From contig NZ_JACKZY010000002.1 in the NCBI RefSeq assembly GCF_020833685.1, forward strand, positions 62,001 through 126,000: 64,000 bases of DNA, in the 5' to 3' direction. The DNA comes from Nitratireductor sp. B36 (GTDB lineage Bacteria; Pseudomonadota; Alphaproteobacteria; Rhizobiales; Rhizobiaceae). The notes below the pieces were generated by a model, which saw only the letters and a list, made by a program, of their open reading frames with translations, was not told the origin of the DNA and did no database searches. Below are positions 1-64,000 of the stretch, piece after piece; positions within the stretch are counted from its first letter, which is position 1, and each line of letters starts with the position of its first letter. The translations under genes and the position numbers were made by a program.

Positions 1-1
1 T

Positions 2-268
2 GAAAACCCCGCCTACCAGGAAGCTGCGCCTTTTGCGGACCTGACCATTAAATCCATTCAGGCAGCCGATCCGACCAGCCCAACGGTCGAGGAGGTGCCA
101 TATGTGGGAGTGCAGTTCGTCGCGATCCCCGAATTTCAGGGTATCGGGACGGCAGTCGGCCAGCAATTCTCGGCAGCGCTTGCCGGGCAATCCAGCGTTG
201 ATCAGGCGCTCTCCAACGCGCAGGCTCTGACCCAGCGCGAAATGCAAAAGGCGGGATATCCCAAATAA
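2..268 (+). CDS. smoE: Polyol/sugar ABC solute-binding protein, C-terminal part
   Basis: The open frame enters from the left edge of the window and stops at TAA 266-268, giving the last 88 residues. It ends in a helical tail rich in Gln and Ala (AALAGQSSVDQALSNAQALT region) that finishes QREMQKAGYPK. This ending is typical of periplasmic binding proteins of the carbohydrate CUT1 class. The two SmoF/SmoG-like permeases and the SmoK-like ATPase follow directly, so it is the ligand-binding component of that importer. Sorbitol or mannitol-type polyols are the usual ligands of the family. The exact ligand cannot be told from the tail. Confidence 0.8.
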   Translation, partial: ENPAYQEAAPFADLTIKSIQAADPTSPTVEEVPYVGVQFVAIPEFQGIGTAVGQQFSAALAGQSSVDQALSNAQALTQREMQKAGYPK

Positions 269-280
269 GCCCGCCAACCC

Positions 281-321
281 CCGGGGTCGCGGCCGGCCCT
301 CTCTCTCGGCTGCGATCCCGG
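281..321 (+). repeat. Intercistronic hairpin after the binding-protein gene
   Basis: A 15-base stem, 281-295 paired with 307-321, encloses an 11-base pyrimidine-rich loop. Two of the pairs are G-U. There is no T-run, so it looks more like an RNA-stabilising or partial-termination hairpin than a full terminator. It lies 13 bases after the stop of the binding-protein gene and ahead of the permease genes. Confidence 0.65.
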
Positions 322-362
322 TCTCGCCTATCGGTCAACATTCGGTTTGAAGAGGCAGGCTC

Positions 363-1232
363 ATGGCCACGCTACAGACCCGCGCCAGCGCCCGGCTGAT
401 GATGACGCCCGCAGTCGTTCTGCTCCTTTTGTGGATGGCTGTGCCGCTGGCCATGACGCTCTACTTCTCGATGCTGCGCTACAACCTCTTGATGCCGGGC
501 ATGGAGGAGTGGGCGGGTTTTCTCAACTACCGGTTTTTCCTCACGGATCCCGCCTTCATCACAGGCCTGCTGAATACGCTGCTTCTGGTGGGGGGTGTGC
601 TTCTCATCAGTGTCGGTGGTGGCATTCTGATGGCGCTTTTGCTCGACCAGCCGTTCTTCGGGCAGGGCATAGTGCGCCTGATGGTCATCGCCCCGTTCTT
701 CGTCATGCCAACCGTGTCGGCACTCGTCTGGAAGAACATGCTGATGCATCCGGTGAACGGGCTGTTTGCCTGGATCGCGCGCACATTTGGCCTTCAGCCT
801 GTCGACTGGTTCGGCGAGGCACCGCTCTTTTCGATTGTCATGATCGTGTCCTGGCAGTGGCTACCCTTCGCAACGCTCATCCTGCTGACGGCTCTCCAGT
901 CGCTCGATACGGAACAGAAGGAAGCTGCGGAAATGGATGGCGCAGGGGCGCTCTCCCGCTTCATTTACATCGTGCTGCCCCACATGGCGCGGGCGATCAC
1001 CGTGGTGGTGCTCATCGAGACCATTTTCCTGCTCTCCGTTTTCGCGGAAATCCTCGTGACCACCAATGGCGGGCCGGGCGTGCAAACAACCACGGTGACC
1101 TATCTGGTCTATGTGCAGGCGCTGTTGCAGTTCGACGTGGGTGGCGCCTCCGCCGGCGGCATCGTTGCCGTGGTGCTGGCGAACATCGTTGCCATTTTCC
1201 TCGTCCGCCTCATTGGCAAGAACCTGGAATAG
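363..1232 (+). CDS. smoF: Polyol ABC transporter permease (SmoF/MalF-like)
   Basis: A 289-residue inner-membrane permease of the binding-protein-dependent class. It has an N-terminal membrane helix (residues about 12-35) and further hydrophobic segments. The EAA loop, EAAEMDGAGALSRF..LP, contacts the ATPase and sits about 65% along the protein. ATG 363 follows a GAGGCAG-type ribosome site. The gene lies between the binding protein and the second permease, with 10 bases to the next start. The N-terminus (MATLQTRASARLMMTPAV) resembles rhizobial SmoF, part of the sorbitol/mannitol importer. The transporter type is clear. The polyol specificity is inferred from this resemblance and from the dehydrogenase and kinase downstream. 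Confidence 0.87.
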   Translation: MATLQTRASARLMMTPAVVLLLLWMAVPLAMTLYFSMLRYNLLMPGMEEWAGFLNYRFFLTDPAFITGLLNTLLLVGGVLLISVGGGILMALLLDQPFFGQGIVRLMVIAPFFVMPTVSALVWKNMLMHPVNGLFAWIARTFGLQPVDWFGEAPLFSIVMIVSWQWLPFATLILLTALQSLDTEQKEAAEMDGAGALSRFIYIVLPHMARAITVVVLIETIFLLSVFAEILVTTNGGPGVQTTTVTYLVYVQALLQFDVGGASAGGIVAVVLANIVAIFLVRLIGKNLE

Positions 1233-1242
1233 GAGAGACCCG

Positions 1243-2073
1243 ATGGCCCGCGCCGTTTCCACCCGCACCCGTCTCACCTTCACAGTCATAGGCTGGCTCG
1301 TTGGCTTCGTGATCTTCTTTCCAATCCTCTGGACGGTGTTGACCAGCTTCAAGTCCGAGGGTGCTGCGATCGCAACGCCCCCACAATTCCTGTTCTTCGA
1401 GTGGACAGCGGAGAACTATGTCGAGGTCAACAGTCGGTCCGACTACCTGAAGCATTTCATGAACTCGGTGGTGATCTCGCTTGGTTCGACCCTGCTTGGC
1501 CTCCTCATCGCCATCCCGGCAGCCTGGGCCATGGCCTTCGCTCCGACAAAGCGGACCAAGGACGTGCTCTTGTGGATGCTGTCCACAAAGATGCTGCCGG
1601 CAGTCGGTGTTCTGGTGCCGATCTACCTTCTGTTTCGCGATGCGGGGCTGCTCGATACGCGCATCGGTCTGGTGCTCGTCCTTACCATGGCGAACCTGCC
1701 GATCATCGTTTGGATGCTCTACACCTATTTCCGTGAGATCCCCGGAGACATCCTGGAAGCTGCCCGTATGGACGGCGCCTCGCTCGCCAAGGAAATCATC
1801 TATGTGCTGACGCCGATGGCGGTCCCGGGCATCGCCTCCACCTTGCTTCTCAACATCATTCTCGCCTGGAACGAGGCCTTCTGGACGCTCAACCTCACCG
1901 CAGCCAAGGCAGCGCCGCTCACGGCCTTCATCGCTTCCTATTCCAGCCCGGAGGGGCTGTTCTGGGCAAAGCTCTCCGCCGCATCGACACTCGCCATCGC
2001 CCCGATCCTCATCATGGGCTGGTTCTCGCAACGTCAGCTCGTGCGTGGCCTCACTTTCGGCGCCGTCAAATAA
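1243..2073 (+). CDS. smoG: Polyol ABC transporter permease (SmoG/MalG-like)
   Basis: A 276-residue inner-membrane permease that pairs with SmoF. ATG 1243 is chosen because an AGGAGAG ribosome site (1231-1237) sits just ahead and the protein then begins with a short basic stretch and the first membrane helix. An in-frame start further upstream would lie inside smoF. The EAA motif EAARMDGASLAKEI..LTP is present near residue 170, and the protein ends in QLVRGLTFGAVK, typical of MalG-type subunits. It is part of the operon that starts before the window and runs to the sugar kinase. Confidence 0.88.
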   Translation: MARAVSTRTRLTFTVIGWLVGFVIFFPILWTVLTSFKSEGAAIATPPQFLFFEWTAENYVEVNSRSDYLKHFMNSVVISLGSTLLGLLIAIPAAWAMAFAPTKRTKDVLLWMLSTKMLPAVGVLVPIYLLFRDAGLLDTRIGLVLVLTMANLPIIVWMLYTYFREIPGDILEAARMDGASLAKEIIYVLTPMAVPGIASTLLLNIILAWNEAFWTLNLTAAKAAPLTAFIASYSSPEGLFWAKLSAASTLAIAPILIMGWFSQRQLVRGLTFGAVK

Positions 2074-2085
2074 GGAACGACAATC

Positions 2086-3087
2086 ATGGGGGAAATCCGT
2101 CTCGAAAAGGTGCACAAGGCCTTTGGTTCGACCGTCGTCATTCCTGAGATCGATCTGGAAATTGCCGACAATGAATTTGTCGTGTTCGTTGGCCCCTCCG
2201 GCTGCGGCAAGTCCACGTTGCTGCGCCTGATTGCGGGCCTCGAAGACACGACAAGCGGCCGGATCCTGATTGACGGTGAAGACATGACCGCCCGCTCTCC
2301 GGCAAAGCGCGGCCTGTCCATGGTCTTCCAGTCTTATGCGCTCTATCCGCATATGAGCGTTTACAAGAACATCGCCTTCCCGCTGAAAATGGCAGGAGCG
2401 GACAAGGCGGTGATCGACGAGAAGGTGCGCAATGCCGCGCGCATTCTCAACCTGACGGATTATCTCGACCGTCGTCCCGGGCAACTTTCCGGCGGTCAGC
2501 GCCAGCGTGTGGCAATCGGCCGGGCGATCGTGCGTGAGCCAAAGGCATTTCTCTTCGATGAGCCGTTGTCGAACCTCGATGCAGCACTGCGCGGCTCCAT
2601 GCGGCTCGAGATCAGCGAGCTTCATCATCAGCTCAACACCACAATGATCTATGTCACCCATGATCAGGTGGAGGCCATGACGATGGCCGACAAGATTGTG
2701 GTGCTGAACGCGGGACGCATTGAACAGGTCGGCTCACCTCTGGAGCTTTATCGCAGTCCGCGAAACCTTTTTGTTGCGGGTTTCATCGGCTCGCCGCGGA
2801 TGAATTTCGTCAAGGGGGTCGAGGCGGAGAAGATGGGAGCGGCGACAATCGGTGTGCGCCCCGAGCACCTCAAGCTTTCCACCGAAAGCGGCCATTGGAA
2901 GGGCAAGGTCGGCGTGGCTGAGCATCTCGGCTCCGATACGTTTCTCCATGTCGACATCGACGGGATCGGCCAGGTCACAGCGCGCGCCGACGGTGAGTTT
3001 GCATTGCGTCACGGTGAGACTGTCTATCTCACCCCATCCTCAGAGCGCCTGCATCGTTTCGACGGCGCCGGCAACGCCCTGAATTGA
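2086..3087 (+). CDS. smoK: Polyol ABC transporter ATP-binding protein
   Basis: A 333-residue CUT1-class ATPase on the cytoplasmic face of the importer. Walker [10 protein letters not shown] is at residues 36-44, followed by a Q-loop ([10 protein letters not shown]), the signature LSGGQRQRV, Walker [12 protein letters not shown] and the switch histidine in YVTHDQVEA. The C-terminal 100 residues form the TOBE/OB-fold domain of the MalK group, with IGVRPEHL. It starts 12 bases after smoG. The length and N-terminus match rhizobial SmoK. It supplies ATP hydrolysis for the SmoEFG complex. Confidence 0.9.
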
Positions 3088-3131
3088 TGGACCGGCACAC
3101 AGGGTAAGCAGAATGAAGAAGGTGTTTTGAG

Positions 3132-3908
3132 ATGTATCTGGAAAAACTCAGGCTCGATGGACGCGTCGCGGTGGTCACTGGTGCGGGGCAGGGTATCGGT
3201 GCCGCATGCGCCCGTGCGCTCGGCGAAGCCGGCGCCCATGTGGTTGTAGCGGACCTGAAAGCCGATCTGGGGGAAGCGAGCGTCGAAGCCTTGAAAAAGC
3301 TGGGCCATTCGGCAGAGAGCATCGTGCTGGACGTGACCAAGTCGGACCAGGTCAATGCCGCCGCAAATGCGATTGCGGAACGTCATGGGCGGATCGACAT
3401 TCTCGTCAACAATGCAGGCGTGGCGCAGAGCGATGTGCCGGCTGAAGAAACCAGCGACGAACACTGGCGCTTTCATATGGACGTCAATCTCGACGGGCTG
3501 TTCTGGTGCTGCCGAGCTTTCGGTCGCAAGATGCTGGAACGCGGCAGCGGCTCCGTCGTCAATATAGGCTCCATGTCCGGCGTGATCGTCAACAAGCCTC
3601 AACCCCAGGCATTCTACAACGCGTCCAAGGCTGCGGTGCATCAGTTGACCAGGTCTCTGGCCGCCGAATGGGGGCGGCGTGGGGTCCGCGTCAATGCGGT
3701 CGCCCCAACCTATATCGAGACACCGCTCACGGCTTTCGGTATTCAGGAAAATCCTGAAATGTATGCCACCTGGCTCGAGATGACCCCCATGGGGCGTGTC
3801 GGGCAACCCGACGAGATCGCCTCTGTGGTTCAGTTCCTTGCTTCCGATGCGTCCAGCCTCATGACCGGCTCGATCGTCATGGCGGATGGCGGTTATTCCT
3901 GCTGGTGA
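3132..3908 (+). CDS. Short-chain dehydrogenase, probable polyol dehydrogenase
   Basis: A 258-residue classical SDR. The cofactor motif TGAGQGIG is at residues 16-23, NNAG at 93-96, and the catalytic Ser149, Tyr162 and Lys166 are all in place (YNASK). Asp41 after the second strand (VVADL) favours NAD(H). It lies in the polyol operon between the ATPase and a HAD phosphatase, so it probably oxidises the imported polyol to a ketose. With the ribulokinase-like enzyme two genes on, ribitol or an arabinitol oxidised to a pentulose is the neatest reading. Sorbitol or mannitol to fructose remains possible. Confidence 0.82.
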   Translation: MYLEKLRLDGRVAVVTGAGQGIGAACARALGEAGAHVVVADLKADLGEASVEALKKLGHSAESIVLDVTKSDQVNAAANAIAERHGRIDILVNNAGVAQSDVPAEETSDEHWRFHMDVNLDGLFWCCRAFGRKMLERGSGSVVNIGSMSGVIVNKPQPQAFYNASKAAVHQLTRSLAAEWGRRGVRVNAVAPTYIETPLTAFGIQENPEMYATWLEMTPMGRVGQPDEIASVVQFLASDASSLMTGSIVMADGGYSCW

Positions 3909-4618
3909 AGGATGTGAGCCAGGTGACAACGAAGCACGATATTGCGCTTGTGATCTTCGATTGCGACGGCGTGCTCGTGGACAGTGAGCCGCTTTCCATG
4001 CGGGTGCTGTTGGAGGCGGTTGCGGAATATGGTGTGCATATCGATCCGGAGACAGCTTATGAACTGTTTCTTGGGCGCTCATTGACCACGATTAGATCGC
4101 TGCTCAGCGCCGATTTCGGCGTGGACCTCGATGAGGCCGCCCTTTCACGCATGCGTGAGAACCTCTACACAACCTTCCGGAACGAGTTGCAGGCGGTCAG
4201 CGGGATCCAGGAGGCGCTCGACGGTCTCGGCCGGCCATATTGTGTTGCGTCTTCCAGCCAGCCGGAGCGTATCCGTGTGTCGCTCGGGGTGACGGGGCTT
4301 CTTGATCGTTTCGAACGGAATGTGTTCAGCGCGACGATGGTGCCGAACGGCAAGCCGGCTCCCGATCTTTTTCTCTTTGCCGCCCGCTCGATGGGCATCG
4401 AGCCCGCCCGCTGCGTCGTTGTGGAAGACAGCCCAGCGGGGATCGAAGCTGCGCATCGGGCCGGTATGCGGGTCCTGTGTTTTGCAGGTGCATCCCACGC
4501 TGGGTCAAAAGCACACCGTGCCATCCTGAAACGCTTGGAACCGGACCTGATTTTTGACAGGATGCAGCTGCTTCCGGACCTTCTGGTCCGGTTGGAGGAC
4601 ATCCAGAGAGAGAATTGA
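3905..4618 (+). CDS. HAD-superfamily phosphatase (beta-phosphoglucomutase-like subfamily)
   Basis: A 237-residue HAD hydrolase. The nucleophile motif is FDCDGVLVDSE with Asp19 and Asp21. The cap region follows (residues 35-95), then the Ser motif (VASSSQ), the Lys region (GKPAPDLF) and the acidic motif VVEDSPAGIEAA. The proposed GTG start at 3905 overlaps the SDR stop by four bases, which argues for translational coupling. The gene overlaps the kinase start in turn. In this operon it may remove misphosphorylated sugars or release a free ketose from a phosphate ester. The substrate is unknown. Confidence 0.78.
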   Translation: MKDVSQVTTKHDIALVIFDCDGVLVDSEPLSMRVLLEAVAEYGVHIDPETAYELFLGRSLTTIRSLLSADFGVDLDEAALSRMRENLYTTFRNELQAVSGIQEALDGLGRPYCVASSSQPERIRVSLGVTGLLDRFERNVFSATMVPNGKPAPDLFLFAARSMGIEPARCVVVEDSPAGIEAAHRAGMRVLCFAGASHAGSKAHRAILKRLEPDLIFDRMQLLPDLLVRLEDIQREN

Positions 4619-6219
4619 TGCGCAATTGTGTGGTGGCGGTTGACGTGGGCACAGGCAGCGCCCGCGCCGGTGTGCTTGATCGTGAAGGCCAGCTTTTAGG
4701 ACGAGCCGAGACGCCGATCCGGATGAACCGGCCTGCAGCGGATTTCGCAGAGCAGGATTCGGAAAACATCTGGCAGGCGGTGTGTGCCTCGGTACGGACA
4801 GCGGTTGAGCGGGCAGGGGTGGCGCCTCAGGACGTTGTCGGTATCAGCTTCGATGCCACCTGTTCCTTGGTTGTGCGGGATCGTGATGGTGGTCAGGTAA
4901 GCGTTTCACCGGATGGAGAGCCGGGTTGGGACACGATCGTCTGGCTCGACCATCGTGCGCTTGCCGAAGCCGATGAATGTACGCAAACCGGTCACCGCGT
5001 ACTGGATTACATCGGCGGCGTCATGTCGCCGGAGATGCAGACGCCAAAGCTGATGTGGCTAAAGCGCAATCTGCCGCAATGTTGGAACGCTGCCGGTCAT
5101 TTTTTCGATCTGGCCGATTTCCTGACCTGGAAAGCATCGGGTTCGCTCGCGCGTTCGCAATGTACACTGACCTGCAAGTGGACCTATCTCGCACATAAGA
5201 AGTCCGGCTGGCAGAGCGATTTTTTCGAGATGGTCGGTATCCCGGACATGCTTGAACGGGGGCAATTGCCGGGGGAGGCGAGCCCCATCGGTCTGGATCT
5301 AGGACCACTGACCCCAGACGCGGCGGATGCGCTTGGTCTCACGGAACAGTGCAGGGTTGGAGCCGGGCTGATCGACGCCCATGGCGGAGCTCTCGGCGTG
5401 CTTGGCGGGTTCGCCGGTGACGCCGGCAGCATCGATCGGCATATGGCTTTGATCGCGGGGACCTCGAGCTGCGTCATGGCCTTTTCGCGTGAGGCTCGTC
5501 CCGTACCTGGGGTGTGGGGTCCCTATCTTGGTGCCGCATTGCCAGGATGCTGGCTCGCTGAAGGCGGCCAGTCCGTTTCAGGCGCATTGCTTGATCACAT
5601 CATCCGCTGGCATGCTGCGGGCGGAGAACCGGATGCGCAGATGCACAAGCGCATCTGCGACCGTGTCAATGAATTGCGGGCCGTAGAAGGATACGATCTC
5701 GCTGCCCGGCTGCACGTTCTGCCTGATTTTCACGGAAACCGCTCGCCGCTGGCCGATCCCCATGCTGTCGGGGTCATATCGGGACTGACCCTGGATGCCT
5801 CTTTCGACAGTCTCTGCCGGCTCTATTGGCGAACCGCGGTGGCCATTGCGTTCGGCATTCGACACATTCTCGATGCGCTGAATGACAAGGGCTATGCAAT
5901 TGACACGCTTCATGTAACCGGCGGTCATACGAAAAATCCGTTGTTGATGGAGCTGTATGCGGACGCTGCCGGTTGCACGGTTGAAGAGCCGGGCGCCGAG
6001 GATGCCATGCTTCTGGGGACCGGGATGGTGGCGGCTACGGCTGCGGGGCTCCACGACAGTCTGACAGATGCCTGTGTAAGCATGGCGCAGAAGGGCAGGG
6101 CGCGGAGACCGGACTCCATTGCCCGGGAACGTTTCGATCGTGACTATCGCGTCTTTCTGGAAATGCACCGTCAGCGCAGAGCGCTGGACGCCATCGCCGC
6201 GGGACGAACCGGCACCTGA
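4618..6219 (+). CDS. FGGY-family carbohydrate kinase, D-ribulokinase-like
   Basis: A 533-residue sugar kinase. ATG 4618 forms a TGATG overlap with the HAD stop and is preferred over an in-frame TTG three bases earlier. The N-terminal phosphate loop DVGTGSARAG is at residues 9-18. WLDHRA, the substrate-side HGGALGVLGG region and the C-terminal ATP-site motif TGGHTKNPLLMELYAD follow. The WLDHRA motif and overall length fit the YDR109C/D-ribulokinase branch of the FGGY family rather than xylulokinase. It would phosphorylate the ketose made by the SDR, feeding the pentose phosphate pathway. It is the last gene of the polyol operon. Confidence 0.83.
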   Translation: MRNCVVAVDVGTGSARAGVLDREGQLLGRAETPIRMNRPAADFAEQDSENIWQAVCASVRTAVERAGVAPQDVVGISFDATCSLVVRDRDGGQVSVSPDGEPGWDTIVWLDHRALAEADECTQTGHRVLDYIGGVMSPEMQTPKLMWLKRNLPQCWNAAGHFFDLADFLTWKASGSLARSQCTLTCKWTYLAHKKSGWQSDFFEMVGIPDMLERGQLPGEASPIGLDLGPLTPDAADALGLTEQCRVGAGLIDAHGGALGVLGGFAGDAGSIDRHMALIAGTSSCVMAFSREARPVPGVWGPYLGAALPGCWLAEGGQSVSGALLDHIIRWHAAGGEPDAQMHKRICDRVNELRAVEGYDLAARLHVLPDFHGNRSPLADPHAVGVISGLTLDASFDSLCRLYWRTAVAIAFGIRHILDALNDKGYAIDTLHVTGGHTKNPLLMELYADAAGCTVEEPGAEDAMLLGTGMVAATAAGLHDSLTDACVSMAQKGRARRPDSIARERFDRDYRVFLEMHRQRRALDAIAAGRTGT

Positions 6220-6364
6220 GGCGCAATCTCCTGTCCCGCTTCTCTAGGGAAACACAATTCGGGAGAGAGGTTTGGATCGCTGAGGGCTGCGCTGGCCATC
6301 ACGACCGACTGGCTTGTGATGTGCTCGCCACGGATCGCCAACCCCACGTCAAAACGCCTTGTCA

Positions 6365-6383
6365 TATCCCCTGCGGGGGGATA
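6365..6383. promoter_or_regulatory. CsoR/RcnR-type operator
   Basis: The inverted repeat TATCCCC (6365-6371) and GGGGATA (6377-6383) has a five-base GC-rich centre. Such A/T-flanked G-tracts are the recognition type of CsoR/RcnR/FrmR-family repressors. It ends 10 bases before the start of the family member at 6394, as expected for autoregulation. The rest of 6220-6393 shows nothing else I can name. Confidence 0.75.
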
Positions 6384-6393
6384 GCATTTATCA

Positions 6394-6675
6394 ATGTCCA
6401 CGGAACCCCATCTTCACGAAACACACCCTCAAATCGTCAAGCGGCTCAAACGCGCCGAGGGGCATTTGCGCGGGGTCATCGAAATGATCGAGTCCGGCAG
6501 ACCCTGCCTCGACATTGCCCAGCAGCTCCATGCGGTCGAACGGGCCATTGCGCAGGCCAAGAAGACGTTGATCCAGGATCATCTTGATCATTGTCTTGAA
6601 GATGTGGTCGGGCCGCTCGCGCGTGAGCGGCGACAGGCGCTCGATGAATTCAGGGAAATAGCGAAGTATTTGTGA
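6394..6675 (+). CDS. CsoR/RcnR-family metal-sensing repressor, InrS/NreA-like
   Basis: A 93-residue all-helical repressor of the DUF156 family, which binds DNA as a tetramer and releases it on metal binding. Aligning by eye to RcnR (offset three residues) puts His6 at the RcnR His3 site, Cys38 at Cys35 and His63 at His60. Cys67 stands where RcnR has His64 and where CsoR has its last Cys. The set His-Cys-His-Cys is the one I recall for the nickel sensor InrS. The gene sits just after its own putative operator and overlaps the MFS exporter gene by one base (TGATG). Nickel is the preferred ligand by context. Copper or cobalt cannot be excluded. Confidence 0.84.
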   Translation: MSTEPHLHETHPQIVKRLKRAEGHLRGVIEMIESGRPCLDIAQQLHAVERAIAQAKKTLIQDHLDHCLEDVVGPLARERRQALDEFREIAKYL

Positions 6676-7988
6676 TGCTGGCGATCCTGAAGAATCGAAC
6701 CTATCGCCATCTGTTCGGCGCGCAGGTGATCGCGTTGATCGGAACCGGGCTTGCGACCGTGGCTCTGGGGCTGCTTGCTTTCGATTTGGCTGGCGACAAT
6801 GCAGGCGCGGTGTTGGGAACGGCGCTCGCCATCAAGATGATCGCTTATGTCGGCGTTGCGCCGCTTGCCTCCGCCTTCGCAGAAAGAGTGCCGCGCCGCG
6901 CAATGCTGGTGACACTCGATCTGGTGCGCGCCGGTGTCGCAATATTCCTGCCCTTCGTCACGGAAGTCTGGCAGGTTTACGTCCTGATCTTCATGCTGCA
7001 ATCCGCCTCAGCGGGCTTTACGCCCACTTTTCAGGCTACGATTCCCGATATCCTGCCGGATGAGAGAGACTATACGCGGGCGCTTTCCCTTTCGCGTCTG
7101 GCCTACGATCTTGAAAGTGTCGTGAGTCCGATGCTGGCGGCCGCCCTGCTTTCCTTTGTCTCTTTTCACAACCTGTTTGCCGGAACCGTGATCGGGTTTC
7201 TCGCCTCGGCGGCGCTCGTGATGTCGGTGGCCTTGCCCAGCCCGAAACCGGCGAAGCCACGCGGCATCTATGATCGAACCACGCGCGGCATTCGCATCTA
7301 CCTTGCAACGCCACGACTGCGCGGGCTGTTGGCGCTCAACCTGGCCGTCGCTTCGGCGGGGGCTCTGGTGATCGTCAACACGGTTGTCTATGTGCAAGGT
7401 GTCTTTGCCCTCGACAATCAGGCGACTGCGCTGGCGCTCGCGGCATTCGGTGGCGGGTCGATGGTGGCCGCGCTCAGTTTGCCCAAATTGCTGGAAACCG
7501 CATCGGACCGCACGGTGATGCTGGCCGGGGCCTCTCTTCTGGTGGCCGGTACGCTGGCTGCGGCGGCGCTGCCCGGGTTTGGATGGTTGCTGGCTTTATG
7601 GTTCGTGCTTGGTGTTGGATATTCAACGGCGCAGACGCCGTCGGGCAGACTGCTCAGACGCTCGGCCAATCCGGAGGACCGCCCGGCACTCTTCGCCGCG
7701 CAGTTTGCCCTCTCTCATGCTTGTTGGCTGATCGCCTATCCGCTTGCCGGTTGGGCGGGCGCGGCTCTCGGCCTGCCCGCCACGTCGATCATCCTCTCAG
7801 CGCTGGCCGCGGTCGCCATAGGGGCCGTCCTCGCCATCTGGCCGGCCGACGATCCGGAGATTGTCGAACACAGCCATGACGACCTTCCGGAGGACCACCC
7901 TCATCTTGCTGAAGGTGGACATGGGCGCCGTCACGCCCATGTCTATGTCATTGACGACATCCATGTCGCATGGCCGCGTGAGCGTTGA
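6675..7988 (+). CDS. MFS metal exporter with His-rich C-terminus (NreB/NrsD-like)
   Basis: A 437-residue major-facilitator protein with about 12 hydrophobic segments in two halves. The last 43 residues form a cytoplasmic-type tail with eight histidines (HSH, HPH, HAH) and several acidic residues, as in the nickel exporters NreB and NrsD. ATG 6675 overlaps the stop of the CsoR/RcnR gene, so sensor and exporter are co-transcribed. The role is probably efflux of nickel (possibly cobalt) across the inner membrane. Without the tail the protein would read as a generic MFS transporter, so the metal assignment rests on the tail and on the sensor. The stop faces msrA convergently, 17 bases apart. Confidence 0.8.
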   Translation: MLAILKNRTYRHLFGAQVIALIGTGLATVALGLLAFDLAGDNAGAVLGTALAIKMIAYVGVAPLASAFAERVPRRAMLVTLDLVRAGVAIFLPFVTEVWQVYVLIFMLQSASAGFTPTFQATIPDILPDERDYTRALSLSRLAYDLESVVSPMLAAALLSFVSFHNLFAGTVIGFLASAALVMSVALPSPKPAKPRGIYDRTTRGIRIYLATPRLRGLLALNLAVASAGALVIVNTVVYVQGVFALDNQATALALAAFGGGSMVAALSLPKLLETASDRTVMLAGASLLVAGTLAAAALPGFGWLLALWFVLGVGYSTAQTPSGRLLRRSANPEDRPALFAAQFALSHACWLIAYPLAGWAGAALGLPATSIILSALAAVAIGAVLAIWPADDPEIVEHSHDDLPEDHPHLAEGGHGRRHAHVYVIDDIHVAWPRER

Positions 7989-8005
7989 TCAGAAAGAGAT
8001 GATGC

Positions 8006-8512
8006 TCACTCGGCTGCGTCGCGTTTGGGCAGTACCCAGCCCGGGCGGGGGAAATGACATGTATACCCGTTCGGGTACCGCTCCAGGTAATCCTGGTGCT
8101 CCGGTTCGGCTTCCCAGAAATCGCCTGCGGGTTCCACTTCGGTCACGACCTTGCCCGGCCAGAGACCTGAGGCGTTGACGTCGGCAATCGTGTCCTCGGC
8201 GATGCGTTTTTGTTCATCCGTCACATAGTAGATTGCCGAACGATACGACATGCCGACATCGTTGCCCTGCCGGTTCACCGTCGTCGGGTCGTGGATCTGG
8301 AAGAAAAACTCCAGCAGGCGCCGATAGCTCATCTTTTCCGGGTCGAAGATGATCTCGATGCCTTCTGCGTGGGTGCCGTGATTGCGATAGGTCGCATTCG
8401 GCACATCGCCCCCGGTGTAGCCCACACGCGTGCTGATCACGCCGGGCAGTTTGCGGATGAGATCCTGCATGCCCCAGAAGCAGCCTCCGGCCAGTACGGC
8501 ACGTTCCGTCAT
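8006..8512 (-). CDS. msrA: Peptide methionine (S)-S-oxide reductase MsrA
   Basis: A 168-residue cytosolic enzyme that reduces the S epimer of methionine sulfoxide. The catalytic motif GGCFWGM is at the N-terminus with Cys11. [16 protein letters not shown] and the Tyr-rich [10 protein letters not shown] region follow. ATG 8512 overlaps the TGA of msrB (ATGA), and a longer reading would run into msrB. The gene is transcribed together with msrB, so both sulfoxide epimers are covered. Its position beside two metal-defence units suits a role in repairing oxidised proteins. Confidence 0.95.
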
Positions 8513-8955
8513 TTCACGTCCTCCACCTGGTCGAGATAGGCACCATAACCTTCCGCTTCCATCGCGTCGCGATGGATGAAGCGAAGGGCGGCCGAGTTGA
8601 TGCAATAGCGCAGGCCGCCGCGATCCACAGGCCCATCTTCGAAGACATGGCCGAGGTGGCTGTCGCCATGGGCCGAGCGTACCTCCGTGCGGATCATGCC
8701 ATGGGTCGTGTCGCGCAACTCGTTGACATGAGCAGGCACGATCGGCTTTGTGAAACTGGGCCAGCCACAGCCGGATTCATATTTGTCGCTGCTTGCGAAA
8801 AGCGGTTCGCCGGAAACGATATCGACATAGATTCCGGGTTCCTTGTTGTGAAGATATTCGCCCGTGCCCGGACGTTCCGTTCCGCTTTGCTGCGTCACGT
8901 AGTACTGCTCGGGGGTGAGGCGGGCCAAGGCTTCTTCAGTCTTCTTGTAACTCAT
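8509..8955 (-). CDS. msrB: Peptide methionine (R)-S-oxide reductase MsrB
   Basis: A 148-residue enzyme that reduces the R epimer of methionine sulfoxide. The catalytic Cys lies in [11 protein letters not shown] near the C-terminus. The resolving Cys candidate is in ESGCGWPSF, and [10 protein letters not shown] is present. The first zinc CxxC pair of many MsrB proteins is missing: DIVSGEPLF stands where CxxCGxPLF is common. It is therefore the zinc-free form. It is the first gene of the msrB-msrA operon, and its last four bases overlap msrA. Confidence 0.95.
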
Positions 8956-9146
8956 TCGCAGCTCCGGCTTCCTGATTGTTCGTCTCCATCAAGATCGGGC
9001 ATTGGTGAAGTGCCCCATGCCCGCAGAGCCTGATGTAGGTATCGCGCCTGTGTAATCCCAATCATATTCGTGTGATCCTCAGGGGCAAACGACAATGTGG
9101 CTGAGGCTTTGCAGGAAACGTCGAAAAGGCTCGTGAATTTTCCTGC

Positions 9147-9177
9147 TTGACCTTCCATTGACTGGAAGGTTTAGAAG
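9147..9177 (+). promoter_or_regulatory. CueR-type (MerR family) copper-responsive promoter
   Basis: The dyad CCTTCCATTGACTGGAAGG (9151-9169) lies between a -35 TTGACC (9147-9152) and a -10-like TAGAAG (9172-9177). The spacer is the long 19 bases typical of MerR-family promoters. The core matches the classic CueR operator of copA promoters. It lies about 40 bases ahead of the copper ATPase start. No cueR gene is seen in the window. The rest of 8956-9213 shows no gene. Confidence 0.88.
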
Positions 9178-9213
9178 CGCAATCCTGAACAATAGTCATT
9201 CAGGGTGAAAACG

Positions 9214-11757
9214 ATGAATACCCTTTCCGCCGGCGCCTCTCCGGTCACTGTAAAACGGTTCCGCATCGAGGGGCTGAGCTGTGCTTCCTGTGTCAGGCGC
9301 GCCGAAAACGCTATGGCAGAGGTCGATGGCGTGACGAGCGCCTCGGTCAATCTGGCCACCGAGACCGCCGAGGTTTCACTTCAGCCCGGGGTTGATTTTT
9401 CCAGCATCGTCAATGCGGTGGAGCGTGCCGGTTACGGCGTTCCGGCCAGCCATCTCGATATCGGCATTGAGGGCATGACCTGTGCATCCTGCGTGCGGCG
9501 CGTGGAGCAGGCCATTGCCGCTGTGCCCGGAGTGTCAAAAGTCGCGGTGAACCTTGCCACCGAAAGCGCGTCCATCGATCTCATGAGTGATGAAGCGCGC
9601 AGCGGGGTGGAAGAGGCGATCCGCAAATCCGGCTACTCGCCGGTTCTGCGCTCCGAGGGCGCTGCCGCGAGCGATGCGCATGAGAAGGCAAAGGCCACGG
9701 AGCTGCGCTCGCTCAAGCGCGATTTCACGCTGGCGGCAATCTTCACCCTGCCAATCTTCATTCTCGAGATGGGCAGCCATTTCATCCCGGGCATGCATGC
9801 CTGGCTCATGGGCATCGCCGACCGCAGCACGCTCTACATCGTTTACTTCGTTCTGGCGACCATCGTGCAGTTCGGGCCGGGCCTTCGCTTTTATCGCAAG
9901 GGATTTCCGGCGCTGATGCGCTTTGCGCCGGACATGAACTCGCTCGTCATGCTCGGTTCCACCGCAGCCTGGGCCTATTCGGTCGTGGCTACCTTTGCGC
10001 CCGGCGTTCTCCCGTCCGGCACGGTCAACGTCTATTTCGAGGCATCCGCCGTCATCGTTACGCTCATCCTGCTTGGGCGACTTCTGGAAGCGCGTGCCAA
10101 GGGCCGCACGGGCGAAGCCATCAAGCGGCTGATGGGCCTGCGCGCCAAAAGCGCCCGGGTTGAAAGGGATGGCAATTTTGTCGAGGTGCCGCTTGAAGAG
10201 GTGGTTGTCGGCGACCGGCTTCAGGTGCGTCCCGGCGACAAGGTGCCGGTCGACGGTCTGGTCGAAAGCGGTTCTTCCTATGTGGATGAAGCGATGATAT
10301 CCGGCGAGCCCGTCCCGGTCTCCAAGTCCGAAGGTGACGACGTCATTGGCGGCACGATCAACAAGACCGGCAGCTTCGTCTACCGCGCCACCAAGGTCGG
10401 CTCCGACACGGTTCTGGCGCAGATCATCCGCATGGTCGAAAACGCGCAAGGCGCCAAACTGCCCATCCAGGCGGTCGTTGACCGGGTCACGGCCTGGTTC
10501 GTTCCCGCCGTCATGATCGTTGCAGCGCTCACATTCATCATCTGGCTCCTGTTTGGCCCCAATCCCGCATTGGCATTCGCACTGGTCAATGCGGTGGCGG
10601 TTCTCATCATCGCCTGCCCCTGCGCGATGGGGCTTGCAACGCCCACCTCCATCATGGTCGGCACCGGTCGTGCCGCACAGCTCGGTGTTCTCTTCCGCAA
10701 TGGTGAGGCACTTCAGAGCCTGCGCAACACAAGCGTTGTCGCGTTCGACAAAACAGGCACGCTGACACTCGGTCGCCCCGCGCTCACCGATTTCATCGTG
10801 CAGGACGGTTTCGATCGTGCGGAGGTTCTCTCGCTTGTTGCTTCTGCGGAAGCCATGTCTGAACATCCGGTAGCAGACGCCGTTGTGGAGGCTGCGCAAA
10901 CAGCCAATCTGGCCCTCAGGATGGTCGTCGAGTTTGATGCGGTTCCGGGCTTTGGCATCGCTGCCACTGTAGGTGGTCACAGGCTTCATGTCGGCGCCGA
11001 TCGCTACATGCATAAGCAGGGCATCGAGATCGGCAAGGCTTCCACAGCGGCAGAAACGCTCGCCTCCGATGCCAAGACACCGCTTTACGCGGCGGTGGAT
11101 GGTCGGCTCGCGGCTGTCATCGCGGTCGCCGACCCGATCAAGGAATCGACGCCGCGCGCCATTGCCGCTCTTCACGCGTTGGGGCTGGAAGTGGCCATGA
11201 TTACCGGCGACAACCGGCACACGGCGCAGGCTATTGCCGCAAAGCTGGGCATCGACCGGGTCGAGGCGGAAGTGCTGCCAGAGGGTAAGGTCGAGGCGCT
11301 CAAGCGTCTGCGCAGGCAGGCAGGCCCGGTCTCTTTCGTTGGTGACGGCATCAACGATGCTCCCGCTCTTGCAGAAGCCGATGTCGGCATCGCCATCGGC
11401 ACCGGCACGGATGTCGCCATTGAGAGCGCTGACGTGGTTCTCATGGCGGGCGATGTGACTGGCGTTGCCAATGCCATCGGGCTTTCACAGGCAACCATGA
11501 AGAACATCAGACAGAACCTGTTCTGGGCCTTCGCCTACAATGTCAGTCTCATTCCCGTTGCGGCGGGTGTTCTGTATCCGGCTACGGGCACGCTCCTTTC
11601 GCCCATGCTTGCCGCCGGCGCCATGGCTCTTTCCAGCGTCTTCGTGCTGGGCAATGCGCTGAGACTCAAGCGCTTTCAGGCTCCTCTTCCTGCCCGGATC
11701 ACCGGGCAGGGGGCTGTGACGGCAGCCAATGCGAGGGCGGCAGAGGCTTCTGCCTGA
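9214..11757 (+). CDS. copA: Copper-translocating P1B-type ATPase
   Basis: An 847-residue inner-membrane ATPase that exports Cu(I). There are two N-terminal heavy-metal-binding domains, GLSCASC (Cys23, Cys26) and GMTCASC (Cys90, Cys93). Membrane helices come next, then the Cu(I)-type CPC motif (Cys468-Pro-Cys470), the phosphorylated Asp512 in DKTGTLT, SEHP and the hinge [25 protein letters not shown] 9214 is chosen over GTG 9205 because AGGGTGA (9203-9209) then serves as its ribosome site. It stands alone behind a CueR-type promoter. Rhizobial homologues are also named ActP. Confidence 0.95.
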
Positions 11758-11817
11758 TCGCACTTTCTGGGGAAACCAAAAAACAGAGTCGACAGATTGG
11801 TTCGAGCAAGGCATATT

Positions 11818-11833
11818 GATTAAACGTTTAATC
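11818..11833. promoter_or_regulatory. LacI-type operator, perfect 16-bp palindrome
   Basis: GATTAAACGTTTAATC is a perfect palindrome with the central CG and AAACGTTT core typical of LacI/GalR-family operators. It ends 20 bases before the start of the LacI-family gene at 11854. It is probably the autoregulatory site and may also control the importer operon behind it. Confidence 0.8.
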
Positions 11834-11853
11834 TGCTTCTGAACCGGGCTTTG

Positions 11854-12933
11854 ATGGCTTCTCGCGCCAATCTGTCCGATATTGCCAAGGCGCTTGGCGT
11901 ATCGGTTGCGACCGTTTCAAACGCGATGTCCGGAAAGGGCCGCGTGTCGCAGGAACTCGGCCGGACGATCCGCGAAAAGGCAAAGGAGCTGGGCTATGTG
12001 CCGAGCCTCGCAGGCCGGGCGCTCAGCACCGGACGCAGCCATGTGCTTGGCCTTGTTCTGGCCGACATTGCTCACCCGCTCTTTCCTCAATTCGCGCAGG
12101 CGATCGAGCACGCGGCGTCCGAGGCGGGCTACGGCGTTCTTATCGGCGACAGTCGGGGTGATGTCGAGGCTCAGTCCCGCGCCATCAACCGGCTGATTGA
12201 GCGGGGCGCCGACGGCATTGTTGTGGTTCCCCGCCATGGTACGCGCATTGGCGATATTGGCCGTCCGGTTGCGGTGATCGATTCCCCCACCACGCCGGGC
12301 AACACCGTTGCCGCCGATCACTGGAATGGCGGTCGGGAGATTGGCCGGCATTTGCTTGACCTTGGCCATCGATCGGTCGCGATCATAGGTCTCCATTCGG
12401 ATTCCAATGTGCAAAACGACCGCATTGGCGGCATTCGCGAGGCTTTTGCCGGCAGGGGCGAGACACGTCTGATCTGGATAGGCGAAATGGAGCGTCGCCA
12501 TGGGGCCGGTTGTTCGCTCGGTCTCGTGCGGCTGGTGGAGGAGGGTGTTACGGCTTTCGCCGCGGTGTCGGATCTTCACGCCCTTCGCGCCATCACCGAA
12601 CTGCAGCAGGGCGGTATCTCCATCCCGGGCGATGTCAGCGTAACCGGTTTCGATGATCTTGTCTGGGCCGGCGTTATAGCGCCGAGCCTCACGACAATGC
12701 GAATGGATATGGAACGTATTGCCGAAATCGCCATTGCCGACCTCATTTCCCAGATCGAACAGGATGGTGCCGGGGCGGTTCCGCACGGACTGAAGGCATC
12801 TCAAGGACAGAACTGCATTCCAATGGAACTCATCATTCGTCAGTCGAGCGGGCCGAAGTTGGGGCTCCCCGCTTCTGACGAGAGGACGCCGGGCCTTCGC
12901 GGCTCGGCGTCACCCACCGTCGACCAAGTCTAG
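11854..12933 (+). CDS. LacI-family transcriptional regulator
   Basis: A 359-residue repressor. The helix-turn-helix (residues 6-27, LSDIAKALGVSVATVSNAMS) and hinge GYVPSLAGRALSTGRS are followed by a periplasmic-binding-protein-like effector domain with DIAHPLF, GIVVVPRHG, VTGFDDLVWA and SLTTMRMD. ATG 11854 is preferred to an in-frame TTG three bases earlier. It stands 33 bases ahead of the importer operon for purine compounds and behind a perfect LacI operator. The effector is probably a purine base, a nucleoside or ribose. The C-terminus runs about 20 residues past the usual end. Confidence 0.88.
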   Translation: MASRANLSDIAKALGVSVATVSNAMSGKGRVSQELGRTIREKAKELGYVPSLAGRALSTGRSHVLGLVLADIAHPLFPQFAQAIEHAASEAGYGVLIGDSRGDVEAQSRAINRLIERGADGIVVVPRHGTRIGDIGRPVAVIDSPTTPGNTVAADHWNGGREIGRHLLDLGHRSVAIIGLHSDSNVQNDRIGGIREAFAGRGETRLIWIGEMERRHGAGCSLGLVRLVEEGVTAFAAVSDLHALRAITELQQGGISIPGDVSVTGFDDLVWAGVIAPSLTTMRMDMERIAEIAIADLISQIEQDGAGAVPHGLKASQGQNCIPMELIIRQSSGPKLGLPASDERTPGLRGSASPTVDQV

Positions 12934-12966
12934 AAGAAGCACCACCAGAGAAGGAAACAATTAGAT

Positions 12967-13989
12967 ATGTTCAAGAAACTCCTGGCTTCAGGCGTCGCGC
13001 TGGCCGCACTCAGCGGTGCGGCGCAGGCGGCTGATAAAAAGCTCGTCATCTCCGTCTATGGCTTCGCCCAGGACGCTTTCAAAGAGATCGTCTATGATCC
13101 GTTCGAGGCCCAGTGCGGCTGCGAACTGGTGGTGGAGACCGGCAATTCCGTGGAGCGCCTCGCAAAGCTGGAAGCACGCAAGGACGATCCGGAAATCGAC
13201 ATGGCTGTTATGTCCACCCATGATGCGCTTTCAGCTGCGCGCAAGGGCATCACCCAGTCCATCGATGTCAGCCGCCTTTCGAACTATGACAAGCTCTACG
13301 ACATCGCCAAGGATCCGGTGGGCGACAACATGGGTGTCGGCTACACCTTCTATGCCACGTCGATCGCCTACCGTGCCGACGAGGTGACGATCGAAAGCTG
13401 GGCCGATCTGTTCCAGGACAAGCTGAAGGGCCGCGTTGCATTTCCGAATGTGAGCACCAATCAGGGCCCGCCCGCGCTCTACATGGTCGGCAAGGCCATC
13501 GGCGATGATGCGGCAGACCTGAAGGCCGCCATCGCCGAAGTCGCCAAGAACAAGGACGACATCGTCACATTCTACGAGCGTTCCTCGCAGGTCGCACAGC
13601 TCATGCAGCAGGAAGAAATCCTGGCTGCACCCATTGGCCGGTTCGCCTGGGGCGCATACTCCAAGATGGGCTTCGACATGGCCTGGGCCACGCCGAAGGA
13701 AGGTCAGACCGGCGGCATGAATGTCATGATCCTGACCAAGGGCGCCAAGAACGAGGATCTCGCCTATGAGTTCATGGATTTCTGGCTTTCCACCGAGATC
13801 CAGACGAAGCTTGCCGAGGCGCTGGTGGACAGCCCCGCCAATTCCGAGGTGAAGGTCTCCGACGAGATCGCCGAAAACCTCACCTATGGCGCCGAGACCG
13901 TTGAGAGCCTCCAGCTTCTCGACCCGGCCGTCATCCTCGACAACCGCGAGACCTGGCTCTCGGAGTGGAATGCTCAGATCGGCCAGTAA
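12967..13989 (+). CDS. PotD-type ABC solute-binding protein, probably nucleoside/purine
   Basis: A 340-residue periplasmic protein. The signal peptide covers about residues 1-22 (KKLLASGVALAALSGAAQA). An extracellular solute-binding fold of the spermidine/putrescine class follows, with VGYTFYATSIAYR, GRVAFPNVSTNQG and the C-terminal motif VILDNRETWLSEWN. It has a good ribosome site (AGAGAAGGAAAC) ahead of ATG. Two PotBC-like permeases and a PotA-like ATPase follow, then a nucleoside hydrolase and adenine deaminase. A purine nucleoside or base is therefore a better guess for the ligand than a polyamine. Family membership is clear, and the ligand is inferred only from neighbours. Confidence 0.82.
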   Translation: MFKKLLASGVALAALSGAAQAADKKLVISVYGFAQDAFKEIVYDPFEAQCGCELVVETGNSVERLAKLEARKDDPEIDMAVMSTHDALSAARKGITQSIDVSRLSNYDKLYDIAKDPVGDNMGVGYTFYATSIAYRADEVTIESWADLFQDKLKGRVAFPNVSTNQGPPALYMVGKAIGDDAADLKAAIAEVAKNKDDIVTFYERSSQVAQLMQQEEILAAPIGRFAWGAYSKMGFDMAWATPKEGQTGGMNVMILTKGAKNEDLAYEFMDFWLSTEIQTKLAEALVDSPANSEVKVSDEIAENLTYGAETVESLQLLDPAVILDNRETWLSEWNAQIGQ

Positions 13990-14012
13990 GCCGTTAAGCT
14001 GATGCGCTGGTC

Positions 14013-14039
14013 CGGGGGCGGGCGGAGGGCCTGCCCCCG
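14013..14039 (+). repeat. Intercistronic hairpin after the purine-type binding protein
   Basis: A 10-pair GC stem, 14013-14022 with 14030-14039 and one G-U pair, has a seven-base loop. It lies 24 bases after the binding-protein stop and 24 bases before the first permease. There is no T-run, so it probably protects the upstream transcript or attenuates downstream transcription. Confidence 0.65.
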
Positions 14040-14062
14040 AACCCAACACAAGGTTCCAACAC

Positions 14063-14890
14063 ATGTTTCAGAATCGGATGGAAGGACTGGCGCTGGCGTT
14101 GCCCGCGGCGGTCTTCGCGGCGATCGTTTTTCTCGTTCCCGTGGGCATCCTGCTTTCCGAGGGCTTTCGCGCCGAGGGAAGCTGGACGCTGGCGTCCTAT
14201 GCCGGCTTCTTTGAAAGCGAGCTCAACCGCACCGTCTTCTGGCGCACGCTGAAGCTCGGCGCGATCGTGACCGCCGTGTCGGCGGTCATCGGCTATGCCA
14301 CGGCCTATTCCATCGTCACGCTGCCGCCCACCGCGCGCGGCCGCATGATCGGCCTCGTCGTCATGCCGCTGATGATTTCGCCCGTCGCCCGCACCTATGC
14401 CTGGATCGTCATTCTGGGCCGCACCGGCTTCGTCAACGAGACCATTGTCTGGCTCGGTCTTTCCGACACGCCCATCCGGTTCCTGTTCACCGAAACGGCC
14501 GTTTTCATCGGTCTTCTGCAGCTCTTCCTGCCGCTCATGATCCTGTCGCTGATCAGCGCGCTGGAAAACATGCCCAAGGATGCCGTGCCCGCCGCGCGCG
14601 TTCTGGGCGCAAACTGGTTGCAGGTCTTCGTCAAGGTCATCCTTCCGCTCACCAAGGAAGGGCTCGTCATCGGCGGCACGCTGGTCTTCACCGGATCGCT
14701 CACGGCCTACATCACCCCCGCCATTCTCGGCGGCTCCAAGGTCTTGATGCTGGAAACGCTGCTCTATCAGCGCGTCACCGTTGCCAACGATTTCGCCTCT
14801 GCAAGCATCATCGCCATGATCCTCATGGTCATGAGCTTCTCCGCCAACCTGCTTCTGAAACGCCTGGCCACCGCGAGGAACAAGCGATGA
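14063..14890 (+). CDS. ABC transporter permease, PotB-like
   Basis: A 275-residue inner-membrane permease with about six hydrophobic segments. The coupling loop is AARVLGANWLQVFVKVILPL near residue 180, the EAA-type loop of the polyamine/iron/purine-like class. The segment SPVARTYAWIVILGRTG is typical of PotB. It overlaps the second permease by four bases. It forms the channel together with that gene for the substrate delivered by the upstream binding protein. Confidence 0.87.
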   Translation: MFQNRMEGLALALPAAVFAAIVFLVPVGILLSEGFRAEGSWTLASYAGFFESELNRTVFWRTLKLGAIVTAVSAVIGYATAYSIVTLPPTARGRMIGLVVMPLMISPVARTYAWIVILGRTGFVNETIVWLGLSDTPIRFLFTETAVFIGLLQLFLPLMILSLISALENMPKDAVPAARVLGANWLQVFVKVILPLTKEGLVIGGTLVFTGSLTAYITPAILGGSKVLMLETLLYQRVTVANDFASASIIAMILMVMSFSANLLLKRLATARNKR

Positions 14891-15666
14891 CCTCCCGCCT
14901 TCTGTCCTACGTCACGCTGACGCTCGTCCTCATCTTCCTGCTTGGGCCGTTCGTCATCATCGTCGCGGCGGCCCTTTCGGGCGGCGAAACGCTCGCCTTC
15001 CCGCCGCAGGGCCTGTCGCTCAAATGGGTGATGAAAGTGTTCGAGGTGGAGAGCTTTAGGGCAAGCTTTGCGCTTTCCATGTTCCTCGCCATTTTCGGCA
15101 CGCTCGCCGCTCTCGTGCTCGGCGTGCCGGTGGCCTATGCCGCCTCGCGCTATCGTCTGCCGTTCGGCGAGACCATCCGCACCATCGTCTCCGCCCCGAT
15201 CATCGTGCCGGGCATCATCGTTGGTCTGGCGCTTCTGCGCTATCTGGTGATCCCGCTTGATGTGAGCGTCGGTCTGGCTCTGTTCATCGCCCACACGGCG
15301 CTGATCCTGCCCTATGCGGTGCGCGTGGTTTCGGCCTCGCTCGACAATCTGCGCAGCGACATCGAGGAGGCTGCGGTCATCCTCGGCTCTTCGCGGGTCG
15401 CCACCTTCTTCCGGATCGTGCTGCCCAACATTCAGAGCGGCATTCTGGCGGCCTTCATTCTGGGCTTCGTCACCAGCTTCAATCAGGTGCCGGTGTCGCT
15501 CTTCCTTTCAGGACCGGGCGTGCGCACGCTGCCCATCGACATGATCTGGTACATGGAAATCACCTATGATCCGTCGGTGGCCGCTCTCGCCGCGCTGCTC
15601 GCCTTCCTTTCCATTTCCATCGTTTTCCTCGCGGAACGTTTCCTGGGGTTCTCCCGCTATGTCTGA
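14887..15666 (+). CDS. ABC transporter permease, PotC-like
   Basis: A 259-residue inner-membrane permease. It has an N-terminal membrane helix (residues 7-29) and further hydrophobic spans. The coupling loop EAAVILGSSRVATFFRIVLPNI is followed by the conserved ILAAFILGFVTSFNQVPVSLF segment of PotC-type subunits. ATG 14887 overlaps the end of the first permease (ATGA). Its own end overlaps the ATPase start by eight bases. The unbroken overlaps show one translationally coupled operon. Confidence 0.87.
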   Translation: MTSRLLSYVTLTLVLIFLLGPFVIIVAAALSGGETLAFPPQGLSLKWVMKVFEVESFRASFALSMFLAIFGTLAALVLGVPVAYAASRYRLPFGETIRTIVSAPIIVPGIIVGLALLRYLVIPLDVSVGLALFIAHTALILPYAVRVVSASLDNLRSDIEEAAVILGSSRVATFFRIVLPNIQSGILAAFILGFVTSFNQVPVSLFLSGPGVRTLPIDMIWYMEITYDPSVAALAALLAFLSISIVFLAERFLGFSRYV

Positions 15667-16684
15667 TGAAACCTATCTCGATCTGAGCGATCTCACGCTC
15701 GCCTATGGCAAGACCGTCGCGGTCGAAAGCCTCAACCTCTCCATCCGCAAGGGCGAGCTGATTGCGCTGCTCGGCCCCTCCGGTTGCGGCAAGACCACCA
15801 CCATGCGCGCCATCACCGGCCTTCTGCGTCCGGCGTCCGGCAAGATCACGCTGGATGGCGCGGACATCACCTATGTGCCGGCCAACAAACGTCATGTCGG
15901 TCTGGTGTTCCAGTCCTATGCGCTGTTCCCGCACCTGACCGTGTTCGAGAACGTCGCCTTCGGCCTGCGCCTGAAGAAGCTCCCCACGGTGGAGATCAAC
16001 CAGCGGGTCGAGGCCGGCCTCGCCATGGTCGGGCTCGGAAAATTCCACAGCCGCAAGCCGGCGGAACTCTCCGGCGGTCAGCAGCAGCGCGTGGCGCTTG
16101 CCCGTTCGCTGGTCATGGAGCCCAAGGTTCTGCTGCTCGACGAGCCGCTGTCCAACCTCGATGCGCGCCTGCGTCTGGAAATGCGCACCGAGTTGCAGCG
16201 CGTCCAGCGCGAGAGCGGCGTCACCATGGTCTTCGTCACGCATGACCAGAACGAGGCGCTGGCGCTGGCCGACCGCATTGTCGTCATGAAGGAAGGCGCA
16301 ATCGAACAGGTCGGTTCGCCCGAGGATGTCTACAACCGTCCTCGTTCGCGCTTCGTTGCCGATTTCGTCGGCTTTGAAAACATCTTTGCCGTCAAGGACG
16401 GGAAGATCGTCACGGACAATGGCGCAGTGGATCTCGCCGGTGCGTCTGCCGTCAATGCGCCGGGGCTTGCCTGGCGTCCGCATATGGTGACCCTCGGGGA
16501 GGGGCGTTTTGAAGGCGAGGTGCTCGGCGCTGCCTTTGCCGGCGGTTCGCGCGAATATCTCCTGAAGAGCCCGCTCGGCCCCATCAAGGCCGAGATGGAT
16601 GCATCCGCCCCCGCTTTCGAGCCGGGCAGCACAGTTGCCTTCGACCTGCCGCCGGAGCGCGCCGCCGTTCTCGAACGCATGTAG
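15659..16684 (+). CDS. ABC transporter ATP-binding protein, PotA-like
   Basis: A 341-residue ATPase. Walker A is GPSGCGKTT, the Q-loop FQSYALFPHLTVFENV, the signature LSGGQQQRVALARS, Walker [16 protein letters not shown] and the switch THDQNEAL. A C-terminal TOBE-like domain of about 100 residues follows. ATG 15659 was chosen because the ABC fold begins within a few residues (DLSDLTLAYGKTVAV). A longer reading would extend far into the permease gene. It energises the PotB/PotC-like pair. A TTG-started nucleoside hydrolase follows after 16 bases. Confidence 0.9.
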   Translation: MSDETYLDLSDLTLAYGKTVAVESLNLSIRKGELIALLGPSGCGKTTTMRAITGLLRPASGKITLDGADITYVPANKRHVGLVFQSYALFPHLTVFENVAFGLRLKKLPTVEINQRVEAGLAMVGLGKFHSRKPAELSGGQQQRVALARSLVMEPKVLLLDEPLSNLDARLRLEMRTELQRVQRESGVTMVFVTHDQNEALALADRIVVMKEGAIEQVGSPEDVYNRPRSRFVADFVGFENIFAVKDGKIVTDNGAVDLAGASAVNAPGLAWRPHMVTLGEGRFEGEVLGAAFAGGSREYLLKSPLGPIKAEMDASAPAFEPGSTVAFDLPPERAAVLERM

Positions 16685-16700
16685 AAAGGGAGCGTCCGCC

Positions 16701-17618
16701 TTGGTCTGGATCGACACGGATATGGGCTTCGACGACATTCTGGCGGTGATGATGGTCGCCGCCTCGTCGAAGCCGATCGCCGGCGTCTCGCTGGTGTTCG
16801 GCAATGCGCCGATGGACGCGGTGCGCGCCAATGCCGCCGGAGCCGTATCGCTGCTTGGCTGGCGCTTCCCGATCCACACCGGCGCGGAACGGGCGATCCT
16901 GGGCGGGGTGGAAACACCCGCCCATGTTCTCGGGCCCACCGGCATTCCCACCCGTGGGCGCAGCCTTCCTCAAGCCGAGGCGTTACCGCGCACCGATGCG
17001 CTTGCGGCCCTGACCGCGTGGCTTGAAGGGCTCGATGCGCCGGGCGAAATCCTGGCGCTTGGGCCGCTTACCAACATCGCGATCCTGTCGCTCGCCCGCC
17101 CGGATCTGCTTTCAAAGATCGACAGCGTGACCTGGATGGGCGGCGGCGCGACGCGCGGCAACCACACGGCGTCCGCCGAGTTCAACGCCTTCGCCGATCC
17201 GGAGGCCGTTGCCATCGTTTTCGCAAGCGGCATTTCGCTTCGTGTTGCCGATCTCGATCTCTGCCGTCAGGTGCTCGTCGGCCCTGAAGATGTGGATGTC
17301 GTGCGCGCCGTTGGCACGCAAAAGGCAGAAATTCTCGCCGATCTTCTTGGCGCCTATGTCGACATTGCGCTCAACAGCGGACGGAGCGCCATGGCCCTTT
17401 ACGATCCCACCGCCGCCGCCGCCTTTGTCGCGCCCGACGCCTTCGTCTTCGAAGACGCGGAGGTGACGATGGAGCTTGCCGGCGCGCACACGCGTGGCCG
17501 CACCATTGTCGACCAGCGCCCGCATGTGAAACCCAACGCCCTGTGGGGCATGCGCGCCGATGCCGCCCGCGTTCGCGCGCTGGCGCTCGACGCCCTCGTG
17601 GAGGCAGCCCGCTTATGA
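16701..17618 (+). CDS. Inosine/uridine-preferring nucleoside hydrolase
   Basis: A 305-residue enzyme that splits nucleosides into base and ribose. The calcium-binding N-terminal motif reads DTDMGFDD, where most members have DTDPGxDD, so Met replaces Pro while all Asp residues are kept. ALGPLTNIA and the WMGGGATRGNHTASAEFNAFADPEAV region are also present. No ATG fits. TTG 16701 lies eight bases after GAAAGGGA and opens directly into the first strand (VWIDTDMG). It ends overlapping the adenine deaminase start. It supplies free purine base for the next enzyme. Confidence 0.87.
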   Translation: MVWIDTDMGFDDILAVMMVAASSKPIAGVSLVFGNAPMDAVRANAAGAVSLLGWRFPIHTGAERAILGGVETPAHVLGPTGIPTRGRSLPQAEALPRTDALAALTAWLEGLDAPGEILALGPLTNIAILSLARPDLLSKIDSVTWMGGGATRGNHTASAEFNAFADPEAVAIVFASGISLRVADLDLCRQVLVGPEDVDVVRAVGTQKAEILADLLGAYVDIALNSGRSAMALYDPTAAAAFVAPDAFVFEDAEVTMELAGAHTRGRTIVDQRPHVKPNALWGMRADAARVRALALDALVEAARL

Positions 17619-19393
17619 CCGCCGAACCCCGCGATCTGAACGATCCTACCCTGCGCGACCGCGCCGTTGCCGCAGCACGCGGCGATGCGCCGTTTGATCT
17701 TCTCATTCGCGGCGGCACGTTGCTCGATGCAGTGACGGGCGAACTGCGTCCCGCCGATATCGGCATTGTTGGCGCGCTCATCGCCAGCGTCCACGAGCGA
17801 GGCGCGCGCGACGACGCAGCCGAGATCATCGAAGCGGAAGGCCTCACCATCACGCCCGGCCTGATCGACATGCACATGCATGTGGAAAGCTCCATGATCA
17901 CGCCTGCGGCCTATGCGCAAGCCGTGCTGCCGCGCGGCGTCACCACCGTTCAGTGGGACCCGCACGAATTCGCCAATGTGCATGGGCTCGATGGCGTCAG
18001 CTGGGCGCTGGAGGCGGCAGCCGATCTGCCGCTACGCATGATCGTGCTCGCGCCGTCCTGCGTTCCCGCAGCCCCCGGTCTCGAAATGTCCGGTGCGGAT
18101 TTTGGCGGGGCCGAGCTAGCCGACATGCTGGCGCGTCCCGGCATTGGCGGCGTAGCCGAGGTCATGAACATGCGCGGCGTCATCGACCGCACCGCGCCCA
18201 TGCGCGATGTGGTGCAGGCCGGCCTTGAAAGTGGCAAACCCGTCTTCGGCCATGCCCGCAGCCTTGCTGGCGCAGACCTCAACGCGTTCATGGCCGCCGG
18301 TGTTAGTTCCGATCACGAACTCGTCTCCGGCAACGATCTGATGGCCAAAATGCGCGCCGGCCTCGCCATAGAGATGCGCGGCTCGCACGACCACCTCCTG
18401 CCGGAATTTGTCGAGGCGCTGAACGCGCTCGGGCATCTGCCTTCCACGGTCACGCTCTGCACCGACGACGTTTTCCCGGATTCACTTCTCAACGAAGGCG
18501 GGCTTGACGATGTGGTGCGCCGTTTGGTGCGCTACGGCATGCAGGCCCCCTGGGCCATTCAGGCGGCAACGCTCAATGCCGCGCACCGGCTCGCGCGCCC
18601 CGATCTCGGCCTTGTCGCCGCCGGTCGCCGCGCCGACATCGCGCTGTTTGACGATCTGGAGAATTTCCGCGCCGCCGCCGTCATCGCCAATGGCGTTGTG
18701 GTCGCGCGCGATGGCGCTTTGACGGCCCCGGTGAAGGCGCATTCCACCGCGCCGCTCACAGGCTCCATCAAATGCCCCATTTTCACGCCCGATGATTTTC
18801 GCCTCCGGGCTGAGGGAGAGCGTGTGCGCGTCGCCACCATTCACCGCCCCCGCTTCACCGAGTGGGGCGAGGCGGAAGCGTCGGTGCGCGGCGGCTTCGT
18901 CGTGCCGCCCGAAGGCGCGACGCTCATCAGCGTCATTCACCGTCATGGCCGCGCGGCGGCCATTCCGCGCGTGGGCTATCTCACCGGCTGGGGTTCCTGG
19001 CGCGGCGCATTCTGCACCACGGTTTCCCACGACAGCCACAACGTCACGGTCTTCGGCGGCAATGAAGAGGATGTGGCGGCAGCGGCCAACTGGGTGATCG
19101 AGGCTGGCGGCGGCATGGCCGTTGCGCAGGGCGGTCGCATCGTCGCCTCTCTGGCGCTGCCCCTGTCGGGCCTCGTTTCCGATGAACCGCTGGCCGATGT
19201 GGCGGCGGGCTTCACGGCCCTGCGCTCCGCCATGGACGACATTGTCGCCTGGGAGCCGCCCTATCTGGTGTTCAAGGCCTGTTTCGGCGCGACGCTCGCC
19301 TGCAATGCCGGCCCGCACCAGACCGATCTCGGCATTGCCGACAATGCCCGCCCCGCTGTTCTGGAAACGCCAATTCTTGAGGTGCTGGGATAG
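17615..19393 (+). CDS. ade: Adenine deaminase
   Basis: A 592-residue metal-dependent amidohydrolase that converts adenine to hypoxanthine and ammonia. The N-terminal TIM-barrel metal motif is IDMHMHVESSMITP, followed by GVTTVQWDPHEFANVHG, SDHELVSG and TDDVFPDSLLNEGG, all hallmarks of AdeC. The C-terminal domain has HRHGRAAAIPRVGYLTGWG. ATG 17615 overlaps the nucleoside hydrolase stop by four bases. It is the last gene of the LacI-controlled purine operon, so import, base release and deamination are linked. Length is usual for the family. Confidence 0.92.
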   Translation: MTAEPRDLNDPTLRDRAVAAARGDAPFDLLIRGGTLLDAVTGELRPADIGIVGALIASVHERGARDDAAEIIEAEGLTITPGLIDMHMHVESSMITPAAYAQAVLPRGVTTVQWDPHEFANVHGLDGVSWALEAAADLPLRMIVLAPSCVPAAPGLEMSGADFGGAELADMLARPGIGGVAEVMNMRGVIDRTAPMRDVVQAGLESGKPVFGHARSLAGADLNAFMAAGVSSDHELVSGNDLMAKMRAGLAIEMRGSHDHLLPEFVEALNALGHLPSTVTLCTDDVFPDSLLNEGGLDDVVRRLVRYGMQAPWAIQAATLNAAHRLARPDLGLVAAGRRADIALFDDLENFRAAAVIANGVVVARDGALTAPVKAHSTAPLTGSIKCPIFTPDDFRLRAEGERVRVATIHRPRFTEWGEAEASVRGGFVVPPEGATLISVIHRHGRAAAIPRVGYLTGWGSWRGAFCTTVSHDSHNVTVFGGNEEDVAAAANWVIEAGGGMAVAQGGRIVASLALPLSGLVSDEPLADVAAGFTALRSAMDDIVAWEPPYLVFKACFGATLACNAGPHQTDLGIADNARPAVLETPILEVLG

Positions 19394-19402
19394 GTTTCAG
19401 AA

Positions 19403-19557
19403 GCCGGCGCTCGCCCCTCATCCTCACCTTCTCCCCGTGAACGGGGAGAAGGGGGCATAGACGCAGTATTTAAAATACTGAGCGAGAGAAAATCCGCGCT
19501 TTCCTTCTCCCCGCAGGCGGGGAGAAGGTGCCGGCAGGCGAATGAGGGGCCGGCGCC
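19403..19557. repeat. Rhizobial-type intergenic mosaic palindromic element (RIME-like)
   Basis: Three hairpins lie in tandem: 19427-19437 with 19442-19452 (CCTTCTCCCCG arm), 19464-19471 with 19473-19480 (AT-rich), and 19503-19514 with 19517-19528 (the same CCTTCTCCCCG arm again). Outer arms CCCCTCAT (19414-19421) and ATGAGGGG (19542-19549) bracket the whole. The layout matches mosaic intergenic repeats common in rhizobial genomes. It sits between the convergent adenine deaminase and amidohydrolase genes and may also act as a two-way terminator. Confidence 0.75.
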
Positions 19558-19569
19558 CAAGTCAACCAA

Positions 19570-20739
19570 TCAGGCCGCGAGTTCCTGCTCCACCAGCGTC
19601 GTCCAGAATTTTACGCCGGTGCCGATCGCCCCGTCATTGAAGTCATAAGCCGTGTTGTGGTGCAGCGCGCCATCCACCGCCGGGCCATTGCCGAGCCACA
19701 CATAGGCCCCCGGCACGTCCTGGGAGAAGAACGCGAAGTCGTCGCCCGCCGTCGAAGGCGGAAAGTCGGTGCGCACCTTGTCTCCGCAAACGGCCTGTGC
19801 CGCCGCCAGCGCACGCGCCGTCGCATCCGCATCGTTCACCACGGGGGGGATGCGGCGGATGAAGCGGTATTCCGCTTTGATGCCAAACATCGCAGCCACG
19901 CCATTCGCCAGCCGGCCGATCTCTTCTTCCAACTGGTCGCGCACACGCGGCGTATAGGCGCGGGCGGTTCCTGCTATGTCGATGAAATCGGGGATCACGT
20001 TGAGCGCCTTGGGGTCGCCCGCCTGCACCGAGCAGGCGCTCACCACGGCCGGCTGCAATGGGTCCACCACACGGCCGACAATCGTCTGCAGGCTCGCAAG
20101 AAAATGCCCGCCCGCCGTCACCGGGTCCTTGCCCAGATGCGGTTTTGCGCCATGGGTGCCGACGCCGCGAAAACGCACCTGCCAGCTGTCGGAAGAGGCA
20201 AGCTGCGGTCCGGCCACCACGGCCATCTCGTCGGTGTCGAGGCCGGGCATGTTGTGCAGGCCATAGACCGCATCGCAGGGGAAAAGCTCGAACAGCCCGT
20301 CTTCCACCATGCGTTTTGCGCCGCCCCGGCCTTCTTCCGCCGGCTGGAAGATGAAGTGCACCGTGCCGGAGAAATTGCGTGTCCGCGCCAGTTCGCGCGC
20401 CGCGCCCAGAAGCAGCGTCGTGTGTCCGTCATGTCCGCAGGCGTGCATCTTGCCGGGCACGGTGGATTTGTAGGGCCGGTCGGCGGTTTCGGGCATGGCG
20501 AGCGCGTCCATGTCGGCGCGCAGGCCGATGGTGCGCGGGCCATTGCCCACCGTCAGCGTGCCCACCACGCCGGTGCCGCCAAGGCCGCGATGCACCTTCA
20601 TGCCGGTCTCTGTCAGATGTTCGGCGACGATCTGGCTGGTGCGCTCTTCCTCGAAGCCCAGTTCGGGATGTGCGTGCAGGTCGCGTCGCAATGCGACGAG
20701 AAAATCGAGCTCCGCACGAACATCCTCGTTAACAGCCAT
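19570..20739 (-). CDS. M20-family amidohydrolase (hippurate hydrolase-like)
   Basis: A 389-residue metallopeptidase-type amidohydrolase. Motifs are RRDLHAHPELGFEEERTS, the metal ligands in CGHDGHT, the general-base EEGRGG and the C-terminal TAGDDFAFFSQDVPGAY with a His in GALHHNTAYDFND. These place it in the HipO/IAA-amino acid hydrolase group, which removes acyl groups from amino acids. ATG 20739 has a GGAAAGGG ribosome site and fits the usual family start. It is convergent to adenine deaminase and divergent from the phosphoribosyltransferase. The true substrate is unknown. Confidence 0.88.
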   Translation of the reverse strand: MAVNEDVRAELDFLVALRRDLHAHPELGFEEERTSQIVAEHLTETGMKVHRGLGGTGVVGTLTVGNGPRTIGLRADMDALAMPETADRPYKSTVPGKMHACGHDGHTTLLLGAARELARTRNFSGTVHFIFQPAEEGRGGAKRMVEDGLFELFPCDAVYGLHNMPGLDTDEMAVVAGPQLASSDSWQVRFRGVGTHGAKPHLGKDPVTAGGHFLASLQTIVGRVVDPLQPAVVSACSVQAGDPKALNVIPDFIDIAGTARAYTPRVRDQLEEEIGRLANGVAAMFGIKAEYRFIRRIPPVVNDADATARALAAAQAVCGDKVRTDFPPSTAGDDFAFFSQDVPGAYVWLGNGPAVDGALHHNTAYDFNDGAIGTGVKFWTTLVEQELAA

Positions 20740-20885
20740 CAATACGCCCTTTCCATTTATGCGTCTGCCCGGATAAAAGATGCCTTCCGCAGCAAGGCGG
20801 CCGGCGTGGAGATCGTTGCTCTGTCCGGAAACAGAAATCCAAGGTGAAAACAGCTCATTCTTAACGCGGGGCCCTTCGGCAGACA

Positions 20886-21596
20886 ATGACGCATTCCGAT
20901 TTCCAGATCGATCCCCAGGCATTCTGGCAGGAGCTCGAACCGGCAGGAACCTTTGAGCGCGCCCCGCGCGGCGGCCATAAGGGTTTCTTCCCCGCGGAGC
21001 TGCCCGATGGGCGTCAGCTCGGCCTCCCGATCCGCGTTCTTTCGGGCGGCGAGCGGGCGCTTGCCTCGCTCATCGTCAACCAGGCAAGCTTCACCGTTTC
21101 CGACGCGCTGGCAAAGGCGCTGGCCGAAAAGGCGTCTGCCTTCAGGCCGGATGTCGTTATCGGCCTGCCCACTCTCGGCCTGACGCTTGCCTCTCAGGTC
21201 GCCCGTGCGCTCGGTCACAGCCGCTATGTGCCGCTCAGCACGTCGCGCAAGTTCTGGTATGAGGAAGAGCGTTCGGTTCCGCTGCGCTCCGTCACCAGCC
21301 CCGATCAGCAGAAACGCCTTTACGTGGACCCCCGCATGCTGCCGCTCATCGAGGGTCGCCGCGTGCTCCTGGTGGATGATGTCATCAGCACCGGCAGCTC
21401 CATTCTGGCCGGTCTGAAGCTCCTCAAGCTTTGCGACATCGAGCCCGTCGCCATCGGTGCGGCCATGCTCCAGACCACGCGCTGGCGCGACGCGCTTTCT
21501 GCCGAGGTCGAAGGCATTGCAGACCGTGTGGTCGGTGTGTTTGAAACACCCGCACTTGTGCCAACCCCTGAGGGCGGCTGGTTGCCGGAAGTCTGA
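20886..21596 (+). CDS. Type I phosphoribosyltransferase
   Basis: A 236-residue protein with the PRPP-binding motif RRVLLVDDVISTGSS near residue 160 and a hood segment with PDVVIGLPTLGLTLA. These identify a PRTase fold, which joins a base to PRPP. It has no second known domain. Next to the nucleoside hydrolase and adenine deaminase, a purine base is the likely substrate. I cannot assign it to Apt, Hpt or Gpt. It could also be a regulator built on the PRTase fold, as in PurR or PyrR. The gap 20740-20885 is a divergent promoter region without visible named sites. Confidence 0.8.
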   Translation: MTHSDFQIDPQAFWQELEPAGTFERAPRGGHKGFFPAELPDGRQLGLPIRVLSGGERALASLIVNQASFTVSDALAKALAEKASAFRPDVVIGLPTLGLTLASQVARALGHSRYVPLSTSRKFWYEEERSVPLRSVTSPDQQKRLYVDPRMLPLIEGRRVLLVDDVISTGSSILAGLKLLKLCDIEPVAIGAAMLQTTRWRDALSAEVEGIADRVVGVFETPALVPTPEGGWLPEV

Positions 21597-21661
21597 CTGC
21601 CTCTTGCCATCACCGGTTTCCCGCGCCATCATGTTGCGATGCAGCATAACCGGTTCAGCAC

Positions 21662-23443
21662 ATGAGAGACACGGGAGCAGAAGCGAGCGCGCAGGCAATG
21701 GCGCCCGCCAGATTGCAAAACGGTCTCGGCCAGCTCCTTGGCTCCATATACCCACAGCATGATCGAGCCTTGCTTGCCGAACAGGCGCTGGCGGCTTTTT
21801 TCGGTCAGGATGGCAGGCCGCGCAGGCGTGGCCGGGTGCCAGCAAATTCTTTATGGAGCGAAAAGGACAACTACGTCATCACCTATGGCAACACGCTGGT
21901 GGATGGCGAACACAAGCCCCTCGATCTGTTGCACGATTTTTCCGAGCGCTATCTGGCGGGCGTCTTCACAGGCATTCACATCCTGCCCTTCTTTCCGTTC
22001 ACTTCGGATGATGGGTTCGCCGTTACCGACTATCGCGAGGTGAACAGCCAGTTGGGCGACTGGGCCGATATTTCGCGCATTGCGGGCCATTTCCGTCTCA
22101 TGTCCGATCTGGTGATGAACCATTGCTCCAGCCAGAGCCGCATGTTCTCGGATTTCCTGCAGGGCCACGAACCGTGGGACCGGTTCTTCAAGGTGGCGAA
22201 CCCTGAAGATGATCTGAGTGCGGTGGTGCGACCCCGTACGCATCCACTCCTGCGCGCCTTTGAGACCGACCACGGCATCAAACATGTCTGGTGCACATTC
22301 AGCCACGATCAGGTGGATTTCGATTTTTCCAATCCGCGTGTCCTATTCGAGTTTCTCGACATCATCCGCGAGCATATCGAGCGTGGCGTACGCACCATTC
22401 GCCTCGATGCGGTGGCCTTCCTCTGGAAGGAGATCGGCACACGCTGCATCCATTTGCGCCAGACGCATGAGATCATCCGCCTTATCCGGCTCTTGTGCGA
22501 TTACCGCGTAGAGCCGATCGTTCTCATCACCGAGACCAATGTTCCGAATGTCGAGAACCTCAGCTATTTCGGCAACCGCAACGAAGCGCACATGATCTAC
22601 AATTTCGCGTTGCCGCCGCTTCTTCTCCATGCGTTGTTGGGCGGCACGTCAAAATATCTCAACGCCTGGCAGATGGCGATGCCGCCGGCGCAGCTCGGCT
22701 GTGCCTATTTCAATTTTTCCGCCTCGCATGATGGCATTGGCCTGCGACCCGCCGAAGGTCTCATTCCTGAAGAAGAGATCCTGCAGGTCATCGACACGGT
22801 GCAGGGATTTGGCGGCCGGGTTTCCTATTATGCTCGCCCGGATGGCGACAGGCCCTATGAACTGAATGTGGCCCTGTTTGACGCCTTTGCCGGAACCCAT
22901 GAAGGGACCGACGACCTGCAGGTGGAGCGCTTTCTTTGCAGCCAGGCCATTGTCATGGGGTTGGAGGGCATTCCCGCATTTTACATCCACTCCCTGCTCG
23001 CAACGCGCAACGATTATGACGGTGTTGAAAAGCTGGGCTACAATCGCGCCATCAACCGGAAGCGACTGGACTACGCGATGCTGCGCAAGGAGCTTGATGA
23101 TCCAAACACGCTCTCCGCCCGTGTGCTTTCGCGGCTGAAGGAGATGGTGCGCGTGCGCTCGGCGCAACCTGCCTTCCATCCCAACGCCACGCAATTCACG
23201 CTTCAGCTCGGCGAGGCCTTTTTCGGTTTCTGGCGTCAAAGCCTTGATCGGGCGCAAAGCATCTTTGCCGTTTCCAATCTCACGGCAGAGCCGCGCTCCA
23301 TTCCCTCCATGGCCCTCAATCTGATCGAGGGTGATGCATGGTGCGATCTCCTGTCGGGTGAGCCGGTGGCGCAGCTTTCCGGTGAGATAGCCTTTGCTCC
23401 GTATCAGACTCGCTGGATCTCCAACCGGCAAACGGTTTCATGA
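21662..23443 (+). CDS. GH13_18 glucosylglycerate phosphorylase-type enzyme
   Basis: A 593-residue glycoside phosphorylase of the sucrose-phosphorylase branch of GH13. The nucleophile is Asp249 (RLDAVAF), the acid/base Glu291 (ITETNVPN) and the third acid Asp357 (SASHDGIGLRP). Sucrose phosphorylases are shorter, about 490 residues. This length fits the glucosylglycerate phosphorylase group. The next two genes make glucosylglycerate, so this one probably recycles it to glucose 1-phosphate and glycerate. ATG 21662 has no clear ribosome site, and ATG 21698 is an alternative. Its stop overlaps the phosphatase start. Confidence 0.8.
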   Translation: MRDTGAEASAQAMAPARLQNGLGQLLGSIYPQHDRALLAEQALAAFFGQDGRPRRRGRVPANSLWSEKDNYVITYGNTLVDGEHKPLDLLHDFSERYLAGVFTGIHILPFFPFTSDDGFAVTDYREVNSQLGDWADISRIAGHFRLMSDLVMNHCSSQSRMFSDFLQGHEPWDRFFKVANPEDDLSAVVRPRTHPLLRAFETDHGIKHVWCTFSHDQVDFDFSNPRVLFEFLDIIREHIERGVRTIRLDAVAFLWKEIGTRCIHLRQTHEIIRLIRLLCDYRVEPIVLITETNVPNVENLSYFGNRNEAHMIYNFALPPLLLHALLGGTSKYLNAWQMAMPPAQLGCAYFNFSASHDGIGLRPAEGLIPEEEILQVIDTVQGFGGRVSYYARPDGDRPYELNVALFDAFAGTHEGTDDLQVERFLCSQAIVMGLEGIPAFYIHSLLATRNDYDGVEKLGYNRAINRKRLDYAMLRKELDDPNTLSARVLSRLKEMVRVRSAQPAFHPNATQFTLQLGEAFFGFWRQSLDRAQSIFAVSNLTAEPRSIPSMALNLIEGDAWCDLLSGEPVAQLSGEIAFAPYQTRWISNRQTVS

Positions 23444-24234
23444 TCATCAGGCCGCGCCTCGTCGTGTTCAGCGACCTGGATGGTACGCTGCTGGATCACG
23501 AGACCTATGATTTCACGCCCGCTCTGCCCGCGATAAAGGCGTTGCGCGCGCGCTATGGCGCACTCATCCTTGCTTCCAGCAAAACGGCTGCCGAAATCGC
23601 GCCGCTGCGTCGCGCTCTGGATTTTTCCCACTGTCCGGCCATTGTGGAAAATGGGGCTGGCATTCTTGCTTCCGAGCGGGGCAGTCAACATGAGAGCGGT
23701 GGCCGCTACGAGGAGCTCATCGGCCATCTCGATGCTCTGCCTGCAGAGCTGCGGCGATGCTATTCCGGCTTTTCGGACTGGGATGAGCAGGAGGTGGCCG
23801 CGCGCACGGGCTTGAGCCTGGAGGGCGCGCAACTGGCCAAGCAGCGCGAATATTCCGAACCGGGCATCTGGAGCGGAACGGAAGAGGCGTTTGCCGCGTT
23901 CTGTCAGGCACTGAGCAGGAAGGGCATTCACATCCAGAAGGGCGGTCGGTTCGTCACGCTGTCGTTTGGTGGCACAAAGGGGCAAAGGGTCAGGGAGCTT
24001 CTGGCTCGGCTTGAAGACAAGCGCGTGCCAGCGATCAGCATCGCACTTGGTGATGCGCCGAATGACAGGGGCATGTTGGAAAGCGTCGACATCGCGATTG
24101 AAATTCCCAACCCTGCCCATGCGGGGGTCGGCAAGATTGCCCGTGGTGGAAGCCAGGTGCTGAGAAGAGCGCGTCTTGCGGGGCCGGCAGGCTGGAACGA
24201 AGAGATGCTCGCAGTGCTGGAAGAGATCGAATAG
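23440..24234 (+). CDS. gpgP: Glucosyl-3-phosphoglycerate phosphatase (HAD IIB, MpgP-like)
   Basis: A 264-residue HAD subfamily IIB hydrolase. The nucleophile motif is SDLDGTLLDHE with Asp12 and Asp14. ASSKTAAEI and VENGAGI follow, then KGGRFVTLSFGGTKGQ and the final metal motif ALGDAPNDRGMLE. The layout is that of mannosyl-3-phosphoglycerate phosphatase. Because the adjacent synthase is GpgS-like, the substrate is probably glucosyl-3-phosphoglycerate, giving glucosylglycerate. Mannosyl-3-phosphoglycerate remains possible. The ATG overlaps the phosphorylase stop (ATGA), and the synthase starts 14 bases downstream. Confidence 0.82.
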   Translation: MIIRPRLVVFSDLDGTLLDHETYDFTPALPAIKALRARYGALILASSKTAAEIAPLRRALDFSHCPAIVENGAGILASERGSQHESGGRYEELIGHLDALPAELRRCYSGFSDWDEQEVAARTGLSLEGAQLAKQREYSEPGIWSGTEEAFAAFCQALSRKGIHIQKGGRFVTLSFGGTKGQRVRELLARLEDKRVPAISIALGDAPNDRGMLESVDIAIEIPNPAHAGVGKIARGGSQVLRRARLAGPAGWNEEMLAVLEEIE

Positions 24235-24248
24235 CGGGGAGGAACATC

Positions 24249-25472
24249 ATGTCGGATTTCCAGCAGAGCGGCAGCGTCGCCACGCTGCACAATCTCGGCA
24301 CCATTGCACCCGAAGAGATGGAGCGACAGCTCAACCTCTTCGCCGGCCGCCGCAAGATCACGCTCATCCTACCGTCGCTGTTTTCAGAGCTTGAAGCCCC
24401 GGCGCTTGGCAAGATCGTCGATGAGCTTTGCCAGGTGGATTACATCAATCACATCGTCATAGGTCTGGACCGGGCAGACGAAGAGCAATTTCGCTTCGCC
24501 CGGGATTATTTCTCCCGTTTGCCGCAAAAGCACTCGATCCTGTGGAACGACGGCCCGCGCCTCAAAGCTGTTCAGGAGCGCCTCGCCTCTCTTGGGCTCG
24601 CGCCGGAAGAGCCCGGCAAGGGGCGCAATGTCTGGTATTGCATGGGCTACACGATTGCCTGCCAGGATAGCGACGTGGTCGCCCTGCATGATTGCGACAT
24701 CACCACCTATTCGCGCGAAATGCTCATGCGGCTTGTCTACCCGCTGGCAAATCCCTCCTTTCCCTATCAGTTCTGCAAGGGATATTATCCCCGTATCGCC
24801 GATGGGAAACTGAATGGTCGGGTTAGCCGGCTGTTGATAGCGCCGCTTTTGCAGGCGTTGCAGCGCACCTTCGGCCACAGCGATTATGTCGAATATCTGC
24901 AGGCTTTCCGCTATCCGCTGGCGGGCGAGTTCGCCATGCGCACGTCCATCCTCCCGGACATCCGCATTCCCTCCGACTGGGGGCTGGAGATCGGCGTTCT
25001 TTCAGAAGTCTGGCGCAATCTCGGTCGTCACTCGGTCTGCCAGGTGGATATCTGCGACCGCTACGACCACAAGCACCAGCCGCTGTCGGCAGAAGATGCC
25101 GCACGCGGGCTTTCGCGCATGTCGATTGACATTTCCAAGGCGATTTTCCGCAAACTCGCGACCGACGGCATGGTGTTCAGTCAGGAGCATTTCCGCACGC
25201 TCAAGGCCACATATTACCGGCTCGCTCTCGATCTTATCGAGCGTTATTACAACGACGCCATCATGAACGGCCTGCATGTGGATCGCCACAAGGAAGAGAA
25301 GGCTGTGGAACTCTTTGCCGCGAATATCGTGGAGGCGGGGCACACCTTTCTGGAGCACCCGATGGAAACCCCTTTCATCGCCAATTGGAGCCGTGTGCAG
25401 TCGGCTGATCCGGATGTTTTGAGGCTCCTGCGCGAAAGCGTCATTGCCGACAATGCGGGTAGCCCGTCATGA
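24249..25472 (+). CDS. gpgS: Glucosyl-3-phosphoglycerate synthase (GT81)
   Basis: A 407-residue cytosolic glycosyltransferase with a GT-A fold. KITLILPSLFSELEAPAL opens the nucleotide-binding half, GKGRNVWYCMGY follows, and the metal DxD motif is Asp148-Cys-Asp150 (LHDCDITTY). AGEFAMRT and DWGLEIGVLSEVW belong to the acceptor side. These fit GpgS, which transfers glucose from an NDP-glucose to 3-phosphoglycerate. A ribosome site GGGGAGGA lies ahead of ATG. It ends the three-gene unit phosphorylase-phosphatase-synthase. The product is a compatible solute made under salt stress or nitrogen limitation in known producers. Confidence 0.85.
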   Translation: MSDFQQSGSVATLHNLGTIAPEEMERQLNLFAGRRKITLILPSLFSELEAPALGKIVDELCQVDYINHIVIGLDRADEEQFRFARDYFSRLPQKHSILWNDGPRLKAVQERLASLGLAPEEPGKGRNVWYCMGYTIACQDSDVVALHDCDITTYSREMLMRLVYPLANPSFPYQFCKGYYPRIADGKLNGRVSRLLIAPLLQALQRTFGHSDYVEYLQAFRYPLAGEFAMRTSILPDIRIPSDWGLEIGVLSEVWRNLGRHSVCQVDICDRYDHKHQPLSAEDAARGLSRMSIDISKAIFRKLATDGMVFSQEHFRTLKATYYRLALDLIERYYNDAIMNGLHVDRHKEEKAVELFAANIVEAGHTFLEHPMETPFIANWSRVQSADPDVLRLLRESVIADNAGSPS

Positions 25473-25646
25473 CTTCGCTTGCCGGGGATTACAAAGCGTC
25501 ATCAGATTTGTAGTCGAGCCGTATTGTGGCGGCATTCGTGGCGTAGCGCGCACTTGAACAAGCGTGCGCACTCTGATTCCCTGATGCGGACGCGCGGGCG
25601 GAGCGATTCGTTTTCGCCGCCTGCCCCCAGGAAGGACCAAGGCCCA

Positions 25647-26660
25647 ATGACGGACGAAAAGAAGCCCGAAATCTCTGAAATGCGCCCCAAGATCACCATC
25701 GTTGGTGTCGGTGGCGGTGGCGGCAACGCCGTCAACAACATGATCGCGCAAAACTTGCAGGGCGTGGACTTCATCGCCGCCAATACCGATGCGCAGGCAC
25801 TCACCATGTCGAAGGCCGAGCGCCTCATTCAGCTTGGCGCGAACTCGACCGAGGGGCTCGGTGCCGGTTCGCTGCCGGAGATCGGCCAGGCCGCCGCGGA
25901 AGAGACCATCGACGAGATCATGGATCACCTTTCGGGCACGCATATGTGCTTCGTTACGGCCGGTATGGGTGGAGGCACGGGCACGGGTGCTGCTCCCATC
26001 ATTGCCGCTGCTGCGCGCAATGCCGGGATCCTGACGGTTGCGGTCGTCACCAAGCCCTTCACCTTCGAGGGCAACCGCCGCATGGCCATTGCCGAGCGTG
26101 GCATTGAGCTTCTGCGGCAGGCGGCCGATACGGTTATTGTTATTCCAAACCAGAATCTTTTCCGCATCGCCGACGCGAAGACCACCTTTGCCGAAGCGTT
26201 CGAACTGGCCGACAAGGTTCTTTACTCGGGCGTTCGCTGCATCACCGATCTGATCGTCAAGGAAGGCCTGATCAATCTCGACTTCGCCGATGTGCGTTCG
26301 GTCATGCGCGACATGGGCCGCGCCATGATGGGCACGGGCGAGGCGACGGGCGATGCCCGCGCGATGAAGGCGGCCGAAGCCGCTATCGCCAACCCGCTTC
26401 TGGACGAAGCCAACATGAAGGGCGCACGCGGCGTGCTGGTCTCCATTTCCGGTGGCCGCGACATGACGCTGTTCGAGGTGGATGAAGCTGCCACCCGCAT
26501 CCGCGAGGAAGTCGGCGACGATGCCGAGATCATCGTCGGCGCTATTTTCGACGACAAGCTGGAGGGTGTCTTCCGGGTCTCTGTCGTCGCGGCTGGGCTG
26601 GCAAGCGAGACGGATGCGCAGGCTGGAGAGAGCGGTCACGCCGAGGCACTGCGCGCCTAG
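25647..26660 (+). CDS. ftsZ2: Truncated second FtsZ (FtsZ2 type)
   Basis: A 337-residue tubulin-like GTPase. The N-terminal GTP-binding loop [12 protein letters not shown] is at residues 21-32. The tubulin signature [10 protein letters not shown] is near residue 108. The T7 synergy region with NLDFADV follows, then the C-terminal globular domain. The protein stops soon after the globular core (VVAAGLASE). It lacks the long linker and the conserved tail peptide that binds FtsA and ZipA. This is the layout of the short second FtsZ known from Sinorhizobium. ATG 25647 follows AGGAAGGA. No division genes are nearby, which supports a paralogue rather than the main ftsZ. Confidence 0.88.
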
Positions 26661-26677
26661 ATGACGCGACGATTTTC

Positions 26678-26698
26678 CGGGCGGCTACGTGCCGCCCG
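26678..26698 (+). terminator. Probable terminator of ftsZ2
   Basis: An eight-pair stem, CGGGCGGC (26678-26685) with GCCGCCCG (26691-26698), has the five-base loop TACGT and is followed by AATTT. It lies 17 bases after the ftsZ2 stop. The T-run is short, so termination strength is uncertain. Confidence 0.7.
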
Positions 26699-26764
26699 AA
26701 TTTCGGAATTTGACCGGTTTTCCGTCATTCCAGAGCGAATTTCAGAATTTCAAACCGGAATTTC
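26697..26764. repeat. AT-rich direct repeats with GAATTTC core
   Basis: Two similar blocks, 26697-26717 and 26736-26758, share the order CGAATTTCnGAATTT then ACCGG. A third GAATTTC follows at 26758-26764. The region is much richer in A/T than its surroundings. The remaining 26765-26888, ahead of the GH5 gene, shows nothing else I can name. Confidence 0.5.
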
Positions 26765-26888
26765 CCAAATTTATAAAGGTGCCCTGAAACACGGGTTGCC
26801 AACGTCCATCACCATGTTTCGTTAATCCGCGGCTGGTATCCGGAAGGTGCGGTGTTTGCCGCTCGGATCAGGAAACGGGGGCCGCTGG

Positions 26889-28139
26889 ATGGCGAGCAGA
26901 ACAGCATGGTTGAAGCGCGGGCTGGCAGCGGTCGGTCTTCTGGTGCTGGCCTGCGGACCGCTCGAGGCAGCGACATTCGCACCTGAGCGTGGGCTCAATC
27001 TTGACCTATGGGATACCTGGCCGAACGAGGCAGAGTGGTCGCGGGATGGCGTACTCCTGCCATATCCCGAATGGCGGCGGAAACTGAATACGAGCGACCT
27101 CACGCGCCTCAAGGAGACGGGGTTCGATTTTCTGCGCATGCCGGTCGACCCCATTCCATTTCTCTCTCCGAAGGCAAGGCATCTGCGTGAGCGGCTTTTG
27201 ATTTCGGTGCTGGAAGCTGTCAGATCCATCAATGCGGCCGGGCTGAAGGTGATTGTCGATCTTCATCCGATTCCGCGCGGTGCCGACCGGTTCGCCGGTG
27301 TTGAAGAGCTGCTGCGCGATGATGCGCTGTTCGAGCGTTATCTGGAACTGGTGCGCGATATGGGCCGTACGCTTGCCGGCGAAGATCCAGAGCAGGTCGC
27401 ATTCGAATTGATGAACGAGCCGGTGACCGGCTGCGAGGGGGCAGAGGGTGCCGCCTGGGACGAGCAACTTGGACGGCTTTTTGCAGCCGCGCGTTCTTCT
27501 GCGCCGCGCACCACACTTGTTTTATCAGGTGCGTGTTGGGGTTCGGCCGAAGGACTTTCGGCACTCAACCCGAACACCATTCCCGACAACAATATTCTCT
27601 GGGCGTTTCACTCCTATGACCCCTTTATCCTGACCACGCAGGGCGCGCTTTGGGCGGGTGATTTCATTCGCTATGTCACCGGCATTCCCTATCCGCCCCA
27701 TGAACACAGGGCCGAACTGGAGCAGGCGGTGAAGAAAGCGCGGGAACGCATCCGCAACAACGCGCCCATGATGCGCCGCTCCGGAATGTTGGACTATCTC
27801 GATGAACAGATTGCAGGCGTCGATACGCCCGAGGAACTGGATGCGCAGATGGATGCACCGTTCAAGACCGTGGCGGACTGGGCGGCGCGCTATGGGGTCA
27901 ATCCGGAGAACATTCTGCTTGGTGAGTTCGGTATGATCCGGCAGGAATACCAGAATCCTGATGTGATTCCCGGCGCGTGGCGAGCGGCCTACATCCGCGA
28001 CATGATAGACAAGGCCGAGGAGCATGGCTTTGCCTGGTCTATCTGGGGTTATGGAGGAGCTTTCGGCATAGTCGAGGAATTTGGCGGAAACCCCGCTGAG
28101 GACGATGTGCTGCGCATGATCCGCTCACTCGAGAAATGA
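26889..28139 (+). CDS. Secreted GH5 family glycanase (endoglucanase-like)
   Basis: A 416-residue exported glycoside hydrolase. A signal peptide spans about residues 1-27 (WLKRGLAAVGLLVLACGPLEA). The (beta/alpha)8 barrel has acid/base Glu177 in ELMNEPV, the nucleophile Glu346 in LLGEFGM, and conserved FRMPVDP and VIVDLHP strands. These identify clan GH-A, most likely GH5. It would cleave beta-glucans outside the inner membrane, for example cellulose or an own exopolysaccharide. No polysaccharide genes surround it. ATG 26889 was chosen because the signal peptide begins there. Confidence 0.82.
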   Translation: MASRTAWLKRGLAAVGLLVLACGPLEAATFAPERGLNLDLWDTWPNEAEWSRDGVLLPYPEWRRKLNTSDLTRLKETGFDFLRMPVDPIPFLSPKARHLRERLLISVLEAVRSINAAGLKVIVDLHPIPRGADRFAGVEELLRDDALFERYLELVRDMGRTLAGEDPEQVAFELMNEPVTGCEGAEGAAWDEQLGRLFAAARSSAPRTTLVLSGACWGSAEGLSALNPNTIPDNNILWAFHSYDPFILTTQGALWAGDFIRYVTGIPYPPHEHRAELEQAVKKARERIRNNAPMMRRSGMLDYLDEQIAGVDTPEELDAQMDAPFKTVADWAARYGVNPENILLGEFGMIRQEYQNPDVIPGAWRAAYIRDMIDKAEEHGFAWSIWGYGGAFGIVEEFGGNPAEDDVLRMIRSLEK

Positions 28140-28164
28140 GCTCAGGATCTGAGTGAGGCTTCCA

Positions 28165-29328
28165 ATGACGAAAATCGCTTTTGTGGGTACAGGCTTCGTC
28201 GCCGACTACTACATGACCACTCTGGAAAATCACCCGGGCCTGCAATTGGCGGGTGTGTGGGACCGTGACGATGAGCGCCTCGCCCAATTCTGCGCTTTCC
28301 ATAAAGTGCGCGCCTATAACAACATTGAGGCCCTTCTGGACGACCCGGATGTGAGGATCGTTGTCAATCTGACCAACCCTGAGAGCCATTATGCGGTCAA
28401 CAGGGCGTGTCTTGAAGCCGGCAAGCACGTCTATTGCGAGAAGCCGCTGGCCATGCATTTTGACGAGGCAGAAGCGCTGGCAGGACTGGCCGAGAGCCGA
28501 AAGCTCACCCTTTGCTGTGCGCCGGCCAACGCCTTGAGCAAGGCGCATGGTGCCTTTGCGGAGCTGTTGTCGGAAGGCCGGATCGGCCAGCCACGCCTTG
28601 TCTATGCCGAGATGGAGGATGGTCCCGTTTTTCGGGCGGACTGGCAAAACTGGCGCAGCCGTTCCGGCGCGCATTGGCCCGGTGCGGAAGAATTCAAGAT
28701 CGGTTGTACACTGGAACATGCAGGCTATGCCCTGAGCTGGCTGGCCGCTCTCTTCGGTCCGGCCACGCATCTGTCGGCCTCTTCCGCGCTTTGTTTTCCT
28801 GACAAGGGCGTTGCCGATAGCGAAACGCTTGCACCGGACTTCTCCGTTGGGCTCATCACTTTCCAGAGTGGGGTGAGGGCACGGTTGACCTGCGGGCTCG
28901 CGGCACCTCGGGATCGTTCGCTGACCGTGCTCGGAGACAGTGGCAGCCTGATCCTGCGTGACCTGTGGGACGACAATTCCCCCATTCATTTGTCTTCGCC
29001 GGGAAATGAGAGATCGTTTCTTGAACGCGCTCTCAACTTCATCGAGCACAGGTTCGGGCGCACCCTCCCGGTTCGGGTGCTTCCGGGACGGCGTGTATCC
29101 AGCCAACCGGCAGGAAAAAAGCGGACGCTGCCATCGTACCCTTCGCAGATAGACTTCATGGGCGGCATCGCTGAACAGGCTGCCGCGCTGGAAGAGGGAC
29201 GAACCCCGTTTTTCTCCGGGAAAGTGGCATTGCACCTCACGGAGCTTGTCCTTGCGCTCAATGCCGGGGAAAATGACTACACGCCGAAGACCGGTTTCGA
29301 TTTCAGCCCGCGCTGGAGCGGATCCTGA
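28165..29328 (+). CDS. Gfo/Idh/MocA-family oxidoreductase
   Basis: A 387-residue NAD(P)-dependent oxidoreductase. The Rossmann motif FVGTGFVADYY lies at residues 5-15, and the catalytic-region EKPLAMHFDEAE contains the Lys of the family EKP motif. The C-terminal alpha/beta domain follows. ATG 28165 has GTGAGG six bases upstream. It begins 25 bases after the GH5 gene, so co-transcription is likely, and it may act on a sugar or a sugar-derived compound. It is convergent with a second, only distantly similar member of the same family whose stop is four bases away. Confidence 0.82.
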   Translation: MTKIAFVGTGFVADYYMTTLENHPGLQLAGVWDRDDERLAQFCAFHKVRAYNNIEALLDDPDVRIVVNLTNPESHYAVNRACLEAGKHVYCEKPLAMHFDEAEALAGLAESRKLTLCCAPANALSKAHGAFAELLSEGRIGQPRLVYAEMEDGPVFRADWQNWRSRSGAHWPGAEEFKIGCTLEHAGYALSWLAALFGPATHLSASSALCFPDKGVADSETLAPDFSVGLITFQSGVRARLTCGLAAPRDRSLTVLGDSGSLILRDLWDDNSPIHLSSPGNERSFLERALNFIEHRFGRTLPVRVLPGRRVSSQPAGKKRTLPSYPSQIDFMGGIAEQAAALEEGRTPFFSGKVALHLTELVLALNAGENDYTPKTGFDFSPRWSGS

Positions 29329-29332
29329 GAGA

Positions 29333-30403
29333 TCAGGGCCGCCGGTTTTCTTCCCTTAAAACGGTTTCGATGATCTCCAGCGTGCGGGCGCTGTCGAGCG
29401 GGTGCATGACGGGGTGGTATGTCTTGCGCGCACGGATGGCACTGGATGCCGCTTCGATCTCGAATTGAAGACCATGACCACTATAGGGAAAACTGTGTTT
29501 GCGAATGCCGGGCAGAGGCAGCCTCGATACGAGTTTGCGGATCGCACGAGCCGAGGCAGAACGTCCCGGGATCGTGGCGAGGCGCGCCGCAAACCCGGCT
29601 GAGCATTGCAAAACGTCCCGCGCAGCGATGAAGGGTGCAGGCAGCACCAGCACTCCCCTGCTTCCCTCGACGATGAAGCAGTTGTCGCCCTCATGATCGA
29701 ACGCGCAGGAGAGAGTGCCGACGACGTCATTTTTGAAACGCAGTGTGAGAGATGCCGCGCGATCCACACCGGTCGGGGCCGCCTGCCATTCCCCGCTGAT
29801 TTCGACAGGGTCTCCCATCAGAAAGCGGGCAAGCGACACGCCGTAAACGCCCAGATCGAGCATTGCTCCACCGCCCCGCTCTTTCGAATAAAAGCGGCTT
29901 TCAGGGTCATAGGGATGGTGAAAGGCCAGCATGCCTCGCAGGCTTGAAACCTCGCCGATGGCGCCATTCTCGATCAGCGTTTTTGCTTTCGTGATGGCAG
30001 GCAGAAAGCGTGTCCACATGGCCTCCATCAGGAAAACGCCTCGCTCCGCAGCAAGCGCAGCCAGACGCGTGGCCTCCGCGCTCGTCGCAACAAGCGGTTT
30101 TTCCACCAGAACCCCTTTGTCACTCTCGATCGCTGCGCTTGCCGCCGCGAAATGCGTGTCGTTGGGTGTCGCCACATAGACGGCTTCCACCTTGTCGTCC
30201 GCCAGAAGGTCCGCATAGGTGTCGTAGGCGGAAACCTGGCTTCCGTGGCGAGCCGCAAAAGCGCCGGCCTTGTCTGCATGTCGTGAAGAAACCGCTGAAA
30301 GCACGGCACCGCGGCAAAGGCCGAGATCGCTGGCAAATTGCTGGGCCATCGTTCCCGTGCCGACAATACCCCAGCGAACGGGCTCCACGGATTTTTCGGA
30401 CAT
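29333..30403 (-). CDS. Gfo/Idh/MocA-family oxidoreductase (dihydrodiol-dehydrogenase-like)
   Basis: A 356-residue oxidoreductase with the nucleotide motif WGIVGTGTMAQQFA at the N-terminus. The catalytic-site segment is VLVEKPLVATSAEA with Lys in EKP. MEAMWTRFLPA is characteristic of the trans-1,2-dihydrodiol dehydrogenase/xylose dehydrogenase branch, and GVYGVSLARFLMG follows. ATG 30403 is preferred to the in-frame GTG six bases earlier. Neither has a strong ribosome site. The gene faces the other oxidoreductase tail to tail. Substrate unknown, probably a sugar or cyclitol. Confidence 0.82.
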   Translation of the reverse strand: MSEKSVEPVRWGIVGTGTMAQQFASDLGLCRGAVLSAVSSRHADKAGAFAARHGSQVSAYDTYADLLADDKVEAVYVATPNDTHFAAASAAIESDKGVLVEKPLVATSAEATRLAALAAERGVFLMEAMWTRFLPAITKAKTLIENGAIGEVSSLRGMLAFHHPYDPESRFYSKERGGGAMLDLGVYGVSLARFLMGDPVEISGEWQAAPTGVDRAASLTLRFKNDVVGTLSCAFDHEGDNCFIVEGSRGVLVLPAPFIAARDVLQCSAGFAARLATIPGRSASARAIRKLVSRLPLPGIRKHSFPYSGHGLQFEIEAASSAIRARKTYHPVMHPLDSARTLEIIETVLREENRRP

Positions 30404-30482
30404 TGTCACAGGCTCGCAGTTTACGGGTGGAGCAGGGGATTTCAGGTTAGAAGCATCAGGTTAACGCCCCTATAAGCCGAGC

Positions 30483-30920
30483 TCACAGCCGGGCGCGCGT
30501 GCTGTGGGGCGTTGCGAGCAACAGGCTTGTTTCGCTGTTCACGATGCCGGGGATGAGCCGGATCCGCCGTAGCACCGCATCGAGATCGGTGAGAGTGGAT
30601 GCCCCAAGTTCCAGGACGATATCCCAGCGGCCATTGGTGGTGTGGATCGCCGAGACCTCCGGAAATCCTTCCAGCGCATGGATTACCCGGTCAGTGGATC
30701 GCCCTTCAATTTCCACCATGGTGATGCCGCGCACCGGGGCCTCTACCGTGTCGGCACGCAGGATGACCGTGTAGCCGACAATGTGCCCCGCCTTTTCCAA
30801 CCGCTGCATGCGCGCACGCACCGTGGCACGTGAAGTGCCCAGATCCATGGCCAGATCGGAAATGCTGCGTCGCGCATCATGACGCAGCAAGATGATCAAA
30901 CGTTCGTCCAGCTCGTCCAT
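30483..30920 (-). CDS. Lrp/AsnC-family transcriptional regulator
   Basis: A 145-residue regulator. The winged helix-turn-helix (residues about 4-50, SISDLAMDLGTSRATVRARMQRLEKAGHIVGYT) precedes a RAM effector domain with VEIEGRSTDRVIHALEGFPEV and GRWDIVLELGASTLTDLD. It is divergent from the arginase operon across a 129-base gap. This is the usual position of an Lrp-type activator of arginine or ornithine catabolism in alphaproteobacteria. The effector is probably arginine or ornithine, by inference. Confidence 0.9.
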   Translation of the reverse strand: MDELDERLIILLRHDARRSISDLAMDLGTSRATVRARMQRLEKAGHIVGYTVILRADTVEAPVRGITMVEIEGRSTDRVIHALEGFPEVSAIHTTNGRWDIVLELGASTLTDLDAVLRRIRLIPGIVNSETSLLLATPHSTRARL

Positions 30921-30957
30921 GATGTCTCAAAACGTTCTCCAGATTGATCAAAATGAT

Positions 30958-30989
30958 AAGCCAATATGCATTTTTTGACAAATTGGCTT
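30958..30989. promoter_or_regulatory. Inverted repeat in the lrp/arginase intergenic region
   Basis: AAGCCAAT (30958-30965) and ATTGGCTT (30982-30989) form an inverted repeat around an A/T-rich centre, in the divergent promoter region. A TTGACA hexamer lies inside (30975-30980). Such a site fits an Lrp-family regulator controlling both directions. Confidence 0.5.
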
Positions 30990-31049
30990 GTTCGTTCTGC
31001 CGGCAATCCGAGCTCCTATAGTGCTGATTTCCGACAGGGCGGTATTGGT

Positions 31050-31970
31050 ATGCATTGCAAGATATTGGGGGTACCGGTCCAGGACGGCGCGGGGCGCATG
31101 GGCTGCGAGATGGGCCCGAGCGCATTGCGCACGGCAGGAATGGCTGCTGCCCTTCGCGAGCTTGGCCATCAGGTCACCGATCTGGGAACGGTGGTCCCAA
31201 AGCCACAAGAAATACGCGCACACGGCAACCCGGCCCTCAAGGCTCTGCCGGAGATCGTCGCGTGGACGGCTGCGATCAGCGAAGCAGCCTATGAAGCATC
31301 TGCCGATGGCATGCCGATCTTTCTCGGCGGCGATCACAGCATGGCGGCAGGGACGCTCTCCGGTGTCGCGCGCCGCGCGGAAGAGTCCGGCAGGCCACTT
31401 TTCGTGCTGTGGCTCGACGCGCATCCCGATTTCCACACACTTGAAACCACCACAAGCGGCAATCTGCACGGTGTTCCGCTGGCCTATGCGAGCGGGCAGC
31501 AGGGCTTTGAAGGCTATTTTCCGCGGCTTCACACGGCGATTGACCCGAGCCGCATCTGCGCGATGGGACTGCGCAGCGTGGACCCTGCCGAGCGTGCGGC
31601 CCTCCATCAGGCTGGCGTGACTGTCCATGACATGCGGGCGATCGACGAACATGGCCTTGCGCCGCTGCTGCGCAGCTTCCTGGAGCGGGTGGCGGCCGAT
31701 GGCGGGTGGCTTCACGTCAGCCTCGATGTCGATTTTCTCGATCCGGCCATCGCGCCGGCCGTGGGCACCACCGTGCCTGGCGGCGCCACGTTTCGAGAGG
31801 CGCATCTGGCGATGGAGATGCTGCATGACAGCGGCCTTGTCACCAGCCTCGATCTCGTGGAGCTCAATCCCTTTCTCGATGAGCGCGGCCGCACGGCCAC
31901 CCTGCTCGTCGACCTCACGGCCAGTCTGCTTGGCCGGCGCATCATGGACCGGCCCACAAGGAGCCATTGA
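31050..31970 (+). CDS. rocF: Arginase
   Basis: A 306-residue ureohydrolase that splits arginine into ornithine and urea. The manganese-binding motifs are present in order: GGDHSMAAGT, WLDAHPDFHT (DAHxD type) and SLDVDFLDP, plus the C-terminal ELNPFLDERG. ATG 31050 follows an AGGGCGG ribosome site and matches the usual start (MHCKILGVPVQDGAG). It is four-base coupled to ornithine cyclodeaminase and divergent from the Lrp gene. Together they take arginine to proline. Confidence 0.94.
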   Translation: MHCKILGVPVQDGAGRMGCEMGPSALRTAGMAAALRELGHQVTDLGTVVPKPQEIRAHGNPALKALPEIVAWTAAISEAAYEASADGMPIFLGGDHSMAAGTLSGVARRAEESGRPLFVLWLDAHPDFHTLETTTSGNLHGVPLAYASGQQGFEGYFPRLHTAIDPSRICAMGLRSVDPAERAALHQAGVTVHDMRAIDEHGLAPLLRSFLERVAADGGWLHVSLDVDFLDPAIAPAVGTTVPGGATFREAHLAMEMLHDSGLVTSLDLVELNPFLDERGRTATLLVDLTASLLGRRIMDRPTRSH

Positions 31971-31972
31971 AA

Positions 31973-33058
31973 ATGAAATACACACCCGCAAGCGACAGTT
32001 TGAACCTCGTTCCTTTCGTCAGTGTGCACCACATGATGGAACTGGTTCTGGAGATCGGGGTCGAGCGCTTCCTGGCCGAATTGACCGATTACATCGAAGA
32101 GGATTTCCGGCGTTGGGAGGATTTCGACAAGACACCGCGTGTGGCCTCCCACAGCCGTGAGGGGGTTATCGAGCTGATGCCGACGAGCGACGGCAAACAT
32201 TATGGCTTCAAATATGTGAACGGTCATCCCAAGAACACGCGTGAGGGCCGGCAGACGGTGACGGCGTTCGGCGTTTATGCCGATGTGGGCAATGGCTATC
32301 CGTTGTTGATTACCGAGATGACCATCCTGACCGCGTTACGCACCGCGGCCACCTCCGCGCTGGCGGCGAAATATCTGGCGCCGGAAGGGTCGCGTACCAT
32401 GGCGCTGATCGGCAATGGCGCGCAGTCCGAGTTCCAGGCGATGGCCTTCAGGGCCGCCCTCGGTGTCGACCGCCTTCGGCTCTACGACATCGATGGTGAT
32501 GCAACAGAAAAATGTCTGCGCAATCTGCAAGGGTTGGGTTTCGAAATGGTCCCGTGCAGCACACCCGAAGAGGCGGTCGAAGGGGCTGACATCATCACCA
32601 CGGCCACGGCCGACAAGCAGTATGCCACCATTCTGACCGACAACATGGTTGGCGCCGGCGTGCACATCAACGCCGTGGGCGGCGACTGCCCCGGCAAGAC
32701 CGAGCTGCATCGCGACATTCTCACCCGTTCCGACATCTTCGTGGAGTATCCGCCGCAGACCCGCATCGAGGGTGAAATCCAGCAGCTTGCGGAGGATCAC
32801 CCGGTGGAAGAACTGTGGCGGGTGATCGCCGGTAAGGTGAAAGGGCGTCGCGAGCCGCGCCAGATCACGCTCTTTGATTCCGTCGGTTTCGCGACCGAGG
32901 ATTTTTCCGCACTGCGCTATGTCTATGACCGCGTGCGCGAGACCAATCACTTCATCGAGCTCGACCTTCTGGCCGATCCCGATGAGCCGCGCGATCTTTT
33001 CGGCATGCTTCTGCGCTTCCCCGGTTCGTCGCTTCTGGCGGCGAAGAAGGCTGGCTGA
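31973..33058 (+). CDS. ocd: Ornithine cyclodeaminase
   Basis: A 361-residue enzyme of the ornithine cyclodeaminase/mu-crystallin family that turns ornithine into proline and ammonia using bound NAD. The N-terminal half has MEDFDKTPRVASHS-type residues (here WEDFDKTPRVASHS). The Rossmann part has LIGNGAQSEFQA, and HINAVGGDCPGKTEL lies in the active site. AAGGAG (31957-31962) sits 10 bases ahead of ATG 31973, which is preferred to TTG 31967. It follows arginase in the same operon. Its stop codon directly abuts the stop of the convergent nadE gene. Confidence 0.94.
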   Translation: MKYTPASDSLNLVPFVSVHHMMELVLEIGVERFLAELTDYIEEDFRRWEDFDKTPRVASHSREGVIELMPTSDGKHYGFKYVNGHPKNTREGRQTVTAFGVYADVGNGYPLLITEMTILTALRTAATSALAAKYLAPEGSRTMALIGNGAQSEFQAMAFRAALGVDRLRLYDIDGDATEKCLRNLQGLGFEMVPCSTPEEAVEGADIITTATADKQYATILTDNMVGAGVHINAVGGDCPGKTELHRDILTRSDIFVEYPPQTRIEGEIQQLAEDHPVEELWRVIAGKVKGRREPRQITLFDSVGFATEDFSALRYVYDRVRETNHFIELDLLADPDEPRDLFGMLLRFPGSSLLAAKKAG

Positions 33059-34042
33059 TCAGGGTGTCGCCACATCTTCCACCGTCTGCGGGGGCAGGTG
33101 CAGATAGTGCGCCACCTTGCGTTTTGAGGCGATGTCGCGCCACACAAGGCCCACCTGCCGTTCGCTGAGACCCGTGGCGCAGGCGACCTTCTTGGCCGGA
33201 ACGTCGTGGTCGAGGCCATAAAGGCACAGGTCCATCTCGCGATAGGGCAGGGCGAAATAGAACTCTTCCTGGGATTGGGCGAGTGAATAAGTGTCGGTTG
33301 TCGGCATGCGCCGGCGGATCTCGGCAGGCACGCCCAGATGTTTTGCGAGCTGGTAGACCTGTGACTTGTAAAGATGGGCGATGGGCTTCACATCGGCGGC
33401 GCCATCGCCATTTTTCACGAAGAAACCCTGGTCGTATTCCAGCCGGTTCGGGGTGCCGATTACCGCATAGTTCAGCCGGTCGGCATGATAGTATTCCAGC
33501 TGCTTGCGGGTTCGCTGCTTCATGTTGGTGGCAGCGACAATGCCGAGATATACTTCGGGTGGAAGCCGGTGTTTTTCGACCGTGCCGTCGGGCCTCCGCA
33601 CAACAAGATATGAAATATTGTAGGCCTTGGTGGTGAGCGCATTGGCAATGGCGATCTTCATCGACCAGCCCGGCCCGAACTCCGGCACCACTTGGCGGAT
33701 GAAGGCGTTGCGCCGTTCATAGCAGCCCATGGCTTCCAGCGTTGGGCCGATATCTTCAACGGCGCTTTGCAGCCTGAAAGTGCTGGCCACTTCCTGTCCC
33801 AACCGGAGGCTTTCCGGATCCGAGTCATATTCCGGCATGAACAGGCAAAAGACGCGTTCCGGCCCCAACGCCCGGGCGGCAAGGGCTGCGCAGACGCTGG
33901 AATCGATGCCGCCCGACAGGCCGAGCACTAAACCGCGTTTGCGCAGGTTCGTTCGGAGCTGTGTACGCAAAGCCGTGATGATGCGGTCGGTTTCGGCAAC
34001 GACGTCGATTTTCAGAGTGTCTGTGGAGAAGCAGATGTTCAT
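33059..34042 (-). CDS. nadE: Ammonia-type NAD+ synthetase-like adenylating enzyme
   Basis: A 327-residue N-type ATP pyrophosphatase. The PP-loop GLSGGIDSS is near residue 42. GTPNRLEYDQGFFVKNGDGAADVKPIAHLYKSQV region residues follow, as in NadE. It has no glutaminase domain, so it uses free ammonia or ammonia from a partner. It is the last gene of a five-gene operon and overlaps the AMP ligase by four bases (ATGA). In that setting it may amidate or adenylate a pathway intermediate instead of, or besides, deamido-NAD. Fold assignment is firm. The physiological role is open. Confidence 0.8.
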   Translation of the reverse strand: MNICFSTDTLKIDVVAETDRIITALRTQLRTNLRKRGLVLGLSGGIDSSVCAALAARALGPERVFCLFMPEYDSDPESLRLGQEVASTFRLQSAVEDIGPTLEAMGCYERRNAFIRQVVPEFGPGWSMKIAIANALTTKAYNISYLVVRRPDGTVEKHRLPPEVYLGIVAATNMKQRTRKQLEYYHADRLNYAVIGTPNRLEYDQGFFVKNGDGAADVKPIAHLYKSQVYQLAKHLGVPAEIRRRMPTTDTYSLAQSQEEFYFALPYREMDLCLYGLDHDVPAKKVACATGLSERQVGLVWRDIASKRKVAHYLHLPPQTVEDVATP

Positions 34043-35580
34043 GTGATTCTCATGGCCTCCATGGCGGCAAGGCGGCGGCTGATCTTTCCATTCGCCGTCT
34101 TTGGCAACTCCGCCTGAAAAATGAATGATTTCGGCACCATCACGTCCGGTAATCGCTGCTTGCAGAAGCGGGCAAGCTCCTGCTTGGTAAAATCGGGGGA
34201 AGCAGGCACCACGAGGGCGTCCAGCCGGTGGCCGGAGACCGGGTCGGGCGTGGTGAAGGCGATGGCCTCGCGAACGCCGGGGCAGGCCGAAAGCACGGCA
34301 TCCACCTGCCTCGGCGATACTTTCTCCCCACGGATCTTAACCACTTCGTCTTTGCGGCCGATGAAATAGAGGAACCCTTCCGGGTCGCTTTTGAACAGAT
34401 CGCCCGTGTAAAGAAACTTGCCTTTGCCGTCCGGGCCAGCGCGCAGCGCGCGGGCGGTTGCGTTTGGATCGTTCCAATAGCCTTGCATGACATGAGGCCC
34501 GCGGATGATCAGTTCGCCGGGAATGTTTGGCGCGGCCTCATTTCCGTTTTCATCCACGACAAGGGCCTCTGTGCGCGGGAGAGCCTTGCCAACGGATGTG
34601 GGACGTCGGTCGAGCTGCTCCGGGTCGAGAAACGTTGCTCTCGCGCATTCCGTGAGCCCGTACATGGAGTAAAGGCGCGCAGCGGGGAAGAGAGCGCGGA
34701 GTGCTTCGATATGGGCGGGCGGCAGATGCGCCGCAGCATTGGTCATGTAGCGCAGTGCCGGCAGACGCTCGGGACCCACTCCCTTGAGCACGGCAAGCAT
34801 AGCCGCCATGGTGGGCACCAGAGGAAAACCGGTGACACCCTCGACACACGCCTTTTCGAGGATTGCATGAGGATAGGCGAAGCTCTTTTCCAGAACGAGC
34901 GTCGCGCCACTGCGTATCGCGACGAGGAGCTGATAGAGCCCGTAGGTGAAAGACAGTGGCAGCGCCGATAGCACCACATCGTGATCGCCGTTGCCCAGGT
35001 AGCCGGCGATGATTTCTGATGCCGCGTCGACATTGCGGTGGCTCATCATGACGCCTTTGGGCATGCCGGATGAGCCGGAGGTGTAGATCAGAAAGGCGAG
35101 GTCGTGGTCATTCTCCTGACCGACGGGTAATGGCGCTTCCAATTCGAGGCAAGTCTCGAACGCAACGGCGTCGTGCGGAACCAAAGCGCCCGACCGCGCT
35201 ATGATTGAGAGGGGTTTGTGGCCCGCTGCCACAGTCGCCTCATCACAGTACTTGACGTGCCTGGCTTCGCATACCAGGACCTTGGGCAGGCAGTGACTTA
35301 AAACGTGGGCGAGGCCCTGCGCCCTCACTCCGGGATTAACAGGAACAACAACTGCGCCTGCCTTTAAACCCGCGAAGATGGCGACGGCCATCTCGGAGAG
35401 ATTGTCCATGAAAAGGACGATCCGGTCGCCTGGTTCTACCGCATGAAGGCTTAAGGCACCCGCCATGCGCTCGGACAGATGATCGAGATCGGCGAAACTT
35501 AACCGCTCAGACCCTGCTACAAGAGCCGTGGCAGAAGGGGCAATGGCTGCCCGGGCCCGCAGGAAAGCCTCGACGCGCAT
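34039..35580 (-). CDS. AMP-dependent acyl ligase (acyl-CoA/acyl-ACP synthetase)
   Basis: A 513-residue ANL-superfamily adenylating enzyme. Motifs include LIYTSGSSGMPKGVMMSHRN (phosphate loop), the YSMYGLTECARATF core, YTGDLFKSDPEGFLYFIGRKDEVVKIRGEKVSP and the C-terminal catalytic Lys in KTANGKISRR. ATG 35580 begins the usual N-terminal helix (RVEAFLRARA). It lies 16 bases after a free-standing acyl carrier protein and overlaps nadE, so the likely task is to activate a carboxylic acid and load it on that carrier. The acid cannot be predicted reliably by eye. Confidence 0.87.
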   Translation of the reverse strand: MRVEAFLRARAAIAPSATALVAGSERLSFADLDHLSERMAGALSLHAVEPGDRIVLFMDNLSEMAVAIFAGLKAGAVVVPVNPGVRAQGLAHVLSHCLPKVLVCEARHVKYCDEATVAAGHKPLSIIARSGALVPHDAVAFETCLELEAPLPVGQENDHDLAFLIYTSGSSGMPKGVMMSHRNVDAASEIIAGYLGNGDHDVVLSALPLSFTYGLYQLLVAIRSGATLVLEKSFAYPHAILEKACVEGVTGFPLVPTMAAMLAVLKGVGPERLPALRYMTNAAAHLPPAHIEALRALFPAARLYSMYGLTECARATFLDPEQLDRRPTSVGKALPRTEALVVDENGNEAAPNIPGELIIRGPHVMQGYWNDPNATARALRAGPDGKGKFLYTGDLFKSDPEGFLYFIGRKDEVVKIRGEKVSPRQVDAVLSACPGVREAIAFTTPDPVSGHRLDALVVPASPDFTKQELARFCKQRLPDVMVPKSFIFQAELPKTANGKISRRLAAMEAMRIT

Positions 35581-35596
35581 TGGAGTGCCTCCCGAC

Positions 35597-35869
35597 CTAG
35601 GTACTCGCGGCGGCTTTCGCCTTGCTCTTCCCGGCGACAAATGCGGTCAGGCGGGCAATCGTGTCAAAGTTCTCGGGCACGATTTCCGGATCCGCCACCT
35701 CAACCGAGAAATGCTCTTCCAGAAAAGACACCATCTCCAGAATGCCGGTGGAATCAACAATATCGTTCTCGATGAGAGACGCATCGTCGCCGGGAATCTC
35801 GCTCTCATCGCCAAACAGAAAGTTTTCGACGATGAATGCGCGAATATCGGCGTTGATCTGCTGTGGCAT
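35597..35869 (-). CDS. Free-standing acyl carrier protein
   Basis: A 90-residue acidic helical protein of the ACP/PCP type. The phosphopantetheine attachment serine is Ser40 in DIVDSTGILE, where fatty-acid ACPs read DSL. Acidic helices on both sides (FGDESEIPGDD, FLEEHFSVEV) fit the fold. The tail is Ala/Lys-rich. ATG 35869 (MPQQINADIRAF) is chosen over longer readings that lack family similarity. It sits between the asparagine-synthase-like gene and the AMP ligase with gaps of 16-17 bases. It is therefore a dedicated carrier for this operon and not the fatty-acid ACP. Confidence 0.85.
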   Translation of the reverse strand: MPQQINADIRAFIVENFLFGDESEIPGDDASLIENDIVDSTGILEMVSFLEEHFSVEVADPEIVPENFDTIARLTAFVAGKSKAKAAAST

Positions 35870-35886
35870 GGTGCTTCCTTTCACGG

Positions 35887-37833
35887 TCAGACAGGAACCG
35901 CCAGGGTCTCGTCCGTTCTGCGAAACTGCCTGGCGAAATGCTGGGACCAAAGCTGCGTTGAGAGGATGCCGACAAAAGCGGCGTTGTCACGAAAACCGGT
36001 GAAATTACTTAGCCGGCTTTTTTTAAACAATCTGGTCGATTTTTCAACGTCGAAGACGCCGGTTTCTTCCAGGGCTGTTTTTTCGAATGCGGCTTTGACG
36101 TAATCGGGTGCCTTCGCCGTGAAGGCATTGGCTTCCGGCGCGCGGTAGGGCTGCTTCGGCCGCTCGGCGATCCGTTCGGGTATCGTGCCGCGCATGGCCT
36201 CCCGGAGAAGATGTTTTTCCCGAAGTCCCCGGAGCTTGATGTCGGCCGGAACGCGTGCAGCGTGTTCCACCAGCCGGTGGTCGAGAAAGGGGAAACGCGT
36301 CTCGATGCCATTCGCCATGGCCATGCGATCGCCCTGGCTGGAAAGAATATAGCCAGGCAGAAGAAAACGGGTCTCCAGATACTGTGCCTGGTGCAATGGG
36401 TGCCATTCGCGAAACGCCTCTGGCAGCGTGGATGCAAGCTCATCGGCGGCGCTGTAGTCGCCCAGCTTTTTCTTTATGGCTTCCGAGAAAAAAAGCTTCG
36501 TGCCCGCGGTGCTCCGCAAGCGTGGCCGGTGGGAATAGAGCGGATCATCAAGGCAATCCGTGGTGATGCCGAAATAGGCCGCCAGATAGTCCGGCGTCTG
36601 GCGTTTCAGATTGGCGAGATAAGGGTAGATGCGGCGAAACAGATGCGGGCGCAGCTGCGAGCCGGACTGCCGCGCACAAAAACGGCGGATGCGCGCTTCC
36701 TTGAAAATGTCATATCCGGCAAAGATCTCGTCGGCACCTTCGCCGGAAAGGACCGCTTTGATCCCCTTTGATCGCACAAGAGAGGAGAGCCGGTAGAGGG
36801 GGGCGGGGCCGGTTCTCAGGATCGGCAGTTCGGCGTGCCGGATGACTTGCGGAAAGACCGAGGCGATCTCATCAGTGTTGCAGTCCACCGTATGGTGAGC
36901 GGTTCCCAGGACATCCGCCATCTCGTTTTGAAAACCGCTTTCATCGAAAGCGGGGTCGGAAAACGTTACGGCGAAGCTTGATAGACCGGCCGGTGCCATG
37001 CGTTTGGCGAGGGCAGCTATGAGGGATGAATCAAGTCCCCCTGAAAGATAGGTCCCGACTTGCACGTCGGCGCGCAGACGTATGCGTGTGGCGTCTTCCA
37101 ACAGCGCGCGTGTTTCTTCTCTCATCCGATCTTCGGAACGATCGTGATGGATATCGGAGAAATCCAGGTCCCAGTAGCGCTGAATCCGCGCTGCACCGTT
37201 ATCCACGATCATCCGGTGCGCGGGGGGCAGTTCGCAAATTCCCTCGAATGCCGTGCGTGGCGGAATGGGGGCCCAAAGCGTAAAAATCTGGTCGAGTGCC
37301 AGAGGGTCGAGGTGCGCTTCGATACCGGGCACGGCCAAGAGTGCCTTGATTTCAGAGGCGAAGTAGAAGCACCCGCGATGCCATGTGTAAAACAGGGGGC
37401 GCACACCGAAGCGATCGCGTGCTAGAAAAAGCCGCTCGTTCTGGGTGTCGTGGATTGCAAAAGCGAAATCGCCGTTCAGCTTTTCTACGCAAGCTGGCCC
37501 GAGGTCGCTGTAAAGGTGGAGAACCACCTCGGTGTCGCTTTTGGTGCGAAAATGGTGCCCGCGACTTTCCAGATCCTGTCGCAGTTCGAGGTAGTTGAAG
37601 ATTTCGCCATTGTAGGTGATGTGCAGTCGTCCGTCGGCGCTCGCCATGGGCTGCTGACCATCGGCCAGACCGATGATCGCGAGACGGCAATGGGCCATGC
37701 CGGCACGGTCAGCAATGTGAATGCCAGCTTCATCGGGGCCGCGGTGAGCAATGGCAGCAGACATGGCCGTCAGGAGCATCCTGGCTTCCCGAGGAGGAAG
37801 GCCCGCGCCGCAATATCCTGCGATTCCGCACAT
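35887..37833 (-). CDS. asnB: Asparagine synthase-like glutamine amidotransferase
   Basis: A 648-residue class II glutamine amidotransferase. Cys2 in MCGIAGYCG is the glutaminase nucleophile. RGPDEAGIH and YNGEIFNYLELR follow. The synthetase domain has the PP-loop YLSGGLDSS and GEGADEIFAGY. ATG 37833 is fixed by the need for Cys at position 2. Length is usual for bacterial AsnB. The operon partners are a GNAT, an ACP, an AMP ligase and a NadE-like enzyme. It may therefore amidate or cyclise a carrier-bound intermediate rather than make asparagine. Plain asparagine synthesis remains possible. Confidence 0.88.
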   Translation of the reverse strand: MCGIAGYCGAGLPPREARMLLTAMSAAIAHRGPDEAGIHIADRAGMAHCRLAIIGLADGQQPMASADGRLHITYNGEIFNYLELRQDLESRGHHFRTKSDTEVVLHLYSDLGPACVEKLNGDFAFAIHDTQNERLFLARDRFGVRPLFYTWHRGCFYFASEIKALLAVPGIEAHLDPLALDQIFTLWAPIPPRTAFEGICELPPAHRMIVDNGAARIQRYWDLDFSDIHHDRSEDRMREETRALLEDATRIRLRADVQVGTYLSGGLDSSLIAALAKRMAPAGLSSFAVTFSDPAFDESGFQNEMADVLGTAHHTVDCNTDEIASVFPQVIRHAELPILRTGPAPLYRLSSLVRSKGIKAVLSGEGADEIFAGYDIFKEARIRRFCARQSGSQLRPHLFRRIYPYLANLKRQTPDYLAAYFGITTDCLDDPLYSHRPRLRSTAGTKLFFSEAIKKKLGDYSAADELASTLPEAFREWHPLHQAQYLETRFLLPGYILSSQGDRMAMANGIETRFPFLDHRLVEHAARVPADIKLRGLREKHLLREAMRGTIPERIAERPKQPYRAPEANAFTAKAPDYVKAAFEKTALEETGVFDVEKSTRLFKKSRLSNFTGFRDNAAFVGILSTQLWSQHFARQFRRTDETLAVPV

Positions 37834-37888
37834 CGATGTCTTTACCCCCGAGGACTCAACTGCCCAGTCTCCAATTCCTGGATGTGCT

Positions 37889-38998
37889 TCAGTCGAAGCG
37901 ATCCCCGAGGAGCCGGGTCCAGGATTCTCCCGCAAAGCCGTTGAGAAAAGCTTGTCCAGTGACAAACGGCTCGAGAAGCGTCCTGTCCTTTGCATGAACA
38001 ATACTGGAGGAAGCATGAACAAACGCAAAGCGGCGGCCGAGCATGGCGTTTACGAGTGCAGGTTGACCGCGACCGCGCAGAGCGACCAGACCGCGTTTGG
38101 TGGCGTCGTCCAGCAGCGTGTCGAGCACGGAGCCTTCGTGTCCCGGCAATGACAGGACCTGAATGACACGACCGATGCCGCCTTTGTTTCCGTAATACAC
38201 AAAGAACCCGACGGTTTTGCCGCCGCGGGAGAGCACCTTGCGACGCACCATCGTGCCGTAATTGGCTTTGCGTTGTGCTTCAACGACCATCCGTTCCAGC
38301 TCGCTTTGCGACCATTCGGGATGAAGGGCGAAAGTGGTAGCGAATGTCCGGATCAGCGACACAGTCTCCGCGGTGTCGGTGTCTTCGCTTACCAGAGCAG
38401 TTTGCGCAAATTCGCCATCGGCCACATGCGTCCATTGTGGTGGAGAGCCTCTGCGGCGCAACAGGGCGTCAAAAGGGCGGGCCAATGGACGCGTAAGGGC
38501 GGCCGGAGCGAAAGCGTTCGCCGCTATGGCGGCCATGAAGCCGGCCGGGCGAAGAATGCGCAGCCATTCCAAGCTATATTCGGTCAGGATCGTTCCGCGC
38601 AGCCGGCGCCACATCGCGGTCGAGACATCATTGGCGGTTTCCGTGAGAGAAAGGTCCTGTGGGCCCGACTGGAAGGCCCGAAGGAGGCGTGCGCCGGCAT
38701 AGGGGTCGTCTTCGTGTCGGTCGACCATGAAGCTTCCGCCTATAGCGCTTCTGAGTGTCTTTCCCCGATAGGTGAACCGCATGGGAAGCACGCCCATGAA
38801 GCCGTTGACCTTTCCATCCTCACGGAGATGGACCAATGAATGGATTCCGTCGGCCCGGCATGGGGGATCGAGAAACAGTTCTCGAAGATAGTCGCGCATG
38901 CCCTGTGGAGCGGGGTCACGCCTCTTGCGCAATATGCGCTGAAGCATCTCAGACACCGCAGGAATGTCGTCCTGTTCCAATGGGCGAATATCACTCAT
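37889..38998 (-). CDS. GNAT-like N-acyltransferase
   Basis: A 369-residue protein whose N-terminal 110 residues look like a GNAT fold (IRPLEQDDIPAVSEMLQRIL, HLREDGKVNGFMGVLPMRF). A second half of about 200 residues has no motif that I recognise, though VGFFVYYGNKGGIGRVIQVL could be a second GNAT-like strand pair. It may therefore be a double-GNAT protein. It is the first gene of the five-gene operon with the amidotransferase, carrier and ligase, so it may transfer the carrier-bound acyl group to an amine. Start ATG 38998 opens the fold directly. Specific function unknown. Confidence 0.65.
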   Translation of the reverse strand: MSDIRPLEQDDIPAVSEMLQRILRKRRDPAPQGMRDYLRELFLDPPCRADGIHSLVHLREDGKVNGFMGVLPMRFTYRGKTLRSAIGGSFMVDRHEDDPYAGARLLRAFQSGPQDLSLTETANDVSTAMWRRLRGTILTEYSLEWLRILRPAGFMAAIAANAFAPAALTRPLARPFDALLRRRGSPPQWTHVADGEFAQTALVSEDTDTAETVSLIRTFATTFALHPEWSQSELERMVVEAQRKANYGTMVRRKVLSRGGKTVGFFVYYGNKGGIGRVIQVLSLPGHEGSVLDTLLDDATKRGLVALRGRGQPALVNAMLGRRFAFVHASSSIVHAKDRTLLEPFVTGQAFLNGFAGESWTRLLGDRFD

Positions 38999-39187
38999 GG
39001 AAAAAACACGACAATTCGCGCCTCGGTTGAACATTGTGTACTCGGGACACAGTCTGTGACCTAAAGTTGTTTACGAAGTCTTTTGCCTCAAAAAGTTTTG
39101 TGCAAGGCGGAACACCGACCGTGTATCATCACAAGCAAGGCAGCCAGAAGACTGCAAACGGGAACACGAACAACAACACCGGGCTTA

Positions 39188-40081
39188 ATGAATCTTCGTC
39201 ATATAGAGGTTTTTCACGCCATCCGACTTGCCGGCTCCATTAATGCGGCAGCAGAGCGCCTCAACGTGTCGCAGCCGGCATTGAGCCGCACACTAAAACA
39301 CGCAGAATCTCTCCTTGGCTTCAAATTGTTCGATCGGGTGAAGCAGCGCCTTGTGCCGACCCGTGAGGCGGAGCTGCTCTTCTCGGAAGCCGTGGATGTG
39401 CACGGTGCTCTGGAACGGTTTCGCACGCTCGCGCGCAACCTGGGCCGCAATCCGGACGATGTTCTGCGCGTTGGTTTTCTTCCCAGTCTGGGCGTGGGGC
39501 TTGCTCCGAGGGTCGTTTCGCATCTTCCCAAGCATTGGGAGGGGTTCAAGGTCGAGCTCTTCACCCATCATTATGATGTCTTGGTCAGACGCCTGCGCGC
39601 GCTCGATCTCGACCTTGCCGTGGCTTTCAATATCATGGAGACGCCAGGCATCAATTCCATCCCGGTGGGCACGATGAGCCTCACCTATCTTGAGACTGAC
39701 GATCCTGCAGTTCCCGCAGCGGCGACACCCGTCTCATTGGGGGAAATCGACATGCAGACCTTTGTGGGGCTGGAGAAGGAATCGCCTGTCGGCACCTTTC
39801 TAAAGTCTGCATTCGATGCGGAAGGTGTTCCCTACGAACCGCGCATATCTGTCCATACCTATTCCGTAGCTGCAGCTTGTGTGAGTGAAGGCGTCGGCTG
39901 TGCCATTGTGGACGAGTTCTCCGCGCGTTTCACGAGAGGTGTGCGGCTGCGGCCGCTCAAGCCGGACCTGAAATTCACGATTACCGCCCTGACGTCGGAA
40001 AATCGTGCTGTGTCCAATGCTGAGGAAATGTTCATCAAGATCCTGAAACTGGCCTGTCAGGAACTTCATCGGGAGACCTGA
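39188..40081 (+). CDS. LysR-family transcriptional regulator
   Basis: A 297-residue regulator. The N-terminal helix-turn-helix (residues 2-60, FHAIRLAGSINAAAERLNVSQPALSRTLKHAE) is followed by the linker and a substrate-binding effector domain. ATG 39188 gives the standard LysR start (MNLRHIEVFHAI). It is divergent from the GNAT-asnB operon and convergent with the D-aminoacylase gene 14 bases past its stop. It could control either unit. The gap 38999-39187 holds only a weak dyad, CACAG/CTGTG at 39048-39058. Confidence 0.9.
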   Translation: MNLRHIEVFHAIRLAGSINAAAERLNVSQPALSRTLKHAESLLGFKLFDRVKQRLVPTREAELLFSEAVDVHGALERFRTLARNLGRNPDDVLRVGFLPSLGVGLAPRVVSHLPKHWEGFKVELFTHHYDVLVRRLRALDLDLAVAFNIMETPGINSIPVGTMSLTYLETDDPAVPAAATPVSLGEIDMQTFVGLEKESPVGTFLKSAFDAEGVPYEPRISVHTYSVAAACVSEGVGCAIVDEFSARFTRGVRLRPLKPDLKFTITALTSENRAVSNAEEMFIKILKLACQELHRET

Positions 40082-40095
40082 ACAGGTGAGGCGGC

Positions 40096-41544
40096 TCAGG
40101 TCTCTCCGCGCGCCACGAAGTGACCGCCGCGAGCGCCGGTCACTTCACCATTGGCAAGCACCGCCACTCCGTTGACAAAGACATGCTCTATACCGGCTGA
40201 AGCGCGGTCAGGCGTGTCATAATCTGCCAGATCGAGGACGGTGTCGGCATTGAAGGCGACGAGATCGGCGTAAAACCCCTCCTGCAGCCTCCCACGACGG
40301 GCGAAGCCAAAAATCTGGGCGGGCAGAGACGTCATTTTGCGAATCGCTTCTTCAAGCGGCAACACGCCATCCTCGCGTACATATCGGCCAAGAACACGCG
40401 GAAATGTCCCCCAGAGGCGCGGGTGAGCTTGCGGGCCGGGAATGCCGTCAGAGCCGATCATTGTGCGCGGGTGCTGCATGATGCGGTTGATATCTTCAGG
40501 CGACATCTGGAAATAGATGCCGCGCGCAGGGGCGAGCCTACGGGCAGCCTCCTCCTGATCGCAGCCCATCTTCTCGGCGACTTTGGAGAGCTCCATCCCA
40601 TTGCATTCGGGATGGCTCCCTGAATCGATAACCAAAATGCGTTCTGCATGGCGGGTCAACTCGGGCAGAAGCACCGTGGAACTGGCTTCGTAAGGATAGA
40701 CATCCATCGCGATATCTTGCTGTTGCAGTGCCTTGTCGATCATTGCCAGTGTCTTGACTGACCGGCCATAATTCTGGCGACCGATGCATTTGTGATGTGA
40801 AATGACGACCGGAACGCCGGCGGCTTGGCCAATGGCAAGGGTTTCTCCGACGGCCTCCTCGACCCCGTCGCGCTCGTCCCGCATATGCGTGACATAAAGC
40901 GCTCCTGGGAACGCCGCGAGGGTTCGGGAGAGGGCTACCACCTCCTCGGTGGGCGCGTGCCGTGCAACGGGATAGGCAAGGCCCGTGCTCAAACCCAGAA
41001 CGCCCGCCTCCAGCGCCTCTTCCAGAAGTACACGCATGATGGCGATCTGGCCTTCTGAGGCGGGTTTTCCGGTATCTTCGAGCGTCATGGCGCGAAGCGT
41101 GCCATGACCGGCAAGAGCGGCAACGTTGACTGCGACATTGGCTGCGTCGACCGCACTGCGATAAGCGGCGAAGGAACCAAAACGGTAGTCTTCCGCTGTG
41201 CCGAGAAGGCCAAGCGGCGGCACCAGTTCGGCAGGCTTTTCATAGGGCGCGAGGCTGATGCCGCAGTTGCCGACGATCACACTGGTCACGCCTTGTGTGA
41301 TCTTGGGTTCCATCGCGCTGTCGTTCAGCACTGCAAGATCGTCATGCGTGTGAACGTCGATAAACCCGGGGGCAAGGCTGAGACCGTCAAGGTCAATGGT
41401 TTGGCTGCCACTCCAGCCGGAAACGTCACCGACCGCGGCGATGCGGCCATTGCAGAGTGCCACACCGCCGCGGGTCGGTGGCCCCCCCAGGCCATCGAAC
41501 AGCAAGGCGTTTTTCAAAAGCGTGTCGCATGTGGTTTGCGTCAT
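40096..41544 (-). CDS. N-acyl-D-amino-acid deacylase (D-aminoacylase)
   Basis: A 482-residue zinc amidohydrolase. The metal motif is FIDVHTHDDLAVL. TSVIVGNCGISLAP holds the family Cys ligand, and VVISHHKCIGRQNYG and MIGSDGIPG complete the set. These identify the D-aminoacylase family, which removes acyl groups from N-acyl-D-amino acids. It is the last gene of a minus-strand operon with an amidase and a Liv-type importer. This suggests import and hydrolysis of amides, N-acyl amino acids or peptidoglycan- and peptide-derived D-amino acids. It begins 27 bases after the amidase. Confidence 0.88.
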   Translation of the reverse strand: MTQTTCDTLLKNALLFDGLGGPPTRGGVALCNGRIAAVGDVSGWSGSQTIDLDGLSLAPGFIDVHTHDDLAVLNDSAMEPKITQGVTSVIVGNCGISLAPYEKPAELVPPLGLLGTAEDYRFGSFAAYRSAVDAANVAVNVAALAGHGTLRAMTLEDTGKPASEGQIAIMRVLLEEALEAGVLGLSTGLAYPVARHAPTEEVVALSRTLAAFPGALYVTHMRDERDGVEEAVGETLAIGQAAGVPVVISHHKCIGRQNYGRSVKTLAMIDKALQQQDIAMDVYPYEASSTVLLPELTRHAERILVIDSGSHPECNGMELSKVAEKMGCDQEEAARRLAPARGIYFQMSPEDINRIMQHPRTMIGSDGIPGPQAHPRLWGTFPRVLGRYVREDGVLPLEEAIRKMTSLPAQIFGFARRGRLQEGFYADLVAFNADTVLDLADYDTPDRASAGIEHVFVNGVAVLANGEVTGARGGHFVARGET

Positions 41545-41571
41545 CGGGAACTCCTTGCCGATTGTTGTTGC

Positions 41572-42972
41572 TTAGGCAGCCGAGAGGTCGGGCTGCCGGT
41601 TTGTGGTCGAGAGGCTCTTTTCGAGAGCTGTACCCATTGCGAGCAATTGTTCCTCGCCAAAGGCGCGTCCCATGAGCTGCACGGAAAGGGGCAGACCATC
41701 TGTGGTGAAACCCGCTGGAAGGGCGAGACCACAAGCTCCCACGTAGTTCGCGGGCCGGCCATAGGCTGCGAGTGGTACCGTGGCCTCGTCCACCTCCGCT
41801 AACGGGATCGCGGGGAAGGGGAGCGACGGCGTGAGCAGAGCGTCGAACGGCTTCATGAATTCGGCATAGACCGCTTTCATGCGCCGGTGATCAGCAAGGG
41901 TCTCGATGTAATCATTGGCGCTGATGGCTGCGCCGGCAAGTACACGCTGCCGGACATAGGGCCCGATGGGGACGCTTTCGTCATGGATGTACTCACGGTG
42001 AACCGCGTAGGATTCCGCCGCGATGATGCGCCCGTTGCGTTCGGTCATATCGTTGAAGGAAAAGGGCAGATCGGCGGGGACGAGCTTGACGCCTAGCCCT
42101 GCCAGCGCTTCCTTTGCACGGTCATAGGCGGCCTGGCTTTCGGCATCGAGCGCAAGCGGAAAATCCTCCTCGCGCATGACGGCAACCTGCATGCCCTGGG
42201 CGCGCATTTCCTTCCATGCGCCGGAGATGAGCGGTGGTGCGAGGCGGGTGGCCGGGTCCTCAGATTCGGTTCCGGAAAGTGCTTCAAACAATAGAGCCGC
42301 ATCCTCGACGGTGCGCGTCATCGGACCGATGGAATCGAGCGTGGCTGAGAGCGGGAAACACCCCTTGAGGCTGATGCGCCCAAAGGTCGGTTTCAGGCCA
42401 ACAAGCCCGTTGAGGGCGGCGGGGATGCGCACGGACCCGCCCGTATCGCTGCCAAGGGCGGCGGGCGCGAGACCGGCCGCCACCGCCACACCGGAGCCGC
42501 TGGAGGAACCGCCGGGAATACGGTGTGTCTTCATGTCCCACGGGTTGCGTGGCGTGCCGCAAAGCGGATTGGTACCCCAGCCGCCGAAGGCGAACTCCAC
42601 CATGGCTGTGCGCCCGATGGGGATCATGCCGGCGGCGAGCAGCCTGCGCATGACGATGGCGTCGGCGGTGGAGCGTCGGTCCTTCCAGGCCTTGCTGCCC
42701 ACCGTGCAGATTTCATCCTGCCAGTCGATGAGGTCTTTCACGGCGATGGGGAGCCCGTGAAGAGGGCCGTAGACCACACCAGACGCGCGCAGCCTGTCCA
42801 GCCCCTCCGCCATGGATAGCGCCCGATCGGCATCCACATGCACGAAGGCGCCGAGGGCCTTGTCGTGCCGGGCTATGCGCTCCAGAAAATGCCGGGTGAT
42901 CGTGGTGGAGGTGAGCGAGCCTTCGCTCAACGCTTTTGAAAGGTCTGCAAGGGACGCGAATGACGGATCCAT
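41572..42972 (-). CDS. Amidase-signature family amidase
   Basis: A 466-residue hydrolase with the Ser-cisSer-Lys triad region: Lys in LPIAVKDLID, the Gly/Ser-rich GGSSSGSGVAVAAG and the nucleophile Ser in GSDTGGSVRIPA. The start ATG 42972 (MDPSFASLADLSKAL) fits the family. Longer readings run through the repeat upstream. It cleaves an amide to acid plus ammonia or amine. It lies between the binding-protein gene and the D-aminoacylase, so its substrate is likely what the Liv-type importer brings in. The exact amide is unknown. Confidence 0.88.
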   Translation of the reverse strand: MDPSFASLADLSKALSEGSLTSTTITRHFLERIARHDKALGAFVHVDADRALSMAEGLDRLRASGVVYGPLHGLPIAVKDLIDWQDEICTVGSKAWKDRRSTADAIVMRRLLAAGMIPIGRTAMVEFAFGGWGTNPLCGTPRNPWDMKTHRIPGGSSSGSGVAVAAGLAPAALGSDTGGSVRIPAALNGLVGLKPTFGRISLKGCFPLSATLDSIGPMTRTVEDAALLFEALSGTESEDPATRLAPPLISGAWKEMRAQGMQVAVMREEDFPLALDAESQAAYDRAKEALAGLGVKLVPADLPFSFNDMTERNGRIIAAESYAVHREYIHDESVPIGPYVRQRVLAGAAISANDYIETLADHRRMKAVYAEFMKPFDALLTPSLPFPAIPLAEVDEATVPLAAYGRPANYVGACGLALPAGFTTDGLPLSVQLMGRAFGEEQLLAMGTALEKSLSTTNRQPDLSAA

Positions 42973-43042
42973 GATGTTCTTTTCTTGGAAAATGCGCCCG
43001 ACCTCGAGGGAGACGTTTCGAAAGCCGGGCGCCAAGTGGCTA

Positions 43043-43091
43043 GAGCATCGGTGTGAAAACTGGAATCCGGTTTTCCGGCATTCCGATGCTC
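43043..43091. repeat. Rhizobial-type double-stem palindrome
   Basis: An outer stem, GAGCATCGG (43043-43051) with CCGATGCTC (43083-43091), encloses an inner stem, 43055-43063 with 43067-43075, with loop AAT and one G-U pair. This GAGCATC...GATGCTC unit with a GAAAA/TTTTC inner arm is a form repeated in rhizobial genomes. It lies between the binding-protein gene and the amidase within one operon. Confidence 0.75.
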
Positions 43092-43141
43092 CATAGTTAA
43101 TCCAGATCGTCCTTTGTGTGTCCGGACGGACGCAGGGCGAT

Positions 43142-44368
43142 CTAGTCGCGTTGATCCCAACCAGGGATCGGGTAGATGGGCTCGGCAACGGCGACTTCTT
43201 TAGGCCACACGGTCACGAGCCCCTTGCCCGGCTGCAACTGCACCACCGGGAAAGGCATTTTGAGCTGCTTGCCGGTTTCGTCGATCGCGTAGGGACCGGC
43301 GAGAACCGTCAGATTGTCGCTGAGTTCCATGGCCGCCTTCTTGAGGTCGGCAGCGTTCAGGCTTTCCGCGTTCTCGATGATTTCTCCAGCGATGACGCCG
43401 GCGCCATAAGCGAGAACGGTCTGGAAGTCGGGCTCATAGGAAACGTCCGGGAAGAGCTTTTCGTATGCGGCGAGGAAACCCTCACGATCAAGCCCTGCAT
43501 CCACTTCCCAGTTGATGGTGGGGTGGAAGTTGGTGTGGCTGTAGATGTACTGCGCATCGTCGCCGATCTCGATGAACTGCGGCGTCGAGGCATAGACCAT
43601 GAACGAGAACGGAAAGTTCACATTCATCTGGCGCATCTGCCGCACCATCGAGATGAGATCGCCCTCATAGCTGGTCGGGAAGAACACGTCTGCTCCGGCG
43701 GCGCGTGCCTTCTGCAGAAGCAGGCTGAAATCCTTCGTGCCCTTCGGATAATCCTCCTTCAGGACCACTTCCATGCCGAGCTTCTCGGCGATGGCTTCGG
43801 CACCGTCGGCAAGGCCGGCGGGAAAGGGCTCATCCACATTCACAATGGCAACCTTCTTGCCGCCCAGCGCTGCGGCGGCCTCAAGGCCGGCCGACGGCAT
43901 GCGCGAAACTGGCATCTGGGTTGCCGAGACGATGTTCTTGAAGCCCTGATTATAGAGTGCATCGGAAGCGGCGGACCAGATGACCATGAACTTGTCGAGC
44001 CGCTCGGTCACGGTGGCGGCGGCAGCCGTCAGGGTGGAGCCGAAAGGCGCCATCAGAAGGTCGACGTCCTCATTGGCGATCAGGTCTTCATAAACGCGGG
44101 CAACCATCTGTTTGTCGGAGCGATCGTCGCGCTTCACGAGTTCGATGAGGCGCTTCTCGCCATTCACTTCCAGGCCGCCATTGGCGTTGACTTCATCGAC
44201 CCAGATTTCCACGCCACGCACGCCCGATTGCGATGCGAGGGCGAAGTTTCCGGACGACGAAACCGTCATGCCGATCTTGATCTTTTCCTGCGCCTGGCCG
44301 GCCACCGGCAGTGCAAGGCCTGCAAGCAGCGTGCCGGCCATGAAGGTACGTTTGGTTATGGTCCACAT
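43142..44368 (-). CDS. Liv-type ABC solute-binding protein
   Basis: A 408-residue periplasmic protein of the branched-chain amino acid/amide class. The signal peptide ends near residue 27 (LLAGLALPVAGQAQE). IKIGMTVSSSGNFALASQSGVRGVEIWVDEVNANGG is the classic opening (positions 44212-44314), and LLMAPFGSTLTAAAATVTERLDK follows. ATG 44368 has AAGGGGAA at a good distance, while another in-frame ATG six bases upstream would sit on that site. It is the fifth gene of the importer operon, and the amidase follows. Amides, such as urea or short amides, or amino acids are the likely ligands. Confidence 0.86.
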   Translation of the reverse strand: MWTITKRTFMAGTLLAGLALPVAGQAQEKIKIGMTVSSSGNFALASQSGVRGVEIWVDEVNANGGLEVNGEKRLIELVKRDDRSDKQMVARVYEDLIANEDVDLLMAPFGSTLTAAAATVTERLDKFMVIWSAASDALYNQGFKNIVSATQMPVSRMPSAGLEAAAALGGKKVAIVNVDEPFPAGLADGAEAIAEKLGMEVVLKEDYPKGTKDFSLLLQKARAAGADVFFPTSYEGDLISMVRQMRQMNVNFPFSFMVYASTPQFIEIGDDAQYIYSHTNFHPTINWEVDAGLDREGFLAAYEKLFPDVSYEPDFQTVLAYGAGVIAGEIIENAESLNAADLKKAAMELSDNLTVLAGPYAIDETGKQLKMPFPVVQLQPGKGLVTVWPKEVAVAEPIYPIPGWDQRD

Positions 44369-44406
44369 GGGCATTCCCCTTTTGTTGCTATTGGAAAGAC
44401 GACGCC

Positions 44407-45150
44407 TCACACGTCGATCTTGTAGTTCATCCACTCGGCGACCATCTCCTTGAGTTGTCCGTCGGTGGCAAAATCCTCCCGGCTCCCCTCCGCCTTGTTG
44501 CGGCCAAGCTCCAGGATGTAGAGCTTGTCCGAAATGGTTGCGCATTGCCGCACGTTCTGATCGACGAGGATGATGGTTGCCCCCTGGTCTGCGAGATCGC
44601 GGGTGAGCGCGTAGATGTCCTTGGAAATCTTCGGGGCGATCATGGCCGTGGGCTCATCGAGCAGGATCACCTTCGGCTCGGTGACGAGCGCACGCGCGAT
44701 TTCCAGAAAGCGCTGCTGGCCACCGCTCATGGAACCGGCCAGGCTGGAGCGCTTTTCCTTGAGGATCGGGAACCGCTCGAAAATGCCGTCGATGGCGCGG
44801 TCGATGCGGGCCTTGTCCTTGCGGAAGGGCCAGCAGCCCAGTAGCAGGTTGTCGTAGACCGACAGACCGGCAAAGGCGCTGCGGTTCTGCGGCACGAAGG
44901 ACACGCCCTCAAGCGCGCGCTGGAACGCCTTGAGATTGGTGATGTCGCGGCCGCCCATGCTGATCGTGCCGGATCTGGTGGAGAGAAGGCCGAAAATCGT
45001 CTTCAGAACGGTCGACTTGCCGGCCCCGTTCGGCCCGATAATGCCGGTGACCTTGCCGGGCTTGGCCCGCAGCGCCACGTCCTTGAGAACCGTGATGTCT
45101 CCGTTATAGGCGACGGAGATGTTCTCCATGCTCAGTTCAACGCCATGCAT
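44407..45150 (-). CDS. livF: Liv-type ABC ATP-binding protein (LivF)
   Basis: A 247-residue ATPase. Walker A is GPNGAGKST, the Q-loop FVPQNRSAF, the signature MSGGQQRFLEIARAL and Walker B VILLDEPTAM. Members usually read LSGGEQQ in the signature, so this is a mild variant. It ends with the LELG and MVAEWMNYKIDV tail. It starts two bases after the LivG gene and pairs with it to energise LivHM. Confidence 0.9.
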   Translation of the reverse strand: MHGVELSMENISVAYNGDITVLKDVALRAKPGKVTGIIGPNGAGKSTVLKTIFGLLSTRSGTISMGGRDITNLKAFQRALEGVSFVPQNRSAFAGLSVYDNLLLGCWPFRKDKARIDRAIDGIFERFPILKEKRSSLAGSMSGGQQRFLEIARALVTEPKVILLDEPTAMIAPKISKDIYALTRDLADQGATIILVDQNVRQCATISDKLYILELGRNKAEGSREDFATDGQLKEMVAEWMNYKIDV

Positions 45151-45152
45151 GG

Positions 45153-45860
45153 TCAGGCTCCCAGATAGGCTTCGATGACGTCCGGGTTCTTCTGGATCGC
45201 TTCGGCATTGCCCTCAGCGAGGACATGGCCTTCGTGCATGACCAGAATGTTGTCAGACAGTTCGTAGACGGATGTGAGATCGTGGCTGACGAGCAGCACC
45301 GAGCAGCCCACCTCCTGCGGCATTTCGCGGATGATGTTGATGAGGAGTAGCGCGAGGCTCGGATTTACGCCGGCGAAGGGTTCGTCCAGCAGCACCAGCT
45401 TCGGATTGGCCACCATGATGCGGGCGAGTTCCAGAAGCTTCTGCTGGCCGCCGGAAAGCTCTTCCGCATAATTGTGACGCAGCCGGTAGAGCTCCACTTT
45501 CTTGAGCCAGTAGGCGCTGACCTCGGCGATCTCGGCGTTGCTCATCCCTTTGTTGAGGAGCGCGACCGAGAGGTTTTCCAGGAGCGACATTTGCGGGAAG
45601 ATCCGTGGCACCTGAAAGGTGCGGCCAACGCCCTCGGAAAAGACCGCATGAGGGGCTTTGCCGATGAGGCTCACACCGTCCAGCGTGATCTTTCCGGATG
45701 TGGCGTCGTAAAGACCGTTGATGCAGTTGAGCATCGTTGTCTTGCCGGAGCCGTTCATGCCCAGAACGCCGAGAATTGAGCGGTCGGGGAGGGTGAGGCT
45801 GATGCCGTCGAGCGCTGTGACGCCACCGAATTTCTTTACGAGGTTTTCGACTTTCAGCAT
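45153..45860 (-). CDS. livG: Liv-type ABC ATP-binding protein (LivG)
   Basis: A 235-residue ATPase. Walker A reads GMNGSGKTT in place of the usual GPNGAGKTT. The signature is LSGGQQKLLELARIM and Walker B is LVLLDEPFAGVNP, followed by the switch VSHDLTSVYELSD. The LivG-type C-terminus, VLAEGNAEAIQKNPDVIEAYLG, is present. It begins four bases after the LivH gene. It is the second ATPase of the importer. Confidence 0.9.
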   Translation of the reverse strand: MLKVENLVKKFGGVTALDGISLTLPDRSILGVLGMNGSGKTTMLNCINGLYDATSGKITLDGVSLIGKAPHAVFSEGVGRTFQVPRIFPQMSLLENLSVALLNKGMSNAEIAEVSAYWLKKVELYRLRHNYAEELSGGQQKLLELARIMVANPKLVLLDEPFAGVNPSLALLLINIIREMPQEVGCSVLLVSHDLTSVYELSDNILVMHEGHVLAEGNAEAIQKNPDVIEAYLGA

Positions 45861-45864
45861 GACA

Positions 45865-46746
45865 TCACCGCGAGTTCTGCACGCCGAACAGGCCGGCGGG
45901 GCGAATGAGAATGACGGCGATCAGGAGCACGAAGCCGAGGAGCATCGCCACGGTTCCGCTGAAGAACACCATGGCCGTCTGCTCGGCGAGGCCAAACAGG
46001 ATGCCGCCGGCGACTGCGCCGATCGGATGGCCGAGGCCGCCCAGAACGATCACGATGAAGCCGATCAGGGTGTAGTCCTGGCCGATGAAGGGGGAGAAGG
46101 AGGGGAAGATCATCGACACGAGGATGCCGGTGATGCCCGCCAGACCAAGGCCGAGACCGAAGGTCAGGGCCGAAAGGTGGTTGAGATCGACCCCGACGAT
46201 CTGGATCGCGTCACGGTTCATGATGATGGCGCGCAGCGCCTTGCCGGGCAGCGTGCGGTAGAGGAAGAATGCCAGCGCTCCGGTGACCACGACCGCAACC
46301 GCAAGGCCAAGCAGCTTGGTGGTCGGCAGGATGATGTTGCCGAACATCAGGAAGGGCGGGTCGAGCGTGAAGTTGAGCGAGCGTGCATCCGCCTCGAAGG
46401 CGAGCAGCATCAGCGCGCCCAGCACGAGCGACAGGCCGAACATGACCAGAAGCGACGCGTGTTCGGGATCGTTGGAGCGCGCAAGTCGCTTCACCAGCAC
46501 GAAGTAGAGCCCATAGCCCATCAAACCGAAGACGATGAAGATCAGCGGCAGCGCAAGCAGGGGGGACAGGCCAAGCCAGGCCTGGGCAAAATAGGCGCCA
46601 TAGGCCCCCAGCACGATGAATTCGCCATGAGCGAAGTTGACGACGCGCAGGACGCCGAAGATCACGTTGAGGCTGACGCCGATCAGCGCGTAGATCAGCC
46701 CGACGACGATGCCGTTGACCAGGCCTTGAAGCAGAAGTTCGTTCAT
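45865..46746 (-). CDS. livH: Liv-type ABC permease (LivH)
   Basis: A 293-residue inner-membrane permease with about eight hydrophobic segments. The opening LLQGLVNGIVVGLIYALIGV and the segment RVVNFAHGEFIVLGAY are hallmarks of LivH. A cytoplasmic coupling region with GIDLNHLSALTFGLG-type residues (here GVDLNHLSALTFGLG) follows. ATG 46746 is chosen because the first helix begins there and a longer reading would overlap LivM. It forms the translocation channel with LivM, which precedes it by 22 bases. Confidence 0.9.
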   Translation of the reverse strand: MNELLLQGLVNGIVVGLIYALIGVSLNVIFGVLRVVNFAHGEFIVLGAYGAYFAQAWLGLSPLLALPLIFIVFGLMGYGLYFVLVKRLARSNDPEHASLLVMFGLSLVLGALMLLAFEADARSLNFTLDPPFLMFGNIILPTTKLLGLAVAVVVTGALAFFLYRTLPGKALRAIIMNRDAIQIVGVDLNHLSALTFGLGLGLAGITGILVSMIFPSFSPFIGQDYTLIGFIVIVLGGLGHPIGAVAGGILFGLAEQTAMVFFSGTVAMLLGFVLLIAVILIRPAGLFGVQNSR

Positions 46747-46768
46747 CTTTGTTTCAATCCTGTGGGTC

Positions 46769-47776
46769 TTACGGAATGAAGCGCCGGAAGCGCGAGAAGC
46801 GCTGGGCGAAGGCCCCGACAATGCCCCGCGGCAGGAGCAGCATCAGTGCTATGATGACCACGCCGAGAATGAGCAGGTTGAGGGTCGGGAAATGCCGCCA
46901 GATCAGCTGGTCGATACCATAGAGAGCCGAAGCGCCGATGATCGGGCCGACAAGGAAGCCAAGTCCACCGGCCATGGCGTAAACGATGCTCTTGGCAGTG
47001 ACGAGAAGATTGAAGGAGGAATCGAGGTCGATAGCGTTGGTGTACCAGGCTTCCACGCCGCCCACGAGTGCCGGGAACATGGTGGCCATGATCCAGGCTT
47101 TCAGCCGGGTGGCCACCACGTTGACGCCAACCACCTCGGCCGCCTCGCTGTCATCACGGATGGCGCGAAGCGCCGTACCGAGACGCGACATGGATAGCCA
47201 TGTGCCTGCCGCAAGCGCGCCCAACAACACGATGAACATGGCGTAGTAGGCTGCCACCGGATTGTTTGCCGCGGAGAGAATGAGACCGAGGCTGCCGCCT
47301 GTAATCTCACTTGGCATGAGTGAGATCGCAAGCTTCATCGCCATCGCCAGTGCAAGGCTGACAATGCCGAAATAGACACCCTTGAGCCGGAGTGTTGGCG
47401 CGACCAGGAGACCGATGACAATGCCGGCAACGGCAGCACCTGCAAGGGCCACGGGTATGGGCAGGCCGAACGTCTTGTAGAGAACGCCGGTGGCGTAAGC
47501 GCCAACGCCATAGAACGCCACATAACCAAAAGGCATATACCCAGCCATGCCTGCGACGAAGTTGAACGACGTCGCCATGGTCAGCCACAGCATCATATAA
47601 AACAGAAATGACAGATTGCTGGCGAAGAGTGGAGCCGGCAAAAAGATGGCAACAATCACTGCCACCACGATGCCCCATATCAAGAATTTGATATGATTTG
47701 ATTTTTCAGTACTTCCTTGGGGCGCGGACAACGATACATCTGTACCCTCCCGCGTCTCCTGAGCTTGATCTGTCAC
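46769..47776 (-). CDS. livM: Liv-type ABC permease (LivM)
   Basis: A 335-residue inner-membrane permease with about nine hydrophobic spans and a 30-residue polar N-terminus. The segment MATSFNFVAGMAGYMPFGYVAFYGVGAY and the coupling loop RLGTALRAIRDDSEAAEVVGVNV are typical of LivM. The start is GTG 47776, with TGAGGTC seven bases upstream. It is the first gene of the importer-amidase-deacylase operon, which runs about 7.7 kb on the minus strand. Confidence 0.9.
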   Translation of the reverse strand: MTDQAQETREGTDVSLSAPQGSTEKSNHIKFLIWGIVVAVIVAIFLPAPLFASNLSFLFYMMLWLTMATSFNFVAGMAGYMPFGYVAFYGVGAYATGVLYKTFGLPIPVALAGAAVAGIVIGLLVAPTLRLKGVYFGIVSLALAMAMKLAISLMPSEITGGSLGLILSAANNPVAAYYAMFIVLLGALAAGTWLSMSRLGTALRAIRDDSEAAEVVGVNVVATRLKAWIMATMFPALVGGVEAWYTNAIDLDSSFNLLVTAKSIVYAMAGGLGFLVGPIIGASALYGIDQLIWRHFPTLNLLILGVVIIALMLLLPRGIVGAFAQRFSRFRRFIP

Positions 47777-47899
47777 TGTGGGACCTCAATAGGGAACGCT
47801 TTCCACGACCCTATAGCGCAAGAAAAGCGCTGTCCTATCGCAATTTCAGACTCAATTATAACGAAATGACATAACTGATTTTGACGGCGCGAGAACGCA

Positions 47900-47922
47900 C
47901 CGTATCCGGGTGTTGGATACGG
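47900..47922 (-). terminator. Probable terminator of the aminotransferase gene
   Basis: A perfect eight-pair stem, CCGTATCC (47900-47907) with GGATACGG (47915-47922), has a seven-base loop and can extend by two more pairs past one mismatch. It lies 57 bases after the aminotransferase stop. There is no clear T-run. The rest of 47777-47979 is A/T-rich on the LivM side and probably holds the importer promoter. Confidence 0.55.
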
Positions 47923-47979
47923 CGCTTTGATCTGATGCCCGGCGAAGGCCGGACAAGGGTTTCTTGTAAGCTCCGGTGC

Positions 47980-49365
47980 TTAGGCCGACAGTGCGTCCCT
48001 GGGCAGTTCGGCGAGCGCCTTGTCGAGGCCGGTCTTGAAACGGGCGAGCAGGTCGTCGACTTCACCCTCTGAAATGATTAGGGGCGGGCAGAACGCCATC
48101 GCATCGACCATGGCGCGGCTGATGAGGCCGGCCTCCTGAAGATGCGCGTTGACCAGTGCGCCAAGCGCGCCGGGCGTTTCGAGCGCCGTCTTGTTCTCCT
48201 TGTCTGTGACGAGCTCGACGGCGGCGATGAGACCGACACCGCGCACTTCGCCGACCAGCGGATGATCGGCAAGGGCAGAAAGCCCGTTGCGCAGGCGTTC
48301 GCCCATGCGTGCGGCATTGCCCACCAGATCGCGCTCCTCGATGATCTTGAGGTTTTCAAGCGCAACGGCTGCGACAACCGGATGGCCGCTGGCCGTGTAG
48401 CCATGGCCGAGCGTGCCGATGCGGTTGCTTTCTTCCATGATCGGCTCGAACACCCGGTCGTTGATCATCAGGGCCGAAGCCGGCAGGTAGGACGACGAAA
48501 GCTGCTTGGACATGACCATGATGTCCGGCTTGATGTCGTAGGTGGTGGAGCCGAACATGGTGCCCGTGCGGCCGAAGCCGCAGATCACCTCGTCGGCGAC
48601 CAGCAGGATGTCGTACTTGTTCAGGACAGCCTGCACCTTTTCCCAGTAGGTGGCCGGCGGAACGACCACGCCGCCGGCGCCCTGCACCGGCTCGCCGAAG
48701 AAGGCGGCAATGGTTTCGGGGCCTTCAGCCAGGATCGTCTCTTCCAGTTCCTTGGCGAGGCGGGTTGCGAATTCTTCCTCGCTCTCGCCAGGCTTTGCCT
48801 CACGCCAGTGGTGCGGTGCGGTCATGCGCAGTACGTTCGGCACGATCAGGTCGAAGGATTTGTGGTTTGCCGGCAGGCTGGTGAGGCATGCGCCGGCGAT
48901 GGTGACGCCGTGATAGGCACGGTTGCGGACGATGATCTTTTTCTTTTCCGGCTTTCCGAGCGCGTTGGAGCGATACCAGATCAGCTTCAACGCCGTGTCG
49001 ATGGCTTCCGAGCCGGAATTGGTGAAGAACGCCTTGCTCATCGGCACCGGGGCCATGCCGATCAGCTTTTCGGAAAGCTCGATTACCGGCCCGTGGGATT
49101 TGTGCGTGAAGGTGTGGTAGTAGGGCAGCTTCTCCATCTGCTCGGTCGCGGCCTTCACAAGGCGCTTTTCATTGAAGCCGACACCGACGCTCCACAGGCC
49201 GGCCATCGCCTCGATATACTGCTTGCCATTGTTGTCGTAGACATTGACACCTTCGCCGCGATCGATGATCAGCGGTCCGGCCTCAAGATGTTTTTTCGCA
49301 TTCGTGTAAGGATGCAGGTGATAGGCGATATCGCGCGCTTCTGGGGAATTGGGCTTGTCGGTCAT
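47980..49365 (-). CDS. Class III omega-aminotransferase, putrescine/polyamine type
   Basis: A 461-residue PLP-dependent aminotransferase. The start HLHPYTNAKKHLEAGPLII is typical of the putrescine-pyruvate and related omega-aminotransferase group. LLVADEVICGFGRTG holds the PLP-ring Asp, and VMSKQLSSSYLPASAL holds the Schiff-base Lys. ATG 49365 fits the family start. It is divergent from an XRE-cupin regulator like PuuR, across a gap with two PuuR-like sites. This supports a polyamine or other diamine as amino donor and pyruvate or 2-oxoglutarate as acceptor. Beta-alanine or GABA are alternatives. Confidence 0.85.
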   Translation of the reverse strand: MTDKPNSPEARDIAYHLHPYTNAKKHLEAGPLIIDRGEGVNVYDNNGKQYIEAMAGLWSVGVGFNEKRLVKAATEQMEKLPYYHTFTHKSHGPVIELSEKLIGMAPVPMSKAFFTNSGSEAIDTALKLIWYRSNALGKPEKKKIIVRNRAYHGVTIAGACLTSLPANHKSFDLIVPNVLRMTAPHHWREAKPGESEEEFATRLAKELEETILAEGPETIAAFFGEPVQGAGGVVVPPATYWEKVQAVLNKYDILLVADEVICGFGRTGTMFGSTTYDIKPDIMVMSKQLSSSYLPASALMINDRVFEPIMEESNRIGTLGHGYTASGHPVVAAVALENLKIIEERDLVGNAARMGERLRNGLSALADHPLVGEVRGVGLIAAVELVTDKENKTALETPGALGALVNAHLQEAGLISRAMVDAMAFCPPLIISEGEVDDLLARFKTGLDKALAELPRDALSA

Positions 49366-49477
49366 CGGCTTGTCCTGCGTGTGAATGCGGTTATCGTTGT
49401 TGGATGATCCGGTTTCCGGATCTCTTCCCATGTCCTCTAGCGGTAGCACTCATTTTTCGACGAGGCAATTATGTGTT

Positions 49478-49575
49478 CAATATTTTGAGCGTCATTTAAA
49501 AGCCCGAGCTCCAAATTCGAAGAATTTCCGATGTTTTTGCGTTGTATATTGATTTCAAGGGCAATATCTTGAACG
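49478..49575. promoter_or_regulatory. Pair of PuuR-like operator candidates
   Basis: CAATATTTTGAGCG (49478-49491) and CAATATCTTGAACG (49562-49575) differ at two of 14 bases and lie 84 bases apart (eight helical turns) in the A/T-rich divergent promoter region. They resemble the asymmetric site AAAATATAATGAACA reported for E. coli PuuR. The rest of 49366-49635 shows no gene. Confidence 0.6.
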
Positions 49576-49635
49576 ATATATCGCGCTGCGCAAAACATGA
49601 ACAGGTTGGCGCAAGACGAAACGAGCGAAGGACAT

Positions 49636-50217
49636 ATGGACGATTTCGACATCGGATCGCGCCTCAGGGCCATGCGCACCGCAGGCAATCTTTCGCAACG
49701 CCAGCTTGCCGAACAGGCCGGTGTTCCTCATGCACAGATTTCCAACATCGAGAAGAACAAGATCAGCCCCTCCATTTCGACCCTGCGCAAGGTGCTTGGA
49801 GGGATGGGCGTCAGCATGGCGGATTTCTTCGAGCCCGAGCGGGAGGACAATCCCGGTCCTTTTTTTGGCAGGGACGATCTGATCGACCTCACGTCGCGGG
49901 TGGCGATCAATGCAAAAGCGCCCGAGAGCGGGCTTCTCGTCCTGCGGCAGATCGGCGATGCGCGGCTGCACAATCTCCAGATCCTGCACGAGGTCTATGA
50001 GCCTGGGGCGGACACGGGCGAGACCATGCTCCAGCATGCCTCGAGCGAGGGCGGCTATGTGGTGGAGGGGGAGCTGGCGCTGACCGTGGGGGATGAAATG
50101 CGCATTCTGAAGGCCGGCGAGGCCTATCTGTTCGACAGCCGCCAGCCGCACCGTTTCCAGAATCTCTCCGACAGGCGCACAATCGTCGTTTCCGCCTGCA
50201 CGCCGCCTTATCTTTGA
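49636..50217 (+). CDS. XRE-cupin transcriptional regulator, PuuR-like
   Basis: A 193-residue regulator. An XRE helix-turn-helix (residues 6-60, RLRAMRTAGNLSQRQLAEQAG, ISNIEKNKISPS) precedes a C-terminal cupin barrel (about 120-185) with GYVVEGELALTVGDE and HRFQNLSD. This two-domain layout is that of PuuR, a repressor of putrescine use. ATG 49636 follows GAAGGA closely. ATG 49597 is an alternative with no ribosome site. It is divergent from the aminotransferase, and a Dpp-type importer operon starts 142 bases downstream. The effector is probably a polyamine. Confidence 0.86.
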   Translation: MDDFDIGSRLRAMRTAGNLSQRQLAEQAGVPHAQISNIEKNKISPSISTLRKVLGGMGVSMADFFEPEREDNPGPFFGRDDLIDLTSRVAINAKAPESGLLVLRQIGDARLHNLQILHEVYEPGADTGETMLQHASSEGGYVVEGELALTVGDEMRILKAGEAYLFDSRQPHRFQNLSDRRTIVVSACTPPYL

Positions 50218-50359
50218 TGGTCCGTCTTCAACAGGCTGGACCAACGCAACGCAATCATGGCCCTGTTCGCGCAAGGCGCTGCTTCTAAACTTCGCGCATG
50301 ACGTTTTCGGGGAACCTGATCCGCCCGGAAATGGTTGGCTCGTAAAACGAGGGTTTCCG

Positions 50360-51973
50360 ATGGCCGGTCTTTTGATCTCGAGACGCAATCTTCTTCTTGG
50401 CGCGGGCGGTGTGCTGGCGACTTCCGGCCTGCCGCTGCACATGGCATGGGCAGAGGAAGCACCACGCGGCGGACGGCTGGTGGTGGCGGCTGATTCCGAG
50501 CCGCGCACGCTGAACCCGGCAATCGTCGCGTCGAACGGTGTGTTTTTCATCGCCAGCAAGGTGATTGAGCCGCTGGCTGAAGCCATGATGGATGGCGAGG
50601 GCGGGCTTGCGCCACGCCTTGCCACAAGCTGGGAAGGCTCCGAAGACGGGCTTTCCATCACCTTCAAACTGCGCGAGGGCGTGACCTGGCACGATGGCGC
50701 GCCGTTCACCTCTGCGGATGTGGCCTTCTCCGCGATGGAGGTCTGGAAACCGCTGCAAAATCTCGGCCGCGTGGTGTTCGCCAATCTCGACACGGTGGAA
50801 ACGCCCGACGCGCATACCGCCAACTTCCGCTTTTCCGCACCCACGCCGATCCAGCTCATTCGCAATGCGCTGCCGGTGGTGACGAGCGTTCTGCCAAAGC
50901 ATCTCTATGAGGGCACGGACATTGCCGCCAACCCGGCCAACAAGGCGCCGGTGGGAACGGGGCCGTTCAAATTCGCCGAGCACAGGCCCGGCGAATATTA
51001 CCGCCTTACCCGCAATGACGCCTATTGGGGCGAGGGGCTGCCGAAGCTGGACGAGATCATCTTCCGCGTTCTGCCCGACCGGGCGGCGGCGGCTTCCGCG
51101 CTGGAGGCAGGCGAAATCCAGCTTGCCGCCTTTTCGCAGGTGCCGCTGGTGGATCTGGAGCGCATTGCCAATGTGCCGGGGCTGAAAGTGATGACGGAAG
51201 GCTATGAGGCGCTGACCTATCAGCTTGTGGTGGAGATCAACCACCGCAACGAGATCCTCGCCGACCGGAAGGTGCGGCAGGCCCTGTCGCACGCCATCGA
51301 CCGGGATTTCGTGGTCGATACGGTGTTTCTTGGCTATGCGCAGGCGGCCACCGGCCCGGTGCCGCAGAACGCGCCGCAATTCTACAATCCCGATGTGAAG
51401 CCGTATTCCTTCGACATCGAGCGGGCGAACAGGCTGCTTGACGATGCGGGCTATCCGCGCGGCGAGGATGGCAAGCGCTTTTCGCTGCGGCTCCTGCCCG
51501 CGCCCTTCTTCAGCGAAACGCGCCAGTTCGGCGATTATCTGCGGCAGGCGCTCGGCAAGGTGGGCATCGATGTGACGCTGGTAAACAACGACACGCCGGC
51601 GCATCTGAAGGCGGTCTACACGGATCATGATTTCGACATTTCTGTCGGCTCCCCGGTGTTTCGCGGCGATCCGGCCATCTCGACCACGATCCTCGTGCAG
51701 TCGGGCATTCCCGACGGCGTGCCGTTTTCCAATCAGGGCGGCTATGCCAATGCCGAACTCGACACGATCATCGATCAGGCTGCAGAGACCATCGACACGG
51801 AAGCGCGCACGGCGCTTTACAACGACTTCCAGCGCATCGTGGTGGAAGATCTGCCGTTGATAAACGTTGCCGAATGGGGCTTTACCACGGTTGCCCGTGA
51901 CACGGTTCTCAATGTAGGCAACAATCCGCGCTGGCCGGTCTCCAACTGGGCGGATACGGCACTCGCTTCCTGA
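50360..51973 (+). CDS. Dpp/Opp-type ABC solute-binding protein, Tat-exported
   Basis: A 537-residue family 5 periplasmic binding protein. The N-terminus has a twin-arginine motif SRRNLLLGAGG and a signal peptide ending near AWA (residue about 31). LVVAADSEPRTLNPAI, the VTWHDGAPFTSADVAFS segment and the C-terminal WGFTTVARDTV are typical of dipeptide/oligopeptide/nickel-type binding proteins. It leads a five-gene operon with two permeases and two ATPases. Tat export means it folds before export. Peptides are the usual ligand. Opines, glutathione or other small solutes are possible. Confidence 0.87.
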   Translation: MAGLLISRRNLLLGAGGVLATSGLPLHMAWAEEAPRGGRLVVAADSEPRTLNPAIVASNGVFFIASKVIEPLAEAMMDGEGGLAPRLATSWEGSEDGLSITFKLREGVTWHDGAPFTSADVAFSAMEVWKPLQNLGRVVFANLDTVETPDAHTANFRFSAPTPIQLIRNALPVVTSVLPKHLYEGTDIAANPANKAPVGTGPFKFAEHRPGEYYRLTRNDAYWGEGLPKLDEIIFRVLPDRAAAASALEAGEIQLAAFSQVPLVDLERIANVPGLKVMTEGYEALTYQLVVEINHRNEILADRKVRQALSHAIDRDFVVDTVFLGYAQAATGPVPQNAPQFYNPDVKPYSFDIERANRLLDDAGYPRGEDGKRFSLRLLPAPFFSETRQFGDYLRQALGKVGIDVTLVNNDTPAHLKAVYTDHDFDISVGSPVFRGDPAISTTILVQSGIPDGVPFSNQGGYANAELDTIIDQAAETIDTEARTALYNDFQRIVVEDLPLINVAEWGFTTVARDTVLNVGNNPRWPVSNWADTALAS

Positions 51974-51996
51974 GAACGCAAGGAACACGCACTGGC

Positions 51997-52986
51997 ATGC
52001 ACCGGGCCCTGACTTTGACGCGGCGGCGTATCGTCAGCAGCATTCCGGTGCTGCTCATCGTCATTATTGGCACGTTTCTGCTTCTGGAAGCCGCACCGGG
52101 CGATGCGGTGGATGCCTATCTCTTGTCATTGGGCGGGGGCGATGCGGGCCTCGTGGCGGAGCTTCGCCAGAGCTACGGGCTCGACCAGTCGCTTGTGAAA
52201 CGGTTGATACTTTATGTGGGCGCGCTGCTGCGGTTCGATCTTGGCTGGTCAGTGGCCTTCGACCGGCCGGTTCTCGACCTGATCGCGGAGCGACTGCCCA
52301 ACACGCTGTGGCTCATGGGAGCGGCGACGGCGCTTGCCTTCTCGCTTGGCTCGCTTCTGGGCATTGTTGCCGGCGCGCGGCCGGGCAGCCTGACGGACCG
52401 GGCGCTTTCAATTGGGTCGCTGGCGCTCTACGCGGTTCCGAGCTTCTGGCTCGGCCTTGTTCTGGTTCTGGTGTTCGCGGTCGCTCTGCGCTGGTTTCCC
52501 ACGGCGGGCATCGAAACCATCGCCTCCGGCAAGACGGGGCTGGCGCGCGTGGCCGACATTGCCTGGCATCTGGTGCTGCCGGTTTCCGCGCTCGGCTTCA
52601 TTTACCTGGCACTTTTCCTGCGCATGATGCGAACCGGCATGGCGGAAGCCTGGCGGCAGGATTTTGTGCTTTTTGCGCGCGCCAGGGGGCTGGCGCGGCG
52701 GCGCATCGTGCTGCGCCACGTGGCGCGCAATGCGCTTCTGCCACTGGTCACCATGCTCGGCTTGCAGGCGGCGGCCATGCTGGGCGGCAGTGTGGTGGTG
52801 GAAAGCGTGTTCGCCATTCCGGGGTTCGGGCGGCTTGCGCATGAAGCGGTTTCAGGTCGCGATGCGCCGCTTCTGACCGGCATCATCATTGTCAGCGCCG
52901 TGCTCGTGATCGTCGTCAATCTTCTGGTGGATATTGCCTATGCGGCGCTCGATCCGCGCGTTGGCAGCGGGGAGGCGTCGTCGTGA
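51997..52986 (+). CDS. dppB: ABC peptide-type permease (DppB)
   Basis: A 329-residue inner-membrane permease. The first membrane helix is at residues 11-32, followed by the periplasmic loop with LRQSYGLDQSLVKR. The coupling loop, DFVLFARARGLARRRIVLRHVARNALLP, and GSVVVESVFAIPGFGRLAHEAV are hallmarks of DppB. It starts 23 bases after the binding-protein gene and overlaps dppC by four bases. It pairs with DppC. Confidence 0.9.
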   Translation: MHRALTLTRRRIVSSIPVLLIVIIGTFLLLEAAPGDAVDAYLLSLGGGDAGLVAELRQSYGLDQSLVKRLILYVGALLRFDLGWSVAFDRPVLDLIAERLPNTLWLMGAATALAFSLGSLLGIVAGARPGSLTDRALSIGSLALYAVPSFWLGLVLVLVFAVALRWFPTAGIETIASGKTGLARVADIAWHLVLPVSALGFIYLALFLRMMRTGMAEAWRQDFVLFARARGLARRRIVLRHVARNALLPLVTMLGLQAAAMLGGSVVVESVFAIPGFGRLAHEAVSGRDAPLLTGIIIVSAVLVIVVNLLVDIAYAALDPRVGSGEASS

Positions 52987-53816
52987 ACCGCGTTGCGGGC
53001 CGACTCATGCGTTCGCCCGAAGGGGTGGCGGGGTTTTGTCTTCTGGTGCTGCTTGCCGCCATGGCGCTTGCAGCGCCGCTTCTCTTTCCGGGCGATCCGC
53101 TGGTGATTGTCGGGCGACCTTTGACCGCGCCTTTCACCGATCCGGCGCTTCCGCTTGGCACGGACCGGCTGGGGCGGGATGTGGCTGCGGGCCTGATGCA
53201 TGGCGCGCGGACGTCGCTTCTGGTCGGGCTTGCCACGGCGCTGGTCGCACTTGCCGCCGGGGCGCTTGTCGGCACGGTTGCCGGGCTTGCCGGCGGGCTG
53301 GTGGACGAGGCGCTGATGCGGGTGGTCGATGCGTTTCAGATCGTGCCGGGCTTCCTTCTGGCGCTTGCCTTTGTCAGCGTCACCGGGGCATCGCTGCCGG
53401 TGATCATTCTCGCCATTGCCCTTGGCGCGTGGACCGGGCCGGCGCGACTGGTGCGGGCGGAAGTCCTGTCGATCCGCGAGCGCGACTATGTGGCGTCGGC
53501 GCGGGTGATCGGCATGCACCCGGCCGAGATTGCTTTGCGCGAAGTGCTGCCCAATGCGCTGCCGCCGGTTCTGGCGCTCACGGCGGTGATCGTCGCCACG
53601 GCGGTTCTGGTGGAGGCGGCGCTTTCGTTTCTCGGGCTTGGCGATCCCAATGTGGTGACCTGGGGCTCGATGATCGCCGAAGGGCGCAATGTGCTGCGCA
53701 CCGCACCGCATCTTTCCATCGTGCCGGGGCTGGGCCTCGTGGCCACCGTGCTCGGCGTGTATCTTCTGGGCGAGGGGTTGGCGGATGCGATGGCGGGCCG
53801 TGAGGCGCGCGGATGA
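52983..53816 (+). CDS. dppC: ABC peptide-type permease (DppC)
   Basis: A 277-residue inner-membrane permease starting with GTG 52983, which overlaps the dppB stop. It has the LPLGTDRLGRDVAAGLMHGARTSL segment typical of DppC (positions 53150-53220) and the coupling loop YVASARVIGMHPAEIALREVLPN. AALSFLGLGDPNVVTWGSM completes the family pattern. It overlaps dppD by four bases. It forms the channel with DppB. Confidence 0.9.
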   Translation: MNRVAGRLMRSPEGVAGFCLLVLLAAMALAAPLLFPGDPLVIVGRPLTAPFTDPALPLGTDRLGRDVAAGLMHGARTSLLVGLATALVALAAGALVGTVAGLAGGLVDEALMRVVDAFQIVPGFLLALAFVSVTGASLPVIILAIALGAWTGPARLVRAEVLSIRERDYVASARVIGMHPAEIALREVLPNALPPVLALTAVIVATAVLVEAALSFLGLGDPNVVTWGSMIAEGRNVLRTAPHLSIVPGLGLVATVLGVYLLGEGLADAMAGREARG

Positions 53817-54610
53817 GCGCGCCGCTGGCCGAAATCCGGGGCCTCTCCGTCTCCTACGGGCGTGACGATGCGCGAAGCTTTGCGCTTCAGGACGTCGATC
53901 TCGATATTGCCAAGGGCCGCCGGCTGGCGGTGATCGGCGAAAGCGGATCGGGCAAGAGCACACTGGCGCTGGCGCTCGCCGGGCTACTGCCGCCGCAGGC
54001 GCGGATTGAGGGGGCTATCGGCTGGCCGGGTCTTGCGCATCCGCCCGTGGCGGGACGCGATATCGGCATGGTGTTTCAGGACCCCGGCGGCAGCCTCAAC
54101 CCCGTTCTGACCATTGGCGAACAGGTGGCGGAAGGCGCGGTGCGTCATCTGGGGCTCGACTGGCGCGCGGCACAGTCGCATGCGCTGGCCCTGCTTGAGC
54201 GGGTGCGCATTCCCGATCCGCAGGCCGCACTTGGGGCCTATCCGCATCAGTTTTCCGGCGGGCAGCGCCAGCGCATCGCCATCGCCGCCGCCATTGCGGC
54301 AAAGCCGGGGCTGCTGATCGCCGACGAGCCCACAAGCGCGCTCGACATGGTGGTGCAGGCCGAGATCGTGGCGCTACTCGACGATCTGGTGCGCGAGGCG
54401 GGCATGACACTGGTGTTCATCACCCACGACATTGCGCTCGCCTCCGGCTTTGCCGACGACATTGCCGTGTTTCAGCGGGCGCGGCTGGTGGAGAAAGGTC
54501 CGGCGCAGGCGGTTCTGACGAAGCCGACGCATGCCTATACGAAACACCTTCTTGCCGCGCAGATCGATTTTTCAACACCGCGCCTGATCGACGGGGCGGC
54601 CGATGCCTGA
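53813..54610 (+). CDS. dppD: ABC peptide-type ATP-binding protein (DppD)
   Basis: A 265-residue ATPase. Walker A is GESGSGKST, the Q-loop FQDPGGSLNPVLTIGEQ, the signature FSGGQRQRIAIAAAI and Walker B LLIADEPTSALDM, with the switch ITHDIALAS. Members are usually about 320 residues. This one lacks the C-terminal extension with the iron-sulfur-type Cys pattern found in many DppD proteins. It overlaps dppC by four bases and dppF by eight. Confidence 0.9.
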   Translation: MSAPLAEIRGLSVSYGRDDARSFALQDVDLDIAKGRRLAVIGESGSGKSTLALALAGLLPPQARIEGAIGWPGLAHPPVAGRDIGMVFQDPGGSLNPVLTIGEQVAEGAVRHLGLDWRAAQSHALALLERVRIPDPQAALGAYPHQFSGGQRQRIAIAAAIAAKPGLLIADEPTSALDMVVQAEIVALLDDLVREAGMTLVFITHDIALASGFADDIAVFQRARLVEKGPAQAVLTKPTHAYTKHLLAAQIDFSTPRLIDGAADA

Positions 54611-55388
54611 GCCGCTTCTCGTTGCGCAGAACCTTTGCAAGACCTTCACCAGCCGGGGGCGCAGGGTGACCGCGCTTGACGATGTGAGCCTGACGCTTGC
54701 TCCGGGCGAGACGCTGGGTCTGGTGGGCGCGTCCGGCAGCGGCAAGTCGACGCTCGCGCGGGTGCTACTCAGGCTGTTGGCGGTCGACGCGGGGGCGGTG
54801 CGGCTTCTCGGCGAGGATTGGCTTCAGCTTCGCGGGCAGCCGCTGCGCAGGCAGCGCCGGGCGATCCAGATGGTGTTTCAGGATCCGCTTGCGGCCTTCA
54901 ATCCGCGCGCGACGATCGGCGGAGTGCTGGCGGACCCGCTGCGCATCCACGCGCTTGCGGACCGTGCGGCGCGCCCGGTGCGGGTGGGCGCGCTTCTGGA
55001 GCGGGTCGGGCTTCCCGCAAGCTATGCCGCGCGCGGCGTCCATGAAGTGTCGGGCGGCGAGCGCCAGCGGGTCGCCATCGCGCGTGCCTTGGCTGCGCGC
55101 CCCTCGCTGATCGTGTTCGACGAGCCGGTTTCCGCGCTCGACCAGTCGATACGTGGAGAGATCCTGAAACTCATCACTGATTTGCAGAAAAGCGAAGGCC
55201 TCTCCTACCTCTTCATCGCGCATGATCTCGCTGTCGTGCGTCTTGTTTCCCACCGGGTGGCTATCATGGAGAGCGGCCGTATTGTCGAGACGGGTCCGAC
55301 TTCGCAAATCATCGACAGCCCGCAATCGCCGGCGGGGAGGTCGCTCGTGGCGGCGGTGCCACGGCTGGAGTTTCCTCGCGCTCAATAG
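54603..55388 (+). CDS. dppF: ABC peptide-type ATP-binding protein (DppF)
   Basis: A 261-residue ATPase and the last gene of the importer operon. Walker A is GASGSGKST, the Q-loop FQDPLAAFNPRATI, the signature VSGGERQRVAIARAL and Walker B LIVFDEPVSALDQ, with the switch IAHDLAVVRLVS. The C-terminus is short, like that of DppD. Its start overlaps dppD by eight bases, so the whole set from dppB to dppF is translationally coupled. Confidence 0.9.
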   Translation: MPEPLLVAQNLCKTFTSRGRRVTALDDVSLTLAPGETLGLVGASGSGKSTLARVLLRLLAVDAGAVRLLGEDWLQLRGQPLRRQRRAIQMVFQDPLAAFNPRATIGGVLADPLRIHALADRAARPVRVGALLERVGLPASYAARGVHEVSGGERQRVAIARALAARPSLIVFDEPVSALDQSIRGEILKLITDLQKSEGLSYLFIAHDLAVVRLVSHRVAIMESGRIVETGPTSQIIDSPQSPAGRSLVAAVPRLEFPRAQ

Positions 55389-55487
55389 GCTGAGGGCAAC
55401 CGCATATCGCGGGTTGTGCAGTTGTTGCGCCATGCCGCTATAGTGATGCCGAAACGCACAACTCGCGCGAGCCCGGAGTCATCGTTC

Positions 55488-58163
55488 ATGACGATCCGCA
55501 ATCTTGAATTCGCCGCCCGTCCACGCTCCGTTGCCGTCATCGGTGCTTCAAGCAGGCCCGGCGCCGTCGGTCATATCGTCATGCAGAATCTGCAGGACGG
55601 TGGGTTTGACGGCGAGATCTGGGCGGTCAATCCGAAATACAGGGAAGTGGCAGGCCGGCGCTGCTATAAGCGCGCCGCCGATATTCCGGGGATCCCCGAC
55701 ATCGCCGTCATCGTCACGCCTCCGAAAACGGTGCCGGGCATCATCACCGAGCTCGGCGGGAAGGGAACACGCACCGCTGTCGTCATCACAGCCGGGCTGA
55801 CACGGGAAAACGGGTTGCGTCAGGCCATGCTCGACGCGGCAAAGCCATATCTGTTCCGGATCATCGGGCCGAACACGGTGGGGCTGATCGTGCCGCCGAT
55901 GAATTTCAACGCCAGCTTCGCGCATATGCAGGCAAGGCCCGGCGGGCTGGCGCTGCTTTCGCAATCGGGTGCGATTGCCACGTCGCTCGTGGACTGGGCG
56001 GCGGCGGAAGGCGTGGGCTTCTCGCATATCGTCTCGCTGGGCGATATGGCCGACGTGGATGTGGGCGACTATCTGGAAATGCTTGCCGGCGACGGGCGCA
56101 CGCGCGGCATTCTCATGTATCTCGAAACAATTCCCAACCCGCGCAAATTCATGACCGCCGCCCGGGCGGCGGCGCGGTTGAAACCGGTGATCGCCATCAA
56201 GGCAGGCCGTCACGCGCAGGCCGCACAGGCGGCCGCGACGCACACCGGCGCCCTTTCGGGTGCAGACCGCGTGGTGGAGGCGGCGCTGCGCCGCGCTGGC
56301 ATTCTGCGCGTGCTCGATCTTGGCGAACTGTTCGATGCCGCGGAAGTGCTAGCCCGCTTCCGCCCGCTGCAGCGGGCCCATGTGGGCATTGTCAGCAATG
56401 GCGGCGGGGCCGGTGTTCTGGCGGTGGATCGGCTCAACGATCTTGGCGGCACGATGGCGGAGTTTTCGCCCGAAACCATCGCCCGTCTGGACCGGGCGCT
56501 GCCGCCCAACTGGTCGCATTCCAACCCCGCCGACATTATCGGCGACGCGCCGCCGGAGCGTTACAGCGAGGCGGTTCTTGCGGTGGCCGACGATGCGGAC
56601 ACGGACGCCGTTCTTGTCTTCAATTGCCCGACGGGGCTTGCCTCGCCCTCCGATGCCGCCCGTGCGGTCGCGGCCCTTGCCGACCGGGGCAAGATCAACG
56701 GCAAGCCGCTGATCACCTGCTGGCTGGGCGAGGAGACCGCGCGCGAGGGGCGGCGCATCCTGCAGGAATCCGGCATTGCCAATTTCAGCACGCCGTCCAG
56801 CGTCACGGCGGCGCTTTCCTATCTGGGTGAATGGTCCCGTGCCCAGAAGGCGCTGACCCGTGTGCCTTCGAGCCGCAGCGAGGATGTGCAGGGAGACCGC
56901 GAAAGCCTGCGCGCCATCCTTGAAAAGGTCGCTGCCGAAGGCCGTCGCATGCTGACGGAGCCGGAGGCCAAGGCGGCCATTGCTGCCTACGGGATTCCCG
57001 TGCCTGAAACCGTGATTGTCGAGACACCAGAAGCTGTGAGTGAGGCCACTGCACGCTTGCTCGAAAGCTCGGAAAGGGTTGTCGTCAAACTTCTTTCCAG
57101 AACCATCACGCACAAATCGGATGTCGGCGGCGTGGTGCTTGGCCTCAAGACGCCGGAAGCGGCGCAGAAAGCCGCCGAGAACATCATGAAGCGGCTGGAC
57201 GATGCGGGCATGGCCGACGGGCTTGAAGGCTTTGCCGTTCAGCCCATGGTGGTGCGCAAACACGCCCATGAGCTTATCCTCGGTGTCAGTCAGGATCCGA
57301 TTTTCGGGCCGGTGGTGATGTTCGGTGCGGGCGGCACGGCGGTGGAGGTGATGGAGGATACGGCCATTGCGCTGCCGCCGCTCGACGATGTGCTGGCCGG
57401 CGACCTGATGGCGTCGACCCGCATAGGCAAACTGCTGGCCGGATACCGCGATCGTGCGCCCGCCGACAGCGATGCGATTGCTGGCGCCCTCAACGCCGTG
57501 TCGCAGATGATCGTCGATTTCCCCTGCATCAAGGGCATGGACATCAACCCGCTGCTGGCCGATGCCGACGGTGTCGTGGCGCTCGATGCGCGCATAGAGA
57601 TCGAGCCGGCGGAAATCGACCGCAAGGGTCCGAACCCGGATCTTGCCATCCGCCCTTATCCGGATGGCTGGGAAAAGGATGTAAACCTCGAGGGGCACCG
57701 CTACCATCTGCGCCCGATCAAGCCGGCGGATGTGGCGCTGTTTCCGGATTTCCTGGCGCGCGTTTCGCCGGAGGATATCCGGTTCCGCTTCCTCGCGCCG
57801 CGCAAGCACTTTCCAGACGAAATGCTGGAACGGCTGACCCAGCTCGACTACGAGCGTGACATGGCCTTCATCGCGCTCAGGGAAGAGGATGGGGAAATGG
57901 CGGGCATTGGCCGTCTTTCCGCCGATCCCGACAAGGAGATCGCCGAGTATGGCCTGCTCGTGCGCACTGATCTTCAGGGGCACGGGCTTGGCTTCGCGCT
58001 GCTGAAACAGCTCATCGATTATGGCCGGGAAGAGGGCATTGGCGCCATCGAGGGCATTGTCCTGAGCGACAACACCAAAATGCTCGCCATGTGCCGCGAT
58101 TTTGGCTTCGTGGTGAAGGACAGCGGCGAGGCCGGCGTGACAACGGTGGTGCTGGAGCTCTAG
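55488..58163 (+). CDS. Pat-like acyl-CoA synthetase (NDP-forming) / GNAT fusion
   Basis: An 891-residue fusion. It has an N-terminal CoA-binding domain (residues about 8-135, VAVIGASSRPGAVGHIV), succinyl-CoA-ligase-like domains to about 470, an ATP-grasp domain (about 485-700) and a C-terminal GNAT acetyltransferase (about 725-891, ending FGFVVKDSGEAGVTTVVLEL). This order is that of the lysine acetyltransferase Pat/YfiQ, which controls acetyl-CoA synthetase by acetylation. His252 in ATHTGALSG, the place of the phospho-histidine in ADP-forming acyl-CoA synthetases, is present. Real synthetase activity is therefore possible. ATG 55488 fits the domain start. The gene stands alone. Confidence 0.85.
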   Translation: MTIRNLEFAARPRSVAVIGASSRPGAVGHIVMQNLQDGGFDGEIWAVNPKYREVAGRRCYKRAADIPGIPDIAVIVTPPKTVPGIITELGGKGTRTAVVITAGLTRENGLRQAMLDAAKPYLFRIIGPNTVGLIVPPMNFNASFAHMQARPGGLALLSQSGAIATSLVDWAAAEGVGFSHIVSLGDMADVDVGDYLEMLAGDGRTRGILMYLETIPNPRKFMTAARAAARLKPVIAIKAGRHAQAAQAAATHTGALSGADRVVEAALRRAGILRVLDLGELFDAAEVLARFRPLQRAHVGIVSNGGGAGVLAVDRLNDLGGTMAEFSPETIARLDRALPPNWSHSNPADIIGDAPPERYSEAVLAVADDADTDAVLVFNCPTGLASPSDAARAVAALADRGKINGKPLITCWLGEETAREGRRILQESGIANFSTPSSVTAALSYLGEWSRAQKALTRVPSSRSEDVQGDRESLRAILEKVAAEGRRMLTEPEAKAAIAAYGIPVPETVIVETPEAVSEATARLLESSERVVVKLLSRTITHKSDVGGVVLGLKTPEAAQKAAENIMKRLDDAGMADGLEGFAVQPMVVRKHAHELILGVSQDPIFGPVVMFGAGGTAVEVMEDTAIALPPLDDVLAGDLMASTRIGKLLAGYRDRAPADSDAIAGALNAVSQMIVDFPCIKGMDINPLLADADGVVALDARIEIEPAEIDRKGPNPDLAIRPYPDGWEKDVNLEGHRYHLRPIKPADVALFPDFLARVSPEDIRFRFLAPRKHFPDEMLERLTQLDYERDMAFIALREEDGEMAGIGRLSADPDKEIAEYGLLVRTDLQGHGLGFALLKQLIDYGREEGIGAIEGIVLSDNTKMLAMCRDFGFVVKDSGEAGVTTVVLEL

Positions 58164-58178
58164 GCAGACCCACTGTAG

Positions 58179-58205
58179 CCCCTCACCCGTCTGGCGGATG
58201 AGGGG
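58179..58205. terminator. Bidirectional terminator between convergent genes
   Basis: A stem of about 11 pairs with one mismatch, 58179-58189 with 58195-58205, has a five-base loop and is followed by TGTTT. It lies between the convergent stops of the Pat-like gene and the iron alcohol dehydrogenase and probably serves both. Confidence 0.7.
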
Positions 58206-58225
58206 TGTTTGACAGCGGTCAAACG

Positions 58226-59371
58226 TCAGATACAGGCTTCGAACAGCGCCTTCGTGTTGGCAACGGTGAGCTTCACCGGGTTGCCGCCGGCACTCGGATC
58301 CTCCAGTGCCATGGCCACCATCTCATCGATGCGGTCCGTTCCGACGCCCATTTCCCCAAGCCTCTCAGGGATGCCGAGCTCTGCGCGAAGGCCCATGACG
58401 AAATCGAAGAAACCATCGAACCCGCCCGCAATGCCCAGATAGGCGGCAGCCGCATCGATGCGTTCCTCGATCTCCGGCCGGTTGAGTTTCAGCACAGCCG
58501 GCATCACCACCGCATTCGTGGTTCCATGGTGTGTGTTGTAGATCGCCCCGACCGGGTGCGACACCGCATGGATGGCGCCGAGCCCTTTCTGGAAGGCGAC
58601 CGCGCCCATGGCGGCTGCGCTCATCATCTGCGCACGGGCTTCCAGATCGCTTCCGTTCTGATAAGCCCGGGGGAGATATTCCTTTACCAGACGAAGTCCT
58701 TCGAGCGCGATGCCCTGGCTCATCGGGTGGTAGAAGGGTGAGGAATAGGCCTCCAGACAATGCGCAAAGGCGTCCATCCCCGTGCCGGCGGTGATGGCCT
58801 TCGGCATGCCAACCGTGAGTTCCGGGTCGCAGATGACCACGGAGGGAAGCACTTGGGGATGGAAGATGATCTTCTTCACATGGGTTTCGGAGTTCGTGAG
58901 AACGCCGGCGCGACCCACTTCCGAGCCGGTGCCGGCTGTCGTGGGAACGGCCACGTTCGGTGCGATTTTCGATGCATCCGCGCGGGTCCACCAGTCGCCA
59001 ATGTCTTCGAAATCCCACACCGGTCTAGTCTGGCCCGCCATGAAGGCGATCAGCTTACCGAGATCGAGACCGGAGCCGCCGCCAAAGGCGACGACGCCAT
59101 CATGACCGCCATCCCTGAAAACCTTCACGCCGGCTTCGAGGTTCTTGTCGTTGGGGTTGGGGTCGACGTCCGAGAACATGGCCCGGCCAAGGCCCGCGGC
59201 CTCCAGAATGTCGAGCGCGTTCTTCGTGATGTCCATGCCGGCAAGGCCGCGGTCGGTTACCAGAAGCGGCTTTGAAATGCCGGCTGCCTTACAGGCTTCG
59301 GCGAGTTCCCTGATGCGCCCTGCGCCAAACCGTATAGCGGTGGGATAGGACCAGTTTCCTTCGAGCTTCAT
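58226..59371 (-). CDS. Iron-containing alcohol dehydrogenase
   Basis: A 381-residue group III alcohol dehydrogenase. The NAD site has FGGGSGLDLGK, with VPTTAGTGSEV following. The metal ligands fall in GMDAFAHCLEAYSS and in HAVSHPVGAIYNTHHGTTNAVVMP. It is the last gene of a minus-strand operon with an aldehyde dehydrogenase (four-base ATGA overlap), a glutamine-synthetase-like ligase and a TRAP importer. The pairing suggests alcohol to aldehyde to acid oxidation of an amino alcohol or its gamma-glutamyl derivative. The substrate is not known. Confidence 0.9.
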   Translation of the reverse strand: MKLEGNWSYPTAIRFGAGRIRELAEACKAAGISKPLLVTDRGLAGMDITKNALDILEAAGLGRAMFSDVDPNPNDKNLEAGVKVFRDGGHDGVVAFGGGSGLDLGKLIAFMAGQTRPVWDFEDIGDWWTRADASKIAPNVAVPTTAGTGSEVGRAGVLTNSETHVKKIIFHPQVLPSVVICDPELTVGMPKAITAGTGMDAFAHCLEAYSSPFYHPMSQGIALEGLRLVKEYLPRAYQNGSDLEARAQMMSAAAMGAVAFQKGLGAIHAVSHPVGAIYNTHHGTTNAVVMPAVLKLNRPEIEERIDAAAAYLGIAGGFDGFFDFVMGLRAELGIPERLGEMGVGTDRIDEMVAMALEDPSAGGNPVKLTVANTKALFEACI

Positions 59372-60756
59372 GCCTGTTTCTTTCTCATGTGGTAGGATTT
59401 CGGGCGGGTCAGATTGTGGTAGCCGATTTCGGAAAGCGCGCCGCCGCGCCCGGTGTTCTTACAGCCGGTCCAGCAAAGGGCCGGGTCGAGATAGTCGGCG
59501 CGGTTCATGAACACGGTGCCCGTTTCGATGTCTGCACCGATAGCCGCCGCGCGCTCGGGATCGGATGTCCACAGCGAGGCGGTCAGGCCGAACTCGCAAT
59601 CGTTCATGAGGTCGAGTGCCTCGGTATCGTCCTTCACCGGCATGATGCCCACGACAGGGCCAAAGCTTTCCTCGCGCATCACGCGCATCTGGTGGTTCAC
59701 GTCGATCAGGATCTGCGGCATGAGATAGGTGCCGCCATCATCTTCCGGGAAGGCTTTCGGATCGACCAGCGCCTTTGCGCCCTGCGCCAGCGCGTCTTCG
59801 GTCTGGCTGCGCACTTCGGCCGCAAACCGCTTGTTGGCCATGGGGCCGATGGTGGTTTCGGCGTCCAGCGGATTGCCGAGTTTCAGCTTGCCCACCCAGT
59901 CCACGGACTTCTCGACAAAACTGTCGAAATGCTTCTCCGCGACATAGATGCGTTCGATGCCGCAGCAGCACTGGCCGGCATTGAACATTGCGCCGTCCAT
60001 CAGCACATCGACGGCCCAGTCGATGTCGGCATCCTCCATCACATAGGCGGGATCCTTGCCGCCGAGTTCGAGCCCGAGCCCGGTGAAGGTGCCAGCTGCG
60101 GCGCGCTCGATGGCGCGTCCACCGCCGACGGAGCCTGTGAAATTGATGAAGTCGAAGGAGCGCTTCCCGATCAACTTTTCAGTACCGGCATGGTCAAGGA
60201 AGAGATTGACGAACAGCTCTTCGGGAATGCCCGCTTCATGGAAGGCGCGCACGATGCGCTCACCCACGAGCAGCGTCTGCGTGGCGTGTTTGACGGCAAC
60301 GGCATTGCCGGCGATGAGGGCGGGCACGATGGTGTTCATGGCCGTCATGTAGGGGTAGTTCCACGGCGCGATGACGCCGACCAGCCCGTGGGGAACGCGT
60401 TCGATGCGGCGCGCGAAGCTTTCCGAATCCTCCAGAACGATGGGTGCGAGGGCACGCTCGGCAATCTCCGCCATATAGGCGGAGCGCTCGTTCATGCCGC
60501 CGAACTCGCCGCCATAGCGCACCGGGCGGCCCATCATGTGGGCAAGCTCCGGCACCACTTCGTCTTTCATCTCGTTGAGGCGGGCAACGCCGGCATTCAC
60601 CAGCTTGATGCGCTCATCGAGCGGACGTGCGGCCCAGGCCTTTTGAGCATGGCGGGCATTGGCGAGAAGCCTGGCCGCCTTGTCGGGGTCCATCACCGGG
60701 CGCTCGGCAAAGACCGTGCCGTCGATGGGGGAAATGCATTGCAGGGTTTTCGTCAT
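59368..60756 (-). CDS. NAD(P)-dependent aldehyde dehydrogenase
   Basis: A 462-residue aldehyde dehydrogenase. The glutamate motif is LELGGKDPAYV, and the catalytic Cys is in FNAGQCCCGIER, with three Cys in a row. GVIAPWNYPY and EESFGPVVGIMP are also present. ATG 60756 (MTKTLQCISPIDG) lies one base from the stop of the glutamine-synthetase-like gene. Longer readings enter that gene. The start is typical of succinate-semialdehyde or gamma-aminobutyraldehyde-like members. It probably oxidises the aldehyde formed by the iron alcohol dehydrogenase, possibly still carrying a gamma-glutamyl group. Confidence 0.9.
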   Translation of the reverse strand: MTKTLQCISPIDGTVFAERPVMDPDKAARLLANARHAQKAWAARPLDERIKLVNAGVARLNEMKDEVVPELAHMMGRPVRYGGEFGGMNERSAYMAEIAERALAPIVLEDSESFARRIERVPHGLVGVIAPWNYPYMTAMNTIVPALIAGNAVAVKHATQTLLVGERIVRAFHEAGIPEELFVNLFLDHAGTEKLIGKRSFDFINFTGSVGGGRAIERAAAGTFTGLGLELGGKDPAYVMEDADIDWAVDVLMDGAMFNAGQCCCGIERIYVAEKHFDSFVEKSVDWVGKLKLGNPLDAETTIGPMANKRFAAEVRSQTEDALAQGAKALVDPKAFPEDDGGTYLMPQILIDVNHQMRVMREESFGPVVGIMPVKDDTEALDLMNDCEFGLTASLWTSDPERAAAIGADIETGTVFMNRADYLDPALCWTGCKNTGRGGALSEIGYHNLTRPKSYHMRKKQA

Positions 60757-60757
60757 G

Positions 60758-62125
60758 TCATGCTCTCTCAAAACCGCGCCTGACCTCCCAGTCGGTGACG
60801 CGGCGATCATATTCGGATTGTTCCCAGCGGGCTGCGTGGACATAATGATCGACAACGTCGTCACCAAAGGCCGCACGCAGCATTTTTGAACCGTCGAGCG
60901 CGGTGGCGGCATCGCGCAGGGTTTTGGGGATCTCGCGGATCCCTTCGCCCTCATACGCGTCGCCGACAAAGGCCGGCTCCAGCTCTTTCTTGTTTTCGAT
61001 GCCATCAATGCCTGCCGCGATCAGGGCCGCGAAGGCAAGATAGGGGTTCAGGTCGGCGCCGCCGACCCGGCATTCCACACGCACTGATTTCGTGTCCTCA
61101 CCGCAGACGCGGTAGCCCGCCGTGCGGTTGTCGAACGACCAGATCGCCTTGGTGGGGGCGAAGGTGCCGGCGGCAAAGCGCTTGTAGGAATTGATGTAGG
61201 GCGCGAGGAAATAGGTAATTTCGCCGGCATGGGCGAGCAGGCCCGCCATATAATGTTTCATCATGTCCGACATGCCGTGCTCGCCCGAGGGGTCGAAGAA
61301 GAGCGGCTTGCCATCGAGCGTCCAGAGCGATTGATGGATGTGCGAGGAATTGCCGGCTGCCTTGTCGTCCCATTTGGCCATGAAGCTGATGGCGCGGCCG
61401 GCCTTCCAGGCGATTTCCTTGCAGCCGTTTTTCACGATGGCGTGGCGGTCGGCCATGGTGAGCGCGTCGGTGTATCGGACATTGATCTCCTCCTGACCGG
61501 CATCCGCCTCGCCCTTGGAGTTTTCCACCGGCACATCCGCGCCGTTGAGGCCGTTGCGGATCGCCCGCATCACATCCTCCTCCTTGGTGGTCTGGAAGAT
61601 GTGGTAATCCTCATTGTAGGCGCTGATGCGCTCCAGCCCGCGATAGCCTTTCGCTGCGGCTTCCTCGAATGTGTCGCGGAAGAGGAAGAATTCCAGTTCC
61701 GAGGCCATCATCGCCTTCATGCCCATGGCGTCCAGCCGCGCGACCTGCTTTTTCAGGATGGCGCGTGGCGAATGGGGCACGTCTTCATGGGTGTGGTGGT
61801 CGAGCACATCGCATAGAACCAGCGCCGTGCCTTCCAGCCAGGGAATGCGCCGCATGGTCGAGAGGTCTGGCTTCATCGTGTAATCGCCATAGCCTGCCGA
61901 CCAGCTCGTCGCGCGATAACCCTCGACCGTGAACATCTCCATGTCGGTGGCGAGCAGGTAGTTGCAGCTATGGGTTTCCTCGAATGCGCTTTCGAGGAAG
62001 AAATCCACATGGAACCGCTTGCCCATCAGGCGCCCCTGCATGTCGACCAATGCCACGAGCACCGTGTCGATCTCGCCGGCTTCCGCTGCCGCCTTGAGGC
62101 TTTCCAAAGTCAGTTTGCCCGCCAT
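60758..62125 (-). CDS. Glutamine-synthetase-like gamma-glutamyl ligase
   Basis: A 455-residue member of the glutamine synthetase family. It has the metal and glutamate-site motifs ASELEFFLF and EINVRYTDAL, the ATP-site region NSSHIHQSLW, NRTAGYRVCG and ECRVGGADLNPYLAFAALIAAG. It lacks the adenylylation-site tyrosine loop of classic GlnA. It groups by eye with PuuA/IpuC/GlnA3-4-type enzymes, which join glutamate to polyamines, alkylamines or ethanolamine. The neighbours (alcohol and aldehyde dehydrogenases, TRAP importer) support a catabolic gamma-glutamylation route. Plain ammonia assimilation is unlikely in this setting. Confidence 0.85.
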   Translation of the reverse strand: MAGKLTLESLKAAAEAGEIDTVLVALVDMQGRLMGKRFHVDFFLESAFEETHSCNYLLATDMEMFTVEGYRATSWSAGYGDYTMKPDLSTMRRIPWLEGTALVLCDVLDHHTHEDVPHSPRAILKKQVARLDAMGMKAMMASELEFFLFRDTFEEAAAKGYRGLERISAYNEDYHIFQTTKEEDVMRAIRNGLNGADVPVENSKGEADAGQEEINVRYTDALTMADRHAIVKNGCKEIAWKAGRAISFMAKWDDKAAGNSSHIHQSLWTLDGKPLFFDPSGEHGMSDMMKHYMAGLLAHAGEITYFLAPYINSYKRFAAGTFAPTKAIWSFDNRTAGYRVCGEDTKSVRVECRVGGADLNPYLAFAALIAAGIDGIENKKELEPAFVGDAYEGEGIREIPKTLRDAATALDGSKMLRAAFGDDVVDHYVHAARWEQSEYDRRVTDWEVRRGFERA

Positions 62126-62153
62126 TCAACTCGTCCTGTTGGTGGTTTTGGAT

Positions 62154-62181
62154 ATGGCCCCGGCAATGACGCCGGGGCCAT
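62154..62181 (-). repeat. Intercistronic hairpin after the TRAP binding protein
   Basis: A perfect 11-pair stem, 62154-62164 with 62171-62181, has a six-base loop. It lies in the 69-base gap between the DctP gene and the glutamine-synthetase-like gene. No T-run follows on the minus strand, so it is more likely a processing or stabilising hairpin than a full terminator. Confidence 0.7.
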
Positions 62182-62194
62182 GATTTTGTTCTGA

Positions 62195-63247
62195 TCAACC
62201 GTAGCGATAGGGAGGACCGGCCTTCTGCATGAGCGTGCGGTAGTCGCGCAGGATTTTCACCACACGCTCCTTGCGCCCGCCTTCGGCAGCAATCTCGTCC
62301 CAGAATTTTTCCGCCTCGGCTTCCACCGTCGCCCATTCGGCGTCGGGGATGGTGGTGAGTTCCATCTTGCCGCCATTGACGCGCAGATCCGCTTCGCCGG
62401 CCCAGTACCAGTGCAGGCGATAATAATGCGAGGAGTCCATCGCCAGCCGGAAGAGCTGTTTGAGATGATCCGGCACCTCGTTCCAGCGGTCGGAATTGGC
62501 GAAGAAGGAGCCAACCCAGGCACCGCAGATATTGTTGGTGAGCAGATAGGGCGTCACGTCAGCCCAGCCCACCGTGTAATCCTCGGTGATGCCCGACCAG
62601 GCGATGCCGTCGAGCTCGCCCGTCTGCACGGCAACTTCCACGTCTTCCCATGGAAGCGTGACGGGCACGACGCCGAAGCGGGAAAGGAACTTGCCGGCTG
62701 TCGGGAAGGTGAAGACACGCTTGCCCTTCAGGTCTTCAAGGCTCTTGATGGGTTCCTTGGTGTTGAAGTGGCAGGGGTCCCAGGAGCCGGCGGAGAGCCA
62801 TGTCACACCCTCCACCTCGCCATAGGCCTCTTCCCATATCTCGGCCAGGCCATGCTTGTAGAAGAGCGCCTGCACATCGAGCGAATAGCGCGTGGCAAAG
62901 GGGAAATAGCCGCCGAAGACCGACACATCGACCGGCGCCGCCATGGAATCGTCGTCCGACTGCACGGCGTCGATCGTGCCATTCTGCATGGCGCGGAACA
63001 GTTCGCCCGTCGGCACCAGCTGGTCGGCATAATAGAGCTCGATTTCCATCTCGCCATTGGCCGCCTTGTTGAAGGCGTCGATGGCCGGTTTGACGACATG
63101 TTCGGCAAGGGCAGCGCCGGCATAGGTCTGCAGCCGCCAGCGGATCGGGCTTTGCGCATGAACATAGGGCGTTGCAAGGGCCGTGGTTCCGGCTGCTGCC
63201 GCCGATGCCATGCCCGCTTTCTTGAGAAAGTCGCGTCTGTTTTGCAT
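62195..63247 (-). CDS. TRAP transporter solute-binding protein (DctP family)
   Basis: A 350-residue periplasmic protein with a twin-arginine signal (NRRDFLKKAG, residues 3-12) that ends near VHA (residue about 31). The DctP fold shows IELYYADQLVPTGELFRAMQNGTID, KGKRVFTFPTAGKFLSRFGVVPV and the substrate-Arg region near it. GELDGIAWSGITEDYTVGW resembles TRAP proteins for 2-oxo or amine-type solutes. It lies between the large membrane subunit and the ligase gene. It probably feeds the ligase-dehydrogenase pathway downstream. The ligand is unknown. Confidence 0.88.
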   Translation of the reverse strand: MQNRRDFLKKAGMASAAAAGTTALATPYVHAQSPIRWRLQTYAGAALAEHVVKPAIDAFNKAANGEMEIELYYADQLVPTGELFRAMQNGTIDAVQSDDDSMAAPVDVSVFGGYFPFATRYSLDVQALFYKHGLAEIWEEAYGEVEGVTWLSAGSWDPCHFNTKEPIKSLEDLKGKRVFTFPTAGKFLSRFGVVPVTLPWEDVEVAVQTGELDGIAWSGITEDYTVGWADVTPYLLTNNICGAWVGSFFANSDRWNEVPDHLKQLFRLAMDSSHYYRLHWYWAGEADLRVNGGKMELTTIPDAEWATVEAEAEKFWDEIAAEGGRKERVVKILRDYRTLMQKAGPPYRYG

Positions 63248-63338
63248 CTTCGTTCACTCCTCTGGTTGTTGTCCCGGTCGTTGTTGCCGGGCATTGCCGC
63301 AGGCTGGTTCTGGTCGTCACCTCCTTGGTTGTGTGGTT

Positions 63339-64000
63339 TCAGCGCGCATAGACATGCTCCGGGAGCCATAGCGCGATCTGTGGGAAGGCCATGACAATGA
63401 TCAGCGCGAACACCATGACCGCCACGAAGGGCACAATGGACCGGTATATGTCTCCGAGCTTGATTTCCGGCGGCGCCATGGCCCGCATCAGGAACAGATT
63501 GTAGCCGAAGGGCGGGGTCATGTAGGCGATCTGGCAGGTGATCGTGTAAAGCACGCCGTACCAGATGAGGTCGAAACCGAGCAGCTTGACAAGCGGCACG
63601 TAGAGCGGCGCGACGATGACCAGCATCGCCGTGTCGTCCAGAAACATGCCCATGATGAGATAGGAAAGCTGCATCAGGATCAGCACTTCCCACGGCGACA
63701 GGCCGAGCTGATCCAAGAAGAATCCCTCGATGGCCCTGACCGCGCCCAGACCGTCAAACACCGCGCCGAAGCACAGCGCGGCCAGGATGATCCACATGAA
63801 CATGCACGAGACGGAAAGCGTCTTGCGCACCGTGTCGTGGATCACCTTCAACGTGAGCCGGCCACGGATGGCGGCGGCGGCGGTCGCCGAGACGGCGCCG
63901 ATGGCAGAGCTCTCGACAAGGCTGGTAACGCCCATGACGAAAAGCCCAGTCATCAGGAAGAAGATCATGAAGGGCAGAATGCCGGCCGACAGGAGCTTGA
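63339..64000 (-). CDS. TRAP transporter large permease (DctM), C-terminal part
   Basis: The open frame runs off the right edge, and the last 220 or so residues are visible. It is very hydrophobic. It carries the DctM-type segments FFLMTGLFVMGVTSLVESSAIGAVSA and MGMFLDDTAMLVIVAPLYVPLVKLLGFDLIWYG (63420-63960) and ends in a membrane span followed by LWLPEHVYAR. The small subunit DctQ is not between it and DctP and must lie beyond the window or be fused at its N-terminus. It is 91 bases ahead of the binding-protein gene. Confidence 0.88.
   Translation of the reverse strand, partial: KLLSAGILPFMIFFLMTGLFVMGVTSLVESSAIGAVSATAAAAIRGRLTLKVIHDTVRKTLSVSCMFMWIILAALCFGAVFDGLGAVRAIEGFFLDQLGLSPWEVLILMQLSYLIMGMFLDDTAMLVIVAPLYVPLVKLLGFDLIWYGVLYTITCQIAYMTPPFGYNLFLMRAMAPPEIKLGDIYRSIVPFVAVMVFALIIVMAFPQIALWLPEHVYAR

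Follow-up and report, generated by a model that had tools for sequence, protein, structure and literature searches.

A conserved operon in Nitratireductor sp. B36 related to the SMb20651 block of Sinorhizobium meliloti: a candidate acyl-ACP-dependent acyl-amide pathway

Judged by sequence comparison, five tightly packed minus-strand genes of Nitratireductor sp. B36 are a variant of a known, unsolved kind of operon already present in the alfalfa symbiont Sinorhizobium meliloti. We put at roughly one in two the probability that this operon encodes a dedicated acyl-ACP-dependent acyl-amide pathway, which in relatives often appears to be tied to surface polysaccharide. In the window, the 64,000-nucleotide stretch of DNA analysed here, a tandem-GNAT acyltransferase is operon gene 1 (37,889-38,998, minus strand, 369 aa ORF), followed on the same strand by an AsnB-like glutamine amidotransferase/synthetase (35,887-37,833, 648 aa, ATG start, beginning MCGI with Cys2 present), a stand-alone acyl carrier protein (ACP; 35,597-35,869, 90 aa, phosphopantetheine site Ser40 in DSTG), an AMP-forming acyl ligase (34,039-35,580, 513 aa) and a NadE-like amide-forming adenylating enzyme of the NF002048/PRK00876 family (33,059-34,042, 327 aa). 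The ORF coordinates reproduce exactly the spacing given in the original prediction (55, 17, 16 and -4 bases), the ligase and NadE-like ORFs sharing four bases.

The asnB-acp-ligase-nadE block lies on S. meliloti pSymB in the same order and direction, with 55-72% protein identity, and the window shares the four co-directional genes in matching order that mark an SMb20651-type operon. The pSymB record carries no locus tags; it holds a single strong ACP match (51%, at 1,453,164-1,453,424), the other being a 28% match with a stop, and on this sequence evidence the block is probably the SMb20651 operon. The ACP of this four-gene block is reportedly the subject of a 2009 paper. The description of the operon as undescribed therefore holds only in part, given that the block was already present in S. 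meliloti and that acylation of the ACP SMb20651 by the ligase SMb20650 is published in the part of the source available (PMC7232532), a report that at the same time bears out, for the homologue, the predicted loading of an acid onto the ACP. The function of SMb20651 was still described as open in 2017, in the text available (PMC5686131), and our non-exhaustive literature search found no recognised product assignment for homologous clusters. The two operons differ in that the S. meliloti GNAT homologue (45%) is located about 10 kb away, where this first GNAT and a methyltransferase adjoin a glycan locus that encodes a flippase and a second GNAT besides polysaccharide functions, whereas the window GNAT is part of the operon.

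Synteny and co-occurrence counts indicate that the grouping of these genes is beyond chance. The original prediction had treated the five genes as one biosynthetic set and named an absence of conservation beyond this strain as evidence against it; a synteny search across Hyphomicrobiales and beyond found the contrary, as ACP and ligase adjoin NadE in all 34 loci collected via the NadE-like gene, with AsnB in 32 and a GNAT homologue in 22 of them, and as the four core genes are all present in 72 of 80 named loci, which are the nearest relatives, and in five out of five loci beyond the order. GNAT was found in 22 of 30 genomes with the NadE gene vs 19 of 367 others (Fisher 1.3e-18), and all 19 genomes with a GNAT of at least 384 bits, a limit chosen after the scores had been seen, carry the NadE gene; some GNAT genes were possibly missed because only five candidates were scored per genome. 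The set also varies. No GNAT homologue was present in the DNA examined around 12 of the 34 loci, of which eight form the type B clade and three belong to type A (L045, L054, L055). Among the 80 named loci, 13 have no close homologue (15 when a complete ORF is required), and in the five beyond-order loci no GNAT of any kind was detected. In Azospirillum ramasamyi the five classes are adjacent in another order (ACP-ligase-AsnB-NadE-GNAT); its GNAT escapes a search with the family HMM (limit E 1e-3), and hhalign shows only a distant likeness (probability 82, E 1e-5). One locus, L141, consists of GNAT-AsnB-ACP-NadE without the ligase, and another, L077, keeps ACP-NadE alone of the core. An ORF cluster found at nine loci was dropped, its position being taken as an antisense shadow of nadE. 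Overall, the original interpretation stands as to a conserved biosynthetic set, ACP loading as reported for the S. meliloti homologue, and an acyltransferase fold, and falls short as to novelty; its amidation of the acyl group itself and its transfer to an amine are still predictions.

Pfam and NCBIfam searches, run with the longest ORF as query for four of the five genes, placed NadE, AsnB and, in Pfam, the AMP ligase above curated cut-offs, and the motifs are largely kept. AsnB (queried as 35,887-38,028) reached 527.6 bits on TIGR01536 (cut-off 267.1), and the glutaminase Cys2 is present in all 103 complete AsnB homologues collected, in line with the predicted use of glutamine-derived nitrogen. 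The ligase (34,039-35,640) scored 295.3 bits on PF00501 (cut-off 29.9). For the ACP (35,597-35,950), Pfam gave nothing at E<=0.001 and all seven NCBIfam ACP models scored below cut-off, so that its assignment is based on these sub-cut-off models together with the DSTG serine. A ligase with its own dedicated ACP has a parallel in AcpR/AasR, a sphingolipid ACP and an acyl-ACP synthetase loading it; in the portion of the source available that pathway continues with serine palmitoyltransferase, in contrast to the AsnB, NadE-like and tandem-GNAT proteins of the window (PMC9386255).

The NadE-like enzyme scored 517.1 bits on NF002048 (cut-off 313), and its structural model (pLDDT 86.4) matched NAD and NMN synthetases in the PDB. 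A separate glutamine-dependent housekeeping NadE was found in all 30 cluster genomes at E<=1e-60, 28 of them above the cut-off, which argues that the NadE-like enzyme is probably dispensable for NAD; we therefore rejected plain NAD synthesis as its main role. Going by gene content, it is an extra copy and not the sole NAD synthase of the cell, a point that is new here and had escaped the original prediction.

Also new is the character of the acyltransferase. Pfam and NCBIfam gave nothing for the window GNAT at E<=0.001, and at laxer limits only sub-cut-off matches to NMT_C (E 0.0065, 16.6 bits, cut-off 27.9), short of membership in the N-myristoyltransferase (NMT) family, and to Acetyltransf_9 (E 0.033), a domain found in 15 of 55 GNAT homologues (best 6e-7). 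The AlphaFold prediction (pLDDT 94.9) supports two GNAT domains in one chain, modelled to match the two-domain NMT fold over nearly the entire chain, and all 50 PDB matches listed by Foldseek are NMT entries (best E 1.7e-13). The predicted likeness is moderate (TM about 0.5), the listed matches having TM 0.42-0.54, rmsd 6.3-8.7 and identity of 9-13%. Eukaryotic NMT shares two GNAT folds per chain and transfers a fatty acyl group to an amine, but is separated from the window protein by this low identity and the NMT_C score. Bacterial tandem-GNAT lipidators such as NpuN, described in the available part of PMC13060382 as having two GNAT folds per chain and moving fatty acyl to an amine, are likened here by description only. 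The predicted fold is thus one used for fatty acyl transfer, which fits the earlier call of a putative acyltransferase.

In the pathway that we propose, the ligase would activate a carboxylic acid, presumably a fatty acid, by adenylation and load it onto the operon's own ACP, as reported for the S. meliloti homologues. From its fold and linkage, the tandem GNAT may use this acyl-ACP to acylate an amine, giving an N-acyl amide. AsnB, by its family and intact motifs, would pass glutamine nitrogen to a carboxylate of the product or the acceptor, which would become a carboxamide, and the NadE-like enzyme may carry out a second adenylation and amidation of a related carboxylate, although these two enzymes could have different molecules as substrates. 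Where relatives also encode a HemK-like methyltransferase and a Wzx-like flippase, as many do, the former may N-methylate the amide and the latter would carry the product, or a glycan bearing it, across the membrane.

These last partners had been missed by the original prediction: judged by gene content, the set is joined in many relatives by the HemK-like methyltransferase and the Wzx-like flippase, and also by a second GNAT and genes for polysaccharide. The methyltransferase occurs in 28 of the 80 named loci, its gene shares four bases with the GNAT gene in 18 of 27 loci measured, and all six proteins tested pass TIGR00536 (hemK_fam; 142-162 bits, cut-off 115.5), while none of the six reaches the PrmC equivalog cut-off. 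Such surroundings also suit a reading in which the operon serves to decorate a surface polysaccharide, with a uronamide or other amidated substituent made by AsnB (and NadE), ACP and ligase loading an acyl group, the tandem GNATs acylating an amino sugar and Wzx/Wzy exporting and polymerising the product, as in the Porphyromonas Wbp/Vim system; we regard this as possible, if somewhat unlikely. It draws on the presence of EPS-type genes close to the cluster at 35 of the 80 named loci vs one of 20 control stretches (Fisher p 0.0012), a comparison in which the loci are not independent because they are nearest relatives and the controls come from 20 other cluster-bearing genomes; among order-wide type A loci the enrichment is not significant (5/23, p 0.19). 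A search of 137 loci found flippase and second GNAT together in 23, made up of 18 named loci, the S. meliloti locus and four chosen for GNAT paralogues. One genome, G295, with no AsnB beside NadE has an AsnB (61% to that of the window) within a Wzx-GNAT2-Wzz-Wzy-deacetylase-GT locus, a glycan locus of this kind adjoins the first GNAT and the methyltransferase on S. meliloti pSymB, and the Azospirillum cluster is likewise surrounded by EPS genes. The WbpS amidotransferase and VimA offer a precedent, likened by description, for AsnB-type uronamide formation with a putative N-acyltransferase, but the available text of that source names an acyl carrier protein zero times (PMC7468200). Against this reading, the window genome gave no match to the relatives' flippase in a genome search run without a positive control, no second GNAT was found in it and its best match to the conserved glycosyltransferase is 31% only; with the methyltransferase not found either, it appears to hold the five-gene form only.

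Alternatively, the operon might encode an aminolipid pathway, with the GNAT acylating ornithine or another amino acid to give a membrane lipid, linked to the arginase and ornithine cyclodeaminase (OCD) genes that adjoin the operon. Both genes also occur in L071, L074 and L077, the glycan locus of S. meliloti is bordered by a homologue of OCD (72%), and the best NCBIfam match of the ACP is the ornithine-lipid model ACP_for_OlsHI (NF052616). We consider this aminolipid route improbable, as that match is far under the cut-off (51.6 of 130 bits), so that the protein falls outside the model, arginase and OCD were undetected in the DNA examined of the other 77 named loci, and OlsH and OlsI are described in the part of the source available as a GH3-like enzyme and an alpha/beta-hydrolase, neither being a GNAT (PMC12493201). 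The operon faces a divergent LysR-type regulator gene (39,188-40,081, plus strand; Pfam HTH_1 and LysR_substrate, query ORF 39,083-40,081) across an intergenic region (38,999-39,187) that is a candidate regulated promoter. The promoter scan returned one site vs 1.9 expected and no sigma-70-like match in this spacer, and the terminator scan (11 vs 7.1 expected, sd 2.8) was not relied on. When positions 38,990-39,200 are aligned with L071, a Nitratireductor aquimarinus relative, 157 of 201 aligned bases agree and 20 columns are gaps, and as the LysR gene was detected solely in L071 among the 80 named loci, we take it for a candidate operon regulator and not for a conserved part of the system.

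Slimmer still is the chance that the operon is a variant form of either the XrtA/PEP-CTERM-associated system or the NAGGN osmolyte system, both of which likewise have AsnB-like amidotransferases. The enzyme classes of the XrtA ligase and amidotransferase are shared, TIGR03098 is the best NCBIfam match of the ligase, three of the five beyond-order relatives lie near polysaccharide genes and TIGR03108 proteins are placed in exosortase/EPS loci in the available text of PMC7468200. However, all three scores are below their cut-offs (ligase 431 of 592 bits on TIGR03098; AsnB 432.2 of 816.9 on TIGR03108 and 378 of 570 on TIGR03104), the genome has no match to exosortase PF09721 at E<=0.001, a search positive in one of 14 control genomes, and its NAGGN gene Ngg (TIGR03103, 931.6 bits) is on a separate contig and not beside AsnB, which places the operon outside both systems. 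An accidental adjacency of housekeeping asparagine synthase, NAD synthase and fatty-acyl ligase, names that the annotation of relatives does use, is contradicted by the linkage data and very improbable, considering the synteny within and beyond the order, the second NadE, the dedicated ACP and GNAT and, in the part of the source available, the inability of the S. meliloti ligase to replace FadD (PMC7232532).

These comparisons place the orphan carrier protein SMb20651, in a genetically tractable symbiont, in a gene context that comprises a polysaccharide locus and genes for a tandem GNAT, a HemK-like methyltransferase and a flippase. They further suggest that calling members of this NadE branch 'NAD(+) synthase' is misleading wherever the gene belongs to an operon of this type. 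In a fuller and more speculative version, which is rather unlikely to hold in every part, an NMT-like tandem GNAT would draw its acyl group from a private carrier and a NadE relative would have been recruited as second amide former beside AsnB. The product would be a substituent or lipid that is lipidated, amidated and in some cases N-methylated, and in many Hyphomicrobiales it would be exported with Wzx/Wzy surface polysaccharide. If true, this would be a kind of acyl-amide modification of the cell surface that has so far gone unrecognised.

The five minus-strand genes are packed exactly as the original prediction stated, the ORF coordinates giving gaps of 55, 17, 16 and -4 bases between the GNAT-like gene (37889-38998), the AsnB-like gene (35887-37833), the ACP gene (35597-35869), the ligase gene (34039-35580) and the NadE-like gene (33059-34042). 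The AsnB-like and NadE-like proteins score above NCBIfam cut-offs and the ligase above its Pfam cut-off, while the ACP, with Ser40 in DSTG, lies below the cut-off for all seven ACP models matched, and the GNAT-like ORF has no Pfam or NCBIfam match at E ≤ 0.001. Among the homologues collected, with incomplete ones left out, SGGxDS of NadE is kept in 114/114, Cys2 of AsnB in 103/103 (91 with MCG and 12 variants retaining C2), SGGxDS[ST] of AsnB in 99/103, DSxG of the ACP in 99/110 and the ligase P-loop in 102/111.

The gene set is kept across relatives, with all four core genes (AsnB, ACP, ligase and NadE) present in 72 of the 80 named loci, the best 80 of at least 577 relatives, and in 5/5 loci beyond the order Hyphomicrobiales. 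The eight exceptions, in none of which long N runs were found, are L077 with ACP and NadE only, L133 on a short contig, L141 without ligase, and L135, L145, L146, L147 and L150 with no AsnB nearby. NF002048, the model of this NadE branch, exceeded its cut-off in 30 of the 397 order genomes and in 18 of 397 genomes sampled across the phylum, five of these 18 lying outside the order; it was also over cut-off in a control genome, the archaeon Methanosarcina acetivorans. In a set of 34 loci, comprising 31 from the 30 order genomes (the window's own included) and the plasmid-record loci L036-L038, every locus contained ACP and ligase, 32 had AsnB and 22 a GNAT homologue; L038, the Sinorhizobium meliloti pSymB locus, had entered via the operon DNA search. 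A contig titled Bacillus subtilis SK6B4 (L143, JAHREI010000008.1) also has the cluster, its proteins being 37-67% identical to those of the window, and this assembly is perhaps mislabelled or contaminated.

The tandem GNAT belongs to the system. Homologues at E ≤ 1e-15 occur in 22/30 NadE genomes vs 19/367 others (Fisher 1.3e-18), and all 19 genomes with a match of ≥384 bits, a limit picked after the scores were seen, are among the NadE genomes. Of the 80 named loci, 67 have a close homologue (≥34% identity), complete in 65, where it lies upstream and co-directional, the window's arrangement (21), downstream and convergent (41, 35 of them ≤300 bases away) or upstream and divergent (3). The five beyond-order loci yielded no GNAT of the operon family; in Azospirillum ramasamyi, ACP-ligase-AsnB-NadE-GNAT are consecutive, this GNAT being missed by the family HMM and showing distant likeness only (hhalign probability 82, E 1e-5). 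Paralogous tandem GNATs with 25-31% identity to the window's also lie outside the cluster (L209, 8732-9853 and 10162-11358; L199-L206, L208), some adjoining flippases or glycosyltransferases and others without them.

The AlphaFold model of the window GNAT (pLDDT 94.9) gave 344 PDB matches at E ≤ 0.001, and the 50 listed are all eukaryotic N-myristoyltransferase entries, one a ribosome complex including NMT1 (best E 1.7e-13, TM 0.42-0.54, identity 9-13%). Because the listed fold matches are N-myristoyltransferases only, and because Pfam NMT_C matches the window GNAT below cut-off and Acetyltransf_9 matches 15/55 homologues, we read this protein as a predicted tandem-GNAT acyltransferase. A further bacterial tandem GNAT, NpuN, is described as attaching long fatty acids to a peptide lysine (PMC13060382).

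S. meliloti pSymB carries the same four core genes, and since only one strong ACP match is found on this record, which carries no locus tags, we strongly infer from sequence that its cluster ACP is SMb20651. A 2009 abstract reportedly placed AsnB, SMb20651, SMb20650 and NAD synthetase in one operon, with acylation by C12:0 or C18:0. The ligase gene SMb20650 is described as cotranscribed with the ACP gene SMb20651, its expression as yielding acylated SMb20651 in E. coli, and its product as not replacing FadD (PMC7232532); for the function of SMb20651, further investigation was called for (PMC5686131). The idea of an undescribed operon therefore has to be narrowed, as the four genes and the ligase-to-ACP acylation were very probably already known in S. 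meliloti.

The listed fold matches of the NadE-like protein are NAD synthetases and one NMN synthetase (16-25% identity), and compared with the Pyrococcus enzyme it has about 53 extra residues between two conserved halves, modelled with additional strands. All 30 cluster genomes have a separate glutamine-dependent NAD synthetase at E ≤ 1e-60, 28 of them with a score over cut-off, so the NadE-like protein would not be needed for NAD and the NAD(+) synthase annotation in relatives appears doubtful. In a NadE tree of 66 entries (with roughly one third of the named set kept, and rooted at the midpoint), type B, ordered NadE-AsnB-ligase-ACP, forms a group of nine (support 100/99), the beyond-order entries and Azospirillum fall together in another (99/95), where the place of Azospirillum is unsure because of its long branch, and the remaining entries are type A, the window's type. 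No GNAT of the operon family was detected in eight type B loci, and type B appears to represent a sister pathway lacking the tandem GNAT. Adenylation-type proteins of 911-930 aa occur in L041, L052 and L063 and one of 743 aa in L065, those of L041 and L065, the two scanned, having a C-terminal thioesterase domain. The type B loci L041, L052, L063, L065 and L159 belong to a separate clade with an extra adenylation protein and, in several, a HemK-like methyltransferase.

Such a methyltransferase is present in 28/80 named loci, its gene sharing 4 bases with the GNAT gene in 18/27 measured, and was above the hemK_fam cut-off in 6/6 tested; the HemK/PrmC models carry the description N(5)-glutamine methyltransferase, an activity that would suit amide chemistry. 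Of the 137 loci searched, 23 have both a Wzx-like flippase and a second GNAT: 18 named loci, L038 and four fetched for GNAT paralogues. The main rival, a polysaccharide-specific version of the pathway, is possible, albeit rather unlikely. Polysaccharide genes lie near 35/80 named loci vs 1/20 control stretches taken from other genomes with the cluster (p 0.0012), near 4/8 type B loci (p 0.015) and near 3/5 beyond-order loci, and near only 5/23 order-wide type A loci (p 0.19). Genome G295, with no AsnB beside NadE, has an AsnB-Wzx-GNAT2-Wzz-Wzy-deacetylase-glycosyltransferase locus elsewhere (GNAT2 being the second GNAT), its AsnB 61% identical to the window's, and in S. meliloti 1021 glycan genes adjoin the second GNAT, flippase, methyltransferase and close GNAT, the asnB-acp-ligase-nadE block lying some 10 kb beyond.

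The window genome seems, from its gene content, to hold a minimal five-gene form, because it has one GNAT of the operon family, no dedicated methyltransferase (best matches 32%, a 308-residue frame taken as PrmC, and 29%), no flippase match in a search without positive control, and only a 31% match to the conserved glycosyltransferase. A LysR gene diverges from the operon, the spacer region being identical to Nitratireductor aquimarinus at 157/201 aligned bases; directly past the LysR gene come genes for an amidase and an amidohydrolase-family protein (40096-43188). At the other end (31967-33059), the nadE-like gene (-) meets a convergent ornithine cyclodeaminase gene (+), the two ending on neighbouring bases (33058/33059) with no spacer, and arginase and ornithine cyclodeaminase lie near the cluster in 3/80 named loci (L071, L074, L077), all Nitratireductor. 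The genome also carries an N-acetylglutaminylglutamine amide (NAGGN) gene (TIGR03103, 931.6 bits; G000:C4:460303-461937, L213).

In conclusion, the five-gene set is a real pathway, conserved across relatives and already described in part, and for its function we favour acyl-ACP-dependent acyl-amide formation (probability about 0.5). Here the GNAT would transfer the acyl group from the ACP to an amine, AsnB would form a carboxamide and the NadE-like protein may carry out a second amidation, while in relatives the product may further be N-methylated by the HemK-like enzyme and transported by the Wzx-like flippase.
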